A stretch of DNA of 64,000 nucleotides from Desulfitobacterium dehalogenans ATCC 51507. GTDB taxonomy: Bacteria; Bacillota; Desulfitobacteriia; Desulfitobacteriales; Desulfitobacteriaceae. Position 1 is the first letter of the stretch; each line of letters begins with the position of its first letter. The notes below the pieces were generated by a model. It was not told where the DNA came from and ran no database searches. It worked only from the letters and a program-made list of their open reading frames with translations. Of the stretch, positions 1 to 64,000 are shown piece after piece. The translations under genes were made by a program, and so were the position numbers. The stretch is taken from positions 3,038,001-3,102,000 of the forward strand of contig NC_018017.1 of NCBI RefSeq assembly GCF_000243155.2. Direction: 5' to 3'.

Positions 1-667
1 CTCCCCGCGTAGCCTCTACGGCTTGGTTGGCCGTACCTTCGACATTCCTTCCTAAATAAGCCTGATCATAATCAGGAGAATCCGTAATCTGAGATGTAGC
101 GCGGGTTTTTCTTACCATATAGGTTCTAGCGGCTACAGCTTGTGCTTTAAGCGCCTCTAAACCGTCGCCCGCCCAAGAATTGCTCATCTCGATGGGTACC
201 ACTCCTTTGAGATAGTCCTCCTGCTCCACTCGATTGATAAGCTTACAACCGCCATCCTCCCAACGTATCCTCAGGCTCCCCCGATAGCTTACCTGTTGGC
301 CATCCGGAGTTTGAACAAGGAAAGACCCATACTCCCCTTTCCGATTCAGCTCCAGCTCTTTTCCCCTCCAAATCTGAAACGGATCATAGTTCTTTTTCAG
401 AGCGGGAGACCAGCCTCCCCAGGTAAGCTCAAGAGCAGAGCCCGCTGGAAAAGGGGTCTCAATCTGCTTATCCTTATCCACTTCTTTAAGAATATAATTT
501 CCTTGCTCCACCTGAACTTTAATCCATCCGGCCTCTTTAAATTTCCATACTAACTCCACGTCGATTTCTTTCGCCTGACAAGGGGCAGCCTGCAGAACAA
601 AAGCGACCATAAGCAAAAAGAATACCTTCTTGACGGGAAAAGACAATCTGTCCGAGAAAGGCAGCAA
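1..667 (-). CDS. SpoIID/LytB domain protein, partial (runs off left edge)
   Basis: The minus-strand frame is open from about 667 to the window edge. It begins with a basic and hydrophobic stretch (KKVFFLLMVAFVLQ) typical of a secretion signal. A conserved SpoIID/LytB segment follows, with EALKAQAVAARTY preceded by YLKGVVPIEMSNSW. Proteins with this domain include the SpoIID peptidoglycan lytic enzyme of spore engulfment and LytB amidase modifiers; which kind this is cannot be decided because the C-terminus is missing. The start is uncertain: a TTG at 667 sits 5 bases after AGGTGG, and a GTG at 676 is the alternative. It lies downstream of ruvB in the same direction, with about 70 bp between. 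Confidence 0.75.
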   Translation of the reverse strand, partial: MLPFSDRLSFPVKKVFFLLMVAFVLQAAPCQAKEIDVELVWKFKEAGWIKVQVEQGNYILKEVDKDKQIETPFPAGSALELTWGGWSPALKKNYDPFQIWRGKELELNRKGEYGSFLVQTPDGQQVSYRGSLRIRWEDGGCKLINRVEQEDYLKGVVPIEMSNSWAGDGLEALKAQAVAARTYMVRKTRATSQITDSPDYDQAYLGRNVEGTANQAVEATRG

Positions 668-737
668 CTCAACCACCTCACAACTCTTTTCAAACAGATT
701 GCCCGTTTCAGGTTTTATCTATTCCTGCACCTTAACC

Positions 738-1784
738 TTATTCGTCTGCACTATCAAATAAACTGTCCTCCTGCCCACCTTCTTTAGATGAAGGATTTAG
801 AGGAATATTGAGATGTTGATAGGCACGAACAGTGGCTACTCGTCCCCGGGGTGTCCTTTGAATAAACCCTTGTTGGAGTAGATAAGGTTCCACCACATCT
901 TCTATAGTCTCAGCCTCTTCCCCGATGGTTGCCGAGAGGGTTTCCAAACCCACAGGACCTCCTGCGAACATCTGAATGATGGTAAGGAGGCATTTCTGGT
1001 CAATGCGATCCAGTCCCGCAGGATCAACTTCAAGCCGGTCCAGGGATTTGCCGGCCAATCCTTCAGTAACCATACCGTCTTCCCAGACCTGGGCATAATC
1101 CCGAACCCGTTTCAAGAGACGGTTGGCTACCCGCGGGGTTCCCCGGGATCTCCTGGCAATCTCCGCCGCTCCCTCCAGGGTAATCTGAAGATTTAAGATT
1201 CCTGCGGCCCGGGTAATGATCTTGATCAGGTCTTCAACTTCGTAAAACTCAAGGCGGCTGATGACTCCGAACCGATCCCTTAAAGGTGAAGCTAATTGTC
1301 CAGCCCGTGTGGTTGCTCCCACTAAGGTAAAGGGCGGTAAGGTGAGACGGATGGACCGGGCACTGGGGCCTTTGCCGATGACAATATCCAGGCACCCGTC
1401 CTCCATGGCGGAATAGAGTATTTCTTCAGTGGTACGGCTTAAACGATGAATTTCGTCGATGAACAATACATCCCTGGGTTCCAAGGAGGTAAGTATAGCC
1501 GCTAAATCTCCCGGTCTCTCAATAGCCGGTCCCGAAGTGGTTCGAATGTTTACCTCCATCTCCGTAGCGATAATATTGGCCAGCGTGGTTTTGCCCAGAC
1601 CCGGCGGCCCGTAGAGAAGGACGTGGTCCAGAGCTTCTCCCCTGGCCAGGGCAGCTTGAATAAAAATCTGCAGATTATCCTTAACCTTAGTCTGACCTAT
1701 ATAGTCCGCCAGCCGATGGGGTCTGAGGACTTCTCCCTCTTGATCCCCTGGAAGCTGCTGGGGAGTTATCATCCGTTCTTCCAT
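738..1784 (-). CDS. ruvB: Holliday junction branch migration ATPase RuvB
   Basis: RuvB is the hexameric AAA+ motor that, with RuvA, drives branch migration of Holliday junctions in recombinational repair. The 348-residue product has the usual family length. It shows Walker [10 protein letters not shown], Walker [10 protein letters not shown] and the sensor-type GATTRAG motif, followed by the C-terminal winged-helix part ([16 protein letters not shown]). The ATG at 1784 follows a purine-rich GAGGAGAAAAG site. It is the last of three ruv genes in the order ruvC-ruvA-ruvB, 47 bp after ruvA, so co-transcription is likely. Confidence 0.97.
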
Positions 1785-1831
1785 AACTTTTCTCCTCTAT
1801 GTTAATAATCCCTGAAAAACCGGCACCCATT

Positions 1832-2437
1832 TTACTTTGAAGCCGCAAGGGATCGAAGGGCTATCCGCACCTGCTCCTCTGTACTTGCTTCCCGGACTGA
1901 ATCCGGAAGGGCTTGGAGTGCCTTCTTAGCTTCCTCCTGACTAAACCCTAAAGCAAGGAGAGTTTCCATAGCTTCCGAAAGAGAAGCAGCTTGGGGTAGG
2001 ATAGCTGAGCCCTCTGTCCCGTCGGAGGAGAGGACCCTGCCTTTGAACTTCTCCTTCAGCTCTAAAATCAAGCGCTGTGCCGTCTTTTTGCCAATACCGG
2101 GAACCTTGGTCAAAAGAGTAATATTTTCACTGGCGATAGCGCTCTCTGTCTGACCCGTGCCTAAAGTAGACAGGATCGATAAGGCTGCCTTGGGTCCAAT
2201 GCCCGATACAGAAAGCATCAATAAGAAGAGTTCTTTCTCAGCCGCTGAGGAAAAACCATACAGAGCCAGTTCATCCTCCCGCAAAATCACATGAGTATAC
2301 ACGATAAGCTCGTGACCGGAATGTGCTTTGGCTAAGAGTCCATGAGGGGCCGATAGTTGATATCCCACTCCCTGAACATCCAGAATCAATTTATCCGCTT
2401 GAACTTCCCATACTTTTCCTCTAAGCATTCCTATCAA
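1832..2437 (-). CDS. ruvA: Holliday junction DNA helicase subunit RuvA
   Basis: RuvA binds the four-way junction as a tetramer and loads RuvB. The 201-residue protein starts [12 protein letters not shown], an OB-fold beginning typical of RuvA. It carries two helix-hairpin-helix segments, around [15 protein letters not shown] and [15 protein letters not shown], and ends with a C-terminal RuvB-contact domain ([13 protein letters not shown]). Its start overlaps the ruvC stop in an ATGA arrangement (4 bp), which indicates translational coupling. Confidence 0.96.
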
Positions 2438-2931
2438 AGGGATCCCCCCATTCTATTGAGCAAATTCACACTATGGGCATGGCATATGGCAATGGCTAAA
2501 GCATCCGCAGTATCATCCGGTTTCGGTATCGCTTGAAGGCCCAGCAGGGCTTTAACCATCTGTTGAATTTGTTGTTTATCCGCTCTTCCATAACCTGCAA
2601 CAGCTTGTTTAACCTGCAACGGGGTATATTCATAGACGGGGATGCCAAATTGAGCTGCAGCTAATAAAACAACTCCCCTTGCCTGTCCCACGGAAATAGC
2701 GGTTGTAGTATTGCGGTTAAAAAAGAGCTCTTCAACAGCCACATGGTGAGGCTGTTTTTCTTTTATGTATCCCTCAATCTCATTGTAAAGCATAAGCAGC
2801 CGCTCCGGCATGGGTGTATGAGCCGGTGTACGCCAACAAGCATAATCCACTGGAAATAAACGATTTCCCTTTTTTTCAATTAATCCATACCCCATAATCG
2901 CGGTTCCTGGATCAATACCTAATATAAGCAT
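2434..2931 (-). CDS. ruvC: Crossover junction endodeoxyribonuclease RuvC
   Basis: RuvC is the RNase H-fold nuclease that resolves Holliday junctions. Acidic motifs are visible in [16 protein letters not shown] (first catalytic Asp), VAVEELFF (Glu) and the C-terminal [16 protein letters not shown] place the start at the ATG at 2931 rather than the upstream in-frame ATG at 2955. The sequence AAAGGAAGG lies just upstream of 2931, and RuvC proteins normally begin MxILGIDPG. This gives 165 residues, normal for the family. It is first in the ruvCAB group. Confidence 0.95.
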
Positions 2932-3011
2932 AAACGCCTTCCTTTCTCTCTTCATTAAGATTCGACAGGAAGACGATGTATTCCTTGTGTGGGAGCGTAT
3001 TTAAGAAATAC

Positions 3012-3048
3012 CAAAAAGAGTTCTACGCAGATTAAACAGCGCAGAACT
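3012..3048 (-). terminator. Rho-independent terminator after yebC
   Basis: On the minus strand AGTTCTGCGC and GCGTAGAACT form a 10-bp stem with one mismatch around a 10-nt loop. It is followed by CTTTTTGG. It lies 16 bp beyond the yebC stop and before ruvC, so yebC and ruvCAB are probably separate transcription units. Confidence 0.75.
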
Positions 3049-3063
3049 CTCAATTCGTTACAA

Positions 3064-3822
3064 TTAGTCCAGTTCCTCTTCGTTAATCGAATCAGCAAAC
3101 TCAAAGTTTGCATAGACTCCTTGGGAATCATCATGGTCTTCCAGGAGTTCCATCATACGAACCAGCTTCTTTGCCTGATCCATATCGGCTATCTCAATGG
3201 TATTTTGAGGAACCTGGTTAATCTTCGCTTCCTCTATCTCAATTCCCTGATCGAGCAATGCCTGCCGCACCGCCTCCATATCATCAGGAGCTGTATAGAC
3301 AATAAAACTCTCTTCATCCTGCTGCAGATCCTCTGCCCCTGCTTCAAGAGCAAGAAGCATCAGTTCATCTTCATCAAATTTTAAATCTTCTTTGAGAATC
3401 GTCAACTGGCCCTTTTCATTGAACATCCAGTTCACGCAGCCCGTTTCTCCCAGATTGCCTCCATGCTTAGAAAAGATATGACGCACTTCACCGGCCGTGC
3501 GGTTGCGGTTATCGGTCATGATGTCCACCATGATAGCTACTCCCCCTGGACCATAGCCTTCATAGCGAAGTTCTTCATAACTTTCCCCTTCTCCGCCCCC
3601 AACACCTTTTTGAATGGCTCTTTGTATATTGTCGTTAGGCATATTGGCAGATTTAGCATTTTCAACAGCAATTTTTAATCGGAAATTATTATTAGGATCT
3701 CCACCGCCGGCCCGAGCAGCCACAATGAGTTCCCTGCCAAGCTTTGTAAAGATTTTTCCTTTTTGCGCATCAGCTTTTGCTTTTTTATGTTTAATATTCG
3801 CCCACTTCGAATGTCCAGCCAC
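3064..3822 (-). CDS. yebC: YebC/PmpR family protein
   Basis: The 252-residue product begins [18 protein letters not shown], the hallmark of the YebC/TACO1 family. It keeps the [18 protein letters not shown] region and the acidic C-terminal domain. Members have been described as DNA-binding regulators (PmpR) and as factors that relieve ribosome stalling; which activity applies here cannot be read from the sequence. The start follows a GGAGGAG site. It sits upstream of ruvCAB in the same direction, as in many bacteria, but a terminator separates them. It diverges from nrfHA across about 130 bp. Confidence 0.95.
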
Positions 3823-3951
3823 AGCGACTCCTCCTTAGTTTAAGTCCAAAGCCTATTGTACCAAGAGAATTTTGGCCTGTAAAGCCATTTAAGGGAATGA
3901 AAAACCTTCTAGCTCATCATACTAGACAAAAACGGAGAGGAGGTTTTGTTT

Positions 3952-4452
3952 TTGGCACCCATACCACGTAAATACAAAAAACTTCTTGTGATCAGCATAC
4001 CTGCGCTGGCCCTATTTGTCCTTTTTATTGCCTACATATATGAATACACTTCAACCACTCATTATTGCGGAACCACTTGCCACATCATGGAAGAAGCTTA
4101 TGAAACGCAATTGCACAGTGTTCACCGGGAAGAACTTGTGGGGTGCGGTGACTGTCATCTTTATCATGGTTCCAATATCGCCTATTCCCTGGTCTATAAA
4201 GGATATTCCGGAATGAAGGATGTCTATAAAAACGCTTTTGATCAACCGGTAGTATTGCATACTTCAGAATGGAGCCAAAATGTCATTCAGAAGAATTGTC
4301 TGCGCTGTCATCAAGCGGTGGTAGCCAACATCCGGATCGCGGATGGTCCTCAATGTTTTGATTGTCATAGAAATACCCCCCACGGACAAGGTACCCAATC
4401 CTTTGGTACACAAACCATTTCAACACCACTTCACTCGATAGGAGGCTCATAA
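3952..4452 (+). CDS. nrfH: Cytochrome c nitrite reductase small subunit NrfH (tetraheme quinol dehydrogenase)
   Basis: NrfH is the membrane-anchored NapC/NirT-family cytochrome that passes electrons from menaquinol to NrfA. One N-terminal membrane helix (LLVISIPALALFVLFIAYIY) precedes the heme region. Hemes 2-4 have ordinary motifs: CGDCH, CLRCH and CFDCH. The first site reads C-G-T-T-C-H-I-M, which is CX3CH rather than the usual CX2CHxM; the DNA (tgc gga acc act tgc cac) confirms it. The start is a TTG at 3952, 8 bp after GGAGAGGAGG; a second TTG at 3946 lies too close to that site. The stop is directly followed by the nrfA ATG, so the two are coupled. Confidence 0.93.
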   Translation: MAPIPRKYKKLLVISIPALALFVLFIAYIYEYTSTTHYCGTTCHIMEEAYETQLHSVHREELVGCGDCHLYHGSNIAYSLVYKGYSGMKDVYKNAFDQPVVLHTSEWSQNVIQKNCLRCHQAVVANIRIADGPQCFDCHRNTPHGQGTQSFGTQTISTPLHSIGGS

Positions 4453-5838
4453 ATGCAAAAACCTTGGAAAAGCTTTTTACTTGTCTCATTGTTCTTAGCA
4501 GTCTCATCTGTGCTGGTCTTTGGCTGTGCTTCGGAAATCACTCCCTCCCCTCGAACCGCTGCCACCATCCCGGAAGGGGCCCTTGATTCCGAGACCTGGG
4601 GAAAGGTCTACCCTGATCAATATGCCAGCCAAAACAAACAGAAGGAAATGACAAAGGGCAACTCCAAATACGAAGGTTCTTTGCCTGAATCCCATCTTGA
4701 AAAATATCCTATCCAAAAGAGACTTTTTGCCGGTTATGGATTCTCAGAAGACTATAATGATGATCGGGGTCATATCTATGCCCTGGAGGATGTCACCACC
4801 ACATTACGGGTTAACGAAAAAACCATCAGTTCCTGTTGGAACTGCAAAAGCCCTCAAGTTCCCGGTTTAATCGAGAAAATGGGGGATGACTTTTGGTCCA
4901 CCCCTTTCCTGCAGCTCAAAGATCAAATCACCATCCCCATTGCCTGCGCGGATTGCCATGACCCGGAGACCATGAATCTGCGCATTACCCGGGTTACTCT
5001 ACTCAATGCACTAAAGGAGCGGGGAATTGATCCTAACCAACTTAGCCGTCAGGAAATGCGCACTATGGTGTGTGCCCAGTGCCATGTGGAATATCATTTC
5101 GCTGATGAGAATAAGAAAGTAACTTATCCCTGGAAGTATGGCCTTACCGCCGATGACGCAGAAAAGTATTATGAAGAAATAAACTTTAAAGATTGGAATC
5201 ATGCTGAGACCGGGGCTCCCATGCTGAAAGCCCAGCATCCCGATTATGAGCTAAGTTCCACCGGAGTTCATGCCGCTAATGGTGTGGCTTGCGCTGACTG
5301 CCATATGCCTTATGTCAAGGAAGGAACTTCGAAGATCTCCTCCCACCATATTCAAAGCCCCCTGAACACCATTAGTGAGTCCTGCCAGACTTGCCATCGT
5401 CAAAGCGAGGACTATCTGAAAAATCAGGTCATCACGACCCAGGATAAAGTCTTTGCTACACGGACAATCCTTGAAAACGCTCTGGGTGATGCCATAGATG
5501 CTATCGTGGCCGCCGATAAAAATCCCAACGCCAAAGCCGATGCCATGAGTAAAGCCCGGGATCTGCACCGTAAAGCCCAGTGGCGCTGGGATTATATTGC
5601 CGCCGAAAACAGTATGGGCTTCCACAGCCCCAATGAAGCCCTTCGTGTCCTTGGCGAAGGAATTGACTTTGCCCGCCAGGCTCAGCTTCAGGCTAATCTT
5701 GCCATGGGTGCAACCGCCGGCGGTGCGGCCAATCCCGATGCAGGGCAAACCCCGGGCGCAGGAACCGCCAATGAAGCCGCAGGCGGTGCTACACCGCTCC
5801 CCGACAATAAGAACAATGATCAGAAGCCCACTGACTGA
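4453..5838 (+). CDS. nrfA: Ammonia-forming cytochrome c nitrite reductase NrfA (pentaheme, lipoprotein)
   Basis: NrfA reduces nitrite to ammonium with six electrons outside the membrane. The 461-residue protein has a type II signal peptide ending at VLVFGC, so it is probably lipid-anchored. Residues 128-132 give the active-site CWNCK motif. Four CXXCH sites follow at about 165, 207, 280 and 311. The active-site Tyr lies just after CAQCH (HVEYHF) and the catalytic His in STGVHAANG. The last 45 residues are Gly/Ala/Pro-rich and look disordered, a tail outside the catalytic fold. It follows nrfH directly. Two large palindromes lie downstream; no other terminator is apparent. Confidence 0.97.
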   Translation: MQKPWKSFLLVSLFLAVSSVLVFGCASEITPSPRTAATIPEGALDSETWGKVYPDQYASQNKQKEMTKGNSKYEGSLPESHLEKYPIQKRLFAGYGFSEDYNDDRGHIYALEDVTTTLRVNEKTISSCWNCKSPQVPGLIEKMGDDFWSTPFLQLKDQITIPIACADCHDPETMNLRITRVTLLNALKERGIDPNQLSRQEMRTMVCAQCHVEYHFADENKKVTYPWKYGLTADDAEKYYEEINFKDWNHAETGAPMLKAQHPDYELSSTGVHAANGVACADCHMPYVKEGTSKISSHHIQSPLNTISESCQTCHRQSEDYLKNQVITTQDKVFATRTILENALGDAIDAIVAADKNPNAKADAMSKARDLHRKAQWRWDYIAAENSMGFHSPNEALRVLGEGIDFARQAQLQANLAMGATAGGAANPDAGQTPGAGTANEAAGGATPLPDNKNNDQKPTD

Positions 5839-5860
5839 TAAAAAACGTTGTCCGGGTCGT

Positions 5861-6037
5861 GTAGCTTTACGCACAACGCTCACTCTATAGCTCCGGGGCT
5901 GGCCAACTCGCTTTCTTAACAGCTCTGCCAAACCCCGCTGCTTTCTGCATGTGAACCAGTGGCTCGCTGCGTTAAGAAAGCCTCGTTGACCCGACCGCCC
6001 CTCCGCTAAATCCGTTCGCTCTTGTGCGTAAAGCTAC
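5861..6037. repeat. Large imperfect palindrome 1 (177 bp)
   Basis: The outer arms at 5861-5876 and 6022-6037 form a perfect 16-bp inverted repeat (GTAGCTTTACGCACAA). Inner perfect 10-bp arms (CTTTCTTAAC) lie at 5911-5920 and 5971-5980, and further imperfect pairing links them. It starts 22 bp after nrfA. It resembles the palindrome at 6174-6380: GCTTTAC, then GAGCGAA, then TTTA(A)GCG occur in the same order. Function is unknown. It could act as an RNA stability element, a terminator or a non-autonomous mobile element. The plus-strand ORFs inside it look spurious. Confidence 0.7.
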
Positions 6038-6173
6038 GCTTGTGGGTCTTTCTTAGCCCTTTTTGGGGTCTTTTTCAGAGTAGACGGTCATGCCGCTGCC
6101 GTAGCACCAGCAGAGGATGAAAAGGGCGATACGAGTCGGGTAGCTGCACTGTTCAGACCCGAAAGATAACCCA

Positions 6174-6380
6174 AGGATTTTGCTTTACAAAAGTGAGCGA
6201 ATTTAAGCGAGCGGTAACAAAACTTCGCGAAAAGCATGTAGCGGAGAAAGGTTGGAAACAGGACGTTTCCAACCGGCCATTGAGCAGGAGCGATTTGGCC
6301 GGGCACCTTTCGGAGCGGAGAGCTTGAGCGTTAGTTTTGTCCGCGCAGCTTATGGAGCGAACGGTGTAAAGCAAAATCCT
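6174..6380. repeat. Large imperfect palindrome 2 (207 bp)
   Basis: Perfect 16-bp outer arms (AGGATTTTGCTTTACA) lie at 6174-6189 and 6365-6380. The arms continue imperfectly for about 85 bp each, sharing ACAAAACT and GAAAGGT. Near the middle a perfect 10-bp hairpin, GGTTGGAAAC/GTTTCCAACC, occupies 6250-6274. It appears homologous to the element at 5861-6037. The 136 bp between the two (6038-6173) hold no gene that I can recognise. Confidence 0.7.
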
Positions 6381-6418
6381 GGAGAATCAGTTGACAAGTC
6401 TTTTTCTAAGTACAACAA

Positions 6419-6453
6419 GGGAAGCCGCAAAACTACTTGGTCAGCGGCCTCCC
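6419..6453 (-). terminator. Terminator of the hyp/DUF3842 unit
   Basis: On the minus strand GGGAGGCCGC pairs with GCGGCTTCCC around a 15-nt loop and is followed by TTGTTGT. It begins 16 bp after the DUF3842 stop. The T-tract is weak. Confidence 0.6.
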
Positions 6454-6468
6454 TTTCTTATTTCCTTT

Positions 6469-6879
6469 TTACTCTTTTATTCTTCTCTCAACCTCATCCA
6501 CCAATTGCTCGACATGATGGGGCAAGGGCATACGGGTAATTCCTGTTATGATGGTATTGCTTCTCTGAATAGGTATGAGAAGTTTCAGGGCCGGGCTTGA
6601 GGATAGTGCTCCGGCAATCTCTGGTGTAATCTCACCCAGCAGACCATGAACTGTGGAAATGGCTAAAGAGCCTGCTATAATATCGACCCGATGGGCGTTG
6701 TAGCAGATCGCAGCTTCTCCGGAAGCCCCTTCGGTGGCACCAGCTTTAAGCATGGCGCCCGTGGCTAAAGCATTGGTTCCGAGAGCTAATATCTCCAGAT
6801 CCGGCATGCGTTTGCGCAATTGTTCCACGATATGCTTCCCCATTCCTCCGCCTTGTCCATCAATGACTGCAACTCTCAT
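6469..6879 (-). CDS. DUF3842 family protein
   Basis: The 136-residue product starts MRVAVIDGQGGGMGKHIVEQL, a glycine-rich nucleotide-binding-like turn. It contains ALGTNALATGAMLKAGA and GEITPEIAGAL, which match my memory of the DUF3842 family. Its function is not established. The start is set at 6879 because GGAGG lies 6 bp upstream; an in-frame GTG 15 bp earlier would place that site inside the gene. It follows hypE by 36 bp in the same direction, so it is probably co-transcribed with hypFCDE. Whether it has a role in hydrogenase maturation is open. Confidence 0.85.
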   Translation of the reverse strand: MRVAVIDGQGGGMGKHIVEQLRKRMPDLEILALGTNALATGAMLKAGATEGASGEAAICYNAHRVDIIAGSLAISTVHGLLGEITPEIAGALSSSPALKLLIPIQRSNTIITGITRMPLPHHVEQLVDEVERRIKE

Positions 6880-6915
6880 CCCAAACCTCCACACCTCTTA
6901 ATATCTCAATGGTCT

Positions 6916-7908
6916 TCAGCAAATCCTTGGCAAATGCTCTCCTTCAAGCATTCCAACAATTCGTTTTCCCCCCAGAGGAGTCTTGAGCAGGACAAATCCC
7001 GGATCGTCTTCTGCGACCCTGCCTATAACCGTTGCCTCTTTACCAAGGGGATGAGCTCTCATCTGTGATAAGACCCCTTCTACCGCTTCCGGTGAAGCGA
7101 TCACTAGCACTTTCCCCTCATTGGCAAGATAAAGAGGGTCCAATCCTAACATTCCGCAAGCTCCTGCGACTCCAGGATGGAGAGGTAGCTTTTCTTCTTC
7201 AAGAAGGATGCTGACATGGGCCTGACGTGCCAGCTCATTTAAGGTTGTCCCTACGCCACCCCGGGTAGGGTCACGCATGCAATGCACTCCCGGCATATAA
7301 AAGCTGTCGATCAGGTGATTTAAAGGTGCACAATCACTGATGACAGGAGTCTCAAATTCCAGCCCCTCCCGATCGGCAAGAATGGAAATCCCATGATCGC
7401 CAATAGTACCGCTGATCAGGACATAATCCCCTGGTTTAATATACTGAGGCCCTACCCATCGTTCCTGGATCGATCCTATTCCCGTAGTATTAATGAAGAT
7501 TTTATCCGCACTACCGCGCTCTACTACCTTGGTATCCCCGCAGACGATGGGGACACCGGCTTTTCGAGAAGTTTCAGCAATGCTCATCACAATTCTTTCG
7601 AGATCCTCAATCAGAAATCCTTCTTCCAGGATCACTGCCAGGGAAAGGTAGCGGGGCTGAGCTCCCGATACGGCCAGGTCATTGACGGTACCGCATACGG
7701 CTAACTTACCAATATCTCCCCCTCGAAAAAAAACAGGAGAAATTACAAAGGAGTCCGTGGTTATGGCTAGTTTTTCACTTCCGGGTATATAAGTGGCATC
7801 ATTCATTTGGTTAAGAAAATCATTGCTCAGATGCTTTTGAAAAATCTCCTCTACCAATTGATGGCTTAGACGCCCCCCACTGCCATGGGCCATAATGATT
7901 CGCTCCAT
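6916..7908 (-). CDS. hypE: Hydrogenase maturation protein HypE
   Basis: HypE accepts a carbamoyl group from HypF on its C-terminal cysteine and dehydrates it to the cyano ligand for the Fe of [NiFe] hydrogenases. The 330-residue protein has the AIR-synthase-like fold signature (MAHGSGGRLSHQLVEEIF, CGDTKVVERGSADKIFI, DPTRGGVGTTLNE). It ends in the diagnostic PRIC tail with the thiocarboxamide cysteine. Its ATG directly follows the hypD stop codon without a gap. Confidence 0.97.
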   Translation of the reverse strand: MERIIMAHGSGGRLSHQLVEEIFQKHLSNDFLNQMNDATYIPGSEKLAITTDSFVISPVFFRGGDIGKLAVCGTVNDLAVSGAQPRYLSLAVILEEGFLIEDLERIVMSIAETSRKAGVPIVCGDTKVVERGSADKIFINTTGIGSIQERWVGPQYIKPGDYVLISGTIGDHGISILADREGLEFETPVISDCAPLNHLIDSFYMPGVHCMRDPTRGGVGTTLNELARQAHVSILLEEEKLPLHPGVAGACGMLGLDPLYLANEGKVLVIASPEAVEGVLSQMRAHPLGKEATVIGRVAEDDPGFVLLKTPLGGKRIVGMLEGEHLPRIC

Positions 7909-9012
7909 CTACATCCCACTCCTTTGAGTATATCGGTAATAGGCCGCACAAGACCCTTCTGAGGAAACCATGCAAGGTCCCACAGGCGACAAGGGGGTGC
8001 ACTTCCGTGCAAATAATGGGCACTCGGTGGGAGCAATCTGCCCTTTCAGGACATTCCCGCAACGGCAGCCAGGGATTTCTATGCTCTCAAACTCCGGGAG
8101 ATCAAATTTTCTCGCGGCGTCCCAATCTTCGTATTCCTTACGAATCCCCAGTCCTCCTTGAGGGATGATACCGAGTCCCCGAAATGCTGCATCAACCGGC
8201 TCAAAGATCTTATGAATTAAAGCTTGAGCCACAGGATTACCTTCCGGTTTTACGATCTTATGATATTGAATTTCAATTTCCGAGCGGCCTTGGGCTCTTT
8301 GCCGGAGAAGCATGGCCAACCCTTCCAGGATATCCAGAGCCTCAAAACCTGTAACGACTCCGGGCATGCCATAATCCTCAGCCATAAAGGCCAATGCTTC
8401 GCTTCCGATAATTGCACAAGCATGACCCGGGTCTAAAAACCCGTCTACTTCAGTCTCCTCGTCCTCCGCTAAAGCACGAAGGACAGGAGGAACAAGCTTA
8501 TGCATGGATAAGACACTGTAATTCCCGATGCCTTCTTTTTGGGCCTGTTCAATGCTGACAGACACCGTGGGAACTGTAGTCTCAAAGCCTACCCCGAGAA
8601 ATACAACTTCCTTGTCCGGGTTCTTCCGGGCAAGATCTAAAGCATCCAGTGTGGAATAGACAATGCGGATATCCGCACCTTCTCCACGGAGCATTTGCAA
8701 ACTTTTTTTCGATCCGGGCACCCGAATCATATCCCCAAAGGTTGCGGTAATGACATTCGGCTGGGCGGCCAGATAAAGAAACTGATCAATATCGCTGCCG
8801 TCTGTAACACATACAGGACACCCGGGACCAGAGACCAAGCGAATCTGGGGCGGCAGCAAATCCCGCAAGGCATTCTTAGCAATAGCCACGGTATGGGTTC
8901 CGCATACCTCCATTACGGTATAGGGAACAGCCGCTAATTCCCGGATTTCTCTTAAATAGTTTTCCGCCGCTTCTTTAACAGATTGACCCGAATTATAATT
9001 CTTCACGAGCAT
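7909..9012 (-). CDS. hypD: Hydrogenase maturation protein HypD
   Basis: HypD is the iron-sulfur scaffold on which the Fe(CN)2CO unit is built together with HypC. The 367-residue product shows the conserved CGTHT and GPGCPVCVT motifs in its N-terminal half. The C-terminal cysteine set for the [4Fe-4S] cluster includes CRCGNVLKG, CPLFARKC and CAAYYRY. The gene overlaps hypC by 20 bp, and hypE follows with no intergenic base, which indicates coupled translation. Confidence 0.97.
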   Translation of the reverse strand: MLVKNYNSGQSVKEAAENYLREIRELAAVPYTVMEVCGTHTVAIAKNALRDLLPPQIRLVSGPGCPVCVTDGSDIDQFLYLAAQPNVITATFGDMIRVPGSKKSLQMLRGEGADIRIVYSTLDALDLARKNPDKEVVFLGVGFETTVPTVSVSIEQAQKEGIGNYSVLSMHKLVPPVLRALAEDEETEVDGFLDPGHACAIIGSEALAFMAEDYGMPGVVTGFEALDILEGLAMLLRQRAQGRSEIEIQYHKIVKPEGNPVAQALIHKIFEPVDAAFRGLGIIPQGGLGIRKEYEDWDAARKFDLPEFESIEIPGCRCGNVLKGQIAPTECPLFARKCTPLSPVGPCMVSSEGSCAAYYRYTQRSGM

Positions 9013-9220
9013 TCGCTTCCTCTATTAATAATTCTTCTGTCTCCTTAGCATACTGCTGGTCAACGATTTCAATCGCAAACCCGGCATGAACCAAGACATA
9101 ATCACCTACTTGCACCTCAGGCACTAAATGGGTACCGACGATACGTTCATTGCCCATCATATCCACTTTGGCCAGCATCTCATCTATGGATACGACCCGG
9201 GCAGGAATAGCTATACACAT
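8993..9220 (-). CDS. hypC: Hydrogenase maturation chaperone HypC
   Basis: HypC/HybG chaperones carry the iron ligand complex from HypD to the large hydrogenase subunit and need Met-Cys at the N-terminus. I set the start at 9220, giving MCIAIPARVVSID (75 residues), since the essential Cys must be residue 2. An upstream GTG at 9229 would displace it. A GAGAGG site lies upstream. The start codon overlaps the hypF stop as TAATG. The 3' end overlaps hypD by 20 bp. Confidence 0.95.
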   Translation of the reverse strand: MCIAIPARVVSIDEMLAKVDMMGNERIVGTHLVPEVQVGDYVLVHAGFAIEIVDQQYAKETEELLIEEANAREEL

Positions 9221-11532
9221 TATGAGCACCTCTCATTCCCTATCAATACTTGACCTAAGGCCAGTCCTCCATCACCCGGCGGCAGCTCCTTGGCCCGGAT
9301 GGTTGGGATCGCAAAGGCTTGACATAGCGCCAATACCTTTTCCGTTAAGAGTTTATTTTGAAAGACTCCACCGGTCAACACAAGGGGATCTGCACTTTCC
9401 TGGAGCTTAAGCACCGTCCGGATAATCCCATGAGCGATGGAATCATGAAAATGATAAGCAATAAAACCGGGGTCTTTTCCCTCGAGCACATCCTGAATAA
9501 TACCCTGATATAGTTCTTTCACCTTTAGGATTAAGCACTCCCCATCCTTAGCCCACTCTAAAGGATAGCGCGGTTCAAGGTCACAAACATTTGGAGACGT
9601 TTTGCTATAAGAAAGAGCGGCTTCACTATTTCTGAAGAGCCACTGGGTAGCCTGACTCTCTAATTCAATAGCAGCCTGCCCTTCATAGGTAACTCTCGTG
9701 CAGATATCAAGCAAGGCGCTCACAGCGTCAAATAGCCTGCCTCCACTGGATGTCTCAAAGATTTGAAGTTTTTTTTCTAATTGCTGATTAAGAATCTTTT
9801 GCTCATGAGCTGGGAGCCTTTCCCATAATCTCTCCGTCATCAGCCATTCCTTTTCGGAGAGCAGCGCTTTCCCATAGGCATAAGCAATACGCAAGGGATG
9901 CTTGGCCCCAGTATCTCCTCCGGGCAAGGGCAGATATTCCAAATGAGCCAAACGCCGATATCCTTCAGCATTCCCTTTTAAAAACTCAAATCCCCAAATT
10001 TTTTGATCCTCACCCCAGCCTGTCCCATCACAAACCACGCCTAAGGTAGGGGCTGTTATGCCATGCTCTCCCAAGACACTCACTAGGTGGGCATGATGAT
10101 GCTGAACTTTTATCTTCTGAGGCCATGGACCTGCCAAGGCAAAGTTTGTGGTCTGGAAATTCGGATGCGCATCATAAGCTACCACCTCAGGAACAATTTG
10201 TACGACCTTTTGGAAGGATGCCAGCTCCTGACGAAAGCGCTGAAAGTTCTCGTACCCTTCCATATCTCCAATATACTGACTGGTAAAGGCTCTGCTCCCG
10301 GCACCCAGACAAAAGGCATTTTTCAATTCTCCGCCCACTCCCAGGATTGAAGCATTGAACTCCTTTGGACATTTTTGAGGCAGCGGAACATAACCGCGAG
10401 CCCGCCGATGAAAGACAGCCTCATCCCCAATGACCTGAACCACCGAATCATCACAGGGATGAAAAATATCCCGATTATGAAGGAGAAAATAGTCGGCAAT
10501 CCCTTTTAGATCCCGGACAGCTTCTTCATTGATATAAATCAGAGGACGACCACTGAGATTCCCGCTGGTCATAACCAAAAAATCAAAGGGTCCGTCGAAA
10601 AGCAGGGCGTGGAGCGGGGTATAAGGAAGCATCACTCCTAAGGTATGAAGTCCTGGAGCAAGCTCATAGGGCAGACCTTCCTCATCACCTTTTTTTCTTT
10701 CTAATATCACAATAGGAGCCGAAGAACTCTTTAAAAGTTCTTCCTCTTTCAACGATATCTTAAGGTATCTCTGAATGACCTCAAGGTTACGAGCCATTAA
10801 AGCAAAAGGCTTTGCTCCTCTTTCTTTACGCTGACGTAAGCGCCGGACAGCTTCCGGATTCCCTGCATCACAGACTAAGTGAAATCCGCCTAACCCCTTG
10901 ACGGCCAAAATCTCTCCCCGGGCTATTTGTTCAACACCCAGACCAGAGCAAATATCACCTTGAACATTCATAAGCTGAACAGTAGGACCGCATCGGGAGC
11001 AAGCTACAGGCTGAGCATGAAAGCGCCGGTTCAGGGGGTCTTCATATTCCTGAGCACAGACGGGGCACATGGGAAAGGCTTCCATAGTCGTGTGAACACG
11101 ATCATAGGGTACATCTCGAATAATCGTGTAGCGTGGACCGCAATTGGTGCAGTTGGTAAAGGGGTATTGATAACGTAAATTATCCGGATCCCTGAGATCG
11201 GCCAAGCAATTCCCGCAGGTCCCTATATCCGGTGAAATGAGCACATCAGCCTGTCCTTCATCCTGGCTTTGGAGGATTTCAAAACCTGGATAATTGGCAA
11301 AGGCCACTTCACGGTATTCTTGATGAGTAATTTTCGCTAAAGGAGGCACCTCTTGAAGCAAGCGCCTATAGAAGGCTGGAACTTGTGGGCCCTCAGCATG
11401 AATAGTGACTCCATGACTGGAATTATTTACCCATCCCTTAATCCCCATTTCCTGAGCTAAACGGTAGACATAGGGTCGAAAGCCTACACCTTGAACGATA
11501 CCATTGAGATGGATAAAATAAGCTGTCCTCAT
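9220..11532 (-). CDS. hypF: Carbamoyltransferase HypF
   Basis: HypF uses carbamoyl phosphate and ATP to supply the carbamoyl group that becomes the cyanide ligands. The 770-residue protein shows all parts in order. First comes an N-terminal acylphosphatase domain (GIVQGVGFRPYVYRLA). Two zinc-finger blocks of the form CX2CX18CX2C follow, starting at CGNC and CPVC. Next are a YrdC-like domain (LAVKGLGGFHLVCDA) and a Kae1-like C-terminal domain with VQHHHAHLVSVL. It is first in the hypF-hypC-hypD-hypE-DUF3842 series. No hypA, hypB or hydrogenase structural genes are in the window. Confidence 0.97.
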   Translation of the reverse strand: MRTAYFIHLNGIVQGVGFRPYVYRLAQEMGIKGWVNNSSHGVTIHAEGPQVPAFYRRLLQEVPPLAKITHQEYREVAFANYPGFEILQSQDEGQADVLISPDIGTCGNCLADLRDPDNLRYQYPFTNCTNCGPRYTIIRDVPYDRVHTTMEAFPMCPVCAQEYEDPLNRRFHAQPVACSRCGPTVQLMNVQGDICSGLGVEQIARGEILAVKGLGGFHLVCDAGNPEAVRRLRQRKERGAKPFALMARNLEVIQRYLKISLKEEELLKSSSAPIVILERKKGDEEGLPYELAPGLHTLGVMLPYTPLHALLFDGPFDFLVMTSGNLSGRPLIYINEEAVRDLKGIADYFLLHNRDIFHPCDDSVVQVIGDEAVFHRRARGYVPLPQKCPKEFNASILGVGGELKNAFCLGAGSRAFTSQYIGDMEGYENFQRFRQELASFQKVVQIVPEVVAYDAHPNFQTTNFALAGPWPQKIKVQHHHAHLVSVLGEHGITAPTLGVVCDGTGWGEDQKIWGFEFLKGNAEGYRRLAHLEYLPLPGGDTGAKHPLRIAYAYGKALLSEKEWLMTERLWERLPAHEQKILNQQLEKKLQIFETSSGGRLFDAVSALLDICTRVTYEGQAAIELESQATQWLFRNSEAALSYSKTSPNVCDLEPRYPLEWAKDGECLILKVKELYQGIIQDVLEGKDPGFIAYHFHDSIAHGIIRTVLKLQESADPLVLTGGVFQNKLLTEKVLALCQAFAIPTIRAKELPPGDGGLALGQVLIGNERCS

Positions 11533-11755
11533 AAACTTTACCCGCTTTCTGTCCTACCTAACCATGTAAATACATTCTACACTCGAAAGAGGTATTAAGT
11601 AAATAATTTTAATTTTCGGAAATTTTAAAAAGGGCTAGCCAAAGCTTGCGAAATAGGTTACAATCTTATTGTGAAATGCACATCAATCTAATTTTGTGTG
11701 GTACATTAGTTACCTTCTCATTTCACTCCTCCTCAATCTAACCCCTCTGCTCTAT

Positions 11756-11788
11756 GCCCAGCAAAGTGTTGGGCTCTTTTTATTTTTA
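11756..11788 (+). terminator. Hairpin with T-run upstream of the spore protein gene
   Basis: GCCCAGCA and TGTTGGGC form an 8-bp stem (one G-U) with a 3-nt loop, followed by TCTTTTTATTTTTAT. It lies about 85 bp before the spore protein start, in the 340-bp gap between hypF and that gene. It could end a short upstream transcript or act as an attenuator. No RNA gene is recognisable in front of it, and I see no convincing promoter in the gap. Confidence 0.5.
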
Positions 11789-11872
11789 TGTATAGAATTC
11801 TTTGATTGGGTTATTCTAATAATGACTCTTGAAGATTTCCCAAATGTTCTAATAAAAAAGGAGGCAGGTTAC

Positions 11873-12091
11873 ATGAGCAATAAAACGCCGATGGTTCCTG
11901 AATCCGAAAGACAATTGGATCAACTTAAATGGGAAGTTGCAGAAGAGCTCCATTTGGACGACGACATCCAGGAAAGAGGTTTTGCCAACATGACCACCCG
12001 AGAAGTCGGACAAATTGGTGGTAACATGGTCAAAAAGATGGTGGCATTTGCTGAAGAACAGATGGGTAAAGGCACCGATATTAAAGGGTAA
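11873..12091 (+). CDS. Small acid-soluble spore protein, alpha/beta type
   Basis: Alpha/beta-type SASPs coat spore DNA and protect it from damage. The 72-residue product contains both family blocks: LDQLKWEVAEEL near the N-terminus and RGFANMTTREVGQIGGNMVKKMV near the C-terminus. The start at 11873 is preceded by AAAAAAGGAGG. The same frame is open much further upstream, but that part is hydrophobic and lacks a ribosome site. Expression would be expected in the forespore (sigma G); I could not assign that promoter. It converges on the acyl-CoA synthetase gene across a shared terminator. Confidence 0.92.
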   Translation: MSNKTPMVPESERQLDQLKWEVAEELHLDDDIQERGFANMTTREVGQIGGNMVKKMVAFAEEQMGKGTDIKG

Positions 12092-12176
12092 AAACAAATT
12101 AAATAGTGCAAGGACATCATGACGGCCAGCATGATCTCCATGCAAATGAGGTGACTCTCTCAGAGAGCACTTACAA

Positions 12177-12210
12177 GCAAAAGAAGCGAGGTTGAACTCG
12201 CTTCTTTTGC
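12177..12210. terminator. Bidirectional terminator between spore protein and acyl-CoA synthetase genes
   Basis: A perfect 14-bp stem (GCAAAAGAAGCGAG / CTCGCTTCTTTTGC) with a 6-nt loop has a T-run on both strands. It lies between two convergent genes and can serve both. Confidence 0.85.
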
Positions 12211-12246
12211 TTAATATATTAGACTTTTCATGCCGTGCTTTCTTTA

Positions 12247-13878
12247 TCAAGCTTCCTTGGCCTGTTCTTCCAGTTTTTGTTTTTCCTCCTCAACCAGAAA
12301 TCTTCTGAGGACCTTACCAACTGCTGTCTTAGGAAGATTATCCCTGATTTCAATTTGCTTAGGAACTTTATAGGAAGCTAATTCTTTCTTCAAATAATTA
12401 AGAAGTTCTTCTTCTGTAACTTGCTGTGCCTCTCTAAGCACTACATAAGCTTTTACTTTCTCACCCCAGTATGAATCCGGAACCCCGGCACATATCGCTT
12501 CTCTGACAGCGGGATGGGCATACAATGCTTCTTCAATTTCGCGGGGATAAACATTATAGCCGCCGGTGATAATCATATCCTTTTTCCTATCAACAACATA
12601 AAAGTACCCATCTTCATCCATCCGGGCCAGATCACCAGTATACAGCCATCCGTCCCGCAGCACCGCTCTGGTTTCATTTTCTCTTTGCCAATACCCCAGC
12701 ATGACTTGGGGACCTTTTACGGCGAGCTCTCCTACTTCCCCTACAGGAAGTTCTTTATCCCCTATCTCTATATCCACAATCTTGGCCTGGGTATTGGAAA
12801 CAGGGGTTCCAATTGAGCCGACACGGGCGCTGCAGAAGGGGTTAATATGGGTCACAGGAGATGCCTCAGATAATCCATAGCCCTCCACTAATTTTCCGCC
12901 GGTCAATTCCCCAAAGCGCAGTGCGACTTCCACAGGCAAGGGAGCAGAACCGCTGACACATGCTCGTATGGAGGAAACATCAAACTCTTTAATCTTGGGA
13001 TGGTTAATCAACGCCACATACATGGTTGGCGTTCCTGGATAAAGGGTGGGCTTTTCATCGTTAATCAATTTTAAGATGAGATCCGCATCGAATTTGGGAA
13101 TAGGAATGACTGCACTCCCCCCAAAGATCGAAGTATTCATACAGACGGATAAGGCGTAGATATGAAACAGGGGGATGGCACATAAGGATTTCTCTTGTCC
13201 CGGTGTTCCTTTAAGCCATTCCCAAATCTGATAGGCATTGGCATATAGATTGCTGTGGGAGAGCATGGCACCCTTGGAAGTGCCTGTGGTTCCTCCGGTA
13301 TATTGCAACACGGCAATGTCCGTCTGTGGGTCAATATCCGGCTTGGTCCATTCAACCTCAGAATCATCACTAACGCAAGTATGGAAATCACAAGTTCCTT
13401 CTCCTTCATCCATACCCATGGCCCTTAGTCCTTCCACAAGAACCCATTTAAGAGAGGTTTCCTGACGGATTCCCTGAACTCTCGGATAAAGGGGTGCAAC
13501 TGTAATCATACCTATCGCGCCGGAATCATTCATCAGCGCTTTCAGCTCGCTTTCGACATAGAGGGGGTTGGTCTGAACCACAATGGCGCCAATTTTCATA
13601 ATGGCAAAGAAGCTAATCATCCAGGTTGCAGAGTTGGGCATATTGATAGAAATCCGGTCCTTGGGCTTTACACCAAGTCTGATTAAGGCCTTGGCTAAAC
13701 GATCGACATCCAGTTCCATGTCAGTATAAGTCCAGGTCTTACCTCCAAAAACGATAGCCGGCCGCTGTCCAAAACTTTTAGCACTGCGCTCGAACATTTC
13801 GTATAAGGATATGTTTTCGATCTCGAGAGTTTTCCGTACCCCTTCCTCATAACAATTATACCAGACCGGCTCTTTCAT
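12247..13878 (-). CDS. Long-chain acyl-CoA synthetase (FadD-like AMP-binding enzyme)
   Basis: The 543-residue protein belongs to the adenylate-forming superfamily that activates fatty or aromatic acids to CoA thioesters. The P-loop motif LQYTGGTTGTSKGAMLSH is clear. So are the later motifs GYGLSEASPV, GWLYTGDLARMDEDGYF and DRKKDMIITGGYNVYP. The C-terminal lysine lies in LPKTAVGKVLRR. Overall similarity is to long-chain fatty acid CoA ligases; the exact chain length cannot be read. The start is set at 13878 after AAAGGAGTGG. An in-frame codon 27 bp upstream would leave that site inside the gene. It appears monocistronic. Confidence 0.9.
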   Translation of the reverse strand: MKEPVWYNCYEEGVRKTLEIENISLYEMFERSAKSFGQRPAIVFGGKTWTYTDMELDVDRLAKALIRLGVKPKDRISINMPNSATWMISFFAIMKIGAIVVQTNPLYVESELKALMNDSGAIGMITVAPLYPRVQGIRQETSLKWVLVEGLRAMGMDEGEGTCDFHTCVSDDSEVEWTKPDIDPQTDIAVLQYTGGTTGTSKGAMLSHSNLYANAYQIWEWLKGTPGQEKSLCAIPLFHIYALSVCMNTSIFGGSAVIPIPKFDADLILKLINDEKPTLYPGTPTMYVALINHPKIKEFDVSSIRACVSGSAPLPVEVALRFGELTGGKLVEGYGLSEASPVTHINPFCSARVGSIGTPVSNTQAKIVDIEIGDKELPVGEVGELAVKGPQVMLGYWQRENETRAVLRDGWLYTGDLARMDEDGYFYVVDRKKDMIITGGYNVYPREIEEALYAHPAVREAICAGVPDSYWGEKVKAYVVLREAQQVTEEELLNYLKKELASYKVPKQIEIRDNLPKTAVGKVLRRFLVEEEKQKLEEQAKEA

Positions 13879-14093
13879 AATCCCCACTCCTTTGCTTATT
13901 CTCACTCTACTGAAGTCCTGACTATATCGATAATATGTGTTCTTATCATAATATTATGAATTTTCCATCTATACAAGAAATTCTCACTCAGTTGTCTTGA
14001 ATCTCTGCTTAAATGCATTATTCAACTTGCCAACGGGAGCAGAATCTTTATTTTGCAGTACCGCCAAAAGGCATGGGTTTTATAGGTATAAAA

Positions 14094-14141
14094 AGGCTCC
14101 CTTGATCGTAGGAAGAATCCTCTTTCTACCTCAAGGGAGCC
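14094..14141 (-). terminator. Terminator after the hexaheme cytochrome gene
   Basis: The arms AGGCTCCCTTGA and TCAAGGGAGCCT form a perfect 12-bp stem. The intervening bases can also pair (GTAG/CTAC). On the minus strand the stem is followed by TTTTTATA. It begins 31 bp beyond the cytochrome stop. Confidence 0.8.
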
Positions 14142-14171
14142 TATATTGGACAAAACAATTAAAAAGTCTGC

Positions 14172-15227
14172 TTATTTTTTAGCGGTATCAGGAAGCAGCT
14201 TGGTAATCAAATCGATGGCTTCCTGGTTAGTAATCTCAATCTCAGGCGTCTTTTTATCATCGCCTAATTTTTCGTAGGGAAGGGCGCCAAAGCTATGATC
14301 CTTGGTAAAATGTCCTCGTGCATCGGTGGGGTTCTTCCACATCATTTTATCAAGATCAAAGGATTTTCCTTCGTGGCACTTAGCGCAGATATCCTGAGCT
14401 TTATCCGCCTTGAGAAGCAAGCCACTGGCATTAGGTTTATGGGTTTCGTGACATGTCATACAGTTCATGGAGCTTTGTCCATGCTTGCTGGCAAAATAGT
14501 TCCGTGCTCCATAGTGAGTATTAGCTGTCCATACTCCTTTATCGTTCTTGCTGGGGTTGCTTTCGTGACAGGAATTGCAGGCGTTGGCCGCCGCTTTTGT
14601 ATCCATCGTTCCTGCCTTCGTAGTGGCGGTAACATGGTTTCCTCCAGGGCCATGACAGGATTCACAAGATACTCCATAGTCCTTTGAACTGACTTCGATA
14701 CCCGGTGAATGACAACTGCCGCATGTATAGCTTTCCGCTGTATAGTCGGGCTTGCCATCCTTGTCAACATCCGTTTCTTTCGCAGGTTTGATGACGTACT
14801 TATCTCCCGACTTTTCGAGGGAAGCAACACGATATACCTTATCTGTGAAACCTTCGGGCGCTTTGGCGACAACGTAGTGATCCATCATGACCCCATAGAC
14901 TTGGTCCTTATTGGCCAGATCGAGGTTCCCCGTCTTATCCGTAGCTTTGGAATCAAAAAGCTTGATTTGCCCCGCGGGCTGGGTTAAGGAATAATCTGAC
15001 AGAGGCTTAAAGGCACCGGCATGATGGGATTTCTCAAAATTGGTATGATATTCTGCGTGGCAGGTTTTGCAGCTGTCACTGCCCACATATTGCGCCGTCT
15101 GTTGACCCGTTGGCGGCGGAGTAACAGCTGTCCCTGGGCCAGGTTTTTGGTTCTTACAGCCTATGAGTACTGTAATAGCCAATGCGATCACTAGCAGTCC
15201 GAGTAATATTCTTCTCTTGGATTTCAA
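14172..15227 (-). CDS. Hexaheme c-type cytochrome lipoprotein
   Basis: The 351-residue product has a lipoprotein signal peptide (basic MKSKRR, hydrophobic stretch, LIGC). Six CXXCH heme sites begin at about residues 53, 169, 188, 217, 256 and 281. Spacing and the extra histidines resemble the cytochrome c-554/multiheme family rather than NrfA, and no CXXCK site is present. It is most likely an electron carrier or terminal reductase on the outer face of the membrane. Its substrate is unknown, and no partner quinol dehydrogenase lies beside it. It is flanked by terminators and looks like a single-gene unit. Confidence 0.88.
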   Translation of the reverse strand: MKSKRRILLGLLVIALAITVLIGCKNQKPGPGTAVTPPPTGQQTAQYVGSDSCKTCHAEYHTNFEKSHHAGAFKPLSDYSLTQPAGQIKLFDSKATDKTGNLDLANKDQVYGVMMDHYVVAKAPEGFTDKVYRVASLEKSGDKYVIKPAKETDVDKDGKPDYTAESYTCGSCHSPGIEVSSKDYGVSCESCHGPGGNHVTATTKAGTMDTKAAANACNSCHESNPSKNDKGVWTANTHYGARNYFASKHGQSSMNCMTCHETHKPNASGLLLKADKAQDICAKCHEGKSFDLDKMMWKNPTDARGHFTKDHSFGALPYEKLGDDKKTPEIEITNQEAIDLITKLLPDTAKK

Positions 15228-15328
15228 AATACCTTCCTCCTTTTGACCCTTTTCCTTTTTGCATTCATAAAATTAGCTTGGCATTGCTTAGTTTGTTCAT
15301 TTTCCCTAACGAATAAACACGTTTTCAT

Positions 15329-15368
15329 AAAAAGAGAAGAGAGCCTGCATTTGCTCTCTTCTCTTTTT
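15329..15368. terminator. Strong hairpin terminator
   Basis: A 16-bp stem (AAAAAGAGAAGAGAGC / GCTCTCTTCTCTTTTT) with an 8-nt loop carries a T-run in both directions. It lies between the 61-residue protein gene (15510-15695) and the cytochrome gene, so it separates their transcription. Confidence 0.8.
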
Positions 15369-15423
15369 ATAGTTATTTATAATTACCTTGTTATCTAGAT
15401 AATAAAAATCTGAAAATACAAAT

Positions 15424-15460
15424 TAAGCAGGCTACCTGTCAAATTCCAGGCGACCTGCTT
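15424..15460 (-). terminator. Second hairpin downstream of the small protein gene
   Basis: AAGCAGG and CCTGCTT are paired, with inner CCTGG/ACAGG-type pairing, ahead of an AATTTGTATTTT tract on the minus strand. The T-tract is poorer than that of the neighbouring hairpin. Confidence 0.5.
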
Positions 15461-15509
15461 ATCTTCGACCATTTTATAGCATAATGATGCTCTAAACTCC
15501 TTTATTAAG

Positions 15510-15695
15510 TTAAACTGCCAGGCTGCACTGGCTTACCTCACTAAATACCTGATATTCAGTGACCATGAAGGTTACAAAGTCGTATTTCTTCGTTTGAAGG
15601 GCGGCATATCTTTCTGCCTCTTGTTTATTAATAAAAATCTTATCTATTGAGCTGACAAAGTTGGTATCCATACATTTCACAACATAAACCTTCAT
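15510..15695 (-). CDS. Hypothetical small protein (61 aa)
   Basis: I do not recognise this protein. The start at 15695 is supported by GAGGAGTG 6 bp upstream; the same frame extends 51 bp further without a ribosome site. The product begins MKVYVVKCMDTNFVSSI and is soluble, with one central charged helix (NKQEAERYAALQTKKYDF). No signal peptide or membrane segment is visible. It stands alone, with terminators downstream. Confidence 0.55.
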   Translation of the reverse strand: MKVYVVKCMDTNFVSSIDKIFINKQEAERYAALQTKKYDFVTFMVTEYQVFSEVSQCSLAV

Positions 15696-15879
15696 CAGTA
15701 TCACTCCTCTTTTTCCCTCTCTCTTGTTAGTTATATTGTACACCAAATCTTTTCAAATAATAAGAATATTTCCGCAAGCGGCACAATATAGACCTTTTCC
15801 TGTTCAAAATTGAGGGTAAGCGGTCGATCTACATCTCTCAAAGGCTTAGTCCAGGTTGAGTGGTATGAAAACTCAGGAC

Positions 15880-16884
15880 CTATAGGAAAGAAATGTCCAC
15901 CAGATCATCCACTAATTGATCCGTGTTTACTGTTGACTTGATAAACCCATTCTTTTGGAGAAACTGTGCTGATTCCTTAAGCTCATGGATCATTTGCGAA
16001 TTAATCTGAGTAGAAAACACGAATTTCGGGTAAAGTGCCTCCACTGCTTTAGGTTCGAGCTTCAGCTGTTCACCGGCAAAAGTGTAAAACTGCTCTTTGT
16101 TCTGCTCAGCCCATTGAATACTTTCCTCATGGAGTTGGATAAAGCGTTTAACCGCCTCGGGATGATTCAAGGCAAAGTCTGATCGCGCGACGATAAAAGT
16201 TTGACCGGTAATAAATCCTTCGGCATTTTGAACTAAAATTCCTTTTCCTGAACTGATCACTTTTGTCAGGAGAGGCTCGGGCAAAATAGCTGCGTCAATC
16301 TGCCCTCCCATCATGGCAGGAGCTGCATCCACAGATTCCATGGCCACCATTTCCACGTCCGTAGGGCTTAAGTTCGCTTTTTCCAGTGCCTTGATCAGGA
16401 ACTCATGGAGCATGGTCCCCTTTTGCAGGGCTATTTTCTTACCCTTTAGATCGGCCAATGTTTTTACATTCCGATCTGTTCCAGCGACGATGGCGATCCC
16501 TTCAGGAAATTGAGAATACCCGGCAACGACCCGGATATCGTTGCCATTGGCTTTGGCCAGTAAAGCGGAAACATAGTTCATAGAGGTGCTTATATCGATA
16601 CTCTTCGAAGCCAGGGCTTCAAGCTGTGCCGGTCCCGCCGCAATCTCAGTCCATTTAAAATCGATACCCTCTGCTTGAAAAGCCTTCTCAAAATTAAGCC
16701 GATCAAGTGCAACGATAGCAGGAACGTTAATGGGCCGTGTGGAGTAAGATGCGTTAATCTGGGTTAAGGCCGGAATCCCTTTATCTTCCGGCTGGCTCCC
16801 CTTCTCTATACTGCAGCCTTGTGCTCCCAGCAAAAATAGAAAAAGACACAGTAAATAGATCAATGGTTTTCTTCTTCTTAACAA
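15880..16884 (-). CDS. ABC transporter substrate-binding lipoprotein (sulfonate/nitrate/taurine type)
   Basis: The 334-residue product has a lipoprotein signal ending at LLGAQGC. It then has the two-lobed SsuA/TauA-like binding protein pattern (ALDRLNFEKAFQAEGIDFKW, LADLKGKKIALQKGT, DAAPAMMGGQIDAAILPEP). It would capture an organic anion such as an aliphatic sulfonate; the ligand cannot be read from the sequence. It is the third gene of a permease-ATPase-binding protein operon, 26 bp after the ATPase gene. Confidence 0.9.
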   Translation of the reverse strand: MLRRRKPLIYLLCLFLFLLGAQGCSIEKGSQPEDKGIPALTQINASYSTRPINVPAIVALDRLNFEKAFQAEGIDFKWTEIAAGPAQLEALASKSIDISTSMNYVSALLAKANGNDIRVVAGYSQFPEGIAIVAGTDRNVKTLADLKGKKIALQKGTMLHEFLIKALEKANLSPTDVEMVAMESVDAAPAMMGGQIDAAILPEPLLTKVISSGKGILVQNAEGFITGQTFIVARSDFALNHPEAVKRFIQLHEESIQWAEQNKEQFYTFAGEQLKLEPKAVEALYPKFVFSTQINSQMIHELKESAQFLQKNGFIKSTVNTDQLVDDLVDISFL

Positions 16885-16910
16885 GGATCATCCTTCTTTC
16901 CTTTGCGTTT

Positions 16911-17666
16911 TTAGTTTATAGGGTTCAGGCAACTCATAATCTCTCGCTCAATGTCTATCAAGTTTTGGGAATCCGTGGTTTGCGCCAGCCTCTTCTCCTT
17001 TCCCACATCAAAGATGTGAGTAATTCGGCCGGGGGAAGGCGAAAAAACTAAGACCCGCTCTCCGAGATGAATAGCTTCATGGATATCATGAGTCACCATG
17101 ATCATGGTTTTGCCTGTAGCTCGCCAAAGCTGTAAAATCTCATCCTGCATTCGTCTTCGTGTCAGTGCATCCAATGTTGAAAAGGGTTCGTCCAAAAGGA
17201 GAATTTCCGGGTCAATGGCCAAGGCCCGGGCGATGGCTACCCTTTGGGCCATACCCCCGGATAATTCACGGGGATAGACCTGGGCAAAATCCATTAAGCC
17301 TATGAGCTCCAGGTGATGACTCACTGCCTTTTGCAAATCAGAAGCCGCGAGTCTTCCCTTGATCCCCACCCCAATGTTTTCAGCCACGGTAAGCCAAGGG
17401 AAGAGTCGTGGTTCTTGAAAAACCATCCCGCACTGCCGGCCAGGCTCGAGGACTTCATTGCCCAGAACGGACACTGTTCCAGCCGTCGGACGCTCTAAAC
17501 CCGCGATAAGACGCAGCAAGGTTGTTTTCCCACAACCGCTGGGCCCAACCAGACATACAAACTCACCCTTTGCTACAGTCATATATATATCTGCTAAGGC
17601 AGTTATATTCGTTCTGGGGGTGATAAACTCTTTCCTTAACCCATTGATCTCTAAAAGCGGCCTCAT
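16911..17666 (-). CDS. ABC transporter ATP-binding protein (SsuB/TauB type)
   Basis: The 251-residue ATPase has Walker A GPSGCGKTT, the Q-loop FQEPRLFPWLTV, signature LSGGMAQRVAIARAL and Walker B ILLLDEPFSTLD. The switch His is in MVTHDIHEA. It energises uptake by the neighbouring permease. I start it at 17666 because GAGGAG lies just before that ATG; the in-frame start at 17735 would overlap the permease gene by 56 bp. The gap to the permease stop is then 13 bp. Confidence 0.92.
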   Translation of the reverse strand: MRPLLEINGLRKEFITPRTNITALADIYMTVAKGEFVCLVGPSGCGKTTLLRLIAGLERPTAGTVSVLGNEVLEPGRQCGMVFQEPRLFPWLTVAENIGVGIKGRLAASDLQKAVSHHLELIGLMDFAQVYPRELSGGMAQRVAIARALAIDPEILLLDEPFSTLDALTRRRMQDEILQLWRATGKTMIMVTHDIHEAIHLGERVLVFSPSPGRITHIFDVGKEKRLAQTTDSQNLIDIEREIMSCLNPIN

Positions 17667-17679
17667 TTTTTCTCCTCTA

Positions 17680-18438
17680 TCATGCGTTATTCCAAGGCAA
17701 TGCTCTTTGCTCAAGGTACTTAATAGCATAGTCAATTAATGCTCCAAGACTGCCGATAATAAAAATCGATACAAAAATCAACTCCGCCTGGGCTAAATTT
17801 CTTCCCTCCATCAGCAGATAGCCTAATCCCTTTGAGGAGGCAATAATTTCGGCGGCTACAAGGGCACGCCAACAGTTGCTGAAGCCTAACCGTATGCCAA
17901 CGAAAAAATGAGGTGCCGCCGAAGGAAGATAAATATGAGTGATCCTTGTCCTGTAGCCTAAGCTAAAGGCCTGGGCCACTTCTTTTAACCTCTGGTCTAC
18001 GGATTGAATCCCAAATAAGGTGTTAATAAAGACTGGAAAAAAGGCTGCATAGACCATCAGCGCAATCTTAGAACCCTCCCCTATTCCAAGCCAAAGAATA
18101 AAGACAGGAATCCAGGCAATGGACGGAATTTGCTGCAGAAATGCTAAAGTCGGAGTGATAAACCTCTGGGCTCCGCTAAAAAGCCCAATGAACAAACCAA
18201 GGGGAACAGCAAGTACTATGGTAATTGCCATTCCCACTCCCAGTCTAAAAAGGCTCGATTTAATATGGATAAAAATCTCCCCGGTGAATAAGAGTTCCGC
18301 AAGCGTTCCCATAATATCACCCGGTGAAGGCAAAAGATAGGGGTTAACCCAGCCAAAATAACTAACACCTTGCCATAGGATAATCAGTAAGGCGGGGAAA
18401 AGCAAACCTTGGATTTTTCGAATTATCTGATCCTTCAT
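17680..18438 (-). CDS. ABC transporter permease (SsuC/TauC type)
   Basis: The 252-residue protein has six probable membrane segments and the binding-protein-dependent permease loop (EVAQAFSLGYRTRITHIYLPSA, split around EAA-G). The family is sulfonate/nitrate/taurine import. It is the first gene of the three-gene operon. The 130 bp upstream should hold the promoter, but I cannot point to a clear consensus. No desulfonating monooxygenase gene lies nearby. Confidence 0.9.
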   Translation of the reverse strand: MKDQIIRKIQGLLFPALLIILWQGVSYFGWVNPYLLPSPGDIMGTLAELLFTGEIFIHIKSSLFRLGVGMAITIVLAVPLGLFIGLFSGAQRFITPTLAFLQQIPSIAWIPVFILWLGIGEGSKIALMVYAAFFPVFINTLFGIQSVDQRLKEVAQAFSLGYRTRITHIYLPSAAPHFFVGIRLGFSNCWRALVAAEIIASSKGLGYLLMEGRNLAQAELIFVSIFIIGSLGALIDYAIKYLEQRALPWNNA

Positions 18439-18568
18439 TATTACACCACTTCTAGTTTATTATAGCACCTCTTATTATATTTTAGATTTTTTCTTTTGCT
18501 AGGTAACGAGTGAAGATTAACCTGTTTGGGTACGATTGGGTGGGTTTGCCCAGAAGTTGGAACTTTCT

Positions 18569-19162
18569 TTATTTAAAATGACCCGCTGTTAAACTGTGGC
18601 TGCGAACATTTTTTAGTTCCTTGAGTTTTAACAGAATATAATACCAGGCACTAGGAAAGAGCAGCCCTGTTAATGAAAATAAATACCATGGTAAAGGGAT
18701 AAAATCACTTATGATGACTCCGGTCATGACATGGAGATACATTATCTCCATGGTGGCCTGCCCTAAAAACCCCAACACTTTACGAATCACCTTAATGCGG
18801 CTAAGCAACTTGCTTAAAAATGCTATGATTATTGTACACGATAAAGGGGTTAAAATAACCGTGCCAAAAAAATAATACTGGCGATGCTTTAAATCTAACC
18901 CAAAGCGAATCATGCCTTCATCATACAAATAGAAAAAGACTGTTAAATAAGCTATAGATCCGAGCAACAATAATCGACCTACTCGTTCTTTATTGAACCA
19001 ATCCTTTTCATGGAATAAATGCCCCAAAGCGTAGAAGATGATTCCAAATAGAGCAACATCCACATTCCCTGGTACAAAGATGTCTTGGTAATTCGTAGAT
19101 TCCCAATGAGCTATTCCGTAGAATACTATAATAATTAAACCTAAAAACCAGGAAGATTTCAC
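18569..19162 (-). pseudogene. Truncated acyltransferase-3 family membrane protein (C-terminal part)
   Basis: About 197 residues remain, with six hydrophobic segments and GQATMEIMYLHVMTG, which resembles the C-terminal region of the acyltransferase-3 (OafA-like) family. Full members have around ten membrane helices and 330 or more residues, with the catalytic His near the N-terminus. That half is absent. The frame stays open upstream to about 19198 and would read IRKVLYDFLQRK before meeting a stop, so the break lies just beside the rRNA region. There is no good start codon or ribosome site. It is most likely a decayed fragment. Confidence 0.6.
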
Positions 19163-19269
19163 TTTGCGCTGTAAAAAGTCATATAGAACCTTTCGAATGA
19201 GGTTATGAAGTTACTTCGCATGTTCTGCAGAAGGGAAAAGACCATCTTATTCAGACGGTCTCTTCGTTA

Positions 19270-19525
19270 CCCGGCAACACGAAAGGCGGATGAGCCTTTC
19301 GCCACACAGCCTCCACAGACGAACACTCCTGCCGTGTGGATACTAAGGTAGCGCGCCTCAGAAAGTCTATGTAGCAGTGTATCATCAGCCCTGAAGGTCT
19401 TAACTTCGTGTTCGGGATACGAAATGATGTAGTACATCATTTCGGCCAAGCCACACGGCCACATAAATCAACTACGTGGCGCCGGCGTAGGGGTGGTACT
19501 CCTCCGGTATGTTTTTTCCACCAGG
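19270..19525 (-). rRNA. 5S rRNA-like gene enlarged by two hairpin-rich segments (possibly a pseudogene)
   Basis: Three blocks of the normal 5S next door recur here in order. The first is CCTGGTGG...ATACCGGAGGAGTACCACCC at the 5' end. The second is ATCCCGAACACGAAGTTAAG and on through GGGCTGATGATAC in the middle. The third is GTTGCCGGG at the 3' end. Terminal CCUGGUGG and UUGCCGGG can still pair through G-U wobbles as helix I. About 70 nt replace the short stretch in the helix III region. About 100 nt replace the helix IV/V arm. Both inserts contain perfect hairpins, at 19420-19444 and 19280-19301. Length is about 256 nt versus 117. It is downstream of the normal 5S in the same operon. Confidence 0.6.
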
Positions 19526-19580
19526 AAAAAAGCTAAAACCATACCTAAACAAATTCCCCATACATAACCCACATAACTCA

Positions 19581-19610
19581 AATGGACTACGCATCACTGC
19601 ATAGTCCATT
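19581..19610. terminator. Hairpin between normal 5S and 5S-like gene
   Basis: AATGGACTA and TAGTCCATT form a perfect 9-bp stem right after the normal 5S 3' end. There is no strong T-run, so it may be a processing stem rather than a terminator. Confidence 0.4.
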
Positions 19611-19615
19611 CGCTT

Positions 19616-19732
<117 letters not shown>

Positions 19733-19872
19733 TCTTTATGTGGTTATCTTTGAGCGAACTTCCTGTTCCCTCAAAACTACACAGAGTCTTCTTCACTGTA
19801 ATTAAGCGTCCATCTTTCCTCACCTTAGTCTTGAGCCCCTCAGTGAGGTGACCTTTCCATGACCTTTCGTTA

Positions 19873-25037
<5,165 letters not shown>

Positions 25038-25319
25038 TTTATGAAGAACATTTGATTGCTCAAATTGTCTTTACTCATTTGACGAGTCATTGGCTGTTCC
25101 TTGTTGTTTAGTTTTCAAAGACCATGGACGGTCTGGGTGTCGCTGGAGCCATGGACGGCGGGAAGCGACCAAAGACCATCTTTTCTATTTGCTGTTTTCA
25201 GCAACGAGACTTATCTTAGCACTTTTTGCGACTTTCGTCAACTGCTAATTTTTCATTCCCTTACCTCTCGGTAAGAGGATGTTTTTTCGTCCGCCGCAAT
25301 TCAGTGGCGACATTTATAG

Positions 25320-25348
25320 ATTCTAGCAGACTATGTTTATATTGTCAA
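25320..25348 (-). promoter_or_regulatory. rRNA operon promoter (sigma-A type)
   Basis: On the minus strand TTGACA (25343-25348) and TAGAAT (25320-25325) are separated by exactly 17 bp. They lie about 285 bp upstream of 16S. The leader between (25038-25310) holds two CCATGGACGG copies and a boxA-like TTTGAAAACT stretch, and no gene. Confidence 0.85.
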
Positions 25349-25392
25349 CAGCTTTTTCGACAGTTTTTTTAACAGAATTATCATTATCTGCG

Positions 25393-25596
25393 GATTTTAA
25401 CTATACTATTCGTCAGCCTCCACAAGAAAGGGGTCCGCCCATTGGTCCAGCAACCATCATGCTGCTGCTTAAATTAAAATAGCTCACCGGTAAAGTCGCT
25501 TTTCGGGACTGGACTCTGGATAAAGCATATGAAAAAGGGGCCGCCGACTACTTTGAAAAGCAGTTTTGCGATACCCCTTTGTACTATGCTCGGTAA
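25393..25596 (+). pseudogene. Decayed ORF fragment, possibly from a transposase
   Basis: One plus-strand frame reads DFNYTIRQPPQERG...ATIMLLLKLK, then an in-frame TAG at 25480, then LTGKVAFRDWTLDKAYEKG up to a TAA at 25594. Protein-like composition continues across the internal stop. There is no start codon or ribosome site. The wording recalls N-terminal parts of DDE transposases, but this is inference. It lies just upstream of the rRNA promoter and convergent with rnj. Confidence 0.4.
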
Positions 25597-25668
25597 TCTA
25601 CTTGGTAATATTCTTATAGAAAATCTAAGAACGATCCCTTAGGTCAACTACTAATATTTACACTTACG

Positions 25669-27333
25669 CTACTCAACTTCCTGAATGATAGGAAGAATCA
25701 TTGGGCGCCTCCGTGTCTTTTCGTAGAAATGCTTGCTTAAGGTTTCCCGAACTTGACCTTTCAAAACAGCCCACTCAGTAACACGGTTCTCCTTTAATCG
25801 AGCCATAGTCTGTTTTACTTTATCTTTTGCTTCTTCAAGCATGGATTCCGATTCACGAACATAGACAAAGCCACGAGTTACTACATCAGGGCCTGCTACG
25901 ACAGCTCCGGTACTACGGCTAATGGTCATAACCACGATTAAGATTCCATCTTGAGAAAGCTGTTTGCGATCCCGCAGCACAATATTACCGACATCACCGA
26001 CTCCAAGTCCATCAATTAAGACCTTCCCAGCGGAGACTTTCCCTGCGATACTTGCCCCATGGCGCGTAAACTCAATAATCGTACCATTATCAGCAACAAA
26101 GGTGTTCTCTCTGGGAATTCCCAGCTGTTCAGCCAGCTTAGCATGCTTAATAAGCATACGATATTCACCATGAACAGGAATAAAGTATTGAGGGCGAGTC
26201 ATATTGAGCATGAGTTTAAGTTCTTCCTGACTGGCATGTCCAGAAACATGCATACCTTGGAAAGACTCGTAAATCACATTGGCACCGAGCTTAAACAAAA
26301 GGTCAATGGTTTTTGATACTGATTTTTCGTTGCCGGGGATAGGGTTTGCAGATATGATGACCGTATCGCCAGGTTGAATTTCAATACGCCGATGGTCGCT
26401 CATCGCCATTCGGGTTAGAGCCGACATAGGCTCCCCCTGACTGCCTGTGGTTAGAATACAGGCTTGATTACCCGGCAAATTTATAACTTCATCCACATCG
26501 ACCAGAGTGCCCTCAGGTATATCCAAATAACCCAACTCTGAGGCTATAGCTACAGTGTTAACCATACTCCGGCCAACGACAGCAACCTTACGGTTGGTAT
26601 GGTATGCTGCTGTAATCACTTGCTGAAGCCTGTGCACATTGGTCGCAAAGCTAGCAATGATAATTCTGTCTTTTGCACTATTAAATGCTTCCTCAAACAT
26701 GTGTCCCACGCTGCGTTCAGACATGGTAAAACCAGGCCGTTCCACATTGGTACTGTCGGACAGCAAGCAAAGGACCCCTTTGTCTCCGAGTTCGGCAAAC
26801 TTATGAATATCAATTTTTTCACCCATGACAGGAGTATGGTCCACTTTGAAATCCCCAGTATGAATGATCGTACCCATAGGAGTATGTATCGCTAGCGCTA
26901 CAGCATCCGGAATGCTATGATTCACACTCATAAACTCGACTTTAAAAACTCCAAGTTTAACAGTATCTCTAGGACGAACTACCGTTGCTTTGATACTATC
27001 TAGATTTCCTTCTTTTAATTTGGATTGAATCAACCCCAGAGTTAAGCGCGTGGCAAAAATAGGGGCATCCAGGTCTTTAAGAAGATAAGGCAGTGCACCA
27101 ATATGGTCTTCATGACCATGGGTGACTAAGATTCCTTGAACCATTTCTTTATGTTCCAATAGATAAGAATAATCCGGGATGACTATATCTATCCCCAGCA
27201 TCTCATCTTCGGGAAATGCCAACCCCGCATCTATAACGATCATTTGATTATCGTAGCGAATCACGGTCATATTTTTACCGATCTCGCCTAAACCGCCTAA
27301 AGGTATGATCTGAACCTTATGTTCTTTTGGCAA
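25669..27333 (-). CDS. rnj: Ribonuclease J
   Basis: RNase J is a metallo-beta-lactamase/beta-CASP nuclease with 5'-3' exo- and endonuclease activity in mRNA decay and rRNA processing. The 554-residue length is normal. The zinc motif is THGHEDHIGALPYLL. Later ligands lie in NHSIPDAVALAIHTP and HTGDFKVD, with beta-CASP motifs at SDSTNVERPG and HVSGHASQEEL. It follows dapA; B. subtilis has rnjB in the corresponding place after asd-dapG-dapA, so it may be the rnjB counterpart. A terminator behind dapA suggests its own promoter. Confidence 0.95.
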   Translation of the reverse strand: MPKEHKVQIIPLGGLGEIGKNMTVIRYDNQMIVIDAGLAFPEDEMLGIDIVIPDYSYLLEHKEMVQGILVTHGHEDHIGALPYLLKDLDAPIFATRLTLGLIQSKLKEGNLDSIKATVVRPRDTVKLGVFKVEFMSVNHSIPDAVALAIHTPMGTIIHTGDFKVDHTPVMGEKIDIHKFAELGDKGVLCLLSDSTNVERPGFTMSERSVGHMFEEAFNSAKDRIIIASFATNVHRLQQVITAAYHTNRKVAVVGRSMVNTVAIASELGYLDIPEGTLVDVDEVINLPGNQACILTTGSQGEPMSALTRMAMSDHRRIEIQPGDTVIISANPIPGNEKSVSKTIDLLFKLGANVIYESFQGMHVSGHASQEELKLMLNMTRPQYFIPVHGEYRMLIKHAKLAEQLGIPRENTFVADNGTIIEFTRHGASIAGKVSAGKVLIDGLGVGDVGNIVLRDRKQLSQDGILIVVMTISRSTGAVVAGPDVVTRGFVYVRESESMLEEAKDKVKQTMARLKENRVTEWAVLKGQVRETLSKHFYEKTRRRPMILPIIQEVE

Positions 27334-27559
27334 AATTCTACACCTCCACCATATTTTTCCTTTTCAGAAAACTATTTGTGCCTTTTTTTCATGGATCTTG
27401 TTAATTTGCTTCCACCCGAAAATGAAAACAAAAAGATTCGAAATAACAAACGAATACAACGCCCCTGGTACTCGCTGATATTCCGCAAACAAATATGAAA
27501 CTCACCGCACAATACAGTCACTTTATTATAACTCGTTACGTAAAGAAAGACAAGAGACA

Positions 27560-27598
27560 GAAAAAACAGAAACTCAACCAAAAAATGTTGAATTTCTG
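27560..27598 (-). terminator. Terminator after dapA
   Basis: On the minus strand CAGAAATTCAAC pairs with GTTGAGTTTCTG around an 8-nt loop and is followed by TTTTTTCTG. It lies in the 317-bp gap between dapA and rnj. A short ORF over this gap has no ribosome site and overlaps the hairpin. Confidence 0.7.
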
Positions 27599-27650
27599 CC
27601 TCTTAAAATTTATACACTTGTTTTTCAATGAAGTTTATCTTTAGCCTTTT

Positions 27651-28526
27651 TTATCCCTTGATTTTTTGATAGAGATCATCCAAGAAGGCTTCTTCTTCTG
27701 GAGCAGCACAGACAAGGGGAAGTTTTACCCCTCCTGCATTGATTCCTACTTTCTTTAAAAGATATTTAACAGGAACTGGATTGGTGGTGACAAACACTCC
27801 TTTGAACATCGGCATGAGCTTTAGATGCCATTGAAGGGCAGTCTGTGGGTCTCCGTTAAACCAGGCCTCAACTAATTGTTTGATTTCATCACCGACCACA
27901 TGAGCCGCTACACTGATTATTCCATCACAACCTAAAGCCAGCATGGGTAATGTCAAGGAATCGTCACCACTAAAAATCAGGAAGTCTTCCGGTAAGATAC
28001 GTCTCATTTCGCTGACTTGATCCATTGAACCGGCTGCTTCTTTAATGGATGTTATGTTGGGAATTTCACTTAGCCGTAGAACTGTTTCCGGAAGAAGATT
28101 AATGGATGTTCTTCCGGGAATATTATACACCATCAAAGGCAAGGATATTGCTTCAGCGATAGCACGAAAATGCTGATACAATCCCTCTTGTGAAGGTTTG
28201 TTGTAGTAGGGAACCACTGCCATGAGTCCATCTGCCCCGGTTTTCTCCGCTTTGCGGGCCAGGTTAATGCTCCCGTCCGTGGTATTGGAGCCAATTCCGG
28301 CTATTACCGTTGCTTTGCTCCCAACAGCTTTCTTGACCGTTCTAAAAAGTTCAAGCTTTTCTTCATCCGATACTGTAGGGGATTCACCTGTGGTACCGCA
28401 AACAACGATCCCATCAGAACCATGTTCTATGAGATAATGAGCTAATTTCTCGGCTTCCGGGTAATTCACTTCCATTTTGTCGTTAAAGGGTGTGACCATT
28501 GCCGTCATAATTCTATTCAAAGCCAT
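27651..28526 (-). CDS. dapA: 4-hydroxy-tetrahydrodipicolinate synthase
   Basis: DapA condenses aspartate semialdehyde with pyruvate, the first committed step to diaminopimelate, lysine and dipicolinate. The 291-residue enzyme shows the pyruvate-binding GTTGESPTVSDEE, the catalytic Tyr in MVYNIPGRTS and the Schiff-base Lys in ITSIKEAAGSM. It ends the dapB-dpaA-dpaB-asd-dapG-dapA series. Its product feeds both the peptidoglycan precursor route and DpaAB encoded upstream. Confidence 0.97.
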   Translation of the reverse strand: MALNRIMTAMVTPFNDKMEVNYPEAEKLAHYLIEHGSDGIVVCGTTGESPTVSDEEKLELFRTVKKAVGSKATVIAGIGSNTTDGSINLARKAEKTGADGLMAVVPYYNKPSQEGLYQHFRAIAEAISLPLMVYNIPGRTSINLLPETVLRLSEIPNITSIKEAAGSMDQVSEMRRILPEDFLIFSGDDSLTLPMLALGCDGIISVAAHVVGDEIKQLVEAWFNGDPQTALQWHLKLMPMFKGVFVTTNPVPVKYLLKKVGINAGGVKLPLVCAAPEEEAFLDDLYQKIKG

Positions 28527-28556
28527 ATCTCTCTCAACTCCTCATTTGCTCGTTTT

Positions 28557-29786
28557 TTAACAGGCACTCAGAAGAAACTTCTTGTGAAGTGCTTGCACTG
28601 CCGGGACCATATCTTCTTTATTGACAAGTACCCATATGGTTGTGTGAGAGTCTGCTGACTGTAAAATACGGACGCCTGCATCAGATAAGGCCTCCACCAT
28701 GTCGGCCATAACACCGGGAACTCCTGCGATTCCCGCACCAACAATGGAGACTTTGGCGCATCCCGGAACCGCTGTAGGCTTGAATCCTAAATTTTCAAGA
28801 ATTTTTGTAGCTTTTTTAGCTAAGTCATCTGGTACGGTGTAAAGCACACTCTCAGGTTGAACACTTATAAAGTCGACACTAATATCCGCTAAAGCCATAC
28901 CCTTAAAGATCTGCTTATCGACTTGCAGCATATCGGGTGCATCATGAGTAGGTACTTGAATCTGAGTCACATTGGGTGTATGAGCAATCCCCGTAATCGT
29001 TCGGTCCCCCGTAATATCTGTTCCAGCTCCCATATCGGGTTGTATGCTGGTTACCAATGTCCCCCGGGCATCGGAAAATGCACATTTGATCCAGATGGGG
29101 ATATTTCGTTGCATAGCAATTTCAACCGCACGGGGATGAATGACCTTAGCTCCCTGATGAGCCAAATGACAGATCTCATTATAGGTCACTACGTCTAAGA
29201 TACGGGCATCCTCAACAATGCGAGGATCGGCAGTCATAATACCTTCCACATCAGTATAAATATCGATGGCCTCAGCATTTAAAGCGACACCCAGTGCTGA
29301 AGCAGTGGTATCACTTCCCCCACGACCTAATGTGGTAACCTGGCCGTCTTCGGTAATCCCTTGAAAACCGGTAACCACCACAACCCTACCTTCACTGAGA
29401 TGATCAAGGATCGCTTTCGGCTCCACGCGGATGATGCGGGCATCTCCATAACAATCATTGGTTATAATTCCTGCTTGACCTCCGGTTAAGAGGACCACAT
29501 CGAGCCCTATGTTCTTAAGGGTACTGGTCAATACCACACCCGATATGATTTCCCCACAGCTCATCAAAAGATCCATTTCCCGCTTAGGCGATTCGAGGGT
29601 AATACCATTGACCAGGTTAATAAAGGTATCTGTGGCGTAGGGATCGCCGCTGCGCCCAATCGCAGAGACTACGACAACAGGTGAATACCCCTCCCGCACT
29701 GCTTCAGAAACTTTTGCGGCAACCTGGGCACGACGTTCAGCACTGGATACTGAAGTTCCCCCAAACTTTTGGACCAAAACACGCAC
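28557..29786 (-). CDS. dapG: Aspartate kinase
   Basis: This enzyme phosphorylates aspartate to start the Asp-family pathway. The 409-residue protein has the N-terminal VQKFGGTSVSS, the kinase motif YTDVEGIMTADPRIV, and two C-terminal ACT domains (GVMADMVEALSDAGVRIL). I name it dapG from its position between asd and dapA, as in B. subtilis. The sequence alone cannot separate this from lysC-type isozymes, and the allosteric effector is unknown. It lies 30 bp before dapA. Confidence 0.92.
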   Translation of the reverse strand: MRVLVQKFGGTSVSSAERRAQVAAKVSEAVREGYSPVVVVSAIGRSGDPYATDTFINLVNGITLESPKREMDLLMSCGEIISGVVLTSTLKNIGLDVVLLTGGQAGIITNDCYGDARIIRVEPKAILDHLSEGRVVVVTGFQGITEDGQVTTLGRGGSDTTASALGVALNAEAIDIYTDVEGIMTADPRIVEDARILDVVTYNEICHLAHQGAKVIHPRAVEIAMQRNIPIWIKCAFSDARGTLVTSIQPDMGAGTDITGDRTITGIAHTPNVTQIQVPTHDAPDMLQVDKQIFKGMALADISVDFISVQPESVLYTVPDDLAKKATKILENLGFKPTAVPGCAKVSIVGAGIAGVPGVMADMVEALSDAGVRILQSADSHTTIWVLVNKEDMVPAVQALHKKFLLSAC

Positions 29787-29925
29787 CTGAACTCCTCCTG
29801 TCGCCTCACATTATGATTTCAATTATTTTATTCACTTATATAAAGGCACTATTCCTTGTGCTTCAAAATTTTAATGGATCCTTCTATCTGTCCCCACACT
29901 CTTCCCTACAGTGCTCACAACATGA

Positions 29926-30915
29926 CTATAATAATAATTCGGCAATCTGTATCGTATTGGTTGCAGCTCCTTTACGAATCTGGTCGCCCACAACCCAAAG
30001 ATTGATTCCATTTTCAATGGAGAAATCTTTACGGATACGGCCTATATAGACTTCATCGGTATCTGAAGTAAACCAAGGCATCGGATAGCGATCTTCTGCC
30101 GGATTATCCTCAACAATAATTCCTGGAGCCTTTCGGAAGGCCGCTTTGACCTCCTCCAAATCAACACTTCGCTCTGTCTCTATGTTAATGGATTCGGAGT
30201 GGCTTCTTAAAACAGGAACTCGGACTGTGGTTGCCGTAATCGGCATATTGTCCACATGGAAAATCTTCTGGGTCTCCTTAACCATCTTCCACTCTTCTTT
30301 AGTGTAATCCCCTTCTTGGAATACATCAATCCTGGGAATCAGGTTAAAGGCAATTTGATAAGGAAATGTCTGGTTCTTCAATTCCTTCCCCTGCACCCAG
30401 TCGCGAACCTGGCCTTCTAATTCTTCGATCCCCTCACGACCTGCTCCGGAAACGGCTTGATACGTTGACACCACCACCCTTTTGATTCCAGCTAAATCAA
30501 AAACAGGCTTCAAGGCGACTGCCATGATGATTGTGGAGCAGTTAGGATTAGCGATGATCCCCTTATGCCATTTTACATCTTCCGGATTGACTTCGGGTAC
30601 GACCAGAGGGACCTCCGGATCAAGACGATAAGCACTGCTGTTATCGATGACTACTGCTCCACTTTTAACTGCAGAGGGAGCATATTCTGTACTGGATGAT
30701 CCTCCAGCAAATAATGCTATATCGATACCTTTAAAGCTGTCATGGGTCGTTTCTTGAACCTCGATTTCCCTGCCTTGCCAAAGAATTTTTTTGCCTGCGG
30801 AACGCTTTGTAGCTAATAAGCGTAATTCTCCCACAGGGAAATTCCTTTCCACAAGGATCTTCAAGAACTCTTGTCCAACCGCACCTGTAGCTCCAACAAT
30901 TGCAACATTCGGCAT
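29926..30915 (-). CDS. asd: Aspartate-semialdehyde dehydrogenase
   Basis: Asd reduces aspartyl phosphate to the semialdehyde with NADPH. The 329-residue enzyme shows VGATGAVGQEFL (nucleotide binding), the active-site Cys in NPNCSTIIMA and SGAGREGIEEL. The start follows AAGGAGG. A long inverted repeat lies between it and dpaB. The 139-bp gap to dapG holds no gene. Confidence 0.97.
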   Translation of the reverse strand: MPNVAIVGATGAVGQEFLKILVERNFPVGELRLLATKRSAGKKILWQGREIEVQETTHDSFKGIDIALFAGGSSSTEYAPSAVKSGAVVIDNSSAYRLDPEVPLVVPEVNPEDVKWHKGIIANPNCSTIIMAVALKPVFDLAGIKRVVVSTYQAVSGAGREGIEELEGQVRDWVQGKELKNQTFPYQIAFNLIPRIDVFQEGDYTKEEWKMVKETQKIFHVDNMPITATTVRVPVLRSHSESINIETERSVDLEEVKAAFRKAPGIIVEDNPAEDRYPMPWFTSDTDEVYIGRIRKDFSIENGINLWVVGDQIRKGAATNTIQIAELLL

Positions 30916-30938
30916 AAATGTTCCTCCTTAATATCCTG

Positions 30939-31001
30939 GATCAGTAACTAGGAATATGGTGCTAAGCCTAAACGCACAGCACCATATCCATATAACTGAT
31001 C
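30939..31001 (-). promoter_or_regulatory. Long hairpin between dpaB and asd
   Basis: GATCAGT...ATATGGTGCT and AGCACCATAT...ACTGATC form an imperfect stem of about 24 bp around a 14-nt loop. There is no T-run, so a simple terminator is unlikely. It could be an RNase III or processing site, or a partial attenuator that uncouples sporulation genes dpaAB from asd-dapG-dapA. Confidence 0.55.
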
Positions 31002-31011
31002 AGTCTGAGTT

Positions 31012-31599
31012 TTAGTGATAATCAACCAATATGGGCTGAATTTGTCTCCCCTCACAAGCCATAAGGACTGTATCCGGAATTTTATCCATATGGGCTACTA
31101 ATGAATTCGCTTTTGTAGCCGGGCTATCCTGCCCAAATGGAACGAGAAATATATTTTTTGTACATAAAAGTGTCCCAATATTCCGAGCGTTCAATCCCAG
31201 GCCGTCATTAGTTGAGATGGCTATTACCAAAGGCCGCTGGTTACGAAGATGTGCTTTTGCCGCCATAAGTACCGGAGTGTCCGTAATGCCATTTGCTAAC
31301 TTTGCCAGTGTGTTACCTGTACACGGTGCAATGAGCAGGCAGTCAAACTTTTTCTGCGGCCCGATGGGTTCAGCATCCGGTATGGTATGAATAACCTCTT
31401 TCTGGGTTATTTCTTCGAATTTGATCTTCCAATCCTCTGCTTTGCCAAATCGAGTGTCCATGCTGTCCACAGCATAGGAGATAATGGGAGTTAAGTCCGC
31501 TCCTTCTTCAACCATCTTACGCATGACCTCAGTGATTTCATGCAAGGTACAATGTGAACCCGTTACAGCAAAACCAATCTTTAACCCGTCAAGTTTCAT
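31012..31599 (-). CDS. dpaB: Dipicolinate synthase subunit B
   Basis: DpaB (SpoVFB) is the flavoprotein-like subunit that, with DpaA, oxidises the DapA product to dipicolinic acid in the mother cell. The 195-residue product shows the flavoprotein-type fold (IGFAVTGSHCTLHEI, LLIAPCTGNTLAKLANGITD, AMSTNDG-like AISTNDGLG). It follows dpaA by 18 bp. DPA is then stored in the spore core with calcium. Confidence 0.95.
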   Translation of the reverse strand: MKLDGLKIGFAVTGSHCTLHEITEVMRKMVEEGADLTPIISYAVDSMDTRFGKAEDWKIKFEEITQKEVIHTIPDAEPIGPQKKFDCLLIAPCTGNTLAKLANGITDTPVLMAAKAHLRNQRPLVIAISTNDGLGLNARNIGTLLCTKNIFLVPFGQDSPATKANSLVAHMDKIPDTVLMACEGRQIQPILVDYH

Positions 31600-31617
31600 G
31601 CCTTCGTCACCTCCACT

Positions 31618-32529
31618 TCAAAACTTTAAAGAAATACTATTTGTGGTCAGGTGGCGAAGAATAAGTTGCGGGTAGACTTGAGCAAGGATTTTTCCTGCTG
31701 CTTTGGGAGCAACCTTACCGGGTAAACCAGGAGCGAGTATTGCCTTGATGCCTAAAGCCTTTGCCCATTCAAAATCCGTGCCGCCGGGAAGTGAAGCGAT
31801 ATCGATAATGACAGCCTCATGATTCACTTGTTCCAACATGACTTTGTCCAGAATCAGATTGGGAACGGTGTTGAAAATAAGCTCCGCCTTCCCGATCCTG
31901 TCTTCCAAATCAGCAAAATGGACCGCTTCCAAACCCATTTCCAATGCCCTGGCCAGATCCGCAGGTTTGCGGGCTACTCCAGTAACATGAGCCCCCATCC
32001 CTTTTAATGTCCGGGCAAGAGTCCAGCCACATCGTCCCAGGCCGAGAACAAAGCTCTCACTGCCGTGGATTGTGATGGGCGAGGCCTCCATGGCCATTTG
32101 GATAGCACCTTCTGCAGAAGGAATGGAGTTGAGAATAGCAAGTTGGTCAAGGTTAGCCGTCTCGACAATTTGAATTCCCAGCATTTCCGCCGCTGATTTT
32201 AGGGCAGGGCGTGCCCACCCGATAAAAAGCGGCACCTTGGGTGAAGCTGCTTTTAACAGCTCCTTATTCAGCACAATAGGCGTATCGGAATACTTAGCTC
32301 TGACACCCCCATGTTCATCGGTACCGTACATTGGAAAAAGCAAGACGTCTGCCTTCTCTACCGCTTCCAGCGGCGAAGAAAGAAGTGTAACTCCTTGGAT
32401 GGAATCTGCTTTTTCAAATCCGACCCCGACTATGTAGGCCCCTAGCTTTTGAAGCTCCGAAATCATATAAATTTCTCGGTCATCCCCTCCAATTACAGCG
32501 ACTCGAATTCCAGTTAGACCCGCACTCAT
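31618..32529 (-). CDS. dpaA: Dipicolinate synthase subunit A
   Basis: DpaA (SpoVFA) is the NAD(P)-binding subunit of dipicolinate synthase. The product (303 residues) begins MSAGLTGIRVAVIGGDDREI and has a second Rossmann segment, SFVLGLGRCGWTLARTLKGMGA. It ends with a conserved ILAPGLPGKVAPKAAG region. The start at 32529 is preceded by AAAGGGGGC; the frame continues 30 bp upstream without a better site. It lies between dapB and dpaB, so lysine-pathway and spore genes are physically mixed. Confidence 0.95.
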   Translation of the reverse strand: MSAGLTGIRVAVIGGDDREIYMISELQKLGAYIVGVGFEKADSIQGVTLLSSPLEAVEKADVLLFPMYGTDEHGGVRAKYSDTPIVLNKELLKAASPKVPLFIGWARPALKSAAEMLGIQIVETANLDQLAILNSIPSAEGAIQMAMEASPITIHGSESFVLGLGRCGWTLARTLKGMGAHVTGVARKPADLARALEMGLEAVHFADLEDRIGKAELIFNTVPNLILDKVMLEQVNHEAVIIDIASLPGGTDFEWAKALGIKAILAPGLPGKVAPKAAGKILAQVYPQLILRHLTTNSISLKF

Positions 32530-32613
32530 CTTTAAGCCCCCTTTGAGACTGTGTCCCATGACTACTATCCAGTATATGAGGAAAGATAGAATGCGGTTCC
32601 CCGATGATGATTC

Positions 32614-33417
32614 CTATTCGAGGAAATTCTCTAAGCCTATTACCAAATTTGAGAGTTGGCTCCCTTTGCGAATAGCTAACATAACCCCGGGCATATAGGT
32701 TTCCCGGGAGAGGGCATCATGGCGGATCGTCAAGGCTTGTCCAAGGCCGCCAAAAATCACTTCCTGATGAGCTATAAATCCGGGCAGACGGACAGAGTGG
32801 ATATGAATTCCATCTACATCACCGCCCCGTGACCCCTTGATCTTTTCGTACTCATTGGGATGACCCTGTACCAGGGGCTTTCTCACTTCCGATATCCACT
32901 CTACAGTTTTGAGAGCCGTTCCAGAAGGTGCATCCAGCTTTTGGTCATGATGCAGCTCAATAATCTCTACATTGGGAAAGTACTTTGCCGCTTCTTGGGC
33001 AAAGCGCATCATGAGTATAGCACCAATGGCAAAGTTCGGTGCAATAAAGGCTCCCACTTTAGTCTGATCCACAAGATCACTGATTTCCGCGATATCGGCT
33101 TCATCTAAGCCCGTGGTCCCTAAGATGGGAACAACTCCGGCCAATAAAGCACATTTTGTATTTTTCAATACGGACTGAGGATTGGTAAAATCCACCAAGA
33201 CATCTGCCCGACTCTCCTTAAGATGCACACCTTCCAGAGGGCCGGTTATCTCAATCCCTAGGGGAGCAGTGGCAAGAATCTCTCCTATATCCTTACCTTG
33301 TTGGCGTGCATCCGAAGCACCCACAAGCTGCATATCTTCCTGGCCGAGGATAGTGCGAACCACTTCTTTTCCCATTTTCCCTCCGGCTCCAGAAACAAAA
33401 ACACGAATCTTCTTCAT
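32614..33417 (-). CDS. dapB: 4-hydroxy-tetrahydrodipicolinate reductase
   Basis: DapB reduces the DapA product to tetrahydrodipicolinate and so competes with DpaAB for it. The 267-residue enzyme has VSGAGGKMGKEVV (nucleotide binding), GTTGLDEAD, and the catalytic ELHHDQKLDAPSGTA with the His and Lys pair. In B. subtilis dapB lies elsewhere, so its place ahead of dpaAB is a local difference. Two hairpins lie just upstream. Confidence 0.97.
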   Translation of the reverse strand: MKKIRVFVSGAGGKMGKEVVRTILGQEDMQLVGASDARQQGKDIGEILATAPLGIEITGPLEGVHLKESRADVLVDFTNPQSVLKNTKCALLAGVVPILGTTGLDEADIAEISDLVDQTKVGAFIAPNFAIGAILMMRFAQEAAKYFPNVEIIELHHDQKLDAPSGTALKTVEWISEVRKPLVQGHPNEYEKIKGSRGGDVDGIHIHSVRLPGFIAHQEVIFGGLGQALTIRHDALSRETYMPGVMLAIRKGSQLSNLVIGLENFLE

Positions 33418-33448
33418 CTATAACCCTCCCAAGAGACCCAACGATAGC

Positions 33449-33494
33449 TAGTGTAGCGACATGCTGAGCTGAAAGTGAACCTGTCACTACACTA
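33449..33494 (-). promoter_or_regulatory. Hairpin in the dapB leader
   Basis: TAGTGTAGTGACA and TGTCGCTACACTA on the minus strand form a 13-bp stem with one G-U pair and a 20-nt loop. It lies 32 bp before the dapB start. No T-run follows. It may be a leader structure; I see no match to the lysine riboswitch. Confidence 0.5.
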
Positions 33495-33496
33495 AC

Positions 33497-33525
33497 AACC
33501 CCGCTGCCACAGGCATTTCGGGGTT
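33497..33525. terminator. Hairpin terminator candidate between ymxH and dapB
   Basis: AACCCCG and CGGGGTT form a perfect 7-bp stem around a 15-nt loop. The T-run is clear only on the plus strand (GCTTTACCTTTTTT). In the transcribed minus direction the tail is weak, so read-through into dapB is possible. Confidence 0.45.
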
Positions 33526-33567
33526 GCTTTACCTTTTTTACTATTTTAGTTAATTAACGTATTCATG

Positions 33568-33846
33568 TCAAACAGAATATTTATTAATACGCTCTGTTCT
33601 ATTACTCATGTCCACAATAATGACTTCAGACCCTACCTTCTTAATGACATCCCAGGGAATGACTAAGATATCTCTATCTCTTTCATTATTTCCCCAAAAC
33701 CCTGAAAAGCCGGAACGGGAAGTAAGTATAATGGCTTCAATCGCTCCGCTTGCCGTAATCGCTAAATCCGCATCACCCACCAGTCCTAGTTTCGCTCCGT
33801 CAAATAAATTAATAATTTCTTTACCTGCTAAGTCACTAAGAAGCAT
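33568..33846 (-). CDS. ymxH: YlmC/YmxH family sporulation protein
   Basis: This is a 92-residue PRC-barrel-like protein (MLLSDLAGKEIINLFDGAKLG, VIPWDVIKKVGSEVIIVD), matching the YlmC/YmxH family common in spore formers. Its biochemical role is not established. The position next to dpaA-side genes agrees with B. subtilis ymxH preceding spoVFA. It follows the small membrane protein gene by 12 bp. Confidence 0.85.
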   Translation of the reverse strand: MLLSDLAGKEIINLFDGAKLGLVGDADLAITASGAIEAIILTSRSGFSGFWGNNERDRDILVIPWDVIKKVGSEVIIVDMSNRTERINKYSV

Positions 33847-33858
33847 AGTTACTCCTCC

Positions 33859-34161
33859 TTATTTTTTAATCTTCAGCCACAATTGGACCATAAAGGGCTG
33901 TACAATGGCTAAGACTAGCGAAATAACGGCAAGTGGCTCGACAACAAAAGCTGAAGGATTCCACCAGTCCTCCGGAATCTTCAAAAAAGAAAACAATAGC
34001 TCCAAAGAGAGATAAATTCCCCCTGCAGTACCTACAAGCTGGGTTATGGCTGCCGATAACAGACTGGGCTTACTCTCTGATCGCCACATAAGCAGATAGC
34101 ACCTGGAGCGAAGAGATACAAGGATTCCAGTGGTAAGTAAAAAGAGTCCTAGGGCTTGCAT
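33859..34161 (-). CDS. Hypothetical membrane protein (100 aa)
   Basis: I do not recognise this family. The sequence has three probable membrane segments: MQALGLFLLTTGILVSL, the region TQLVGTAGGIYLSLELLFSF and LAVISLVLAIVQPFMVQLWL. The C-terminus is basic. The ATG follows an AGGAGG site. It lies between dut and ymxH in the same direction and may be co-transcribed. Confidence 0.7.
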   Translation of the reverse strand: MQALGLFLLTTGILVSLRSRCYLLMWRSESKPSLLSAAITQLVGTAGGIYLSLELLFSFLKIPEDWWNPSAFVVEPLAVISLVLAIVQPFMVQLWLKIKK

Positions 34162-34228
34162 GGCATACCTCCTCTATGGGATGTGTATGACAAGTTCATG
34201 AGCCCTAGAACTCTTTACAACCAACGAC

Positions 34229-34684
34229 TTATGAAACACCTGTTGAGCCAAAGCCACCTTGGCCTCGGTCGGTCTCGTCTAATTGATCCACCAAGTAAAA
34301 TTCTCCAATGAATACAGGGAGAAAAACCATTTGTGCAACCCGATCCCCGTCCTTCACAACAAAAGGTTCCGGGCCCTGATTGATAACTGCAACCAGAATC
34401 TCACCCCGATAATCTGAATCGACGACGCCCACCCCGTTGGCTAACGCCAAACCATACTTAGAGGCTAAACCACTTCGGGCAAAAACAAAGGCCCCCACAC
34501 CTTTATGAGGCAGCTCTATGGCCAGCCCAGTAGGTATTTTAACGATCTGCCCCGGGTTGATGAGTAGATCCTGATCCAGAGAGGCTTGTAAATCCACACC
34601 CGCTGCTCCCGGCGTTGCGTATTGCGGAAGATTTGGGGCCTTATCTCTCCTGACGTAAGCTATTTTTACTTTAAGCGAATTCAA
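34229..34684 (-). CDS. dut: dUTP diphosphatase
   Basis: Dut hydrolyses dUTP to dUMP, which keeps uracil out of DNA and feeds thymidylate synthesis. The 151-residue trimeric-type enzyme shows the five family motifs, including PGAAGVDLQA, ARSGLASKYGLALANGVGVVD with the catalytic Asp, and the C-terminal GGFGSTG arm. It lies 30 bp after the M16 peptidase gene. Confidence 0.95.
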   Translation of the reverse strand: MNSLKVKIAYVRRDKAPNLPQYATPGAAGVDLQASLDQDLLINPGQIVKIPTGLAIELPHKGVGAFVFARSGLASKYGLALANGVGVVDSDYRGEILVAVINQGPEPFVVKDGDRVAQMVFLPVFIGEFYLVDQLDETDRGQGGFGSTGVS

Positions 34685-34714
34685 TTTGCTTTTCCTCTCC
34701 TAATAAACATTGCC

Positions 34715-35989
34715 TTATTCTTCGGTCCAGCCTATTTTATCCAACAATGCTTCTATGTTCACTTCATTCCCTGCCGGCCCTAACATGAGAAGGCTTATCT
34801 TATCCCGCTTCCACAGACGGTTTACCACTCTCTTCGTATCCTCGACGGTAACGCGTTCCAGCTTTTCAACCACTTCTTCGGGAGAAACAACCCGATTATA
34901 GGTCAATTCCGTCTTGCCTAAACGACTCATCCTGCTGTTTGCTGATTCTAATCCTAAGTAAAGTCCGCCCTTAATCTGAGACTTGGTCCGATCCAGCTCT
35001 GATTGTGAGATACCATTCTTCTTAATGTCTAAAATCTCAGCGAGAGCGCATTCCACAACTTCTTGGGAATTTGAGGGTGTGGTTCCTGCATAAATAGCAA
35101 ACAAGCCGGTATCCACATAAGTGGAATGATAAGAGAACACCGTATAGGCCATCCCCCGCTGTTCTCTGATCTCCTGGAACAAACGGGAACTTAAGCCTCC
35201 CCCCAAGATATTATTGAAGATGTGCATGGGATAAATATCCTCATCTTCTTGCCCTAGACCGGGAACTCCCAGGATGAGGTGCATTTGTTCCGTATCTTTC
35301 GGGATCATTTCCTGAACCTGCTGCCCCTTGGGAGTCCCTTCCAAGATCCGTCTTCCTCCCCGTTTAAATTCCCCATATAAGGGAGCAAGCTTTTTCAAGA
35401 CCTCATCATGCTTGATTTTGCCGGCCACGGCAATAACCAGATTATCAGGAGCATAATGATGATCCATAAAGGTCAGGATTTTTTCACGGCTTAGTCCTTT
35501 AACGCTCTCCTCGGTTCCTAATATGGGCCTTCCCAAGGGATGGTCATTCCAGACGTAATCGGAAAACAAATCATGAATAAGCTCATCGGGAGAATCCTCA
35601 TACATTTTTATCTCTTCAATGACCACTTTCTTTTCTTTTTCTATTTCATTTTCATCGAAGAGAGACTCAAAAAACATATCATTAAGTACATCCATAGCTA
35701 GATCCATATCTTCATCCAGAACCTTGGCGTAGTAGCAAGTATATTCTTTCGTGGTAAAGGCATTGAGCTGTCCCCCCACAGCCTCTAAAGATTCAGCGAT
35801 ATCGCGAGCGGTGCGGTTTTTTGTTCCTTTAAAAAACATGTGCTCTATAAAATGGGATATCCCCTCATATCCTTCTTTCTCGTCCCGGGAACCAGCACCT
35901 ACCCATACTCCTACCGCTACTGAGCGTACATGATCGATTTCCTCTGTGATAATGCGAACTCCGTTTGGTAATACAGTTTTTTGATACAT
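34715..35989 (-). CDS. mlpA: M16 family zinc peptidase (MlpA/YmxG type)
   Basis: The 424-residue processing-peptidase-like enzyme has the inverted zinc motif HFIEH (GISHFIEHMFFKGT) and the downstream glutamate region (EKEKKVVIEEI), with the second domain also present. In B. subtilis the counterpart MlpA/YmxG follows ylxY. I start it at 35989 (MYQKTVLPNGVRI), 6 bp after the dacF stop, because AGAGGGGAAG precedes it. The longer in-frame start would overlap dacF. Confidence 0.9.
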   Translation of the reverse strand: MYQKTVLPNGVRIITEEIDHVRSVAVGVWVGAGSRDEKEGYEGISHFIEHMFFKGTKNRTARDIAESLEAVGGQLNAFTTKEYTCYYAKVLDEDMDLAMDVLNDMFFESLFDENEIEKEKKVVIEEIKMYEDSPDELIHDLFSDYVWNDHPLGRPILGTEESVKGLSREKILTFMDHHYAPDNLVIAVAGKIKHDEVLKKLAPLYGEFKRGGRRILEGTPKGQQVQEMIPKDTEQMHLILGVPGLGQEDEDIYPMHIFNNILGGGLSSRLFQEIREQRGMAYTVFSYHSTYVDTGLFAIYAGTTPSNSQEVVECALAEILDIKKNGISQSELDRTKSQIKGGLYLGLESANSRMSRLGKTELTYNRVVSPEEVVEKLERVTVEDTKRVVNRLWKRDKISLLMLGPAGNEVNIEALLDKIGWTEE

Positions 35990-35994
35990 ATCTT

Positions 35995-37134
35995 TCACTT
36001 CCCCTCTAAGAGATTCGTTAATCTCCCCTTTTGCTTGACAGGACTTTCGGCATAGAGTGGGGTGCTGCTTAACTTTCCTCCGTTCAGCCACACCTCATAT
36101 GCTCCTAAGACCTCGCCGGCATTAATAGGGAGACTCTCATCCCTTGTCCAAACAATTTTCTTTTCAAGTTTTTCCTTATCTTTCTTTAAAATACTGATGT
36201 CAACCGGATTCTGAGCAAACGCTTTGACAGGTTCTGTATTTTTAGCGGGAAACTCGATGGTTTCTCCGGCTTGTATAATATTCAGTGTTTCTGTTTCGTC
36301 AAAACCCCATTCCAAAAGCTTTTGTGCATCTCCGAAACGGTTGGGAGCATGGAGAACAACGGCAATGAGCTGCCGACCGTCCTTCGTCGCGGCTGCTACT
36401 AAACATTTTCCGGCGGCATTGGTTGTCCCCGTCTTAACTCCATCGCTATAAGGGTAACTCCATAATAGTCTATTGGTATTTTTTAAGTTCATAAAAAAAT
36501 CAGGTTCAATAAAATGAATTTCTGTTTCCTTCAAGCGAGTAATCGAGGTAAACGCTGGAATCTGCAGCCCATAACGAGCCATTAAAGCCAAATCATAGGC
36601 TGTTGAGACATGATTTTTGCCAGGTAGGCCGTTGGTGTTTTCAAAATTAGTATTTCTCGCTCCGAGAAGGAACGCTTTTTGGTTCATTAATCGAATGAAA
36701 TGTTCTTCAGTACCCGCTATATGTTCTCCGATAGCCACGCAGGCATCATTGCCTGATTTAACCATAGCCCCTGTAACCAGTTCGTAAAGCAGAATCTTTT
36801 CCCCGGGGTCCAGATGAATGGTGGATTCGCCTACAGAAGCGGCTTTTTCGCTTACCACTACAAGTTCATCAGGTTTTCCCAGCTCCAGTCCGAGAATAGC
36901 CGTTATAATTTTTGTGGTGCTGGCCGGCGGCCTCTGTTTATGAGCATTTTTATCATAGAGTATATCTCCTGTTGCTGCGTCCATAAGTACCGCTGCATCA
37001 GCAGTAATTTTTAACGACGGTGTCGGTATTGGCTCTTGATGCGTGTCCATGGTTTGTGCATACACTGGAGCCGTATTTAAAGATAGTGAAATAAGAACGC
37101 AAACCACGGCCTGCATCCATTTTTGCCTGAACAT
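35995..37134 (-). CDS. dacF: D-alanyl-D-alanine carboxypeptidase (DacF-like)
   Basis: This penicillin-binding-protein-type carboxypeptidase trims the terminal D-Ala of peptidoglycan stems. The 379-residue protein has a signal peptide ending near PVYAQ, then the active-site Ser-Lys in PPASTTKIIT, SGNDACVAIGEH (SxN motif) and GVKTGTTNAAG (KTG motif). The C-terminal PBP5 beta domain is present. Similarity to sporulation DacF is inferred from the surrounding genes. It follows ylxY by 21 bp. Confidence 0.9.
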   Translation of the reverse strand: MFRQKWMQAVVCVLISLSLNTAPVYAQTMDTHQEPIPTPSLKITADAAVLMDAATGDILYDKNAHKQRPPASTTKIITAILGLELGKPDELVVVSEKAASVGESTIHLDPGEKILLYELVTGAMVKSGNDACVAIGEHIAGTEEHFIRLMNQKAFLLGARNTNFENTNGLPGKNHVSTAYDLALMARYGLQIPAFTSITRLKETEIHFIEPDFFMNLKNTNRLLWSYPYSDGVKTGTTNAAGKCLVAAATKDGRQLIAVVLHAPNRFGDAQKLLEWGFDETETLNIIQAGETIEFPAKNTEPVKAFAQNPVDISILKKDKEKLEKKIVWTRDESLPINAGEVLGAYEVWLNGGKLSSTPLYAESPVKQKGRLTNLLEGK

Positions 37135-37155
37135 TCTACCACCTCACATTAAAGT

Positions 37156-37908
37156 CTATGAGGTAGTATCTCCGACTCCTTCCAATGTTATCAGTTCATT
37201 TACAGTAATGAATTGGAATCCTTCATTGGCGAGCCGGCTTAAAATATTCGGCAAAGCTTTCACTGTGTTCTCTTTGGGATGCATTAATACAATGGCTCCT
37301 TCCCGGGTGGGCTTAATACCAAAGCGTACAGCCGGATCCACAATGCGCTTGGTAATAATCTCCGGTGTGCTTTCCGGACGCCAATCCACCGTATCCAAGG
37401 TCCAAAGGATGGTAGTATAGCCAAGATTTTCTGCGGCTTTAAGCCCTGAGGCTCCTTTTTCGCCATAGGGCGGTGCATAATACTTGGTCTTGGTTCCGGT
37501 AATTTCCTGGACGATCTTTTCCGTCTTAAGAATTTCTTCCTGATTGGCACTGATGGATATTTGGTCTGGATGAGGATGGGAATAGCCATGATTCTCTATG
37601 GCATGGCCACGGGCCTGGATCTCTTTCACCATTTCCGGATTATTTTGGGCCCAGCGTCCCGTAAGGAAAAAGGTTGCTTTTCCATTATATTTATCTAAAG
37701 CATCCAGAATACCGGGCAGAAATTCTCCGCCCCAGTCCACGTTAATGGTTAAAGCCATGACTTTTTTCTCGGTTTTGACTTGGTCTATGGGGGTGGGAAG
37801 ATTAGCAACAATCCCCACCACTCTTTGTTCTATGAGTATGCCAAGAGCTAATACGAGAACAAGCCCGAGAAGCTTTAAGGTCTTAAATGGAACTTTAAAA
37901 ACATACAT
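37156..37908 (-). CDS. ylxY: Polysaccharide deacetylase (YlxY-like)
   Basis: The 250-residue protein has an N-terminal signal anchor (LLGLVLVLALGILIEQRVVG) and a NodB fold: ALTINVDWGGEF in place of the usual TFDDG, ENHGYSHPHPD with the metal-binding His pair, YYAPPYGEKG and a C-terminal VLMHPKENT. Such enzymes remove acetyl groups from cell-wall sugars. The place after pnp matches B. subtilis ylxY. The start at 37908 follows GAAGGGGGT; the in-frame ATG 18 bp upstream overlaps that site. Confidence 0.88.
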   Translation of the reverse strand: MYVFKVPFKTLKLLGLVLVLALGILIEQRVVGIVANLPTPIDQVKTEKKVMALTINVDWGGEFLPGILDALDKYNGKATFFLTGRWAQNNPEMVKEIQARGHAIENHGYSHPHPDQISISANQEEILKTEKIVQEITGTKTKYYAPPYGEKGASGLKAAENLGYTTILWTLDTVDWRPESTPEIITKRIVDPAVRFGIKPTREGAIVLMHPKENTVKALPNILSRLANEGFQFITVNELITLEGVGDTTS

Positions 37909-37981
37909 TCGTCTACCCCCTTCCATTTAGATTTATGCAAGGGGGGACGAATGCAGAATAATTCAGGCTATTCTTCTTTAA

Positions 37982-40144
37982 TTATTCCTTGGGTTTTTTA
38001 TTAGCCGTATTTCCATTGGGATTAGGATTGGGCAGTGCTTCCTTCCGGGAAAGATTCAAACGACCTTGCTTGTCAATGCCTGTAGCCTTAACCAGGATTT
38101 CATCTCCCAGTTTCACCACATCCTCTACTTTCTCAACCCGCCCGTGAGCCAGTTGGGAAATATGAACCAATCCTTCTTTACCGCTTAATCCCAGAACACC
38201 AGGAATGACCTCTACGAAGGCTCCGAAGTCCATAACCCGGGTTACCCGGCCATTATAAATACGGCCTACTTCAACCTCTTGAGTGAGGGCCTGGATGATT
38301 TTAAGTGCGTTCTCACCGGCCTCCCCATCTACTGCAGAAATAAAGACACGGCCATCATCTTCAATGTCGATCTTAACACCGGTTTCATCAATGATCTTCT
38401 TAATAGTCTTTCCGCCAGGTCCAATAACCTCACGAATCTTATCTGGGTGAATGGATGCCGTAATGATTCTTGGGGCATAGGGTGAAAGCTCTGGTCGTGG
38501 TTTTTCAATCACGGAGAGCATTTTATCAAGAATAAACAGACGTCCTTCTTTCGCTTGAGTAAGGGCTCTCTCCAAGATCTCCTGGGACACCCCTTTGATT
38601 TTTATATCCATCTGCAAAGCTGTTACACCTTGACTTGTTCCTGCCACTTTGAAATCCATATCCCCATCATGGTCTTCCAGTCCCTGAATGTCCGAAAGAA
38701 TAGCGATATGATTTTCCTCGCTGATCAAGCCCATGGCTATCCCGGCCACAGGGGATTTAATAGGCACCCCGGCGTCCATCAAAGACAGAGTGCTGCCGCA
38801 TACTGATGCCATAGAACTGGATCCATTGGATTCAAGAACCTCAGAAACCAGACGAAGGGTATAGGGGAAGTCGTTTTCATTAGGAATTACGGGGAGAAGG
38901 GCCCGTTCTGCTAAAGCTCCATGACCAATTTCCCGACGGCCAGGTCCGCGCATAGGACGAGTTTCCCCTACGCTGTAAGGTGGGAAATTATAATGATGCA
39001 TATAGCGCTTGGACTCTTCGAGACCTAACCCGTCAAGAATCTGTTCATCACCAACGGCTCCCAAAGTCGCCACCGTGAGCACTTGGGTTTGTCCCCGGGT
39101 AAACAGGCCGGTACCATGAGTTCTGGGCAACAGTCCGACTTCGATACTGATGGGACGAATCTCATCTAAAGCGCGTCCATCGGGTCGAATGTGTTCTACA
39201 GTGATTAAGCGGCGAACAATCTTATGTACGAAGTCTTCCAGAGTTCTATCAATGGCTTTCAGATCTTCAGGATATTGCTCTGCGAAATGGGCTAAAGCTT
39301 CTTCCTTAACTTGTCGGATGGCTTCTTCCCTTGCTTTCTTTTCTTCGGTGCGAACTGCCTGATCCATTTTGTCATAGGCAAATTCTTTGACCACCCGGAC
39401 AATGTCTTCCGATATCTGCTGCATCACGACTTCTTGTTTGGGTTTTGCTAAATTTCTTTCCAGAGCTTCGCGGCGGTAGTTCTCGATAAACTCCGCAATA
39501 CGTTGAATTTCGCGGTGACCAAACATAATGGCTTCCAGCATTTGAGTTTCAGGTACCTCTTGCGCACCAGCTTCTACCATCATCACAGCATCTTTGGTCC
39601 CGGCAACGGTAAGATGCATGACGCTTTTTTCGGACTGTTCAACTGTGGGGTTAATGATAAACTCATCGCCGATTAACCCTACGGTAACTGCAGCTACCGG
39701 TCCTTCGAAAGGAACATTGGAAATCGTCAGCGCAGCCGAAGCTGCATTAATCCCTGTAATGTCGGAGGCACAATCCTGATCTACCGACATGACTTGAGCA
39801 ACAACTTGTACATCGTTGCGATAACCCTCGGGGAAAAGAGGCCGAATCGGCCGGTCGATGAGGCGCGCAGACAAAATAGCCTTCTCACTGGGGCGCCCCT
39901 CCCTCTTAATAAAGCCTCCGGGAATTTTCCCGACGGCATAGAGTCTTTCTTCAAATTCAACGGTCAACGGAAAAAAATCAATACCTTCCCTTGGTTGAGC
40001 ACTTCCAGTAGCAAATGCTGAAACAACGGTATCTCCATACCGGCAGAAAATGGCACCGCCTGCTTGCTTACCGATTTTCCCGGTTTGGAAGGTCATTGTC
40101 CTGCCGCCGACCTGGATCGAACGTTCAAATACTTCCTGTGTCAC
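37982..40144 (-). CDS. pnp: Polyribonucleotide nucleotidyltransferase (PNPase)
   Basis: PNPase degrades RNA 3' to 5' with phosphate and works in mRNA turnover with RNase J and other factors. The 720-residue protein has two RNase PH domains ([38 protein letters not shown]), a KH domain ([16 protein letters not shown]) and a C-terminal S1 domain ([15 protein letters not shown]). It follows rpsO, the usual arrangement, across a 271-bp gap that holds a terminator and a palindromic repeat. Confidence 0.98.
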
Positions 40145-40250
40145 AATGGAACCTCCTTAAATTCTCTCCAACTATTTTCTTCTTAACTTGATTCATCTTC
40201 GACATATTGTTATTATTTCCTGCATTTAGATTAAAAAAACTAATTATATA

Positions 40251-40347
40251 AAGAAAACCTGATTTCGCTGAGCCGCAGCGAAAGGGTCGTCTTTGGTTGC
40301 CCTTATGCTTAGAAAGTATAGTGCGTAAGTTTATACTTTCTGACAGT
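40251..40347 (+). repeat. Palindromic repeat element, copy A (between rpsO and pnp)
   Basis: This 97-bp unit begins AAGAAAACC and holds GGTTGCCCTTATGCTTAG. It ends in the hairpin AGAAAGTATA...TATACTTTCT followed by GACAGT. A second copy in opposite orientation lies at 41804-41914. The two agree closely except in the middle, where copy B is about 14 bp longer. It is outside the coding sequences and lies between rpsO and pnp. Confidence 0.8.
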
Positions 40348-40351
40348 GCAA

Positions 40352-40384
40352 AAAAGAGAGACAGAAATAGTCTGCCTCTCTTTT
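40352..40384. terminator. Hairpin terminator after rpsO
   Basis: AAAAGAGAG-ACAGA and TCTG-CCTCTCTTTT pair with a short loop and T-runs in both directions. It lies 32 bp beyond the rpsO stop and just before repeat copy A. It may limit read-through from rpsO into pnp. Confidence 0.75.
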
Positions 40385-40415
40385 CTCTCCATATTATAGC
40401 GTTCTGTGGACAAAA

Positions 40416-40682
40416 TTAACGGCGTAAGCCGAGATCAGAAACAATTTTACGATAGCGATTGAAGTCCATATCTTTCAGATAGTTGAGCAGAGCACGGCGT
40501 TGTCCAACCATCTTCAAAAGACCACGGCGGGAATGATGATCCTTCTTATGGGTCTTGAAGTGCTCAGTCAAATAGGTAATGCGCTCAGTGAGCAACGCGA
40601 TTTGTACTTCGGGAGAACCTGTATCTCCTTCGTGTTGTTGGAATTTCGCAATAATTTCTTTTTTCTTTTCCGGTGTCATCAT
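40416..40682 (-). CDS. rpsO: 30S ribosomal protein S15
   Basis: S15 binds the central domain of 16S rRNA early in 30S assembly. The 88-residue protein has the full family pattern ([48 protein letters not shown]). A GGAGGT site precedes two adjacent ATG codons; the first has the better spacing. It lies between ribF and pnp as in B. subtilis. Confidence 0.98.
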
Positions 40683-40802
40683 GGGTGTCTACCTCCAATA
40701 ATTATAAAAATCGCCTACTGCCCAGAATTGCGACGGAGAACGCAAGCCCGAGCGAGCGGTTCTCATGTATTTTACTAGAAAAATTCCTATTTGTAAAGGA
40801 AT

Positions 40803-41759
40803 TTAATGGCCATTTACTGCTTGAATAGGGTTTCTGAAGATTCCTTCCAGTACTTGCTTAACTTTTAAGGCATCCCGATCAAGCTGCCCCTTCAGTTCGC
40901 CAAGGCCATTGAATTTTCTTTCATCACGAATCTTCTCTTCGCAGCATATTGCTAATTCCATGCCATAAAGATCTCCACTAAAATCAAAAAAATGAATTTC
41001 TACAGTAAGGGCATATTCCTCATGAAACGTGGGCTTCATGCCAATATTCATCATACCATGGACAAGGCGTCCCTCGATCTCAGCCCATACGGCATAGACT
41101 CCCCGTTTGGGAATAATCAAATCTTCATAAATCCTTAAGTTTGCGGTAGGATACCCTAAGTCATGGCCACGTTTTTCTCCTTCGACCACGGTTCCCACAA
41201 GCTTATAGGTCCGGCCCAATAGCTTCTTGGCTTGGACGGCATCCCCATTAAGCAAAGCCTTGCGAACGGCTGTCGAAGAGATGACCTTGCCCTCAAAAGT
41301 CTGGGGCTGGAGCACACTCACCCCAAAGCCATAGTCTTGTCCATAACGCTGAAGGTCCTCCGCAGTCCCTTTTCCCAAGGCACCAAAGGAATAGTTGAAG
41401 CCGACAACAATATGAACGACGCCAAGCTTTACAAGTATATCTCTAACAAACCCTTCTGGAGAAGTATCGGCCATTTCCTTGGTAAAGGGTACCAAATAAA
41501 CCCGATCAACACCGATTTCGGAAAACAACCGCATCTGCTCTTTTTGAGTGGTTAAGAAGCCGATGACTCGTTCCGGAAAAAGCAGCTTCAAGGGATGAGG
41601 CTCGAAAAGAAGAACGGCAAGGTCCACACCTTTTTGAGCAGCTTGTTCCAAACCGCTTTTAAGCAAGCGTTGATGTCCCAGATGCACCCCGTCAAAATTC
41701 CCTAAAGCCAATACGCATTGGGTCTCAGGGGTTGACGGTAATTCTCGAATGATTTGCAT
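40803..41759 (-). CDS. ribF: Bifunctional riboflavin kinase/FAD synthetase
   Basis: RibF makes FMN and then FAD from riboflavin. The 318-residue protein has an N-terminal nucleotidyltransferase domain (ALGNFDGVHLGHQRLL, SSTAVRKALLNGD) and a C-terminal riboflavin kinase domain (GHDLGYPTANLRI, GVYAVWAEIEG, EIHFFDFSGDLYG). A palindromic repeat lies on each side of the gene, at 41804-41914 upstream and 40251-40347 beyond rpsO. Confidence 0.96.
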   Translation of the reverse strand: MQIIRELPSTPETQCVLALGNFDGVHLGHQRLLKSGLEQAAQKGVDLAVLLFEPHPLKLLFPERVIGFLTTQKEQMRLFSEIGVDRVYLVPFTKEMADTSPEGFVRDILVKLGVVHIVVGFNYSFGALGKGTAEDLQRYGQDYGFGVSVLQPQTFEGKVISSTAVRKALLNGDAVQAKKLLGRTYKLVGTVVEGEKRGHDLGYPTANLRIYEDLIIPKRGVYAVWAEIEGRLVHGMMNIGMKPTFHEEYALTVEIHFFDFSGDLYGMELAICCEEKIRDERKFNGLGELKGQLDRDALKVKQVLEGIFRNPIQAVNGH

Positions 41760-41803
41760 AGTTCCCCACCTAACTTTCCCTCAGCACTAACTCTATTTTT
41801 TAT

Positions 41804-41914
41804 ACTGTCAGAAAGTATAAGCTTGCGCACTATACTTTCTAAGCATAAGGGCAACCAGCGGCTTCGCTTCATTTCCGAGCATGCGTTTAAGACTCAGCGA
41901 AACCGGGTTTTCTT
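41804..41914 (-). repeat. Palindromic repeat element, copy B (between truB and ribF)
   Basis: This is the inverted counterpart of the element at 40251-40347. It has the same AAGAAAACC start (read on the minus strand), TTTCGCTGAG, GGTTGCCCTTATGCTTAGAA and the AGAAAGTATA/TATACTTTCT hairpin. A middle part of about 30-45 bp differs in length and sequence. It begins 5 bp beyond the truB stop. Confidence 0.8.
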
Positions 41915-41919
41915 TATGG

Positions 41920-42804
41920 TTAAAAAACTTTGTAAGGACAGAGGGCCTGCTCTCTCCAAATACCTATACCTAAGAAATTTCCTTCACTAAAGACTTGAAC
42001 CTCACACCCCTCATCCGTCTTAGCCCCTTCTTCAACTTGACTTTTCGAGGTGGAAAGTCCATTGCGAAAAGCCAAAGCTCGCTGAGGTGGCAAGATAACC
42101 CGAGGTAAGTCCAGTACTTGAGTGAAAGGAATCAAGAATGAATGATCATCCTGCTCCATAAAGCTTTGAATGGCCTCCAAGGACAGACTCTCCTGAATAC
42201 GAAAGGGTCCGGAACGGAGGCGGACCAGATCAGACATATGTGCCCCACACCCTAAAGTCTGCCCCATATCATGGCACAAGGTCCGCACGTATGTGCCCTT
42301 TGAACAGTCCACTTCAAAAATGGCCTTAGGGTATTCCCCCGCTATCCATTCCATGAGCTGCAAATGATCAATGTGTATCTCCCGGGATTTTCTTTCAACT
42401 TCCAGACCTTGACGGGCTAATTCATAAAGACGTTTCCCTTGATGCTTTACAGCAGAAAACATGGGAGGAATCTGCCGGATCGAACCAAGGTACTGGGGGA
42501 TGATGTGTTGAAAATCCTCAGCACTCACATGAGCCGGTGCCTTGTTCAGAATTTCTCCAGAAGCATCCTGGGTATCTGTGATAATTCCAAAGGTCATCTC
42601 ACAACGGTATGATTTCCCTTGATTGGTGATATATTCAGCCAAGCGTGTTGCTTTCCCCACACAAATCGGCAATACTCCCGTTACTTCGGGATCCAATGTT
42701 CCCGTATGCCCAATCTTCCGGGTGTTCAAAATTCTCCTTAAACGAACCACCACGTCAGAAGAAGTCATCCCTGAGGGTTTAAGTACATTAATGACTCCGT
42801 CCAA
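41920..42804 (-). CDS. truB: tRNA pseudouridine(55) synthase
   Basis: TruB isomerises uridine 55 in the T-loop of tRNAs. The 294-residue product has the family start DGVINVLKPSGMTSSDVV, the catalytic-Asp motif RKIGHTGTLDPEVTGVLP, and KSYRCEMTFG. I choose the TTG at 42804, preceded by GAGGAGGAG at good spacing. The in-frame ATG at 42930 would reach far into nrnA and adds residues foreign to the family. The overlap with nrnA is 17 bp. Confidence 0.93.
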   Translation of the reverse strand: MDGVINVLKPSGMTSSDVVVRLRRILNTRKIGHTGTLDPEVTGVLPICVGKATRLAEYITNQGKSYRCEMTFGIITDTQDASGEILNKAPAHVSAEDFQHIIPQYLGSIRQIPPMFSAVKHQGKRLYELARQGLEVERKSREIHIDHLQLMEWIAGEYPKAIFEVDCSKGTYVRTLCHDMGQTLGCGAHMSDLVRLRSGPFRIQESLSLEAIQSFMEQDDHSFLIPFTQVLDLPRVILPPQRALAFRNGLSTSKSQVEEGAKTDEGCEVQVFSEGNFLGIGIWREQALCPYKVF

Positions 42805-43768
42805 GTTTGAGCTCCTCCTCAATGGATTGTCGAACCATCTGTTTTGCTTCTTCCAGGGAAACATGCAAGGTACAGCCCGCTGCCCGTTTATGCCCCCCAC
42901 CACCAAAACTATCGGCAATTCTGTTAACATCCAACCAGCGATTAGAGCGGAGGCTTACACGTATGGTATCGGGTTTCGATTCTTTAAATAAGACTGCCAC
43001 TTCCACCCCTTCTATGGTCCGGGCGTGATCGATCAGTCCTTCGCTTAAACTCTCCTCAGCACCGCTTTCCTCAAAATCTCGTTTCCTTAAGGTCATCATC
43101 CCTATTTGCCCCTCTGCAAAAATCTGCAATTGGTTTAAGCCACGGCGCAATAATTCTAACTTAACCATAGGGGTTTGGTCAAAAACGAAATGATGTATAT
43201 CACCTAAGTTTATACCGGCGTCGATAAGCTCACCTGCAATCTGATGAGTCTTCGACGTGGTATTGGAATACTTAAAGCACCCGGTATCCGTCAACAATGC
43301 TGTATAGAGATTCGCCGCGATTTCCAGAGTTAACTCCACATTAAGCCGGCGTATTAAAGCATAGGCAAGTTCACCACTGGCTGCAGCATGGCTATCCACC
43401 CAATTAATCTTGCCAAAATTCTGATTGGAAATGTGGTGGTCCAAATTTAGGATTACGGCCTCCGCAGGCAGATCTTCCCTTTGCAATTGAACTCGTTGTA
43501 AATCTGCGCAATCCACAAAGAGCAGGGTTTCAGGGAGAGGATTAGGCATTGATCTTGCGATCTTATCAACACCGGGCAAAAAACTTAAATTTCGTGGAAT
43601 CGGGTCCGGGTTAATCATAGCTACTTCTTTCCCCAAAGCCTCTAAAGCCAAGCCAATTCCCAACATTGATCCTATACAATCTCCGTCCGGGGATACATGG
43701 GAGAAAAGCGCCACTTTAGGCGCTTTTCTCAATTCCTCTGCCATTTGATTGATAACACTATTCATCAT
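42788..43768 (-). CDS. nrnA: Bifunctional oligoribonuclease/PAP phosphatase NrnA
   Basis: NrnA is a DHH-DHHA1 phosphoesterase that degrades nanoRNAs and dephosphorylates 3'-phosphoadenosine 5'-phosphate. The 326-residue protein shows SHVSPDGDCIGSM, the DHH core LNLDHHISN, and the C-terminal DHHA1 glycine motif SFGGGGHKRAAGC. The start at 43768 lies inside the rbfA 3' end, overlapping it by 11 bp, after GAGGGCGAA. Confidence 0.94.
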   Translation of the reverse strand: MMNSVINQMAEELRKAPKVALFSHVSPDGDCIGSMLGIGLALEALGKEVAMINPDPIPRNLSFLPGVDKIARSMPNPLPETLLFVDCADLQRVQLQREDLPAEAVILNLDHHISNQNFGKINWVDSHAAASGELAYALIRRLNVELTLEIAANLYTALLTDTGCFKYSNTTSKTHQIAGELIDAGINLGDIHHFVFDQTPMVKLELLRRGLNQLQIFAEGQIGMMTLRKRDFEESGAEESLSEGLIDHARTIEGVEVAVLFKESKPDTIRVSLRSNRWLDVNRIADSFGGGGHKRAAGCTLHVSLEEAKQMVRQSIEEELKLGRSH

Positions 43769-44135
43769 GGGATTCGCCCTCGTCTTTTTGTTCCTCATGC
43801 TTTACTCCCCGGAGCAATTGGGCAATATGGGCACCATGCTCGATGGAAGTATCATATTTGAACACGATCTCAGGAGCATGCCTTAAGCGCACCCTTTTAC
43901 CGATTTCGCTGCGTACGAAGCCCGCTGCCTTTTTTAAGGCATCCAATGAATCCTTAGCCTGCTGAGAGTCACCCAAAACACTTATATAGACTTTAGCACT
44001 GCCAAGGTCATCGGCTACTTCGACACTGGTCACGGTAACAAAGCCAATCCTAGGGTCCTTGAGCTCCTCTCGAATCAACTGGGATATTTCTTGTTTTAAG
44101 GTCTCTGCGAGCCTATTCGAACGATGTTTAGCCAT
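43758..44135 (-). CDS. rbfA: Ribosome-binding factor A
   Basis: RbfA binds the 30S subunit during maturation of the 16S 5' end. The 125-residue protein begins MAKHRSNRLAETLKQEISQLI and contains DPRIGFVTVTSVEVADDLGSA. The start at 44135 is preceded by GGAGGG; an ATG 15 bp upstream overlaps that site. It follows infB by 24 bp. Confidence 0.96.
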   Translation of the reverse strand: MAKHRSNRLAETLKQEISQLIREELKDPRIGFVTVTSVEVADDLGSAKVYISVLGDSQQAKDSLDALKKAAGFVRSEIGKRVRLRHAPEIVFKYDTSIEHGAHIAQLLRGVKHEEQKDEGESHDE

Positions 44136-44159
44136 GTGGTCTCCCTCCATAGGGGTGAA

Positions 44160-47105
44160 TTATAGTTCTCGTTTCACTTCTTCCATGATAAAGGCCTCTA
44201 TAATGTCTCCCTCTTTAATATCGTTGAAGTTTGCTACTCCAATACCGCATTCATAGCCTTCCACAACTTCTTTGGCATCGTCCTTGAAACGTCTCAGGGA
44301 TTCCAGATCTCCTTCATGAATGACTATGCCATCACGAATGACGCGGACTTTGGAGTGTCTTGTAATCTTGCCGTTGAGAACATAGGATCCGCCGACAGCT
44401 CCAACTTTGGGAACTTTAAAGACTTGGCGAACTTCGGCCCGGCCTTGTACCACTTCCTTGAAATCAGGATCCAACATGCCTGTCATAGCCGCTTTGACAT
44501 CCTCAATCGCATCATAGATGACCCGATAGAGACGCATATCTACCCCTTGCAGTTCTGCCGTTGCTTTGGTATTGGCATCGGGGCGGACATTAAACCCAAT
44601 GATGATGGCATTGGAAGCCGCAGCAAGCATGATGTCTGTCTCCGTAATCGCCCCAACCCCTCCATGAATCGGGTTGACTCGGACTTCGCTGGTGGATAGG
44701 CGGAGGAGCGATTGCTTCAGAGCTTCAATGGATCCCTGAACATCAGCCTTGATAATAACATTCAGCTCTTTTACTTCCCCTTCTTTAATCCGATCAAAGA
44801 GGTCTTCTAAGCTGACTTTAGTCGTCTGCCGCACTTCCTCAGCCTTCCGCTCGTTAGCACGCGCTTCAGCAATCTGACGGGCATGTTTCTCGTCGTCAAC
44901 TACATTAAAGACTTGACCGGCTATGGGGACCTCATTTAACCCCTGTACCTCGACAGGAGTGGATGGGCCGGCTTTCTTAACACGGCGTCCTTTGTCATCC
45001 ACCATGGCACGGATGCGGCCAAAGGCGGATCCTGCGAGAATAATATCTCCAACATTTAGGTTTCCTTTGGAGACGAGGACTGTAGCCACAGGTCCTTTTC
45101 CTTTATCCAATTCGGCTTCAATCACTGTTCCGGTAGCACTTCGATTGGGGTTAGCCTTAAGCTCTTTAATTTCTGCAACAAGCAGAACCATCTCTAAGAG
45201 CTGTTCAATATTCATGCGGGCTTTTGCCGAGACAGGCACCGCGATGGTGTCGCCACCCCATTCTTCAACGACCAGTCCATATTCGGTCAATTCCTGCTTA
45301 ACCCGATCCGGGTTAGATTCTTCTTTATCAATTTTGTTGATTGCTACAATAATCGGTACATCCGCCGCCTTGGCATGGTTGATAGCTTCAATCGTTTGGG
45401 GCATCACGCCGTCATCTGCAGCGACAACAAGAATGGCAATATCCGTAACTTGAGCCCCGCGGGCACGCATTGCTGTAAACGCTTCATGGCCCGGGGTATC
45501 AAGGAAGGTGATCTTTTGTCCATTAATTTCTACCTGATAAGCACCAATATGCTGAGTGATACCACCCGCTTCCGATGCAGTGACCTTGGTTGTCCGTATA
45601 GCATCAAGGAGTGACGTTTTACCATGGTCAACATGGCCCATGACCGTGACAACCGGAGGACGTGGCCGCAGTTCAGCTGGATCGTCTTCAATCTCTTCGA
45701 TCACAGTAATTGGTTTCTCTACCTTAACCTCTACCGTTACTCCCATTTCTCCCGCAATGATGGTGGCAGTTTCAGAATCAATCTCTTGATTGATCGTTGC
45801 CATGACTCCTAAATCCATCAGCTTTTTAATCACTTCTCCGGATTTACGACTCATTCTCGATGCCAAATCCTGAACTGTTAAAGTTTCCGGAATAACAATA
45901 TGCTTTGGCGCAGTATCACGTATTTCACGTGGCGCTGGTTTCATATTCCGTTTATTATTTCGTGGTGAACGCATCTCTTTTTCCATCTCTTTTTTGCGTT
46001 CAAAAGGCCGATCTGGTGTTTTCTTCTTTTCACCGATTTGACGCTTAGGCGGTTGCTCTACCGCTGGTGCACTGGGAGTTGCAGGTGGTCTTTGAGGTGG
46101 TCTTTGTCCTTGAGGACGATCTCCCATCGGTCTTTGTCCTTGAGGACGGTCTCCCATCGGTCGTTGCCCATAAGGACGATCTCCCATCGGTCTTGGTCCT
46201 TGAGGACGATCTCCCATAGGACGTTGCCCTTGAGGACGGTCTCCCATGGGACGTTGCCCTTGAGGACGGTCTCCCATGGGACGTTGCCCTTGAGGACGGT
46301 CTCCCATCGGTCGTTGTCCATAAGGACGATCTCCCATGGGTCTTTGTCCTTGAGGACGATCTCCCATCGGTCTTTGTCCTTGAGGACGATCTCCCATAGG
46401 TCTTTGTCCTTGAGGACGGTCTCCCATCGGTCTTGGTCCTTGGGGACGGTCTCCCATAGGCCGTTGTCCTTGAGGACGGTCTCCCATCGGTCTTGGTCCT
46501 TGAGGACGGTCTCCCATGGGTCGTTGTCCTTGAGGACGGTCTCCCATCGGTCTTGGTCCTTGAGGACGGTCTCCCATCGGTCGTTGTCCTTGAGGACGGT
46601 CTCCCATCGGCCGCTGTCCTTGAGGGCGATCTCCCATGGGTCTTTGTCCTTGAGGACGATCTCCCATAGGCCGTTGTCCTTGAGGGCGATCTCCCATAGG
46701 CCGTTGTCCTTGGGGACGATCTCCCATCGGTCTTTGTCCTTGAGGACGATCTCCCATCGGTCGTTGTCCTTGAGGACGATCTCCCATCGGTCGTTGTCCT
46801 TGGGGATGTCCTTCCCCTTCTACTCGGGAACTTTCCACTTGTGAGCTTTGAGATTTATCATGATTCCCTTCAACTGAACCTTGAGCTAAGCTTTTACTTT
46901 CTTGTGTCGGAATACTTTTTTTAGGTTCCACAACCTGCTCTTTGCCCTGCGGCTTTTGATTTCGAGTCCGAAGACGATTGGCCTCATGATCTTCGACAGC
47001 ACTCAAATGGTTCTTTACATCGACACCTATACTTTCCAGGCGACTCATCACTTCTTTACTGCTTAAATTTAATTCCTTTGCTAATTCATGAACACGTATA
47101 CTCAA
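44160..47105 (-). CDS. infB: Translation initiation factor IF-2
   Basis: IF-2 is the GTPase that brings initiator tRNA to the 30S subunit. The 981-residue protein has an N-terminal IF2N fold ([20 protein letters not shown]). A long linker (about residues 95-340) follows, built from a repeated decapeptide. Then come a second IF2N domain and the G domain ([29 protein letters not shown]) and domains II-IV. The linker makes it longer than many homologues. The start is a TTG at 47105 after GGGGGTGG. It lies between ylxQ and rbfA. Confidence 0.97.
46101..46809 (-). repeat. 30-bp tandem repeats encoding the IF-2 linker decapeptide
   Basis: About 23 units of 30 bp encode [10 protein letters not shown] with small variants: QGP for QGQ several times and YGQ twice. 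Silent changes occur at the Gly, Arg and Pro codons. The phase is kept throughout, so no frameshift results. The complementary strand in this stretch is also open as a run of SLRT.SHRS units, which I regard as a by-product. Confidence 0.9.
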
Positions 47106-47148
47106 AATACCACCCCCACATATTCAGCGCACATTATCTTTCCAGGCG

Positions 47149-47445
47149 TCAACTCCTTATCTTTAGTATGGCCTTGGCAAATCCTTCGTCCATAACCAAA
47201 ATCGTTGATCTTGGAGAGAGCCCGACGGCGATCCCCAAGTCTTGTTTAGTCCCAAGTATCAAAACAGGCAAGCGAAGGTCTTCCGCCCATTTCCCATATT
47301 TTTTATGGGTTCCCGGAGCGTCTTCGGCCAAAATGAGGAGAAATCCCTTCCCTTTCTTTAACATAACCTCTATCTGTGACTCTCCGGAGGTAATCTTTCC
47401 CGCCCTTCGGGCTAATCCTAAGAGAGAGTAGATTCGTTCTAACAC
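47149..47445 (-). CDS. ylxQ: YlxQ-family L7Ae-like RNA-binding protein
   Basis: The 98-residue protein has the L7Ae/L30e pattern (LLGLARRAGKITSGESQIE, LLILAEDAPGTHKKY, VLILGTKQDLGIAVG). B. subtilis YlxQ in the same operon place is thought to bind K-turn RNA. It begins with a GTG at 47445 that overlaps the ylxR stop by 7 bp. It lies 43 bp before infB. Confidence 0.9.
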   Translation of the reverse strand: MLERIYSLLGLARRAGKITSGESQIEVMLKKGKGFLLILAEDAPGTHKKYGKWAEDLRLPVLILGTKQDLGIAVGLSPRSTILVMDEGFAKAILKIRS

Positions 47446-47708
47446 TCCCCACCCAACTTCCTTTCCAGTTCCTCAACCACTTGAGGAGCCAATTCAATTT
47501 CCAGGGCTTTTTGGAATCGCTTACCCTTTACTGCTGCTTTAAAACACTCGACTTGCGGGCAAATGTATGCGCCACGGCCATTCCGTTTACCAGTGGGGTC
47601 AAGCTCCACAGCTCCCTCTGGTGTGCGGACTACGCGAATGAGCTCCTTTTTCGGCTTCATTTCTTGACAGCCCAAACACATTCTTAGCGGAATTTTGCGT
47701 GTCTTCAT
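47439..47708 (-). CDS. ylxR: YlxR family protein (DUF448)
   Basis: The 89-residue protein carries the YlxR signature: RMCLGCQEMKPKKELIRVV, then GRGAYICPQVECFKAA. It is a small nucleic-acid-binding protein of the nusA operon, described in some Firmicutes as a regulator. The start is set at the ATG at 47708, inside a purine-rich AGGTAGGTGAG leader; a GTG at 47717 is the alternative. It is 9 bp from the nusA stop. Confidence 0.92.
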   Translation of the reverse strand: MKTRKIPLRMCLGCQEMKPKKELIRVVRTPEGAVELDPTGKRNGRGAYICPQVECFKAAVKGKRFQKALEIELAPQVVEELERKLGGEC

Positions 47709-47717
47709 AGCACTCAC

Positions 47718-49196
47718 CTACCTTTTACCTTTGGCTTTCTTCTTCTTCTCCTTGCGGCTGTTTTTCTCATCAGCATCAAAGTACTTCATCATGGCCCGAT
47801 CCCGTTCCGTCAGTTTTTCTTCCTTGCTCTCTGACTCTGCGAGGGTATAGTCTTCCTTGTCAGACCCTGCATTGCCTGATGTTACTTCGTATTCTTCGCC
47901 CTCTTCGTATGGAAGTTCCTCTTTTTCGTAATTATCGAAGTCTTCGTACTCGGAATTTTCATCATAAACCAGCTCATCATCATAGTTCTCATCGTATGAG
48001 GTTTCATCGTATTCTGCATTCTCTTCATATTCTTCATCGTATTCGCTATACTCTTCATATTCATTATAGTCTTCATACTCTTCATATTCTGCATAATCCG
48101 CGAATTCATCATACTCTTCGAACTCTCCCAGCTCCTCATTCTTCTCGGGAATGAGATTTTGAGCCAAGGCCTGAGATTCACTTTTAATGTCAATCTTCCA
48201 ATTGGTCAACTTCGCAGCTAAACGTGCGTTTTGACCTTCTTTACCGATAGCCAGGGATAATTGATAGTCAGGAACTACGACCAAAGCAACTTTCTCATTG
48301 GGCTTAGGGTACACACCGACAACTTTGGCAGGGGAAAGTGCATTAGCCACAAATTCTTCGGGATCTGTGGAAAAATTTACGATATCAATCTTTTCACCCT
48401 TCAGCTCGGTAACAATGGTTTGAACACGGCTGCCTTTAGGGCCTACGCAAGCACCCACAGGGTCCACATTGGGATCCCGGGAATACACAGCGATTTTAGA
48501 GCGAGCTCCCGCCTCCCGGGACACTCCCTTAATCTCAACCAGGCCGTCATGGATTTCCGGCACTTCCAGTTCAAACAAACGTTTAATCAGCCCAGGGTGA
48601 GTACGGGATAGCATAACCTGAGGCCCTTTGGTTGTCTTTTTGACTTCCACTACAAAAGTTTTAATTCGCTCAAAGGGTTGATAGGTCTCACCAGGGATTT
48701 GTTCTTGTGCTGTCAGAATAGCTTCAACCTTACCTAAGTCGACAATGACATTTTTCTGATCATAGCGCTGAACAACTCCGGTAACGATATCCCCTTCCCG
48801 GTTGATATATTCATCGTAAATCATGCCCCGCTCAGCTTCACGAATTCTTTGCACCACCACTTGTTTAGCAGTCTGAGCAGCAATCCGCCCAAATTCACGA
48901 GGCGTGACTTCGTATTCCACCACATCATCAATGGCATAGTTAGGGTCAATCTTCCGTGCTTCTTCCAGACTTACCTGAGTCCGTGAGTCTTCGACCTCAT
49001 CCACCACGTTTTTCCGGGCAAAAACCTTGAACTCTCCGGTCATACGGTCGATATGTACCCGGACATTCTGTAACGAAGCAAAATTTTTCTTGTAAGCAGA
49101 TATTAGAGCAGCTTCAATAGCTTCAAACAGAATATCCGCTGAGATCCCCCGTTCCTTCTCCAATTCATGGAGGGCCTCAATGAACTCCATATTCAT
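47718..49196 (-). CDS. nusA: Transcription termination/antitermination factor NusA with acidic tail
   Basis: NusA binds RNA polymerase and nascent RNA and tunes pausing, termination and antitermination. The 492-residue protein contains the N-terminal polymerase-binding domain, an S1 domain (GDIVTGVVQRYDQKNVIV) and two KH domains (VGACVGPKGSRVQTIV; LAIGKEGQNARLAAKL). From about residue 355 it has a roughly 100-residue tail rich in Tyr, Glu and Asp (EEYEDYNEYEEYSEYDEEY), ending in a basic RKEKKKKAKGKR. Most Firmicute homologues lack such a tail. Confidence 0.95.
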   Translation of the reverse strand: MNMEFIEALHELEKERGISADILFEAIEAALISAYKKNFASLQNVRVHIDRMTGEFKVFARKNVVDEVEDSRTQVSLEEARKIDPNYAIDDVVEYEVTPREFGRIAAQTAKQVVVQRIREAERGMIYDEYINREGDIVTGVVQRYDQKNVIVDLGKVEAILTAQEQIPGETYQPFERIKTFVVEVKKTTKGPQVMLSRTHPGLIKRLFELEVPEIHDGLVEIKGVSREAGARSKIAVYSRDPNVDPVGACVGPKGSRVQTIVTELKGEKIDIVNFSTDPEEFVANALSPAKVVGVYPKPNEKVALVVVPDYQLSLAIGKEGQNARLAAKLTNWKIDIKSESQALAQNLIPEKNEELGEFEEYDEFADYAEYEEYEDYNEYEEYSEYDEEYEENAEYDETSYDENYDDELVYDENSEYEDFDNYEKEELPYEEGEEYEVTSGNAGSDKEDYTLAESESKEEKLTERDRAMMKYFDADEKNSRKEKKKKAKGKR

Positions 49197-49241
49197 TTTT
49201 TATTCTTCCCCCTTATATTATGTTCCAAAACATAGTCAAAC

Positions 49242-49700
49242 CTAGAATTCAAAGGTCAAATGTGCTTTATCCACTATCGATCTGGGAATAGCCATTCTTT
49301 CCTTTTCATATTCCAAAACGATGTCGTCTTCAATTAAACCGACTAAATAACCAGTAAACTCTTTATATCCGTGATAAGCTTCTTTAGTCAGGACCCGTAC
49401 AAGTTTTCCTGTGAAGCGTTCAAAATCTTCATCCTTCTTCAGAGGGCGCTCTAATCCCGGCGAAGAGACTTCAAGCATATAAGCTTGAGCTATAGGGTCA
49501 TGCTTATCCAATACCTCGCTTACCAAATGGCTGACATTCGTGCAATCGTCGATATCAACCCCGCCCTCTTTATCGATATAAATACGGAGATACCAATGTG
49601 CACCTTCCTTAACATATTCGACATCAACCAGCTCAAGGCCTTGTTCGGTTATAACAGGTGCAATGATCGCCTCAACTTGTTCCATGATGGATTCTCCCAT
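49242..49700 (-). CDS. rimP: Ribosome maturation factor RimP
   Basis: RimP helps 30S assembly around S12. The 152-residue product shows LELVDVEYVKEGAHWYLRIYID and YMLEVSSPGLERPL. The start at 49700 has AGGAGG at a 6-bp distance; earlier in-frame codons lie on or before that site. It heads the rimP-nusA-ylxR-ylxQ-infB-rbfA group. The promoter should be within 49701-49779, but I cannot identify a clear one. Confidence 0.95.
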   Translation of the reverse strand: MGESIMEQVEAIIAPVITEQGLELVDVEYVKEGAHWYLRIYIDKEGGVDIDDCTNVSHLVSEVLDKHDPIAQAYMLEVSSPGLERPLKKDEDFERFTGKLVRVLTKEAYHGYKEFTGYLVGLIEDDIVLEYEKERMAIPRSIVDKAHLTFEF

Positions 49701-49779
49701 AGCCATCCTCCTATTATTTTTAATAACCACTATGACTAGTGTTGCGAGGGTTTTAATGTGTTATACAAAACAAAGGAAA

Positions 49780-49800
49780 GAGTGGGTTCAAGACCCACTC
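49780..49800 (-). terminator. Terminator before rimP
   Basis: GAGTGGG and CCCACTC form a perfect 7-bp stem with a 7-nt loop. On the minus strand a T-rich CTTTCCTTTGTTTTG follows. It ends transcription of the lipoprotein gene at 49890. Confidence 0.7.
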
Positions 49801-49889
49801 CTCTTCGGCTGCAATAGAATTTCTCTTCTTTAAACTATAGCACATACCAGGGAATTGTGCAAGCTATTTGAAATGATTCGATAATTTCT

Positions 49890-50768
49890 TTAAGCAGTTG
49901 GTAATTCTACCTCCGGGGCATTCATAGCTTCCTCAGGAATAGTGAAGTCCTGGGCGCTATTTTGGTTTAAGATCGTGTATTCCATAAATATTTCTGCATC
50001 GGAGAAGATGTCTTTTATCTCTAAAGGCAACTTCGGGTCTTCGGCCAGAGCTTTACCTAAGTTTCTCATATTTTCGGATAGATCCATCTGACACTTCAGC
50101 GTATCAAGGGTAACTTTATCAACCCAGATTGTATAAACCATATCTCCTATTTGGGAAAAGACATCCGGATTGATAAGACCATTCCCTACGCCGAGCGTAT
50201 TGCCAGCTGTTTCTTGAAAGATCTGGTCAAAGATATCCCCTGAAGCCACTAGCTTTATCTTTAATGTATCCTTCTCACCGATTTTTTCTTCCCCAAGGAT
50301 TTCTGCCGAAACAAGATGGTCCATAAACAATTTAAGGTTATCTTTGGGGTCCATGTACATCTTTTCCGTCATTGCAGGATCATCGAAAATGATCTTTTGC
50401 CAGTTGTTCTCGATATTCTGATAGATAGCCATTTTTTGCTTATTTTGCACTACATACTGCTCTAAAGTCATTTTTTGATCCATTCCGGGAATATTGGCCT
50501 CCATGACCATTTTCATTTTGATAGGGTTTTGAAACACGGCTCCTTTTCCTGTCATGGACATATCCAGAACCTCTTCTCCCACAGAAAACTTCATAGTCAT
50601 AACCATGTCCATATCATAGCTCTTAAGCCCATACCACTTTGCAAAGGATTCCTCAACGATCTGTTCGGGACTTTTTCCTTGGCTTAAGTTAGTCGTCCCC
50701 GTAGAACAGGCTGCGAGAACCAGTGTACACATTAGAATAAGTATAAGAGATGAAATCTTTTTATTCAT
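49890..50768 (-). CDS. Lipoprotein of the LolA/LppX-like fold (DUF6612 type)
   Basis: The 292-residue product has a clear lipoprotein signal (LILMCTLVLAAC). The mature part reads MDMVMTMKFSVGEEVLDMSMTGKG and EQYVVQNKQKMAIYQN, recalling the DUF6612/LolA-like beta-sheet lipoproteins of Firmicutes. These may carry hydrophobic ligands, but function is unknown. It is a single-gene unit with a terminator behind it. The 278 bp upstream (50769-51046) hold no gene that I can support. Confidence 0.8.
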   Translation of the reverse strand: MNKKISSLILILMCTLVLAACSTGTTNLSQGKSPEQIVEESFAKWYGLKSYDMDMVMTMKFSVGEEVLDMSMTGKGAVFQNPIKMKMVMEANIPGMDQKMTLEQYVVQNKQKMAIYQNIENNWQKIIFDDPAMTEKMYMDPKDNLKLFMDHLVSAEILGEEKIGEKDTLKIKLVASGDIFDQIFQETAGNTLGVGNGLINPDVFSQIGDMVYTIWVDKVTLDTLKCQMDLSENMRNLGKALAEDPKLPLEIKDIFSDAEIFMEYTILNQNSAQDFTIPEEAMNAPEVELPTA

Positions 50769-51046
50769 TCCAGTTATGCACTTCCTTCTTATTAATTTTA
50801 ATAGGACTTTGGAAGATTATATTTACCAATTAATATTAGCATAGAAATCTCGCCTCTGATAGCTGAATAATCAAATACCCAGGCAGAAAAATATGGAAGA
50901 ATCTAGTTTTTCAGTTTCTTCCCTTTAAAAAAACTCCTAACACAATAACTATTACGCCAGGGAGTACATTTACTGGAATTCTATGAGTAACAACCAAAAA
51001 AGAGAGATTTGAATTGAATGAAATTTGCTAAAAATAGCATATATAT

Positions 51047-51301
51047 CTAGCCCAATAACTGGAGTAACTCCACATTTTTCCGGAAAGAGTAATCTATATT
51101 TGAAATAGGAAATTTCATTTCAATGACTGAAAGGGACGGATTAGTGCCTACTTCTTTATAAATTGGTTCATTCTCATCCCCAATAACCTTTATCAAGGAT
51201 AAATCTGGGTTAAAGCTAAGTATTACTAAGCATAAAACTGGCTCGTTATTTTTCTGGATCATTATATAATCAAGATAGGTATCTGCTGACCTTTCCAGCA
51301 A
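51047..51301 (-). CDS. Hypothetical protein, possibly a fragment (84 aa)
   Basis: I do not recognise it. The frame begins with a TTG codon and no convincing ribosome site. It reads DYIMIQKNNEPVLCLVILSFNPDLSL and then VIEMKFPISNIDYSF, without signal or membrane segment. A neighbouring frame carries a few protein-like residues just upstream, so this could be the end of a broken gene. The 326 bp upstream (51302-51627) are AT-rich and without a recognisable feature. Confidence 0.35.
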   Translation of the reverse strand: MLERSADTYLDYIMIQKNNEPVLCLVILSFNPDLSLIKVIGDENEPIYKEVGTNPSLSVIEMKFPISNIDYSFRKNVELLQLLG

Positions 51302-51627
51302 ATTTTTAGTTCATCTAAAGTTACTATTATATATCGGCTATAGGATCGACGTTCAATAAGGGCTATCCCAGAATTTAATCTTCCATCCATCCCGTCTATA
51401 TTACAAGAATATAAATATGCCCTTAAATTGCTTCCAAATTATTGATAGCCGTATAAAAAAGATTTGGTACGCATTGAACGACCAAATCGCAACAAAACAA
51501 TTTTAATCTTTTATAGCATATATAGAGGCATTTCCATTCATAGACATTTCGATTTTGAAGGAAAAGAATTGATTGGCTTGTCACTGTGTACTCTCGTACT
51601 ACATCTAGTAACCCATAGTTCTAATAG

Positions 51628-52158
51628 CTATTTTGTAAATTTAAGCGCCTTTTGTATGATACCTGAATTCACTGAAAGATCGTCTATTACCACTTTTTGT
51701 CCCTTCGGGCCAGTCTGCCACTCTTTAAATGTTACACAATAAAAACCTGGAATCCCCATTTCATTGGCCGTAAGTTCCATAGCACCAGCTATCGGTTGAT
51801 TTGGTGAATAAACTACCTCCAGCTCTTGATGCCAAGTCCATCCTGCTTGCTCACCAGATAAATACTGCCATAATTTTGCCTTTTGCCAAGCACCAGGAAG
51901 GGGGATATCTCCCCTTAACATTGGATCAAAAAGCTTATCCCACTTTCTTTCCAAAAAGATGACATCGGTTGCTTTAGGATCCCAAGAAACAGCCGGTTGG
52001 TTATGAAGAAAAGCCTCCCAATTTTCTAAAGTCCCTTTAAACATTCTTCCTTGAGGGTTATAGCCGTAATCATCAAAAGCAGCAAACGCTCCTAAGGGAA
52101 TAGATAAAAATATTATTACGAATAAAACTAATGGAATAAGTCTTTTTTTGCCCCTCAT
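51628..52158 (-). CDS. Secreted hypothetical protein (176 aa)
   Basis: A signal peptide is clear (basic MRGKKRL, hydrophobic IPLVLFVIIFLSIPLGAFA, cleavage near AFA). The mature part is Trp- and aromatic-rich (GTLENWEAFLHNQPAVSWD, GAWQKAKLWQYLSGEQAGW, ELTANEMGIPGFYCV). I do not recognise a family or catalytic motif. A GGAGGGAT site precedes the start. It is followed by an AT-rich gap and preceded by 299 bp (52159-52457) holding the terminator of the deacetylase gene. Confidence 0.7.
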   Translation of the reverse strand: MRGKKRLIPLVLFVIIFLSIPLGAFAAFDDYGYNPQGRMFKGTLENWEAFLHNQPAVSWDPKATDVIFLERKWDKLFDPMLRGDIPLPGAWQKAKLWQYLSGEQAGWTWHQELEVVYSPNQPIAGAMELTANEMGIPGFYCVTFKEWQTGPKGQKVVIDDLSVNSGIIQKALKFTK

Positions 52159-52383
52159 ATGATCCCTCCTTTAATTTCTTTTAATACCATTTAATGTTAT
52201 GCATTCGCCAAAAAATAGCTATTTCCTTCCTAAAATTGATAGTTTATGTAAAAAACTTCAGAGTTTCTTTAATTCCTCAGAGCTAAGCAGCTCGTTTTTC
52301 TTTCATTTCCAAGAATCAGTTTTCTACCGGAGCGAATTACTTTCTCTGCATTACAGATTTTTCACCTTTAGAATAAAAACGAC

Positions 52384-52417
52384 AATGACTCCCTTAAGTT
52401 TTCCTTCGGAAGTCATT
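52384..52417 (-). terminator. Terminator after the deacetylase lipoprotein gene
   Basis: On the minus strand AATGACTTCC pairs with GGGAGTCATT and is followed by GTCGTTTTTATTC. It lies 41 bp past the stop. Confidence 0.65.
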
Positions 52418-52457
52418 TCTATGAATACTGATTCAGGCATGAAAAACCGACATCACT

Positions 52458-53369
52458 TTATGGAAACAAGCTTTTAAAAGCATCAAAGGACATGCCGCCG
52501 GGAATGCGGACTCTTTTTAAGGCTAAAGGTTTATCCCCTAAATGGACTTTTCCAGGTTTAGTTGTAAAGCCGAGCTTATATCCCAGCCGGGGCATTATTT
52601 CAAGTGTTTTATCATTGTAATTGCCCGAGGGAAAGCACAAAGCATTAATATTTCTGCCCACATAGCTTTCTATCTCTTTTTTTGATAAGGCAAGCTCTTT
52701 TTCAAGTTGATTAGATGAAAGAATTGTTAGATCTGGATGGGTTCTCGTATGACTTCCGATGCTGTTTCCTTGATCTGCAAGAACACGAATTTGCTCCCAG
52801 TTCATCATTCCGGGACCAACTGAATCAGTTATGATAAAAAAAGTCGCCCGGAAACCATTCTCTTGTAAAATCGGCCAGGCATCTTGATAATTATCCAAAT
52901 ATCCATCATCAAACGTAATCAGAATCGGTTTGAGAGGAACTGGTTTTTCATGTATCAAAGCTTGGTAAAATTCTTCCAGTGATAGGGCGGAATAGTTACG
53001 GGATTTTAACCACTTCATTTCCTCAGTGAATTGGGCAACAGGAACCCCTAAATTATTTCCAGGGATGGTACTGATGGAATGATACATGAGCACAGGTATC
53101 CCATCAGCAGGAAATGCGCTTAACGATTGTTCAATCAAGGGACTTCCTTTCTCTATTTGATCCTTTTGAGGGGTTTCCGAAACATCTGTATTCTTTGACT
53201 GGCTGACAGATAAATTATCATCCGAAATGTTCACAGCATTATTGGGAGCAGAGGACTCTGCCTGGGACCTTTCGCTATGATCTGATCGACCAAGGTTTTG
53301 TATGTGGGAACATCCATTGCTCAAAAGTAAACAGGATAAGATAATCAATGCTGTCAAAAGATGCTTCAT
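52458..53369 (-). CDS. Polysaccharide deacetylase lipoprotein (NodB domain)
   Basis: The roughly 303-residue protein has a lipoprotein signal (LSCLLLSNGC) and a Ser/Asn/Asp-rich spacer. A NodB domain follows: VLMYHSI, TFDDGYLDNY (metal and catalytic Asp), SIGSHTRTHPDLT (His pair) and ALCFPSGNY. It resembles extracellular GlcNAc or peptidoglycan deacetylases of the PgaB/IcaB type. Of two adjacent ATGs I chose 53369, 7 bp after GGAGG; 53372 is the other. It is separate from the ylxY deacetylase at 37.2 kb. Confidence 0.9.
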   Translation of the reverse strand: MKHLLTALIILSCLLLSNGCSHIQNLGRSDHSERSQAESSAPNNAVNISDDNLSVSQSKNTDVSETPQKDQIEKGSPLIEQSLSAFPADGIPVLMYHSISTIPGNNLGVPVAQFTEEMKWLKSRNYSALSLEEFYQALIHEKPVPLKPILITFDDGYLDNYQDAWPILQENGFRATFFIITDSVGPGMMNWEQIRVLADQGNSIGSHTRTHPDLTILSSNQLEKELALSKKEIESYVGRNINALCFPSGNYNDKTLEIMPRLGYKLGFTTKPGKVHLGDKPLALKRVRIPGGMSFDAFKSLFP

Positions 53370-53544
53370 CATCTAACCTCCGCTGAACTGTTTTTAGTTA
53401 AAAAGAACCAAATCAATATATGTTCCCCTCATAAAATCAAATTACTATCGGGATCATCAGATAATATATAATACATCACCTAGGATGTTTCTATTCAAAC
53501 TGCATTTTTCAGGTGGATAAAATACTTTACTTGTATTCCATAAG

Positions 53545-53724
53545 CAAAAGGGCGTGTCGCAAAACGTTAATTTAAAATGTTGAGCGACACGCTCCTTTTT
53601 ATCATGATCGGATAAGAAAACACCTAAAATGCAGGCTTATATCCCACTTTAGCCCTGATCTGGGCACAACGAAGCAAGGGAAGTCTTTCCCCTTGTGGAT
53701 AACTTTTTGGGTTTGATCAGGCTG
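53545..53724. repeat. Solo end copy of the IS1182-type element
   Basis: About 180 bp are more than 90 percent identical to 54719-54899, the left end of the element at 54720-56588. They include AAAGGGCGTGTCGCAAAA, the CGACACGCTCC stem, and CCTTGTGGATAAC up to GATCAGGCTG. Similarity stops inside the last transposase codons, so only the end survived here. The rest of the 53373-53909 gap is AT-rich; a TATAAT-like sequence near 53803 may serve the next gene. Confidence 0.85.
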
Positions 53725-53909
53725 TCTGTAAAACACGGGTTCAGGACAATATCCTCACATCAAAATTTTTTGAAAAATAAGAACTTTATCAATTTAGTGC
53801 TATAATAATATAAAACCCCAGCATAGAATGGAGGTGTGAGTAATAAACCTCCTTTTAATGGTAATTCATCCCTATTATGCTATTGATTGCACCAAGGAGG
53901 TGATTCGTC

Positions 53910-54344
53910 ATGAAAAGGGCATTTGTTATTTTGATAACGTTACTACTTCTGCTTATACCGACATTTTTAATAGCGGAGGAAGAGAAGAAAGCGGATGTAG
54001 AAAAACCAAAAACGATGTACGAAGTCGCACAAAAATTATATAAAGAGTATAACATTACGCCTCCAAGCGATTATGTGCCGCCTGCGGATAGCTATGTAGA
54101 AATGGATCAAAAGGCCTTGGATGAATTTGAACGACTTATGAGAGATGGATATGAACGAAATAAAAAAGTTAACATTGAAAATGAAAAGAAAATTAAAGCA
54201 ATTGAAGCTCTAGATGGTGTTAAGTGGATTACTGGCTCTATCCCCATAGTTACTGTTAAAGTTCTAGACGATGGTAGCTGGATTATTCTCTCTATTGAAG
54301 AAACTGAGCTAATACCAAGGCCGGAAACTGACACGATAGAATAA
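53910..54344 (+). CDS. Secreted or anchored hypothetical protein (144 aa)
   Basis: The ATG follows AAGGAGGTGA, a near-perfect ribosome site. A signal peptide or anchor (FVILITLLLLLIPTFLIA) is followed by a highly charged mature part (EEEKKADVEKPKTMYEVAQKL, ERNKKVNIENEKKIKAIEAL). No family is recognised. It is one of few plus-strand genes and has a terminator after it. A hairpin (GGAGGT/ACCTCC, then TTTT) lies about 60 bp upstream near 53831-53858 and could be a leader element. Confidence 0.7.
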   Translation: MKRAFVILITLLLLLIPTFLIAEEEKKADVEKPKTMYEVAQKLYKEYNITPPSDYVPPADSYVEMDQKALDEFERLMRDGYERNKKVNIENEKKIKAIEALDGVKWITGSIPIVTVKVLDDGSWIILSIEETELIPRPETDTIE

Positions 54345-54377
54345 CCTGTTTTTGTGAATAAAATAAGCTTTTAGTAA

Positions 54378-54440
54378 CCGCCGTAATGGAGGGTAAGCAG
54401 AATGCTGCACCACTTCTGATTACGGCGCTTTGTTTTTTGT
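54378..54440 (+). terminator. Terminator after the 144-aa protein gene
   Basis: CGCCGTAAT and ATTACGGCG pair perfectly around a long loop and are followed by CTTTGTTTTTTG. The stretch from there to 54719 is GC-rich, unlike its surroundings, and carries no gene that I can support. Confidence 0.75.
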
Positions 54441-54719
54441 TGCACTTGACCCCAGGGCATATATTTAATTGACTCCCAAGCCTCCATATTTGACCTCTAT
54501 GCAGCCTTTCATGCGGGCTGTGGCTGGCCCGTTTGGATTTACCCGTATTTGCCCTGGCTATGATGAGTTAAAGGACACTTTATTGAAAACATGCATCCCA
54601 CTCCGGCCCGCTGCAGCCAGCCGGGCGGAGACGCCGGCCAGCCAGAACTAGATACATAAAAGTATCTCATACATGCCGCCCGGGCGTCGGCGCCTGAAGG
54701 CCGCCTGGGATACAAATAA

Positions 54720-56588
54720 AAAGGGCGTGTCCCAAAAGTTAATTTAAAATGTTGAGCGACACGCTCCTTTTTATCATGGACAGATAAGAAAACACCTAAA
54801 ATGCAGGCTTATATCGCCACTTTAGCCCTGATCTGGGCACAACAAAGCAAGGGAAGTCTTTCCCCTTGTGGATAACTTTTTGGGTTTGATCAGGCTGCCT
54901 TAGGGATATGTAAATGTTCTCCGCAGCGCCTGGCTTGGGTTTTGTTGTGGAGTTTGTTTATGTTGAATGCCATAGCCAGTAAAAGAAGCTCTGTCTGTAC
55001 TTTTACCCGGCCGCGCAGAAGAAAACGGCGAAAACCCATATCCTGTTTCAAAACACCGAAGGCTCCCTCGACCTGAATTGAGCGGTTTATCCGTAAAAGA
55101 ATACCTTCGTCGGTATTGATACGGGCTTGCATTTCCTGACGCTGTCTCTGAAAGTTTTTAGAAACATGAAGGTTTTTGCTTCGTTCCTCCAGGGGTATTT
55201 TGCTTGCGCCTTTAATACATTTTGTCTTGTGTGGACATCCGTCACAGTTGGTACAGGAATATACGGTGGTCACGAGGGTGCGTCCGGCTTTAGACTTGCT
55301 TTTTTTTCTCATATGCGGCTTGGATGGGATGACCCGCATGGCAGATGTAGCTGTCATTTTCAGCATCATATGGCATATTCTCCCGTTTGCCGATGTCACT
55401 CTTGTATTTTTTAGTCTTAGCCTGCTCATGGTTGGCAGGTTTGATGAAGGCCAGTTGTCCGTTCTCCTCGCACCAGGTGTAGTTATCTTCGCTCTCAAAG
55501 CCTGCTTCCGCCACCGGCTTGGTGTAGCCAAGAGGGAGGAGCTTTTCCATCATTGGGATGAATGTATCTATATCACTGCGGGCTTGGGAGATCATCGCAG
55601 CGACGATGTACTCGGCGTCTACCGCCAAGGTGACATTGTAGCCAGGCTTTGGCTGCCCGTTTTTCATGTGATCCTCTTTCATCCGCATGAATGTGGCGTC
55701 TCTGTCTGTCTTGGAAAAGCTGTTGCGCTCACCAAAGCTGTGGTTGTAGTCGTCATATTTTTTCTGGCGGGCCAGATAAGTGTTCTGTGGTTTCGATGGC
55801 TTTTTGTAAAGGGGATTTCCGTTTGCCTTTTCCCTGGGCGAATTTCTCCTCCCCCTTTTGGGCATAAAGCTTTTTGCGCAATTTCTTCATGTCTTTGGCC
55901 TGGATTTTTTCTCCTACATAGAAGCGTATCCCAAATTGCTTTGCCAGTTTTGGCAGTTCTGTCCTCATCTTTTCCTGCATTTTGGCCTCGCCTTTTTGGG
56001 TGGACTTCTTCCAGACGAAGCTGTAGCGGTTCGCATTGGCTTCAAGTTTCGTTCCATCGATAAAGACCTGTGAAAGCGATAGTTCTCCTGCCTCTGCCAA
56101 AAGGGCTATCAGTTGGGAGAACAACTCCTCCTCCACATCAGTCAGGCGCTCACTGCAAAAACGGGCGATGTTGCATGGTCGGGGGCCGCTTCCCGGTCCA
56201 GCAGGTACATGAAGTTTACATCTCGCCGGCAGGCTTGTTCTATCTTTTGGCTGAAATAGATTCCGTTCATCCGCCCATAAATCGCAATCTTGAAGAGACT
56301 CTTCGGTGACCTCTCGATTCTCCCCATCCGGGAGTAGGCAGCATACAATTTTCTGTAATCCATCCTTTCCAGTATGCTGTTTAAAAGCCTCACCGAATCG
56401 TCCGCCGGGATCATTTCTCCTATGTCCATCGGGATTACCAGTTAATATACATTCCCGGTTAATGTATAATCTGGCCGTAAAGTATTGTTCACAACTTATA
56501 TTTTACAGCAAAAAACGGCTTCTGGCTTACGCCAGTCGCCGTCTTTTGTTCTTTTTATTTAGGTGCTGTTACTGCGACAGACCCTTTT
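54720..56588 (-). mobile_element. IS1182-family insertion sequence, inactive
   Basis: The ends carry related inverted repeats. The left reads AAAGGGCGTGTCCCAAAA and the right, on the minus strand, AAAAGGGTCTGTCGCAG. Between them lies one transposase gene broken by frameshifts. The length of about 1.87 kb fits the family. Exact boundaries and target duplications are uncertain because sequences outside the right end resemble those beside the solo end copy at 53545. Confidence 0.8.
54890..56429 (-). pseudogene. IS1182-type transposase, frameshifted
   Basis: Four overlapping or adjacent minus-strand frames together make one transposase. The parts are 56429-56142 (MDIGEMIPADDSVRLLN... IAIYGRMNGIYFS), 56136-55753 (LSLSQVFIDGTKLEANANRY, the DGTK region), 55865-55290 (QPKPGYNVTLAVDAEYIVAA; VAEAGFESEDNY) and 55531-54890 (CPHKTKCIKGA; RSIQVEGAFGVLKQDMGFRR). 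The last segment has the typical QVEG.FG motif. At least three frame breaks make it non-functional unless supplied in trans. Confidence 0.85.
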
Positions 56589-56844
56589 GCTTATTTATAT
56601 TAACACTACCTTCAGACAATTTTTTAAAACTCACGAATTGGTTTGGGTAGTTATCTACAGCTGTGCAGCATGTGCAGGGTCAATCTTTTAGATGGGGCAA
56701 AATTCCAGTCCCCTTGCGATCTGTTCTATATCCAAATCCGATAGAATAAATCCTCCATGAGTCAGATCAGCTCTTAAATTATCTCATTATGCCAAATGGG
56801 CAGCCAACCCAAGAAAGGAATTACTGACTCCCTAGGAAACCGTA
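56589..56844. other. Non-coding gap with a decayed reading frame
   Basis: On the minus strand a short protein-like stretch reads ADLTHGGFILSDLDIEQIA and then GLEFCPI before a stop near 56694. It has stops upstream and no start. It may be a remnant of a gene disrupted when the insertion sequence arrived. No other feature is seen. Confidence 0.3.
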
Positions 56845-57159
56845 CTAACTGATCAATTTTAATCCAACAGCAGAGCCAAGCACAACGGCGATAGAAATAA
56901 TCCTTGGTAAATTCCGTGGTTCACCATATATCAACATCCCTAGTATCGCTCCTCCCGAAGCCCCAATTCCTGTCCACACCGCATAGGCTGTTCCCATCGG
57001 CAAAGTTTTCATAGCAAGCGCCAGAAAAATAAAACTTAGACCAAAGCCGGTGACCAGTAGGGCAAGCGCCTTCCAATTGCGGTCCTTGTGCAGCTTGTTA
57101 ATCATTGTAACTCCCATCATCTCGAAAACACCTGCAATTATGAGGTATAGCCAGTCCAT
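56845..57159 (-). CDS. Paired SMR-family exporter subunit, guanidinium type (second gene)
   Basis: The 104-residue protein has four membrane helices of the small multidrug resistance family (MDWLYLIIAGVFEMMG with the essential Glu, TLPMGTAYAVWTGIGASG). It is the second of two adjacent SMR genes, 1 bp after the first. Paired SMR proteins such as YkkCD work as heterodimers. The upstream guanidine-I riboswitch indicates guanidinium export. Confidence 0.88.
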   Translation of the reverse strand: MDWLYLIIAGVFEMMGVTMINKLHKDRNWKALALLVTGFGLSFIFLALAMKTLPMGTAYAVWTGIGASGGAILGMLIYGEPRNLPRIISIAVVLGSAVGLKLIS

Positions 57160-57160
57160 A

Positions 57161-57496
57161 TCATCGCACCTCCTTCTCTTTCTGGTTGCTTAGCAGCTTG
57201 AGACTGACCACTCCACTGAGCAGCAGCACAATTAAGGCGAGTTTAGCAGGTATAACAGGTGCATTGAACAGTAGAATTTCCGCCAATACGGTTCCCGCTG
57301 TTCCAAGTCCGACGAAGACGGCATATACCGTGCCAACGGCAATATTACGCGCAGCCATAATCATCAAGTAAAAACTGATGATTATGGCAATCAATGTCCC
57401 TCCCCATTCCCAAATACCCTCCGCATGCTTCAGCCCAATCACCCAACATACTTCAAAGAAAGCGGCAATCACAACAGATGCCCAGATTTTGTTCAT
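57161..57496 (-). CDS. Paired SMR-family exporter subunit, guanidinium type (first gene)
   Basis: The 111-residue product begins MNKIWASVVIAAFFEVCWVIG, with the conserved helix-1 Glu and Trp, and has AVGTVYAVFVGLGTAGTV in helix 3. The start at 57496 follows AAGGGAGGGG; the frame is open 30 bp further but without a site. It is directly downstream of a ykkC riboswitch with a terminator. It resembles the Gdx/YkkC guanidinium exporters. Confidence 0.88.
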   Translation of the reverse strand: MNKIWASVVIAAFFEVCWVIGLKHAEGIWEWGGTLIAIIISFYLMIMAARNIAVGTVYAVFVGLGTAGTVLAEILLFNAPVIPAKLALIVLLLSGVVSLKLLSNQKEKEVR

Positions 57497-57540
57497 ATCT
57501 ATCCCCTCCCTTTTAAGTATTAGCAAAAAAAATAATAAAA

Positions 57541-57660
57541 CCCGGGAAAATAAGCTGCATTATTGCAGCTATTCTCCCGGGCTTTTATCCCTCCGTGATA
57601 CAGCCGTAGGCTGTCGTTTACTCTCGGACCAGGCCAGCGAACTGCGGAACCCTAGAAAAC
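57541..57660 (-). promoter_or_regulatory. Guanidine-I (ykkC) riboswitch with terminator
   Basis: The minus strand reads CTAGGGTTCCGC, then CTGGTCCGAGAG, then ACGGAGGGATAAAAGCCCGG, the conserved ykkC blocks in order. The final CCCGGG of the aptamer (57576-57581) can instead pair with CCCGGG at 57541-57546. That would form a strong terminator with an inner GCTGCA/TGCAGC stem and a following T-rich tract. Guanidine binding would hold the aptamer and let transcription reach the two SMR genes. Confidence 0.93.
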
Positions 57661-57680
57661 TACTTATTATTTTTGAGCAC

Positions 57681-57709
57681 ATTATACACAGCAGGCTTTC
57701 AGTTGTCAA
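57681..57709 (-). promoter_or_regulatory. Promoter of the guanidine riboswitch transcript
   Basis: TTGACA (57704-57709) and TATAAT (57681-57686) on the minus strand are spaced by 17 bp, a perfect sigma-A consensus. They lie about 20 bp before the aptamer. Confidence 0.9.
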
Positions 57710-57785
57710 GAATGTATCGCAGCCCCTGCATCGATGCAACATTTGGAAGCACAAATTTGATATTCAAAATTAGTTCTGCCATGGG

Positions 57786-58691
57786 TTAAGGCTTCAAATT
57801 TCCAAGCGCTTGGAAATTTCGCCCTTCCTGCAGCCACCTATTATCACTTAGTTTGCTACCGGAGAGCATTGCCGCCTCCTCATAGACGGGGTTTTCTCCT
57901 TTGGGTTTGTCATCTTTAGATTCTCTTGCCTTAACTTTCTGCTCAGGATAAAACTCCGTCAGATGCTTCCAAAAGCGTTTGGGCATGAAATTCATACGAC
58001 AGCGGGGATTATCCCTGCTTTCAATGGCAATGGTCTTGTAGAACTGCTGCCAGAGGCGGCGGTATTCTACTTCGCTTTCTTCCGGCTCCGGCAATTCCCA
58101 ATCCTCAACATCCACGATTTCCGCTCTGCCCGCTTGATGGATTAGTGCGGCCTTATGAGTCTTGTCAAAAATCATAAAGACTTCATTGGGGTAACGGCTT
58201 GAGAAGTGAGCGGCCAAGAGAGGTAAAACGAAATTTTGGGGTTCAATCATGGCGACCAAGGCTTCGTTATAAATTGAAAACCGGACGAACCCTTTATAGC
58301 GGTGGCTTTCAAAGGTTAAGTTCTGTACCGCTTTTTGCAATGCGTTGACATGCTCATCAGTCAGCATCCCCATGACATTCCCTCCTACCTTGTACCCCAG
58401 CCTTAGAAAAAGAAAAATCAGCCGTTCCTTTTGCGGGGCACAGGTCAAGAAACCAAGTCTCACCAGTTCTTGTGCTTCCAGAGAAATTTTGATGGGGATA
58501 GAATCATACACGCGCTGAGCCTTTTGAGGGTCCGTCTCAATAGTCTTAAGGGTATCAAAGAGGCCAGGCTGGCCCTCCGGCGGGAGAATGTCGAGGGGGA
58601 TTTCCTTCTCCTCGTAGCTTGTGAAGACACAGCACATGAGTCCTTCAAAGCTTCCGTCGTATTTGTAGACTAAAGTTGCCCCGTCAAACAC
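57786..58691 (-). CDS. DUF4130 protein of a radical-SAM linked pair (probable DNA metabolism)
   Basis: The 301-residue protein begins FDGATLVYKYDGSFEGLMCCVF. It continues with ALVAMIEPQNFVLPLLAAHFSSRYPNE in segments and a C-terminal RMNFMPKRFWKHLTEF. This matches the DUF4130 family, which in many genomes lies next to a radical SAM protein and is annotated as a probable DNA repair or metabolism protein. In related proteins the domain is fused to uracil-DNA glycosylase; no such domain is seen here. It overlaps the radical SAM gene by 22 bp, so the two are coupled. Confidence 0.85.
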   Translation of the reverse strand: MFDGATLVYKYDGSFEGLMCCVFTSYEEKEIPLDILPPEGQPGLFDTLKTIETDPQKAQRVYDSIPIKISLEAQELVRLGFLTCAPQKERLIFLFLRLGYKVGGNVMGMLTDEHVNALQKAVQNLTFESHRYKGFVRFSIYNEALVAMIEPQNFVLPLLAAHFSSRYPNEVFMIFDKTHKAALIHQAGRAEIVDVEDWELPEPEESEVEYRRLWQQFYKTIAIESRDNPRCRMNFMPKRFWKHLTEFYPEQKVKARESKDDKPKGENPVYEEAAMLSGSKLSDNRWLQEGRNFQALGNLKP

Positions 58692-59977
58692 TGAATCACA
58701 TCCTCTCGGGAAATGGGTGGCTCCTCGAACAGGGCCAGTTGCTGGGGTGCCTGGGAGGGAAGACTGGCGATGACCTGCTCGGACATCAGGGCTTGCATCA
58801 CGTTATGAGGAGTTACCTTAAGCCCCTCCAGGGTTTTTCCTTTGCAGAGAATAAAATACTGAGCACGCTTAAGAACAACGCCCAGCTTTTTCAACCCCGC
58901 AAAATCGAGATGGGCTATTTTCCGTGCCCGCAAAATCCGGCGGGCACTGGTTACACCAATTCCCGGTACCCGCAGGAGCATTTCATAAGGGGCTTGATTG
59001 ATCTCGACGGGGAACTGGTCCAGATGATTAAGGGCCCAGTTGCATTTGGGATCAACATGTAGATTAAAATTTTGATGGCCTTCATCCAATAGTTCCCGGG
59101 CTTCAAAACCGTAGAACCGCAGGAGCCAATCTGCTTGATAAAGGCGATGCTCTCTCAACAGGGGTGGTTTTGCCGAAACTGCCGGCAACAGACTGTGTTC
59201 GGCAACCGGTATGTAAGCCGAGAAAAAGACTCGTTTCAGCTGATATTTTTTATACAGCCCTTCTGCCAGGGCCAGTATCTTATAATCGGTATCCGGTGTG
59301 GCGCCAACGATGAGCTGGGTACTTTGACCTGCCGGGACAAACTTCGGAGCATGGCGGTATTTGATCAGATCCGTAGTATTTTCCGTTATTTTACCTTTGA
59401 TGAGACCCATAGGCCGGAGAATAGCTTCCTTGCTCTTATCGGGAGCCAAAAGCTTCAGGCTCTCCTGGGATGGGAGTTCGATATTAACGCTGACCCGGTC
59501 CGCCAGATAGCCCAGCCGGGTTAAAATCTCATTATCTGTACCGGGAATGGCCTTAACATGAATATATCCGGCAAACCGATACTCATGACGCAAAAGTTCC
59601 AAAGTCTTAATCAGTAGTTCGGACGTATAGTTCGAATTTTTAATGACCGCCGAACTCAAAAATAACCCCTCAATATAATTGCGACGGTAAAAATTAATCG
59701 TCAGCTCGGCAAGCTCCCGGGGAGTAAAGGCAGCTCTGGGAACATCATTGGAACTGCGATTGATACAATATTTACAGTCGTAGACACAGATATTGGTCAG
59801 CAGCACTTTAAGAAGGGTTATACACCGACCGTCTGCGGCAAAGCTATGACAGATCCCGGCCGCTACCGTATTCCCAATGCTGCCTGACCTACCCTTACGC
59901 TCGACCCCACTGGAAGTGCAAGCCACATCATATTTTGCTGAGTCTGTCAAAATAGTAAGTTTATCAAATACATCCAT
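58670..59977 (-). CDS. Radical SAM protein with helix-hairpin-helix, putative DNA modification/repair
   Basis: The 435-residue product has the cluster motif CVYDCKYC (CX3CX2C) at about residues 63-70, then a radical SAM barrel (GLFLSSAVIKN, VNIELPSQESLKLLAPDKS). Near the C-terminus a helix-hairpin-helix (LLRVPGIGVTSARRIL) is expected to bind DNA. The start at 59977 has GGAGGGG upstream; an ATG 15 bp earlier overlaps that site. Together with the DUF4130 partner it is a conserved but uncharacterised pair. The reaction is unknown. Confidence 0.88.
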   Translation of the reverse strand: MDVFDKLTILTDSAKYDVACTSSGVERKGRSGSIGNTVAAGICHSFAADGRCITLLKVLLTNICVYDCKYCINRSSNDVPRAAFTPRELAELTINFYRRNYIEGLFLSSAVIKNSNYTSELLIKTLELLRHEYRFAGYIHVKAIPGTDNEILTRLGYLADRVSVNIELPSQESLKLLAPDKSKEAILRPMGLIKGKITENTTDLIKYRHAPKFVPAGQSTQLIVGATPDTDYKILALAEGLYKKYQLKRVFFSAYIPVAEHSLLPAVSAKPPLLREHRLYQADWLLRFYGFEARELLDEGHQNFNLHVDPKCNWALNHLDQFPVEINQAPYEMLLRVPGIGVTSARRILRARKIAHLDFAGLKKLGVVLKRAQYFILCKGKTLEGLKVTPHNVMQALMSEQVIASLPSQAPQQLALFEEPPISREDVIQCLTGQL

Positions 59978-60146
59978 ATCCGTCCCCTCCAATTATAAGA
60001 ATATAACAGAACATATATTCTTGCAAGAGGGATTGTTTGTTCCCACGAAAAACTTTATCGTTTTTTATAATAGTCAAGGCAGCGAAAGAATAGCCCGCTG
60101 CCTTCTGATCCCCATATCACTCTAAGCCTAAATTGTAGGTCTCACT

Positions 60147-60701
60147 TTATGGTTCAACATATTCACTTGAAAAAATTATTTCACCCACCTGGTTGTAACC
60201 TATGATTTTACTTAATATTCCTTCCGAAGAATTCAATAAGACAAACCATACCTTGCCTTTTTCATTGCTGACAATGCGCGCTTTCTTTTCTATGTCTGAA
60301 TTCTTTGTTAGGACCCCGATACTAACGATATCCCCTCTAAGAATTTCACCATACGCTAAGGGAAAAGGGCTTTTCACGTATCCTTTCGTAGAGGGAAAGT
60401 ATTGAGCTGTTACTTCATCTATTCCAGTATGTTCTCCGCCGAATACCCATTTCCAGCCGCTGTTGGTCTTTTGGACATATCCAGCCGCTACGCTGTGAGC
60501 ATTCCCGTCATTAATTCCTTTATGATAGAACACTACTTCTCCGTCATTTACTTTCTCACTATGGAGGATCGACACAACTTCTCTCCCGGATCTTTCTATT
60601 GCTTCCTCAATAGTTCGCCCTGAAGGATGATGTGTGTTATTAAATAATGTCCCCATAATTCCAAAAAACAAGACCATTATGACAGCAAACAATCTGCTCA
60701 T
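60147..60701 (-). CDS. Hypothetical exported protein (184 aa)
   Basis: An N-terminal hydrophobic segment (LFAVIMVLFFGIMGTLF) is followed by a soluble domain with VVFYHKGINDGNAHSVAAGY and GWKWVFGGEHTGIDEV. I cannot name a family. The second half (GEILRGDIVSIGVLTKNSD, KGKVWFVLLNSS) looks like a beta-rich domain. The start at 60701 follows GGTGGAGAG; an in-frame codon 15 bp earlier has no site. It stands between the radical SAM gene and the proS terminator. Confidence 0.65.
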   Translation of the reverse strand: MSRLFAVIMVLFFGIMGTLFNNTHHPSGRTIEEAIERSGREVVSILHSEKVNDGEVVFYHKGINDGNAHSVAAGYVQKTNSGWKWVFGGEHTGIDEVTAQYFPSTKGYVKSPFPLAYGEILRGDIVSIGVLTKNSDIEKKARIVSNEKGKVWFVLLNSSEGILSKIIGYNQVGEIIFSSEYVEP

Positions 60702-60864
60702 GTTTCTCTCCACCACCTTATCAACAAAAATCGTCAGCTGTTCCTAATATTCTTCACGCAAACATAAATCCCTCTATTTTCCATTCAAGTATGATTATGA
60801 GCAAGCCGTAAATCTGATCATGTACAAATAACGGACGATTTCTTATTCAATGGATGGATGCAAA

Positions 60865-60899
60865 AACAAACCGGGAGATGCTTTTTACGGCATTCCCGG
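60865..60899 (-). terminator. Terminator after proS
   Basis: CCGGGA(A)TGCC and GGCAT(C)TCCCGG-type arms form an 11-bp imperfect stem around TAAAAA. On the minus strand TTTGTTTTTGC follows. It lies 27 bp past the proS stop. Confidence 0.75.
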
Positions 60900-60925
60900 T
60901 CGAGTTATAGTCATTCTACCTATCT

Positions 60926-62653
60926 TTACTTAACCCTTAAGGCTTCACCAATCATTCCCTGGACACGGCTTGCCAGCTCTCCCACTTTCACCAGCTGAAC
61001 TTCCCCTGTCTTGCGATCCCGAAGCTCGACTTCTCCATTGGCCAAAGTCTTGCTCCCTACTGTAACTCTCAGAGGATAGCCTACCAGGTCAGCGTCTTTG
61101 AACTTGACTCCCGGCCTCTCGTCCCGATCATCCAGGACGGCTTCCACACCGAGTTTCAGCAGCTCCTGGTATAAATTCTCGCCCGTCTCGCGGACTTGCT
61201 CATCTTTCATATTGACAGGAACGACGATCACATGATAAGGAGCGATGGGGATGGGCCAGATGATTCCATCCTTATCATTGTTTTGTTCAATAGCCGCAGC
61301 CATGGTACGGCTGACTCCAATACCATAGCACCCCATGACACAGGGATGCTCGGCCCCGTTCTCATCCAGGAATACGGCATTGAGAGCTTTGGAGTATTTG
61401 GTACCCAGTTTAAAGACTTGACCCACTTCAATGCCCCGTGCTTCTTGGAGAGGGCTGCCGCATTTGGGACAGGGCTCCCCGGCTTCCACCATGCGCAGGT
61501 CAAGAACCTGATCGATGCGGAAATCCTTCTCCGGTACAGCATCCACATAGTGCTTGTCCTCAGCATTGGCACCGCAAACAGCCTTAGCCATCAAAGGTAC
61601 TTCCAAATCGGCAACCACCATCAAGTCTTTGGGAATACCGATAGGGCCTACAAAGCCGGGCTCACAGCCAAGTTTTTTCTGAACCGCCTCAGGACCGGCC
61701 AACTGCAGATTGATAAAGGGACCAAGTGCATTATTCACTTTGATTTCATTGATTTCCCGGTCTCCCCGCACCAGAACCAAGAAGAGCTTATCGTCTCCCT
61801 GATAAAGAAGGGACTTCACCAATTCATTTTGGGGAACTCCTAAGAATTCAGCCACCTGTTCAATGGTCTTTGCGTTAGGAGTATCCACACTACGGTAAGC
61901 ACCGGCAGGAGTATCGCCGGCAACAGGGGCGGGCTTACATTCAGCCTTCTCCACATTGGCAGCGTAATCACAATCAGGACAATAGACGACGGCCGCTTCT
62001 CCAGATTCAGCCAAGACCATAAATTCATGAGTGCCCCCCGTACCGCCGATGGCTCCGGCATCTGCCTCTACAGGGCGGAAGGTTAAACCGCAACGGGTAA
62101 AGACCTGGGTGTAAGCATCATACATTTTCTTATAGCTTTCAGCTAAGCCTGCCTCATCCCGGTCAAAGGAATAAAGATCCTTCATGATAAATTCCCGGCC
62201 CCGCATTAAGCCAAAGCGGGGACGCCGCTCATCCCGGTATTTATTTTGAATCTGATACAGAAGCAAGGGCAACTGTTTATAGGAACGGATTTCTCCCCGT
62301 ACCAGATCAGTAATGATTTCTTCATGAGTCGGTCCCAGGCAGAATTCCCGATTGTGGCGGTCATTAAGGCGCATCAGCTCCTGTCCGTATAAATCCCAGC
62401 GACCGCTCTCACGCCAGAGCTCGGCAGGCTGAATAATCGGGAGCAGGACTTCTTGACCTCCCTTAATATCCATTTCTTCCCGGACAATTTGTTCAATTTT
62501 GCGCAATACACGCAAGCCCAGAGGCAAGTAGGTATAGATACCGGCAGCGGATTTACGGATTAATCCTGCTCTAACCAGCAACTGATGACTAACCACTTCC
62601 GCCTCAGCAGGAACTTCCCGCAGGGTGGGATTAAGGATTTGGCTTACACGCAT
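60926..62653 (-). CDS. proS: Prolyl-tRNA synthetase
   Basis: ProS charges tRNA-Pro. The 575-residue enzyme is the bacterial type with an inserted editing domain. Motif regions are [33 protein letters not shown], and [20 protein letters not shown] (class II motif 2). The YbaK-like editing insert spans about residues 250-385 ([18 protein letters not shown]). The anticodon domain follows ([13 protein letters not shown]). Its ATG overlaps the ispG stop by one base. Confidence 0.97.
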
Positions 62654-63738
62654 TAGTGTTGCTCCTTTCCATACTGTTTCACATAATTTTCGATTTCATG
62701 GAGTAAGGCGGGCAATAGTTCTTCTTCAGATAAACGGGCGACAATCTCCCCTTTTTTAAAGAGCAAGCCCATTCCTTTGCCGCCGGCAATACCAAAATCC
62801 GCTTCCCGGGCTTCTCCGGGTCCATTGACCGCACACCCCATAACTGCAACTTTCAAGGGGCGATCTAGCGGAGGAAGATTGGAGAGCTTGTCCTCAACCT
62901 TCTCAGCTAATTCAGCGAGATTCACCTGAGTACGGCCGCAGGTCGGACAGCTGATCAGCTCTACTCCCCGGTTTCTTAACCCAAGAACTTTCAAAATTTC
63001 CAAAGCTACAGGAATCTCTTGAACAGGATCCCCGGTAAGGGATACACGCAGGGTATCTCCTATCCCTTCGGCTAAGAGACTGCCGATACCTACTGCAGAT
63101 TTTACCACTCCGGAACGAACCGTTCCTGCCTCAGTGACTCCTATATGAAGGGGATAATCCACCCTTTCCGCCATTTTGCGGTAAGCTTCAAGCATCAAGG
63201 GGACATGGGAAGCCTTTAAGGAGACTTTGATTTTGTCATAGCCTTCTTCTTCAAGCAAATGTATATGCCCTAAGGCACTTTCCACCATTCCTTCAGGGGT
63301 GACTCCCTGATATTTTTCCAGGATTTCTTTTTCCAGTGAACCGGCATTAACCCCGATCCGAATAGGTATCTCTCTTTCCTTACAGGCCCGGACAACCTCC
63401 TGCACCTTCCAGCGTGCGCCGATATTGCCCGGATTCAGTCTTAACCCGTGAACACCTTGTTCGATAGCCAGCAAAGCCAGCTGATAATCGAAATGGATGT
63501 CGGCGATGACGGGAAGCTCGCTCTTCAAGGCAATGTCTTTGAGAGCATGGCCCGCATCCCGATCCAGCACGGCCAGCCGTACCACCTCACACCCAGCTTT
63601 GGCCAAGGCGTTAATCTGAGCCAGGGTACTGGAGATGTCCCGGGTATCTGTATTGGTCATAGATTGGACGACGATAGGAGCTCCTCCCCCTATGGTTACA
63701 TCTCCAATCCTTACGGTTTTCGTCATCTTGCGCTCCAC
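62653..63738 (-). CDS. ispG: 4-hydroxy-3-methylbut-2-enyl diphosphate synthase IspG (GcpE)
   Basis: IspG converts MEcPP to HMBPP in the MEP isoprenoid pathway using a [4Fe-4S] cluster. The 361-residue protein shows [22 protein letters not shown], and the cluster cysteines in [12 protein letters not shown] and CAVNGPGEA. The GTG start at 63738 is 7 bp after AAGGAGG. It lies between rseP and proS, a common order (dxr-rseP-ispG-proS) in clostridia. Confidence 0.97.
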
Positions 63739-63750
63739 ATTGAGGCCTCC

Positions 63751-64000
63751 TTATCCTTTGCCTGAAAAGAGTTTTAAAATATCTTGATAAGTGACTGCCA
63801 ACATTAAGCACATTAAGAAAATGAAGCCCAGAAAATGAATAAAGTTTTGTCGTTCGGGGTTCATAGGTTTACCCCTCAGTCCCTCGATCAGCAAAAAGAC
63901 CAGGTGGCTTCCATCAAGGGCTGGAATGGGAAAAAGATTAAGGAGGCCCAGTTGAATACTCAATATCCCGATAAATCCTAAATAATTCTCCCAGCCTGAC
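63751..64000 (-). CDS. rseP: Site-2 protease RseP, C-terminal part (runs off right edge)
   Basis: The frame is open to the window edge. It shows the second catalytic region NLFPIPALDGSHLVFLL, with the DG metal-ligand motif, and a final membrane helix (FLGFIFLMCLMLAVTYQDI). This intramembrane zinc protease cleaves membrane-bound regulators. The N-terminal HEXXH half lies outside the window. It ends 12 bp before the ispG start. Confidence 0.92.
   Translation of the reverse strand, partial: SGWENYLGFIGILSIQLGLLNLFPIPALDGSHLVFLLIEGLRGKPMNPERQNFIHFLGFIFLMCLMLAVTYQDILKLFSGKG

Follow-up and report, generated by a model that had tools for sequence, protein, structure and literature searches.

A 5S-like gene of Desulfitobacterium dehalogenans as a probable decayed duplicate bearing two members of a dispersed double-hairpin element superfamily

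Overview

A 5S-like gene that follows the normal 5S rRNA gene of an rrn operon by approximately 100 nt in Desulfitobacterium dehalogenans ATCC 51507 (∼19511–19265, minus strand) is very probably a decayed 5S duplicate into which two small hairpin elements have been inserted, a mobile-element explanation serving best overall. The two inserts stand out far beyond chance, as a search of all 64 kb with a model derived from copies dispersed in the chromosome singles out precisely these segments. The same insertions in otherwise intact 5S genes are the published 5S expansion segments; the locus by itself is ordinary for the genus, and its interest lies in the element family. Unless stated otherwise, coordinates refer to the window, the whole 64,000-nt stretch analysed (positions 3038001–3102000 of a single-contig genome of 4,321,753 bases).

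The 5S-like locus

The rrn operon occupies the minus strand, with 16S at 25036–23355, 23S at 22926–19871 and the normal 5S at 19732–19616 (Rfam accession: RF00001; 99.6 bits). An exact 29-nt block and a 95%-identical 20-nt block are shared by the normal and 5S-like genes in the same order, in agreement with an earlier note on this DNA that had placed the 5S blocks in correct order and strand. Read along that strand, the locus opens with a hairpin, delimited from sequence, of the form T6CC-TGGT-GGA6 (TTTTTTCC-TGGT-GGAAAAAA; 19512–19531), which occupies the place of the helix I 5′ strand and is followed by what remains of the 5′ part of the 5S core, with the 5′ strands of helices II and III (19487–19511), recognised by its identity to the normal 5S. 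Insert 1 (M1; 19419–19486) is a 68-nt double-hairpin element that replaces CC of 5S loop C, as determined by comparison of filled and empty sites and by a full-length match to covariance model R2 (27.9 bits, E 1.2e-5). The middle core (19379–19418) comprises the loop C 3′ side, the 3′ strands of helices III and II and the start of helix V, and includes the 29-nt exact repeat of the normal 5S; beyond it, 37 nt at 19342–19378 probably represent a decayed helix IV/V arm, judged by comparison with loci L041–L044. Insert 2 (E1; 19279–19341) is a 63-nt double-hairpin element matched by model R1 (85.4 bits) and by R2, which was built from other copies (E 7e-6), and the gene closes with a 3′ relic delimited from sequence (helix I 3′ strand; 19265–19278). 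A terminator-like hairpin then follows on the same strand (AGACCRTCT..AGATGGTCT; 19239–19261), without a score in the consensus scan, of a type found after the normal 5S genes of other operons in this genome and also present in L035 and L036, so that the duplication probably covered both the 5S and its terminator.

Helices II and III, the start of helix V and the helix I 3′ strand are kept nearly intact, while the helix I 5′ strand has given way to the T6CC..GGA6 hairpin, one helix III G is missing and the helix IV/V arm is gone, replaced by ∼100 nt made up of the 37 nt of decayed sequence and insert 2. Within the decayed segment, CTGAGGCGCGCTACC is similar to the terminal part of E2, the element that occupies that place in D. 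dichloroeliminans. RF00001 leaves the 5S-like segment unrecognised even at E values up to 1, matching only the normal 5S, and helices I–V are not all present. At 140 kb, 225.5 kb and 2632 kb of the D. dehalogenans genome, 5S genes are likewise followed by comparable copies or fragments, as they are in the relative G002 and in D. dichloroeliminans, in the latter as a tandem array with a unit of ∼317 bp.

The insert dimensions given in the earlier note, ∼70 nt on the helix III 5′ side and ∼100 nt in place of the helix IV/V arm, correspond to the 68 nt of insert 1 (19486–19419, in loop C/helix III) and to the 37 nt plus 63 nt ending with insert 2 (19341–19279), and the reported GTGTGGC followed by a perfect CGAAA...TTTCG hairpin is present in both inserts. 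Its proposal that terminal helix I could still form through G–U wobbles calls for correction: the strand concerned, CCTGGTGG, is the tip of the 19531–19512 hairpin, and sister copies in the same genome (L034, L035) carry TTGC or TAGC tips where this copy has TGGT, hence a wobble-paired helix I is not conserved.

Architecture of the double-hairpin element

The element is 63–69 nt long and consists of a stem-loop A of ∼40 nt, followed directly by a palindromic hairpin of the form CG(A/T)(A/T)A...T(A/T)(A/T)CG and then by T, with A as the usual first base. In E1 of insert 2 this plan reads ATCCACAC-GC...GC-GTGTGG, then CGAAAGGC-TCATCC-GCCTTTCG, then T; E6 (∼64 nt) is built on the same plan, as ACCTGCGCCGC...GCGGCTTGGG, then CGAAACCC-TCGCCC-GGGTTTCG, then T. 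E6 was found through weaker matches to R1, a model derived from an alignment of 22 E1 copies, and occupies ∼20 chromosomal places in D. dehalogenans within a larger dispersed repeat. Compensatory changes are observed in both stems of E1, nearly all of them full Watson–Crick exchanges with few G–U steps, and a conserved GGAG lies inside stem A.

Covariance model R2 was built from 15 chromosomal E6 copies, none of them in 5S genes. Searched without filters across the whole 64-kb window, it returned insert 2 (E 7e-6) and insert 1 (E 1.2e-5) as its top two matches, both end to end (model positions 1–64 of 64), with the third at E 0.56. Since a model built outside 5S genes ranks both inserts highest, both belong to one superfamily with other members mostly outside 5S. 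Genome-wide, R2 gave 40 matches in D. dehalogenans and 26 and 21 in two congeners. Pairwise similarity joins M1, E3 and E6, E1 to E6 (z up to 16) and E2 to E3 (z 8). Rfam offered no convincing family for the inserts, whether in searches of the 5S-like segment (E up to 1) or of ten large-repeat loci (E up to 0.5).

Insertion sites

Comparison of filled with empty sites revealed that the element stands in exchange for a pyrimidine dinucleotide (YY, on its own strand) at all ten sites, six of which lie within 5S genes; of the other four, two are nested inside other elements and two are in unrelated repeats. In 5S loop C, CC is replaced by M1 and, elsewhere, by an E1 that has a single additional G on its left side; E1 also replaces CC after GTTAAGA and TC after GTAGG. 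Reverse-oriented E2 replaces the TC of CAAGTA-TC-ATCAGC and, with one base altered on its left side, the CC of 5S helix IV, so that junction imperfections of a single extra or changed base are confined to two of the ten sites (E1 in loop C and helix IV). The empty counterpart of the helix IV site was read from a locus comparison, the scripted comparison having missed it in the locus supplied. Nesting is represented by E3, which takes the place of CC in an E1 hairpin loop, and by E6, which takes that of TT in the palindrome of an E2. Outside 5S genes, a hairpin of a Desulfosporosinus array, GGCCAA-TC-CATGGCC, adjoins a copy in which TC is replaced by E1, and a fixed site in the large repeat of D. 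dehalogenans is empty in 15 copies (∼38 nt) and filled in 18 (∼100 nt); the two lengths differ by exactly 64 minus 2, and identical flanks recur in several copies of either form. The window holds one such large-repeat copy on the minus strand (6153–6390), its site empty (CC at 6301–6302), with at least 40 genomic matches and both filled and empty forms elsewhere.

With an expectation of one quarter per site, YY at ten of ten sites would arise by chance roughly once in a million, no more than a rough figure, since the analyst both selected and read the junctions. Neither a target duplication at the filled sites nor a fixed left target was found, the flanks being GTTT, AAGA, TAGG, AGTA, TCGT, ACCA, CCAA and GTGC. 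Both orientations occur, E2 in 5S and E6 at 225.6 kb being reversed. Read against the 5S structure, most targets fall in loops, junctions or hairpin tips, with at least one 5S site (after GTTAAGA) in a stem. At the level of sequence comparison, the element is shown as a discrete unit in unrelated contexts, in both orientations and nested in other members, and as replacing YY without target duplication; the earlier note's suggestion of a small palindromic element inserted into a duplicated 5S gene is upheld by its dispersed copies, filled and empty sites, nesting and both orientations.

The large palindromic repeat itself (∼230–400 nt, at least 40 genomic places) has outer ends that form the inverted repeat CCAGGATTTTGCTTT / AAAGCAAAATCCTTGG. 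A second small hairpin, CGAAAGCACTGCTTTCGCACTTGTT, is present at a fixed place in some copies (L123, L126) and absent in others (L122, L132), and is perhaps another element type.

Distribution

E1 has been found almost exclusively in Desulfitobacterium, Desulfosporosinus and close kin: the R1 search identified it in 32 of 46 family genomes, at up to 65 copies per genome, with Desulfosporosinus as the E1-rich genus. Beyond the family it returned no copy, either in the rest of the order or among 398 genomes sampled from the phylum. A search for the exact E1 pattern with one genome per species matched only Desulfosporosinus records and one Bacillota bin, a set from which records near D. dehalogenans were possibly excluded. 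No match was found in the plasmid collection, and viral contigs lacked an exact match to the E1 core, so that nothing points to carriage by phages. Of 35 copies inspected in one complete chromosome, 28 lie outside 5S genes; most dispersed copies there share one host hairpin, and independent insertions are therefore far fewer than copies. Within 5S genes, E1 has been found at three different sites, in different arrays. Five tandem E1 units with a 60-nt period are present in Desulfosporosinus sp. BG (L218:359–627). A literature search, with most subscription journals outside its reach, found no described repeat of this kind in Desulfitobacterium or Desulfosporosinus.

Alternative explanations

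An enlarged but functional 5S rRNA, or a regulatory RNA derived from 5S, with the inserts as conserved functional arms, would account for the conserved core blocks, the strong fold (the segment folds better than its own shuffles, z −3.1), the similar copies in relatives and the compensatory changes in both stems, which could also be read as RNA function. However, the gene lacks the helix I 5′ strand and helix IV/V and goes unrecognised by Rfam, no promoter-like site was found on the minus strand in 19150–19900, including the stretch between the normal 5S and the 5S-like copy, insert-family members lie mostly outside 5S genes and in both orientations, and normal 5S genes coexist at several operons; such a function is very unlikely. 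A large functional 5S rRNA is accordingly not supported at this locus, nor is the structured, possibly functional variant RNA, likened to that of Halococcus, that the earlier note had offered, given the broken core, the lack of a promoter-like site on the strand and the location of most insert-family members of the same genome in non-5S repeats. It is highly improbable that RNases excise the inserts as intervening sequences and leave a fragmented but working 5S, an excision raised as a possibility by Stepanov and Fox (PMC7812874): the 5S core is incomplete even without its inserts, and although the 16S and 23S genes of the same operon also carry inserts, neither R1 nor R2 matches these.

Movement of REP-like elements by a RAYT (REP-associated HUH transposase) is unlikely, even with the small dispersed hairpins, the GGAG conserved in E1 stem A and the presence in many carriers of Y1 transposase genes similar in length to RAYTs, as a family palindrome was found nearby at only one of 12 such loci and two carriers, G003 (D. 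dichloroeliminans) and G018, have no Y1_Tnp match. The RAYT/Y1 transposase was consequently rejected as the mobiliser, a candidacy left unsupported by a search of 41 genomes and a reading of the flanks at the 12 loci. The ends of rrn operons are difficult to assemble, but the modules recur elsewhere in this genome and in ∼30 separately assembled genomes, leaving an assembly error with a negligible probability.

Proposed origin and mechanism

The locus very probably arose by duplication of a 5S and terminator unit at the end of the rrn operon and decay of the copy, into which two double-hairpin superfamily members inserted; the remnant at 19378–19342 suggests a third insertion. The effect of the insertions on the 5S-like copy is disruptive or neutral. 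The element may move as DNA, for which a single-stranded, hairpin-folded intermediate would fit, with an enzyme supplied in trans as the candidate mover. Filled copies may then have spread and multiplied by gene conversion and unequal exchange among 5S-like arrays, and the tandem 60-nt E1 arrays (L218) probably arose by unequal exchange.

It is tentatively proposed that the family may constitute a new kind of bacterial mobile element, a ∼65-nt double hairpin that replaces YY, nests within itself and is moved by a system yet to be recognised, a proposal that is possible but short of probable. If true, a new kind of element, often entering hairpin loops, would build complex structured repeats and supply rRNA expansion segments.

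Relation to known systems

For the Peptococcaceae, Stepanov and Fox in 2021 listed expanded 5S rRNAs together with 5S pseudogenes that bear insertions, doubted the ribosome fit of the Desulfitobacterium expanded 5S and did not settle where the insertions come from (PMC7812874). The expanded 5S of D. dichloroeliminans LMG P-21439 is given there as NC_019903 complement 2241573–2241816 (PMC7812874), and an E1 copy at 2241583–2241645 of the same species (G003) falls inside it; one of the listed expansion segments is an E1-type double-hairpin element. The present locus is like these cases in genus, in its place behind a normal 5S and in the kind of insert, and shares the traits used for 5S pseudogenes, namely a position behind the normal 5S, a missing terminal part and large insertions; D. 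dehalogenans is not among the species named in the accessible part of that paper, which likewise neither identifies the inserts as a dispersed mobile element nor gives an insertion rule (PMC7812874). The locus is one more such 5S pseudogene, and the present analysis adds what its inserts are.

In plan and behaviour, the closest analogues are the mitochondrial double-hairpin elements, hairpin-forming elements and GC clusters, which comprise one or two hairpins, are dispersed, also occur in rRNA genes, merge and shuffle, and move by an unknown mechanism (PMC2800124, PMC4478555, PMC5910586). The likeness is one of plan and behaviour, and the host compartment differs; moreover, yeast GC clusters are described with short direct repeats at their edges, which the double-hairpin elements lack. 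REP sequences and REPINs are likewise small, non-coding, dispersed hairpins of bacterial chromosomes, but the double-hairpin elements show no RAYT association (elements flanked a RAYT-like gene at one of 12 loci) and carry GGAG inside stem A and not at its foot. MITEs and IS200/IS605-derived palindromic elements are also short, non-autonomous and hairpin-forming, whereas the double-hairpin element, with ends ATCC...CGT, has neither the terminal inverted repeats nor the target duplications of class II MITEs, nor the fixed short target left of the element that characterises IS200/IS605.

The origin of insertions in rRNA genes, whether expansion segments or intervening sequences, is an old open question, for which a donor of bacterial 5S insertions is here visible: one unit that occupies 5S genes, other repeats and further copies of itself, with empty sites lying next to filled ones. 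The dinucleotide-replacement rule provides a precise clue to the enzyme, and some ‘expanded 5S rRNAs’ may be element-hit pseudogenes.

Other features of the window

The 16S gene carries an insert of ∼110–130 nt at helix 6 (V1; 24961–24828, minus strand), and the 23S gene an apparent insert of ∼110 nt with a long stem (∼21702–21584, minus strand). Both were considered as copies of the double-hairpin element and rejected, their sequences differing and neither R1 nor R2 providing a match; the 16S insert is not a member of this family. Upstream of 16S (25120–25180, minus strand), two hairpins with tips CCGTCCATGG resemble H1, the E1-carrying host repeat of Desulfosporosinus. A Guanidine-I riboswitch is located at 57572–57666 on the minus strand (80.4 bits).
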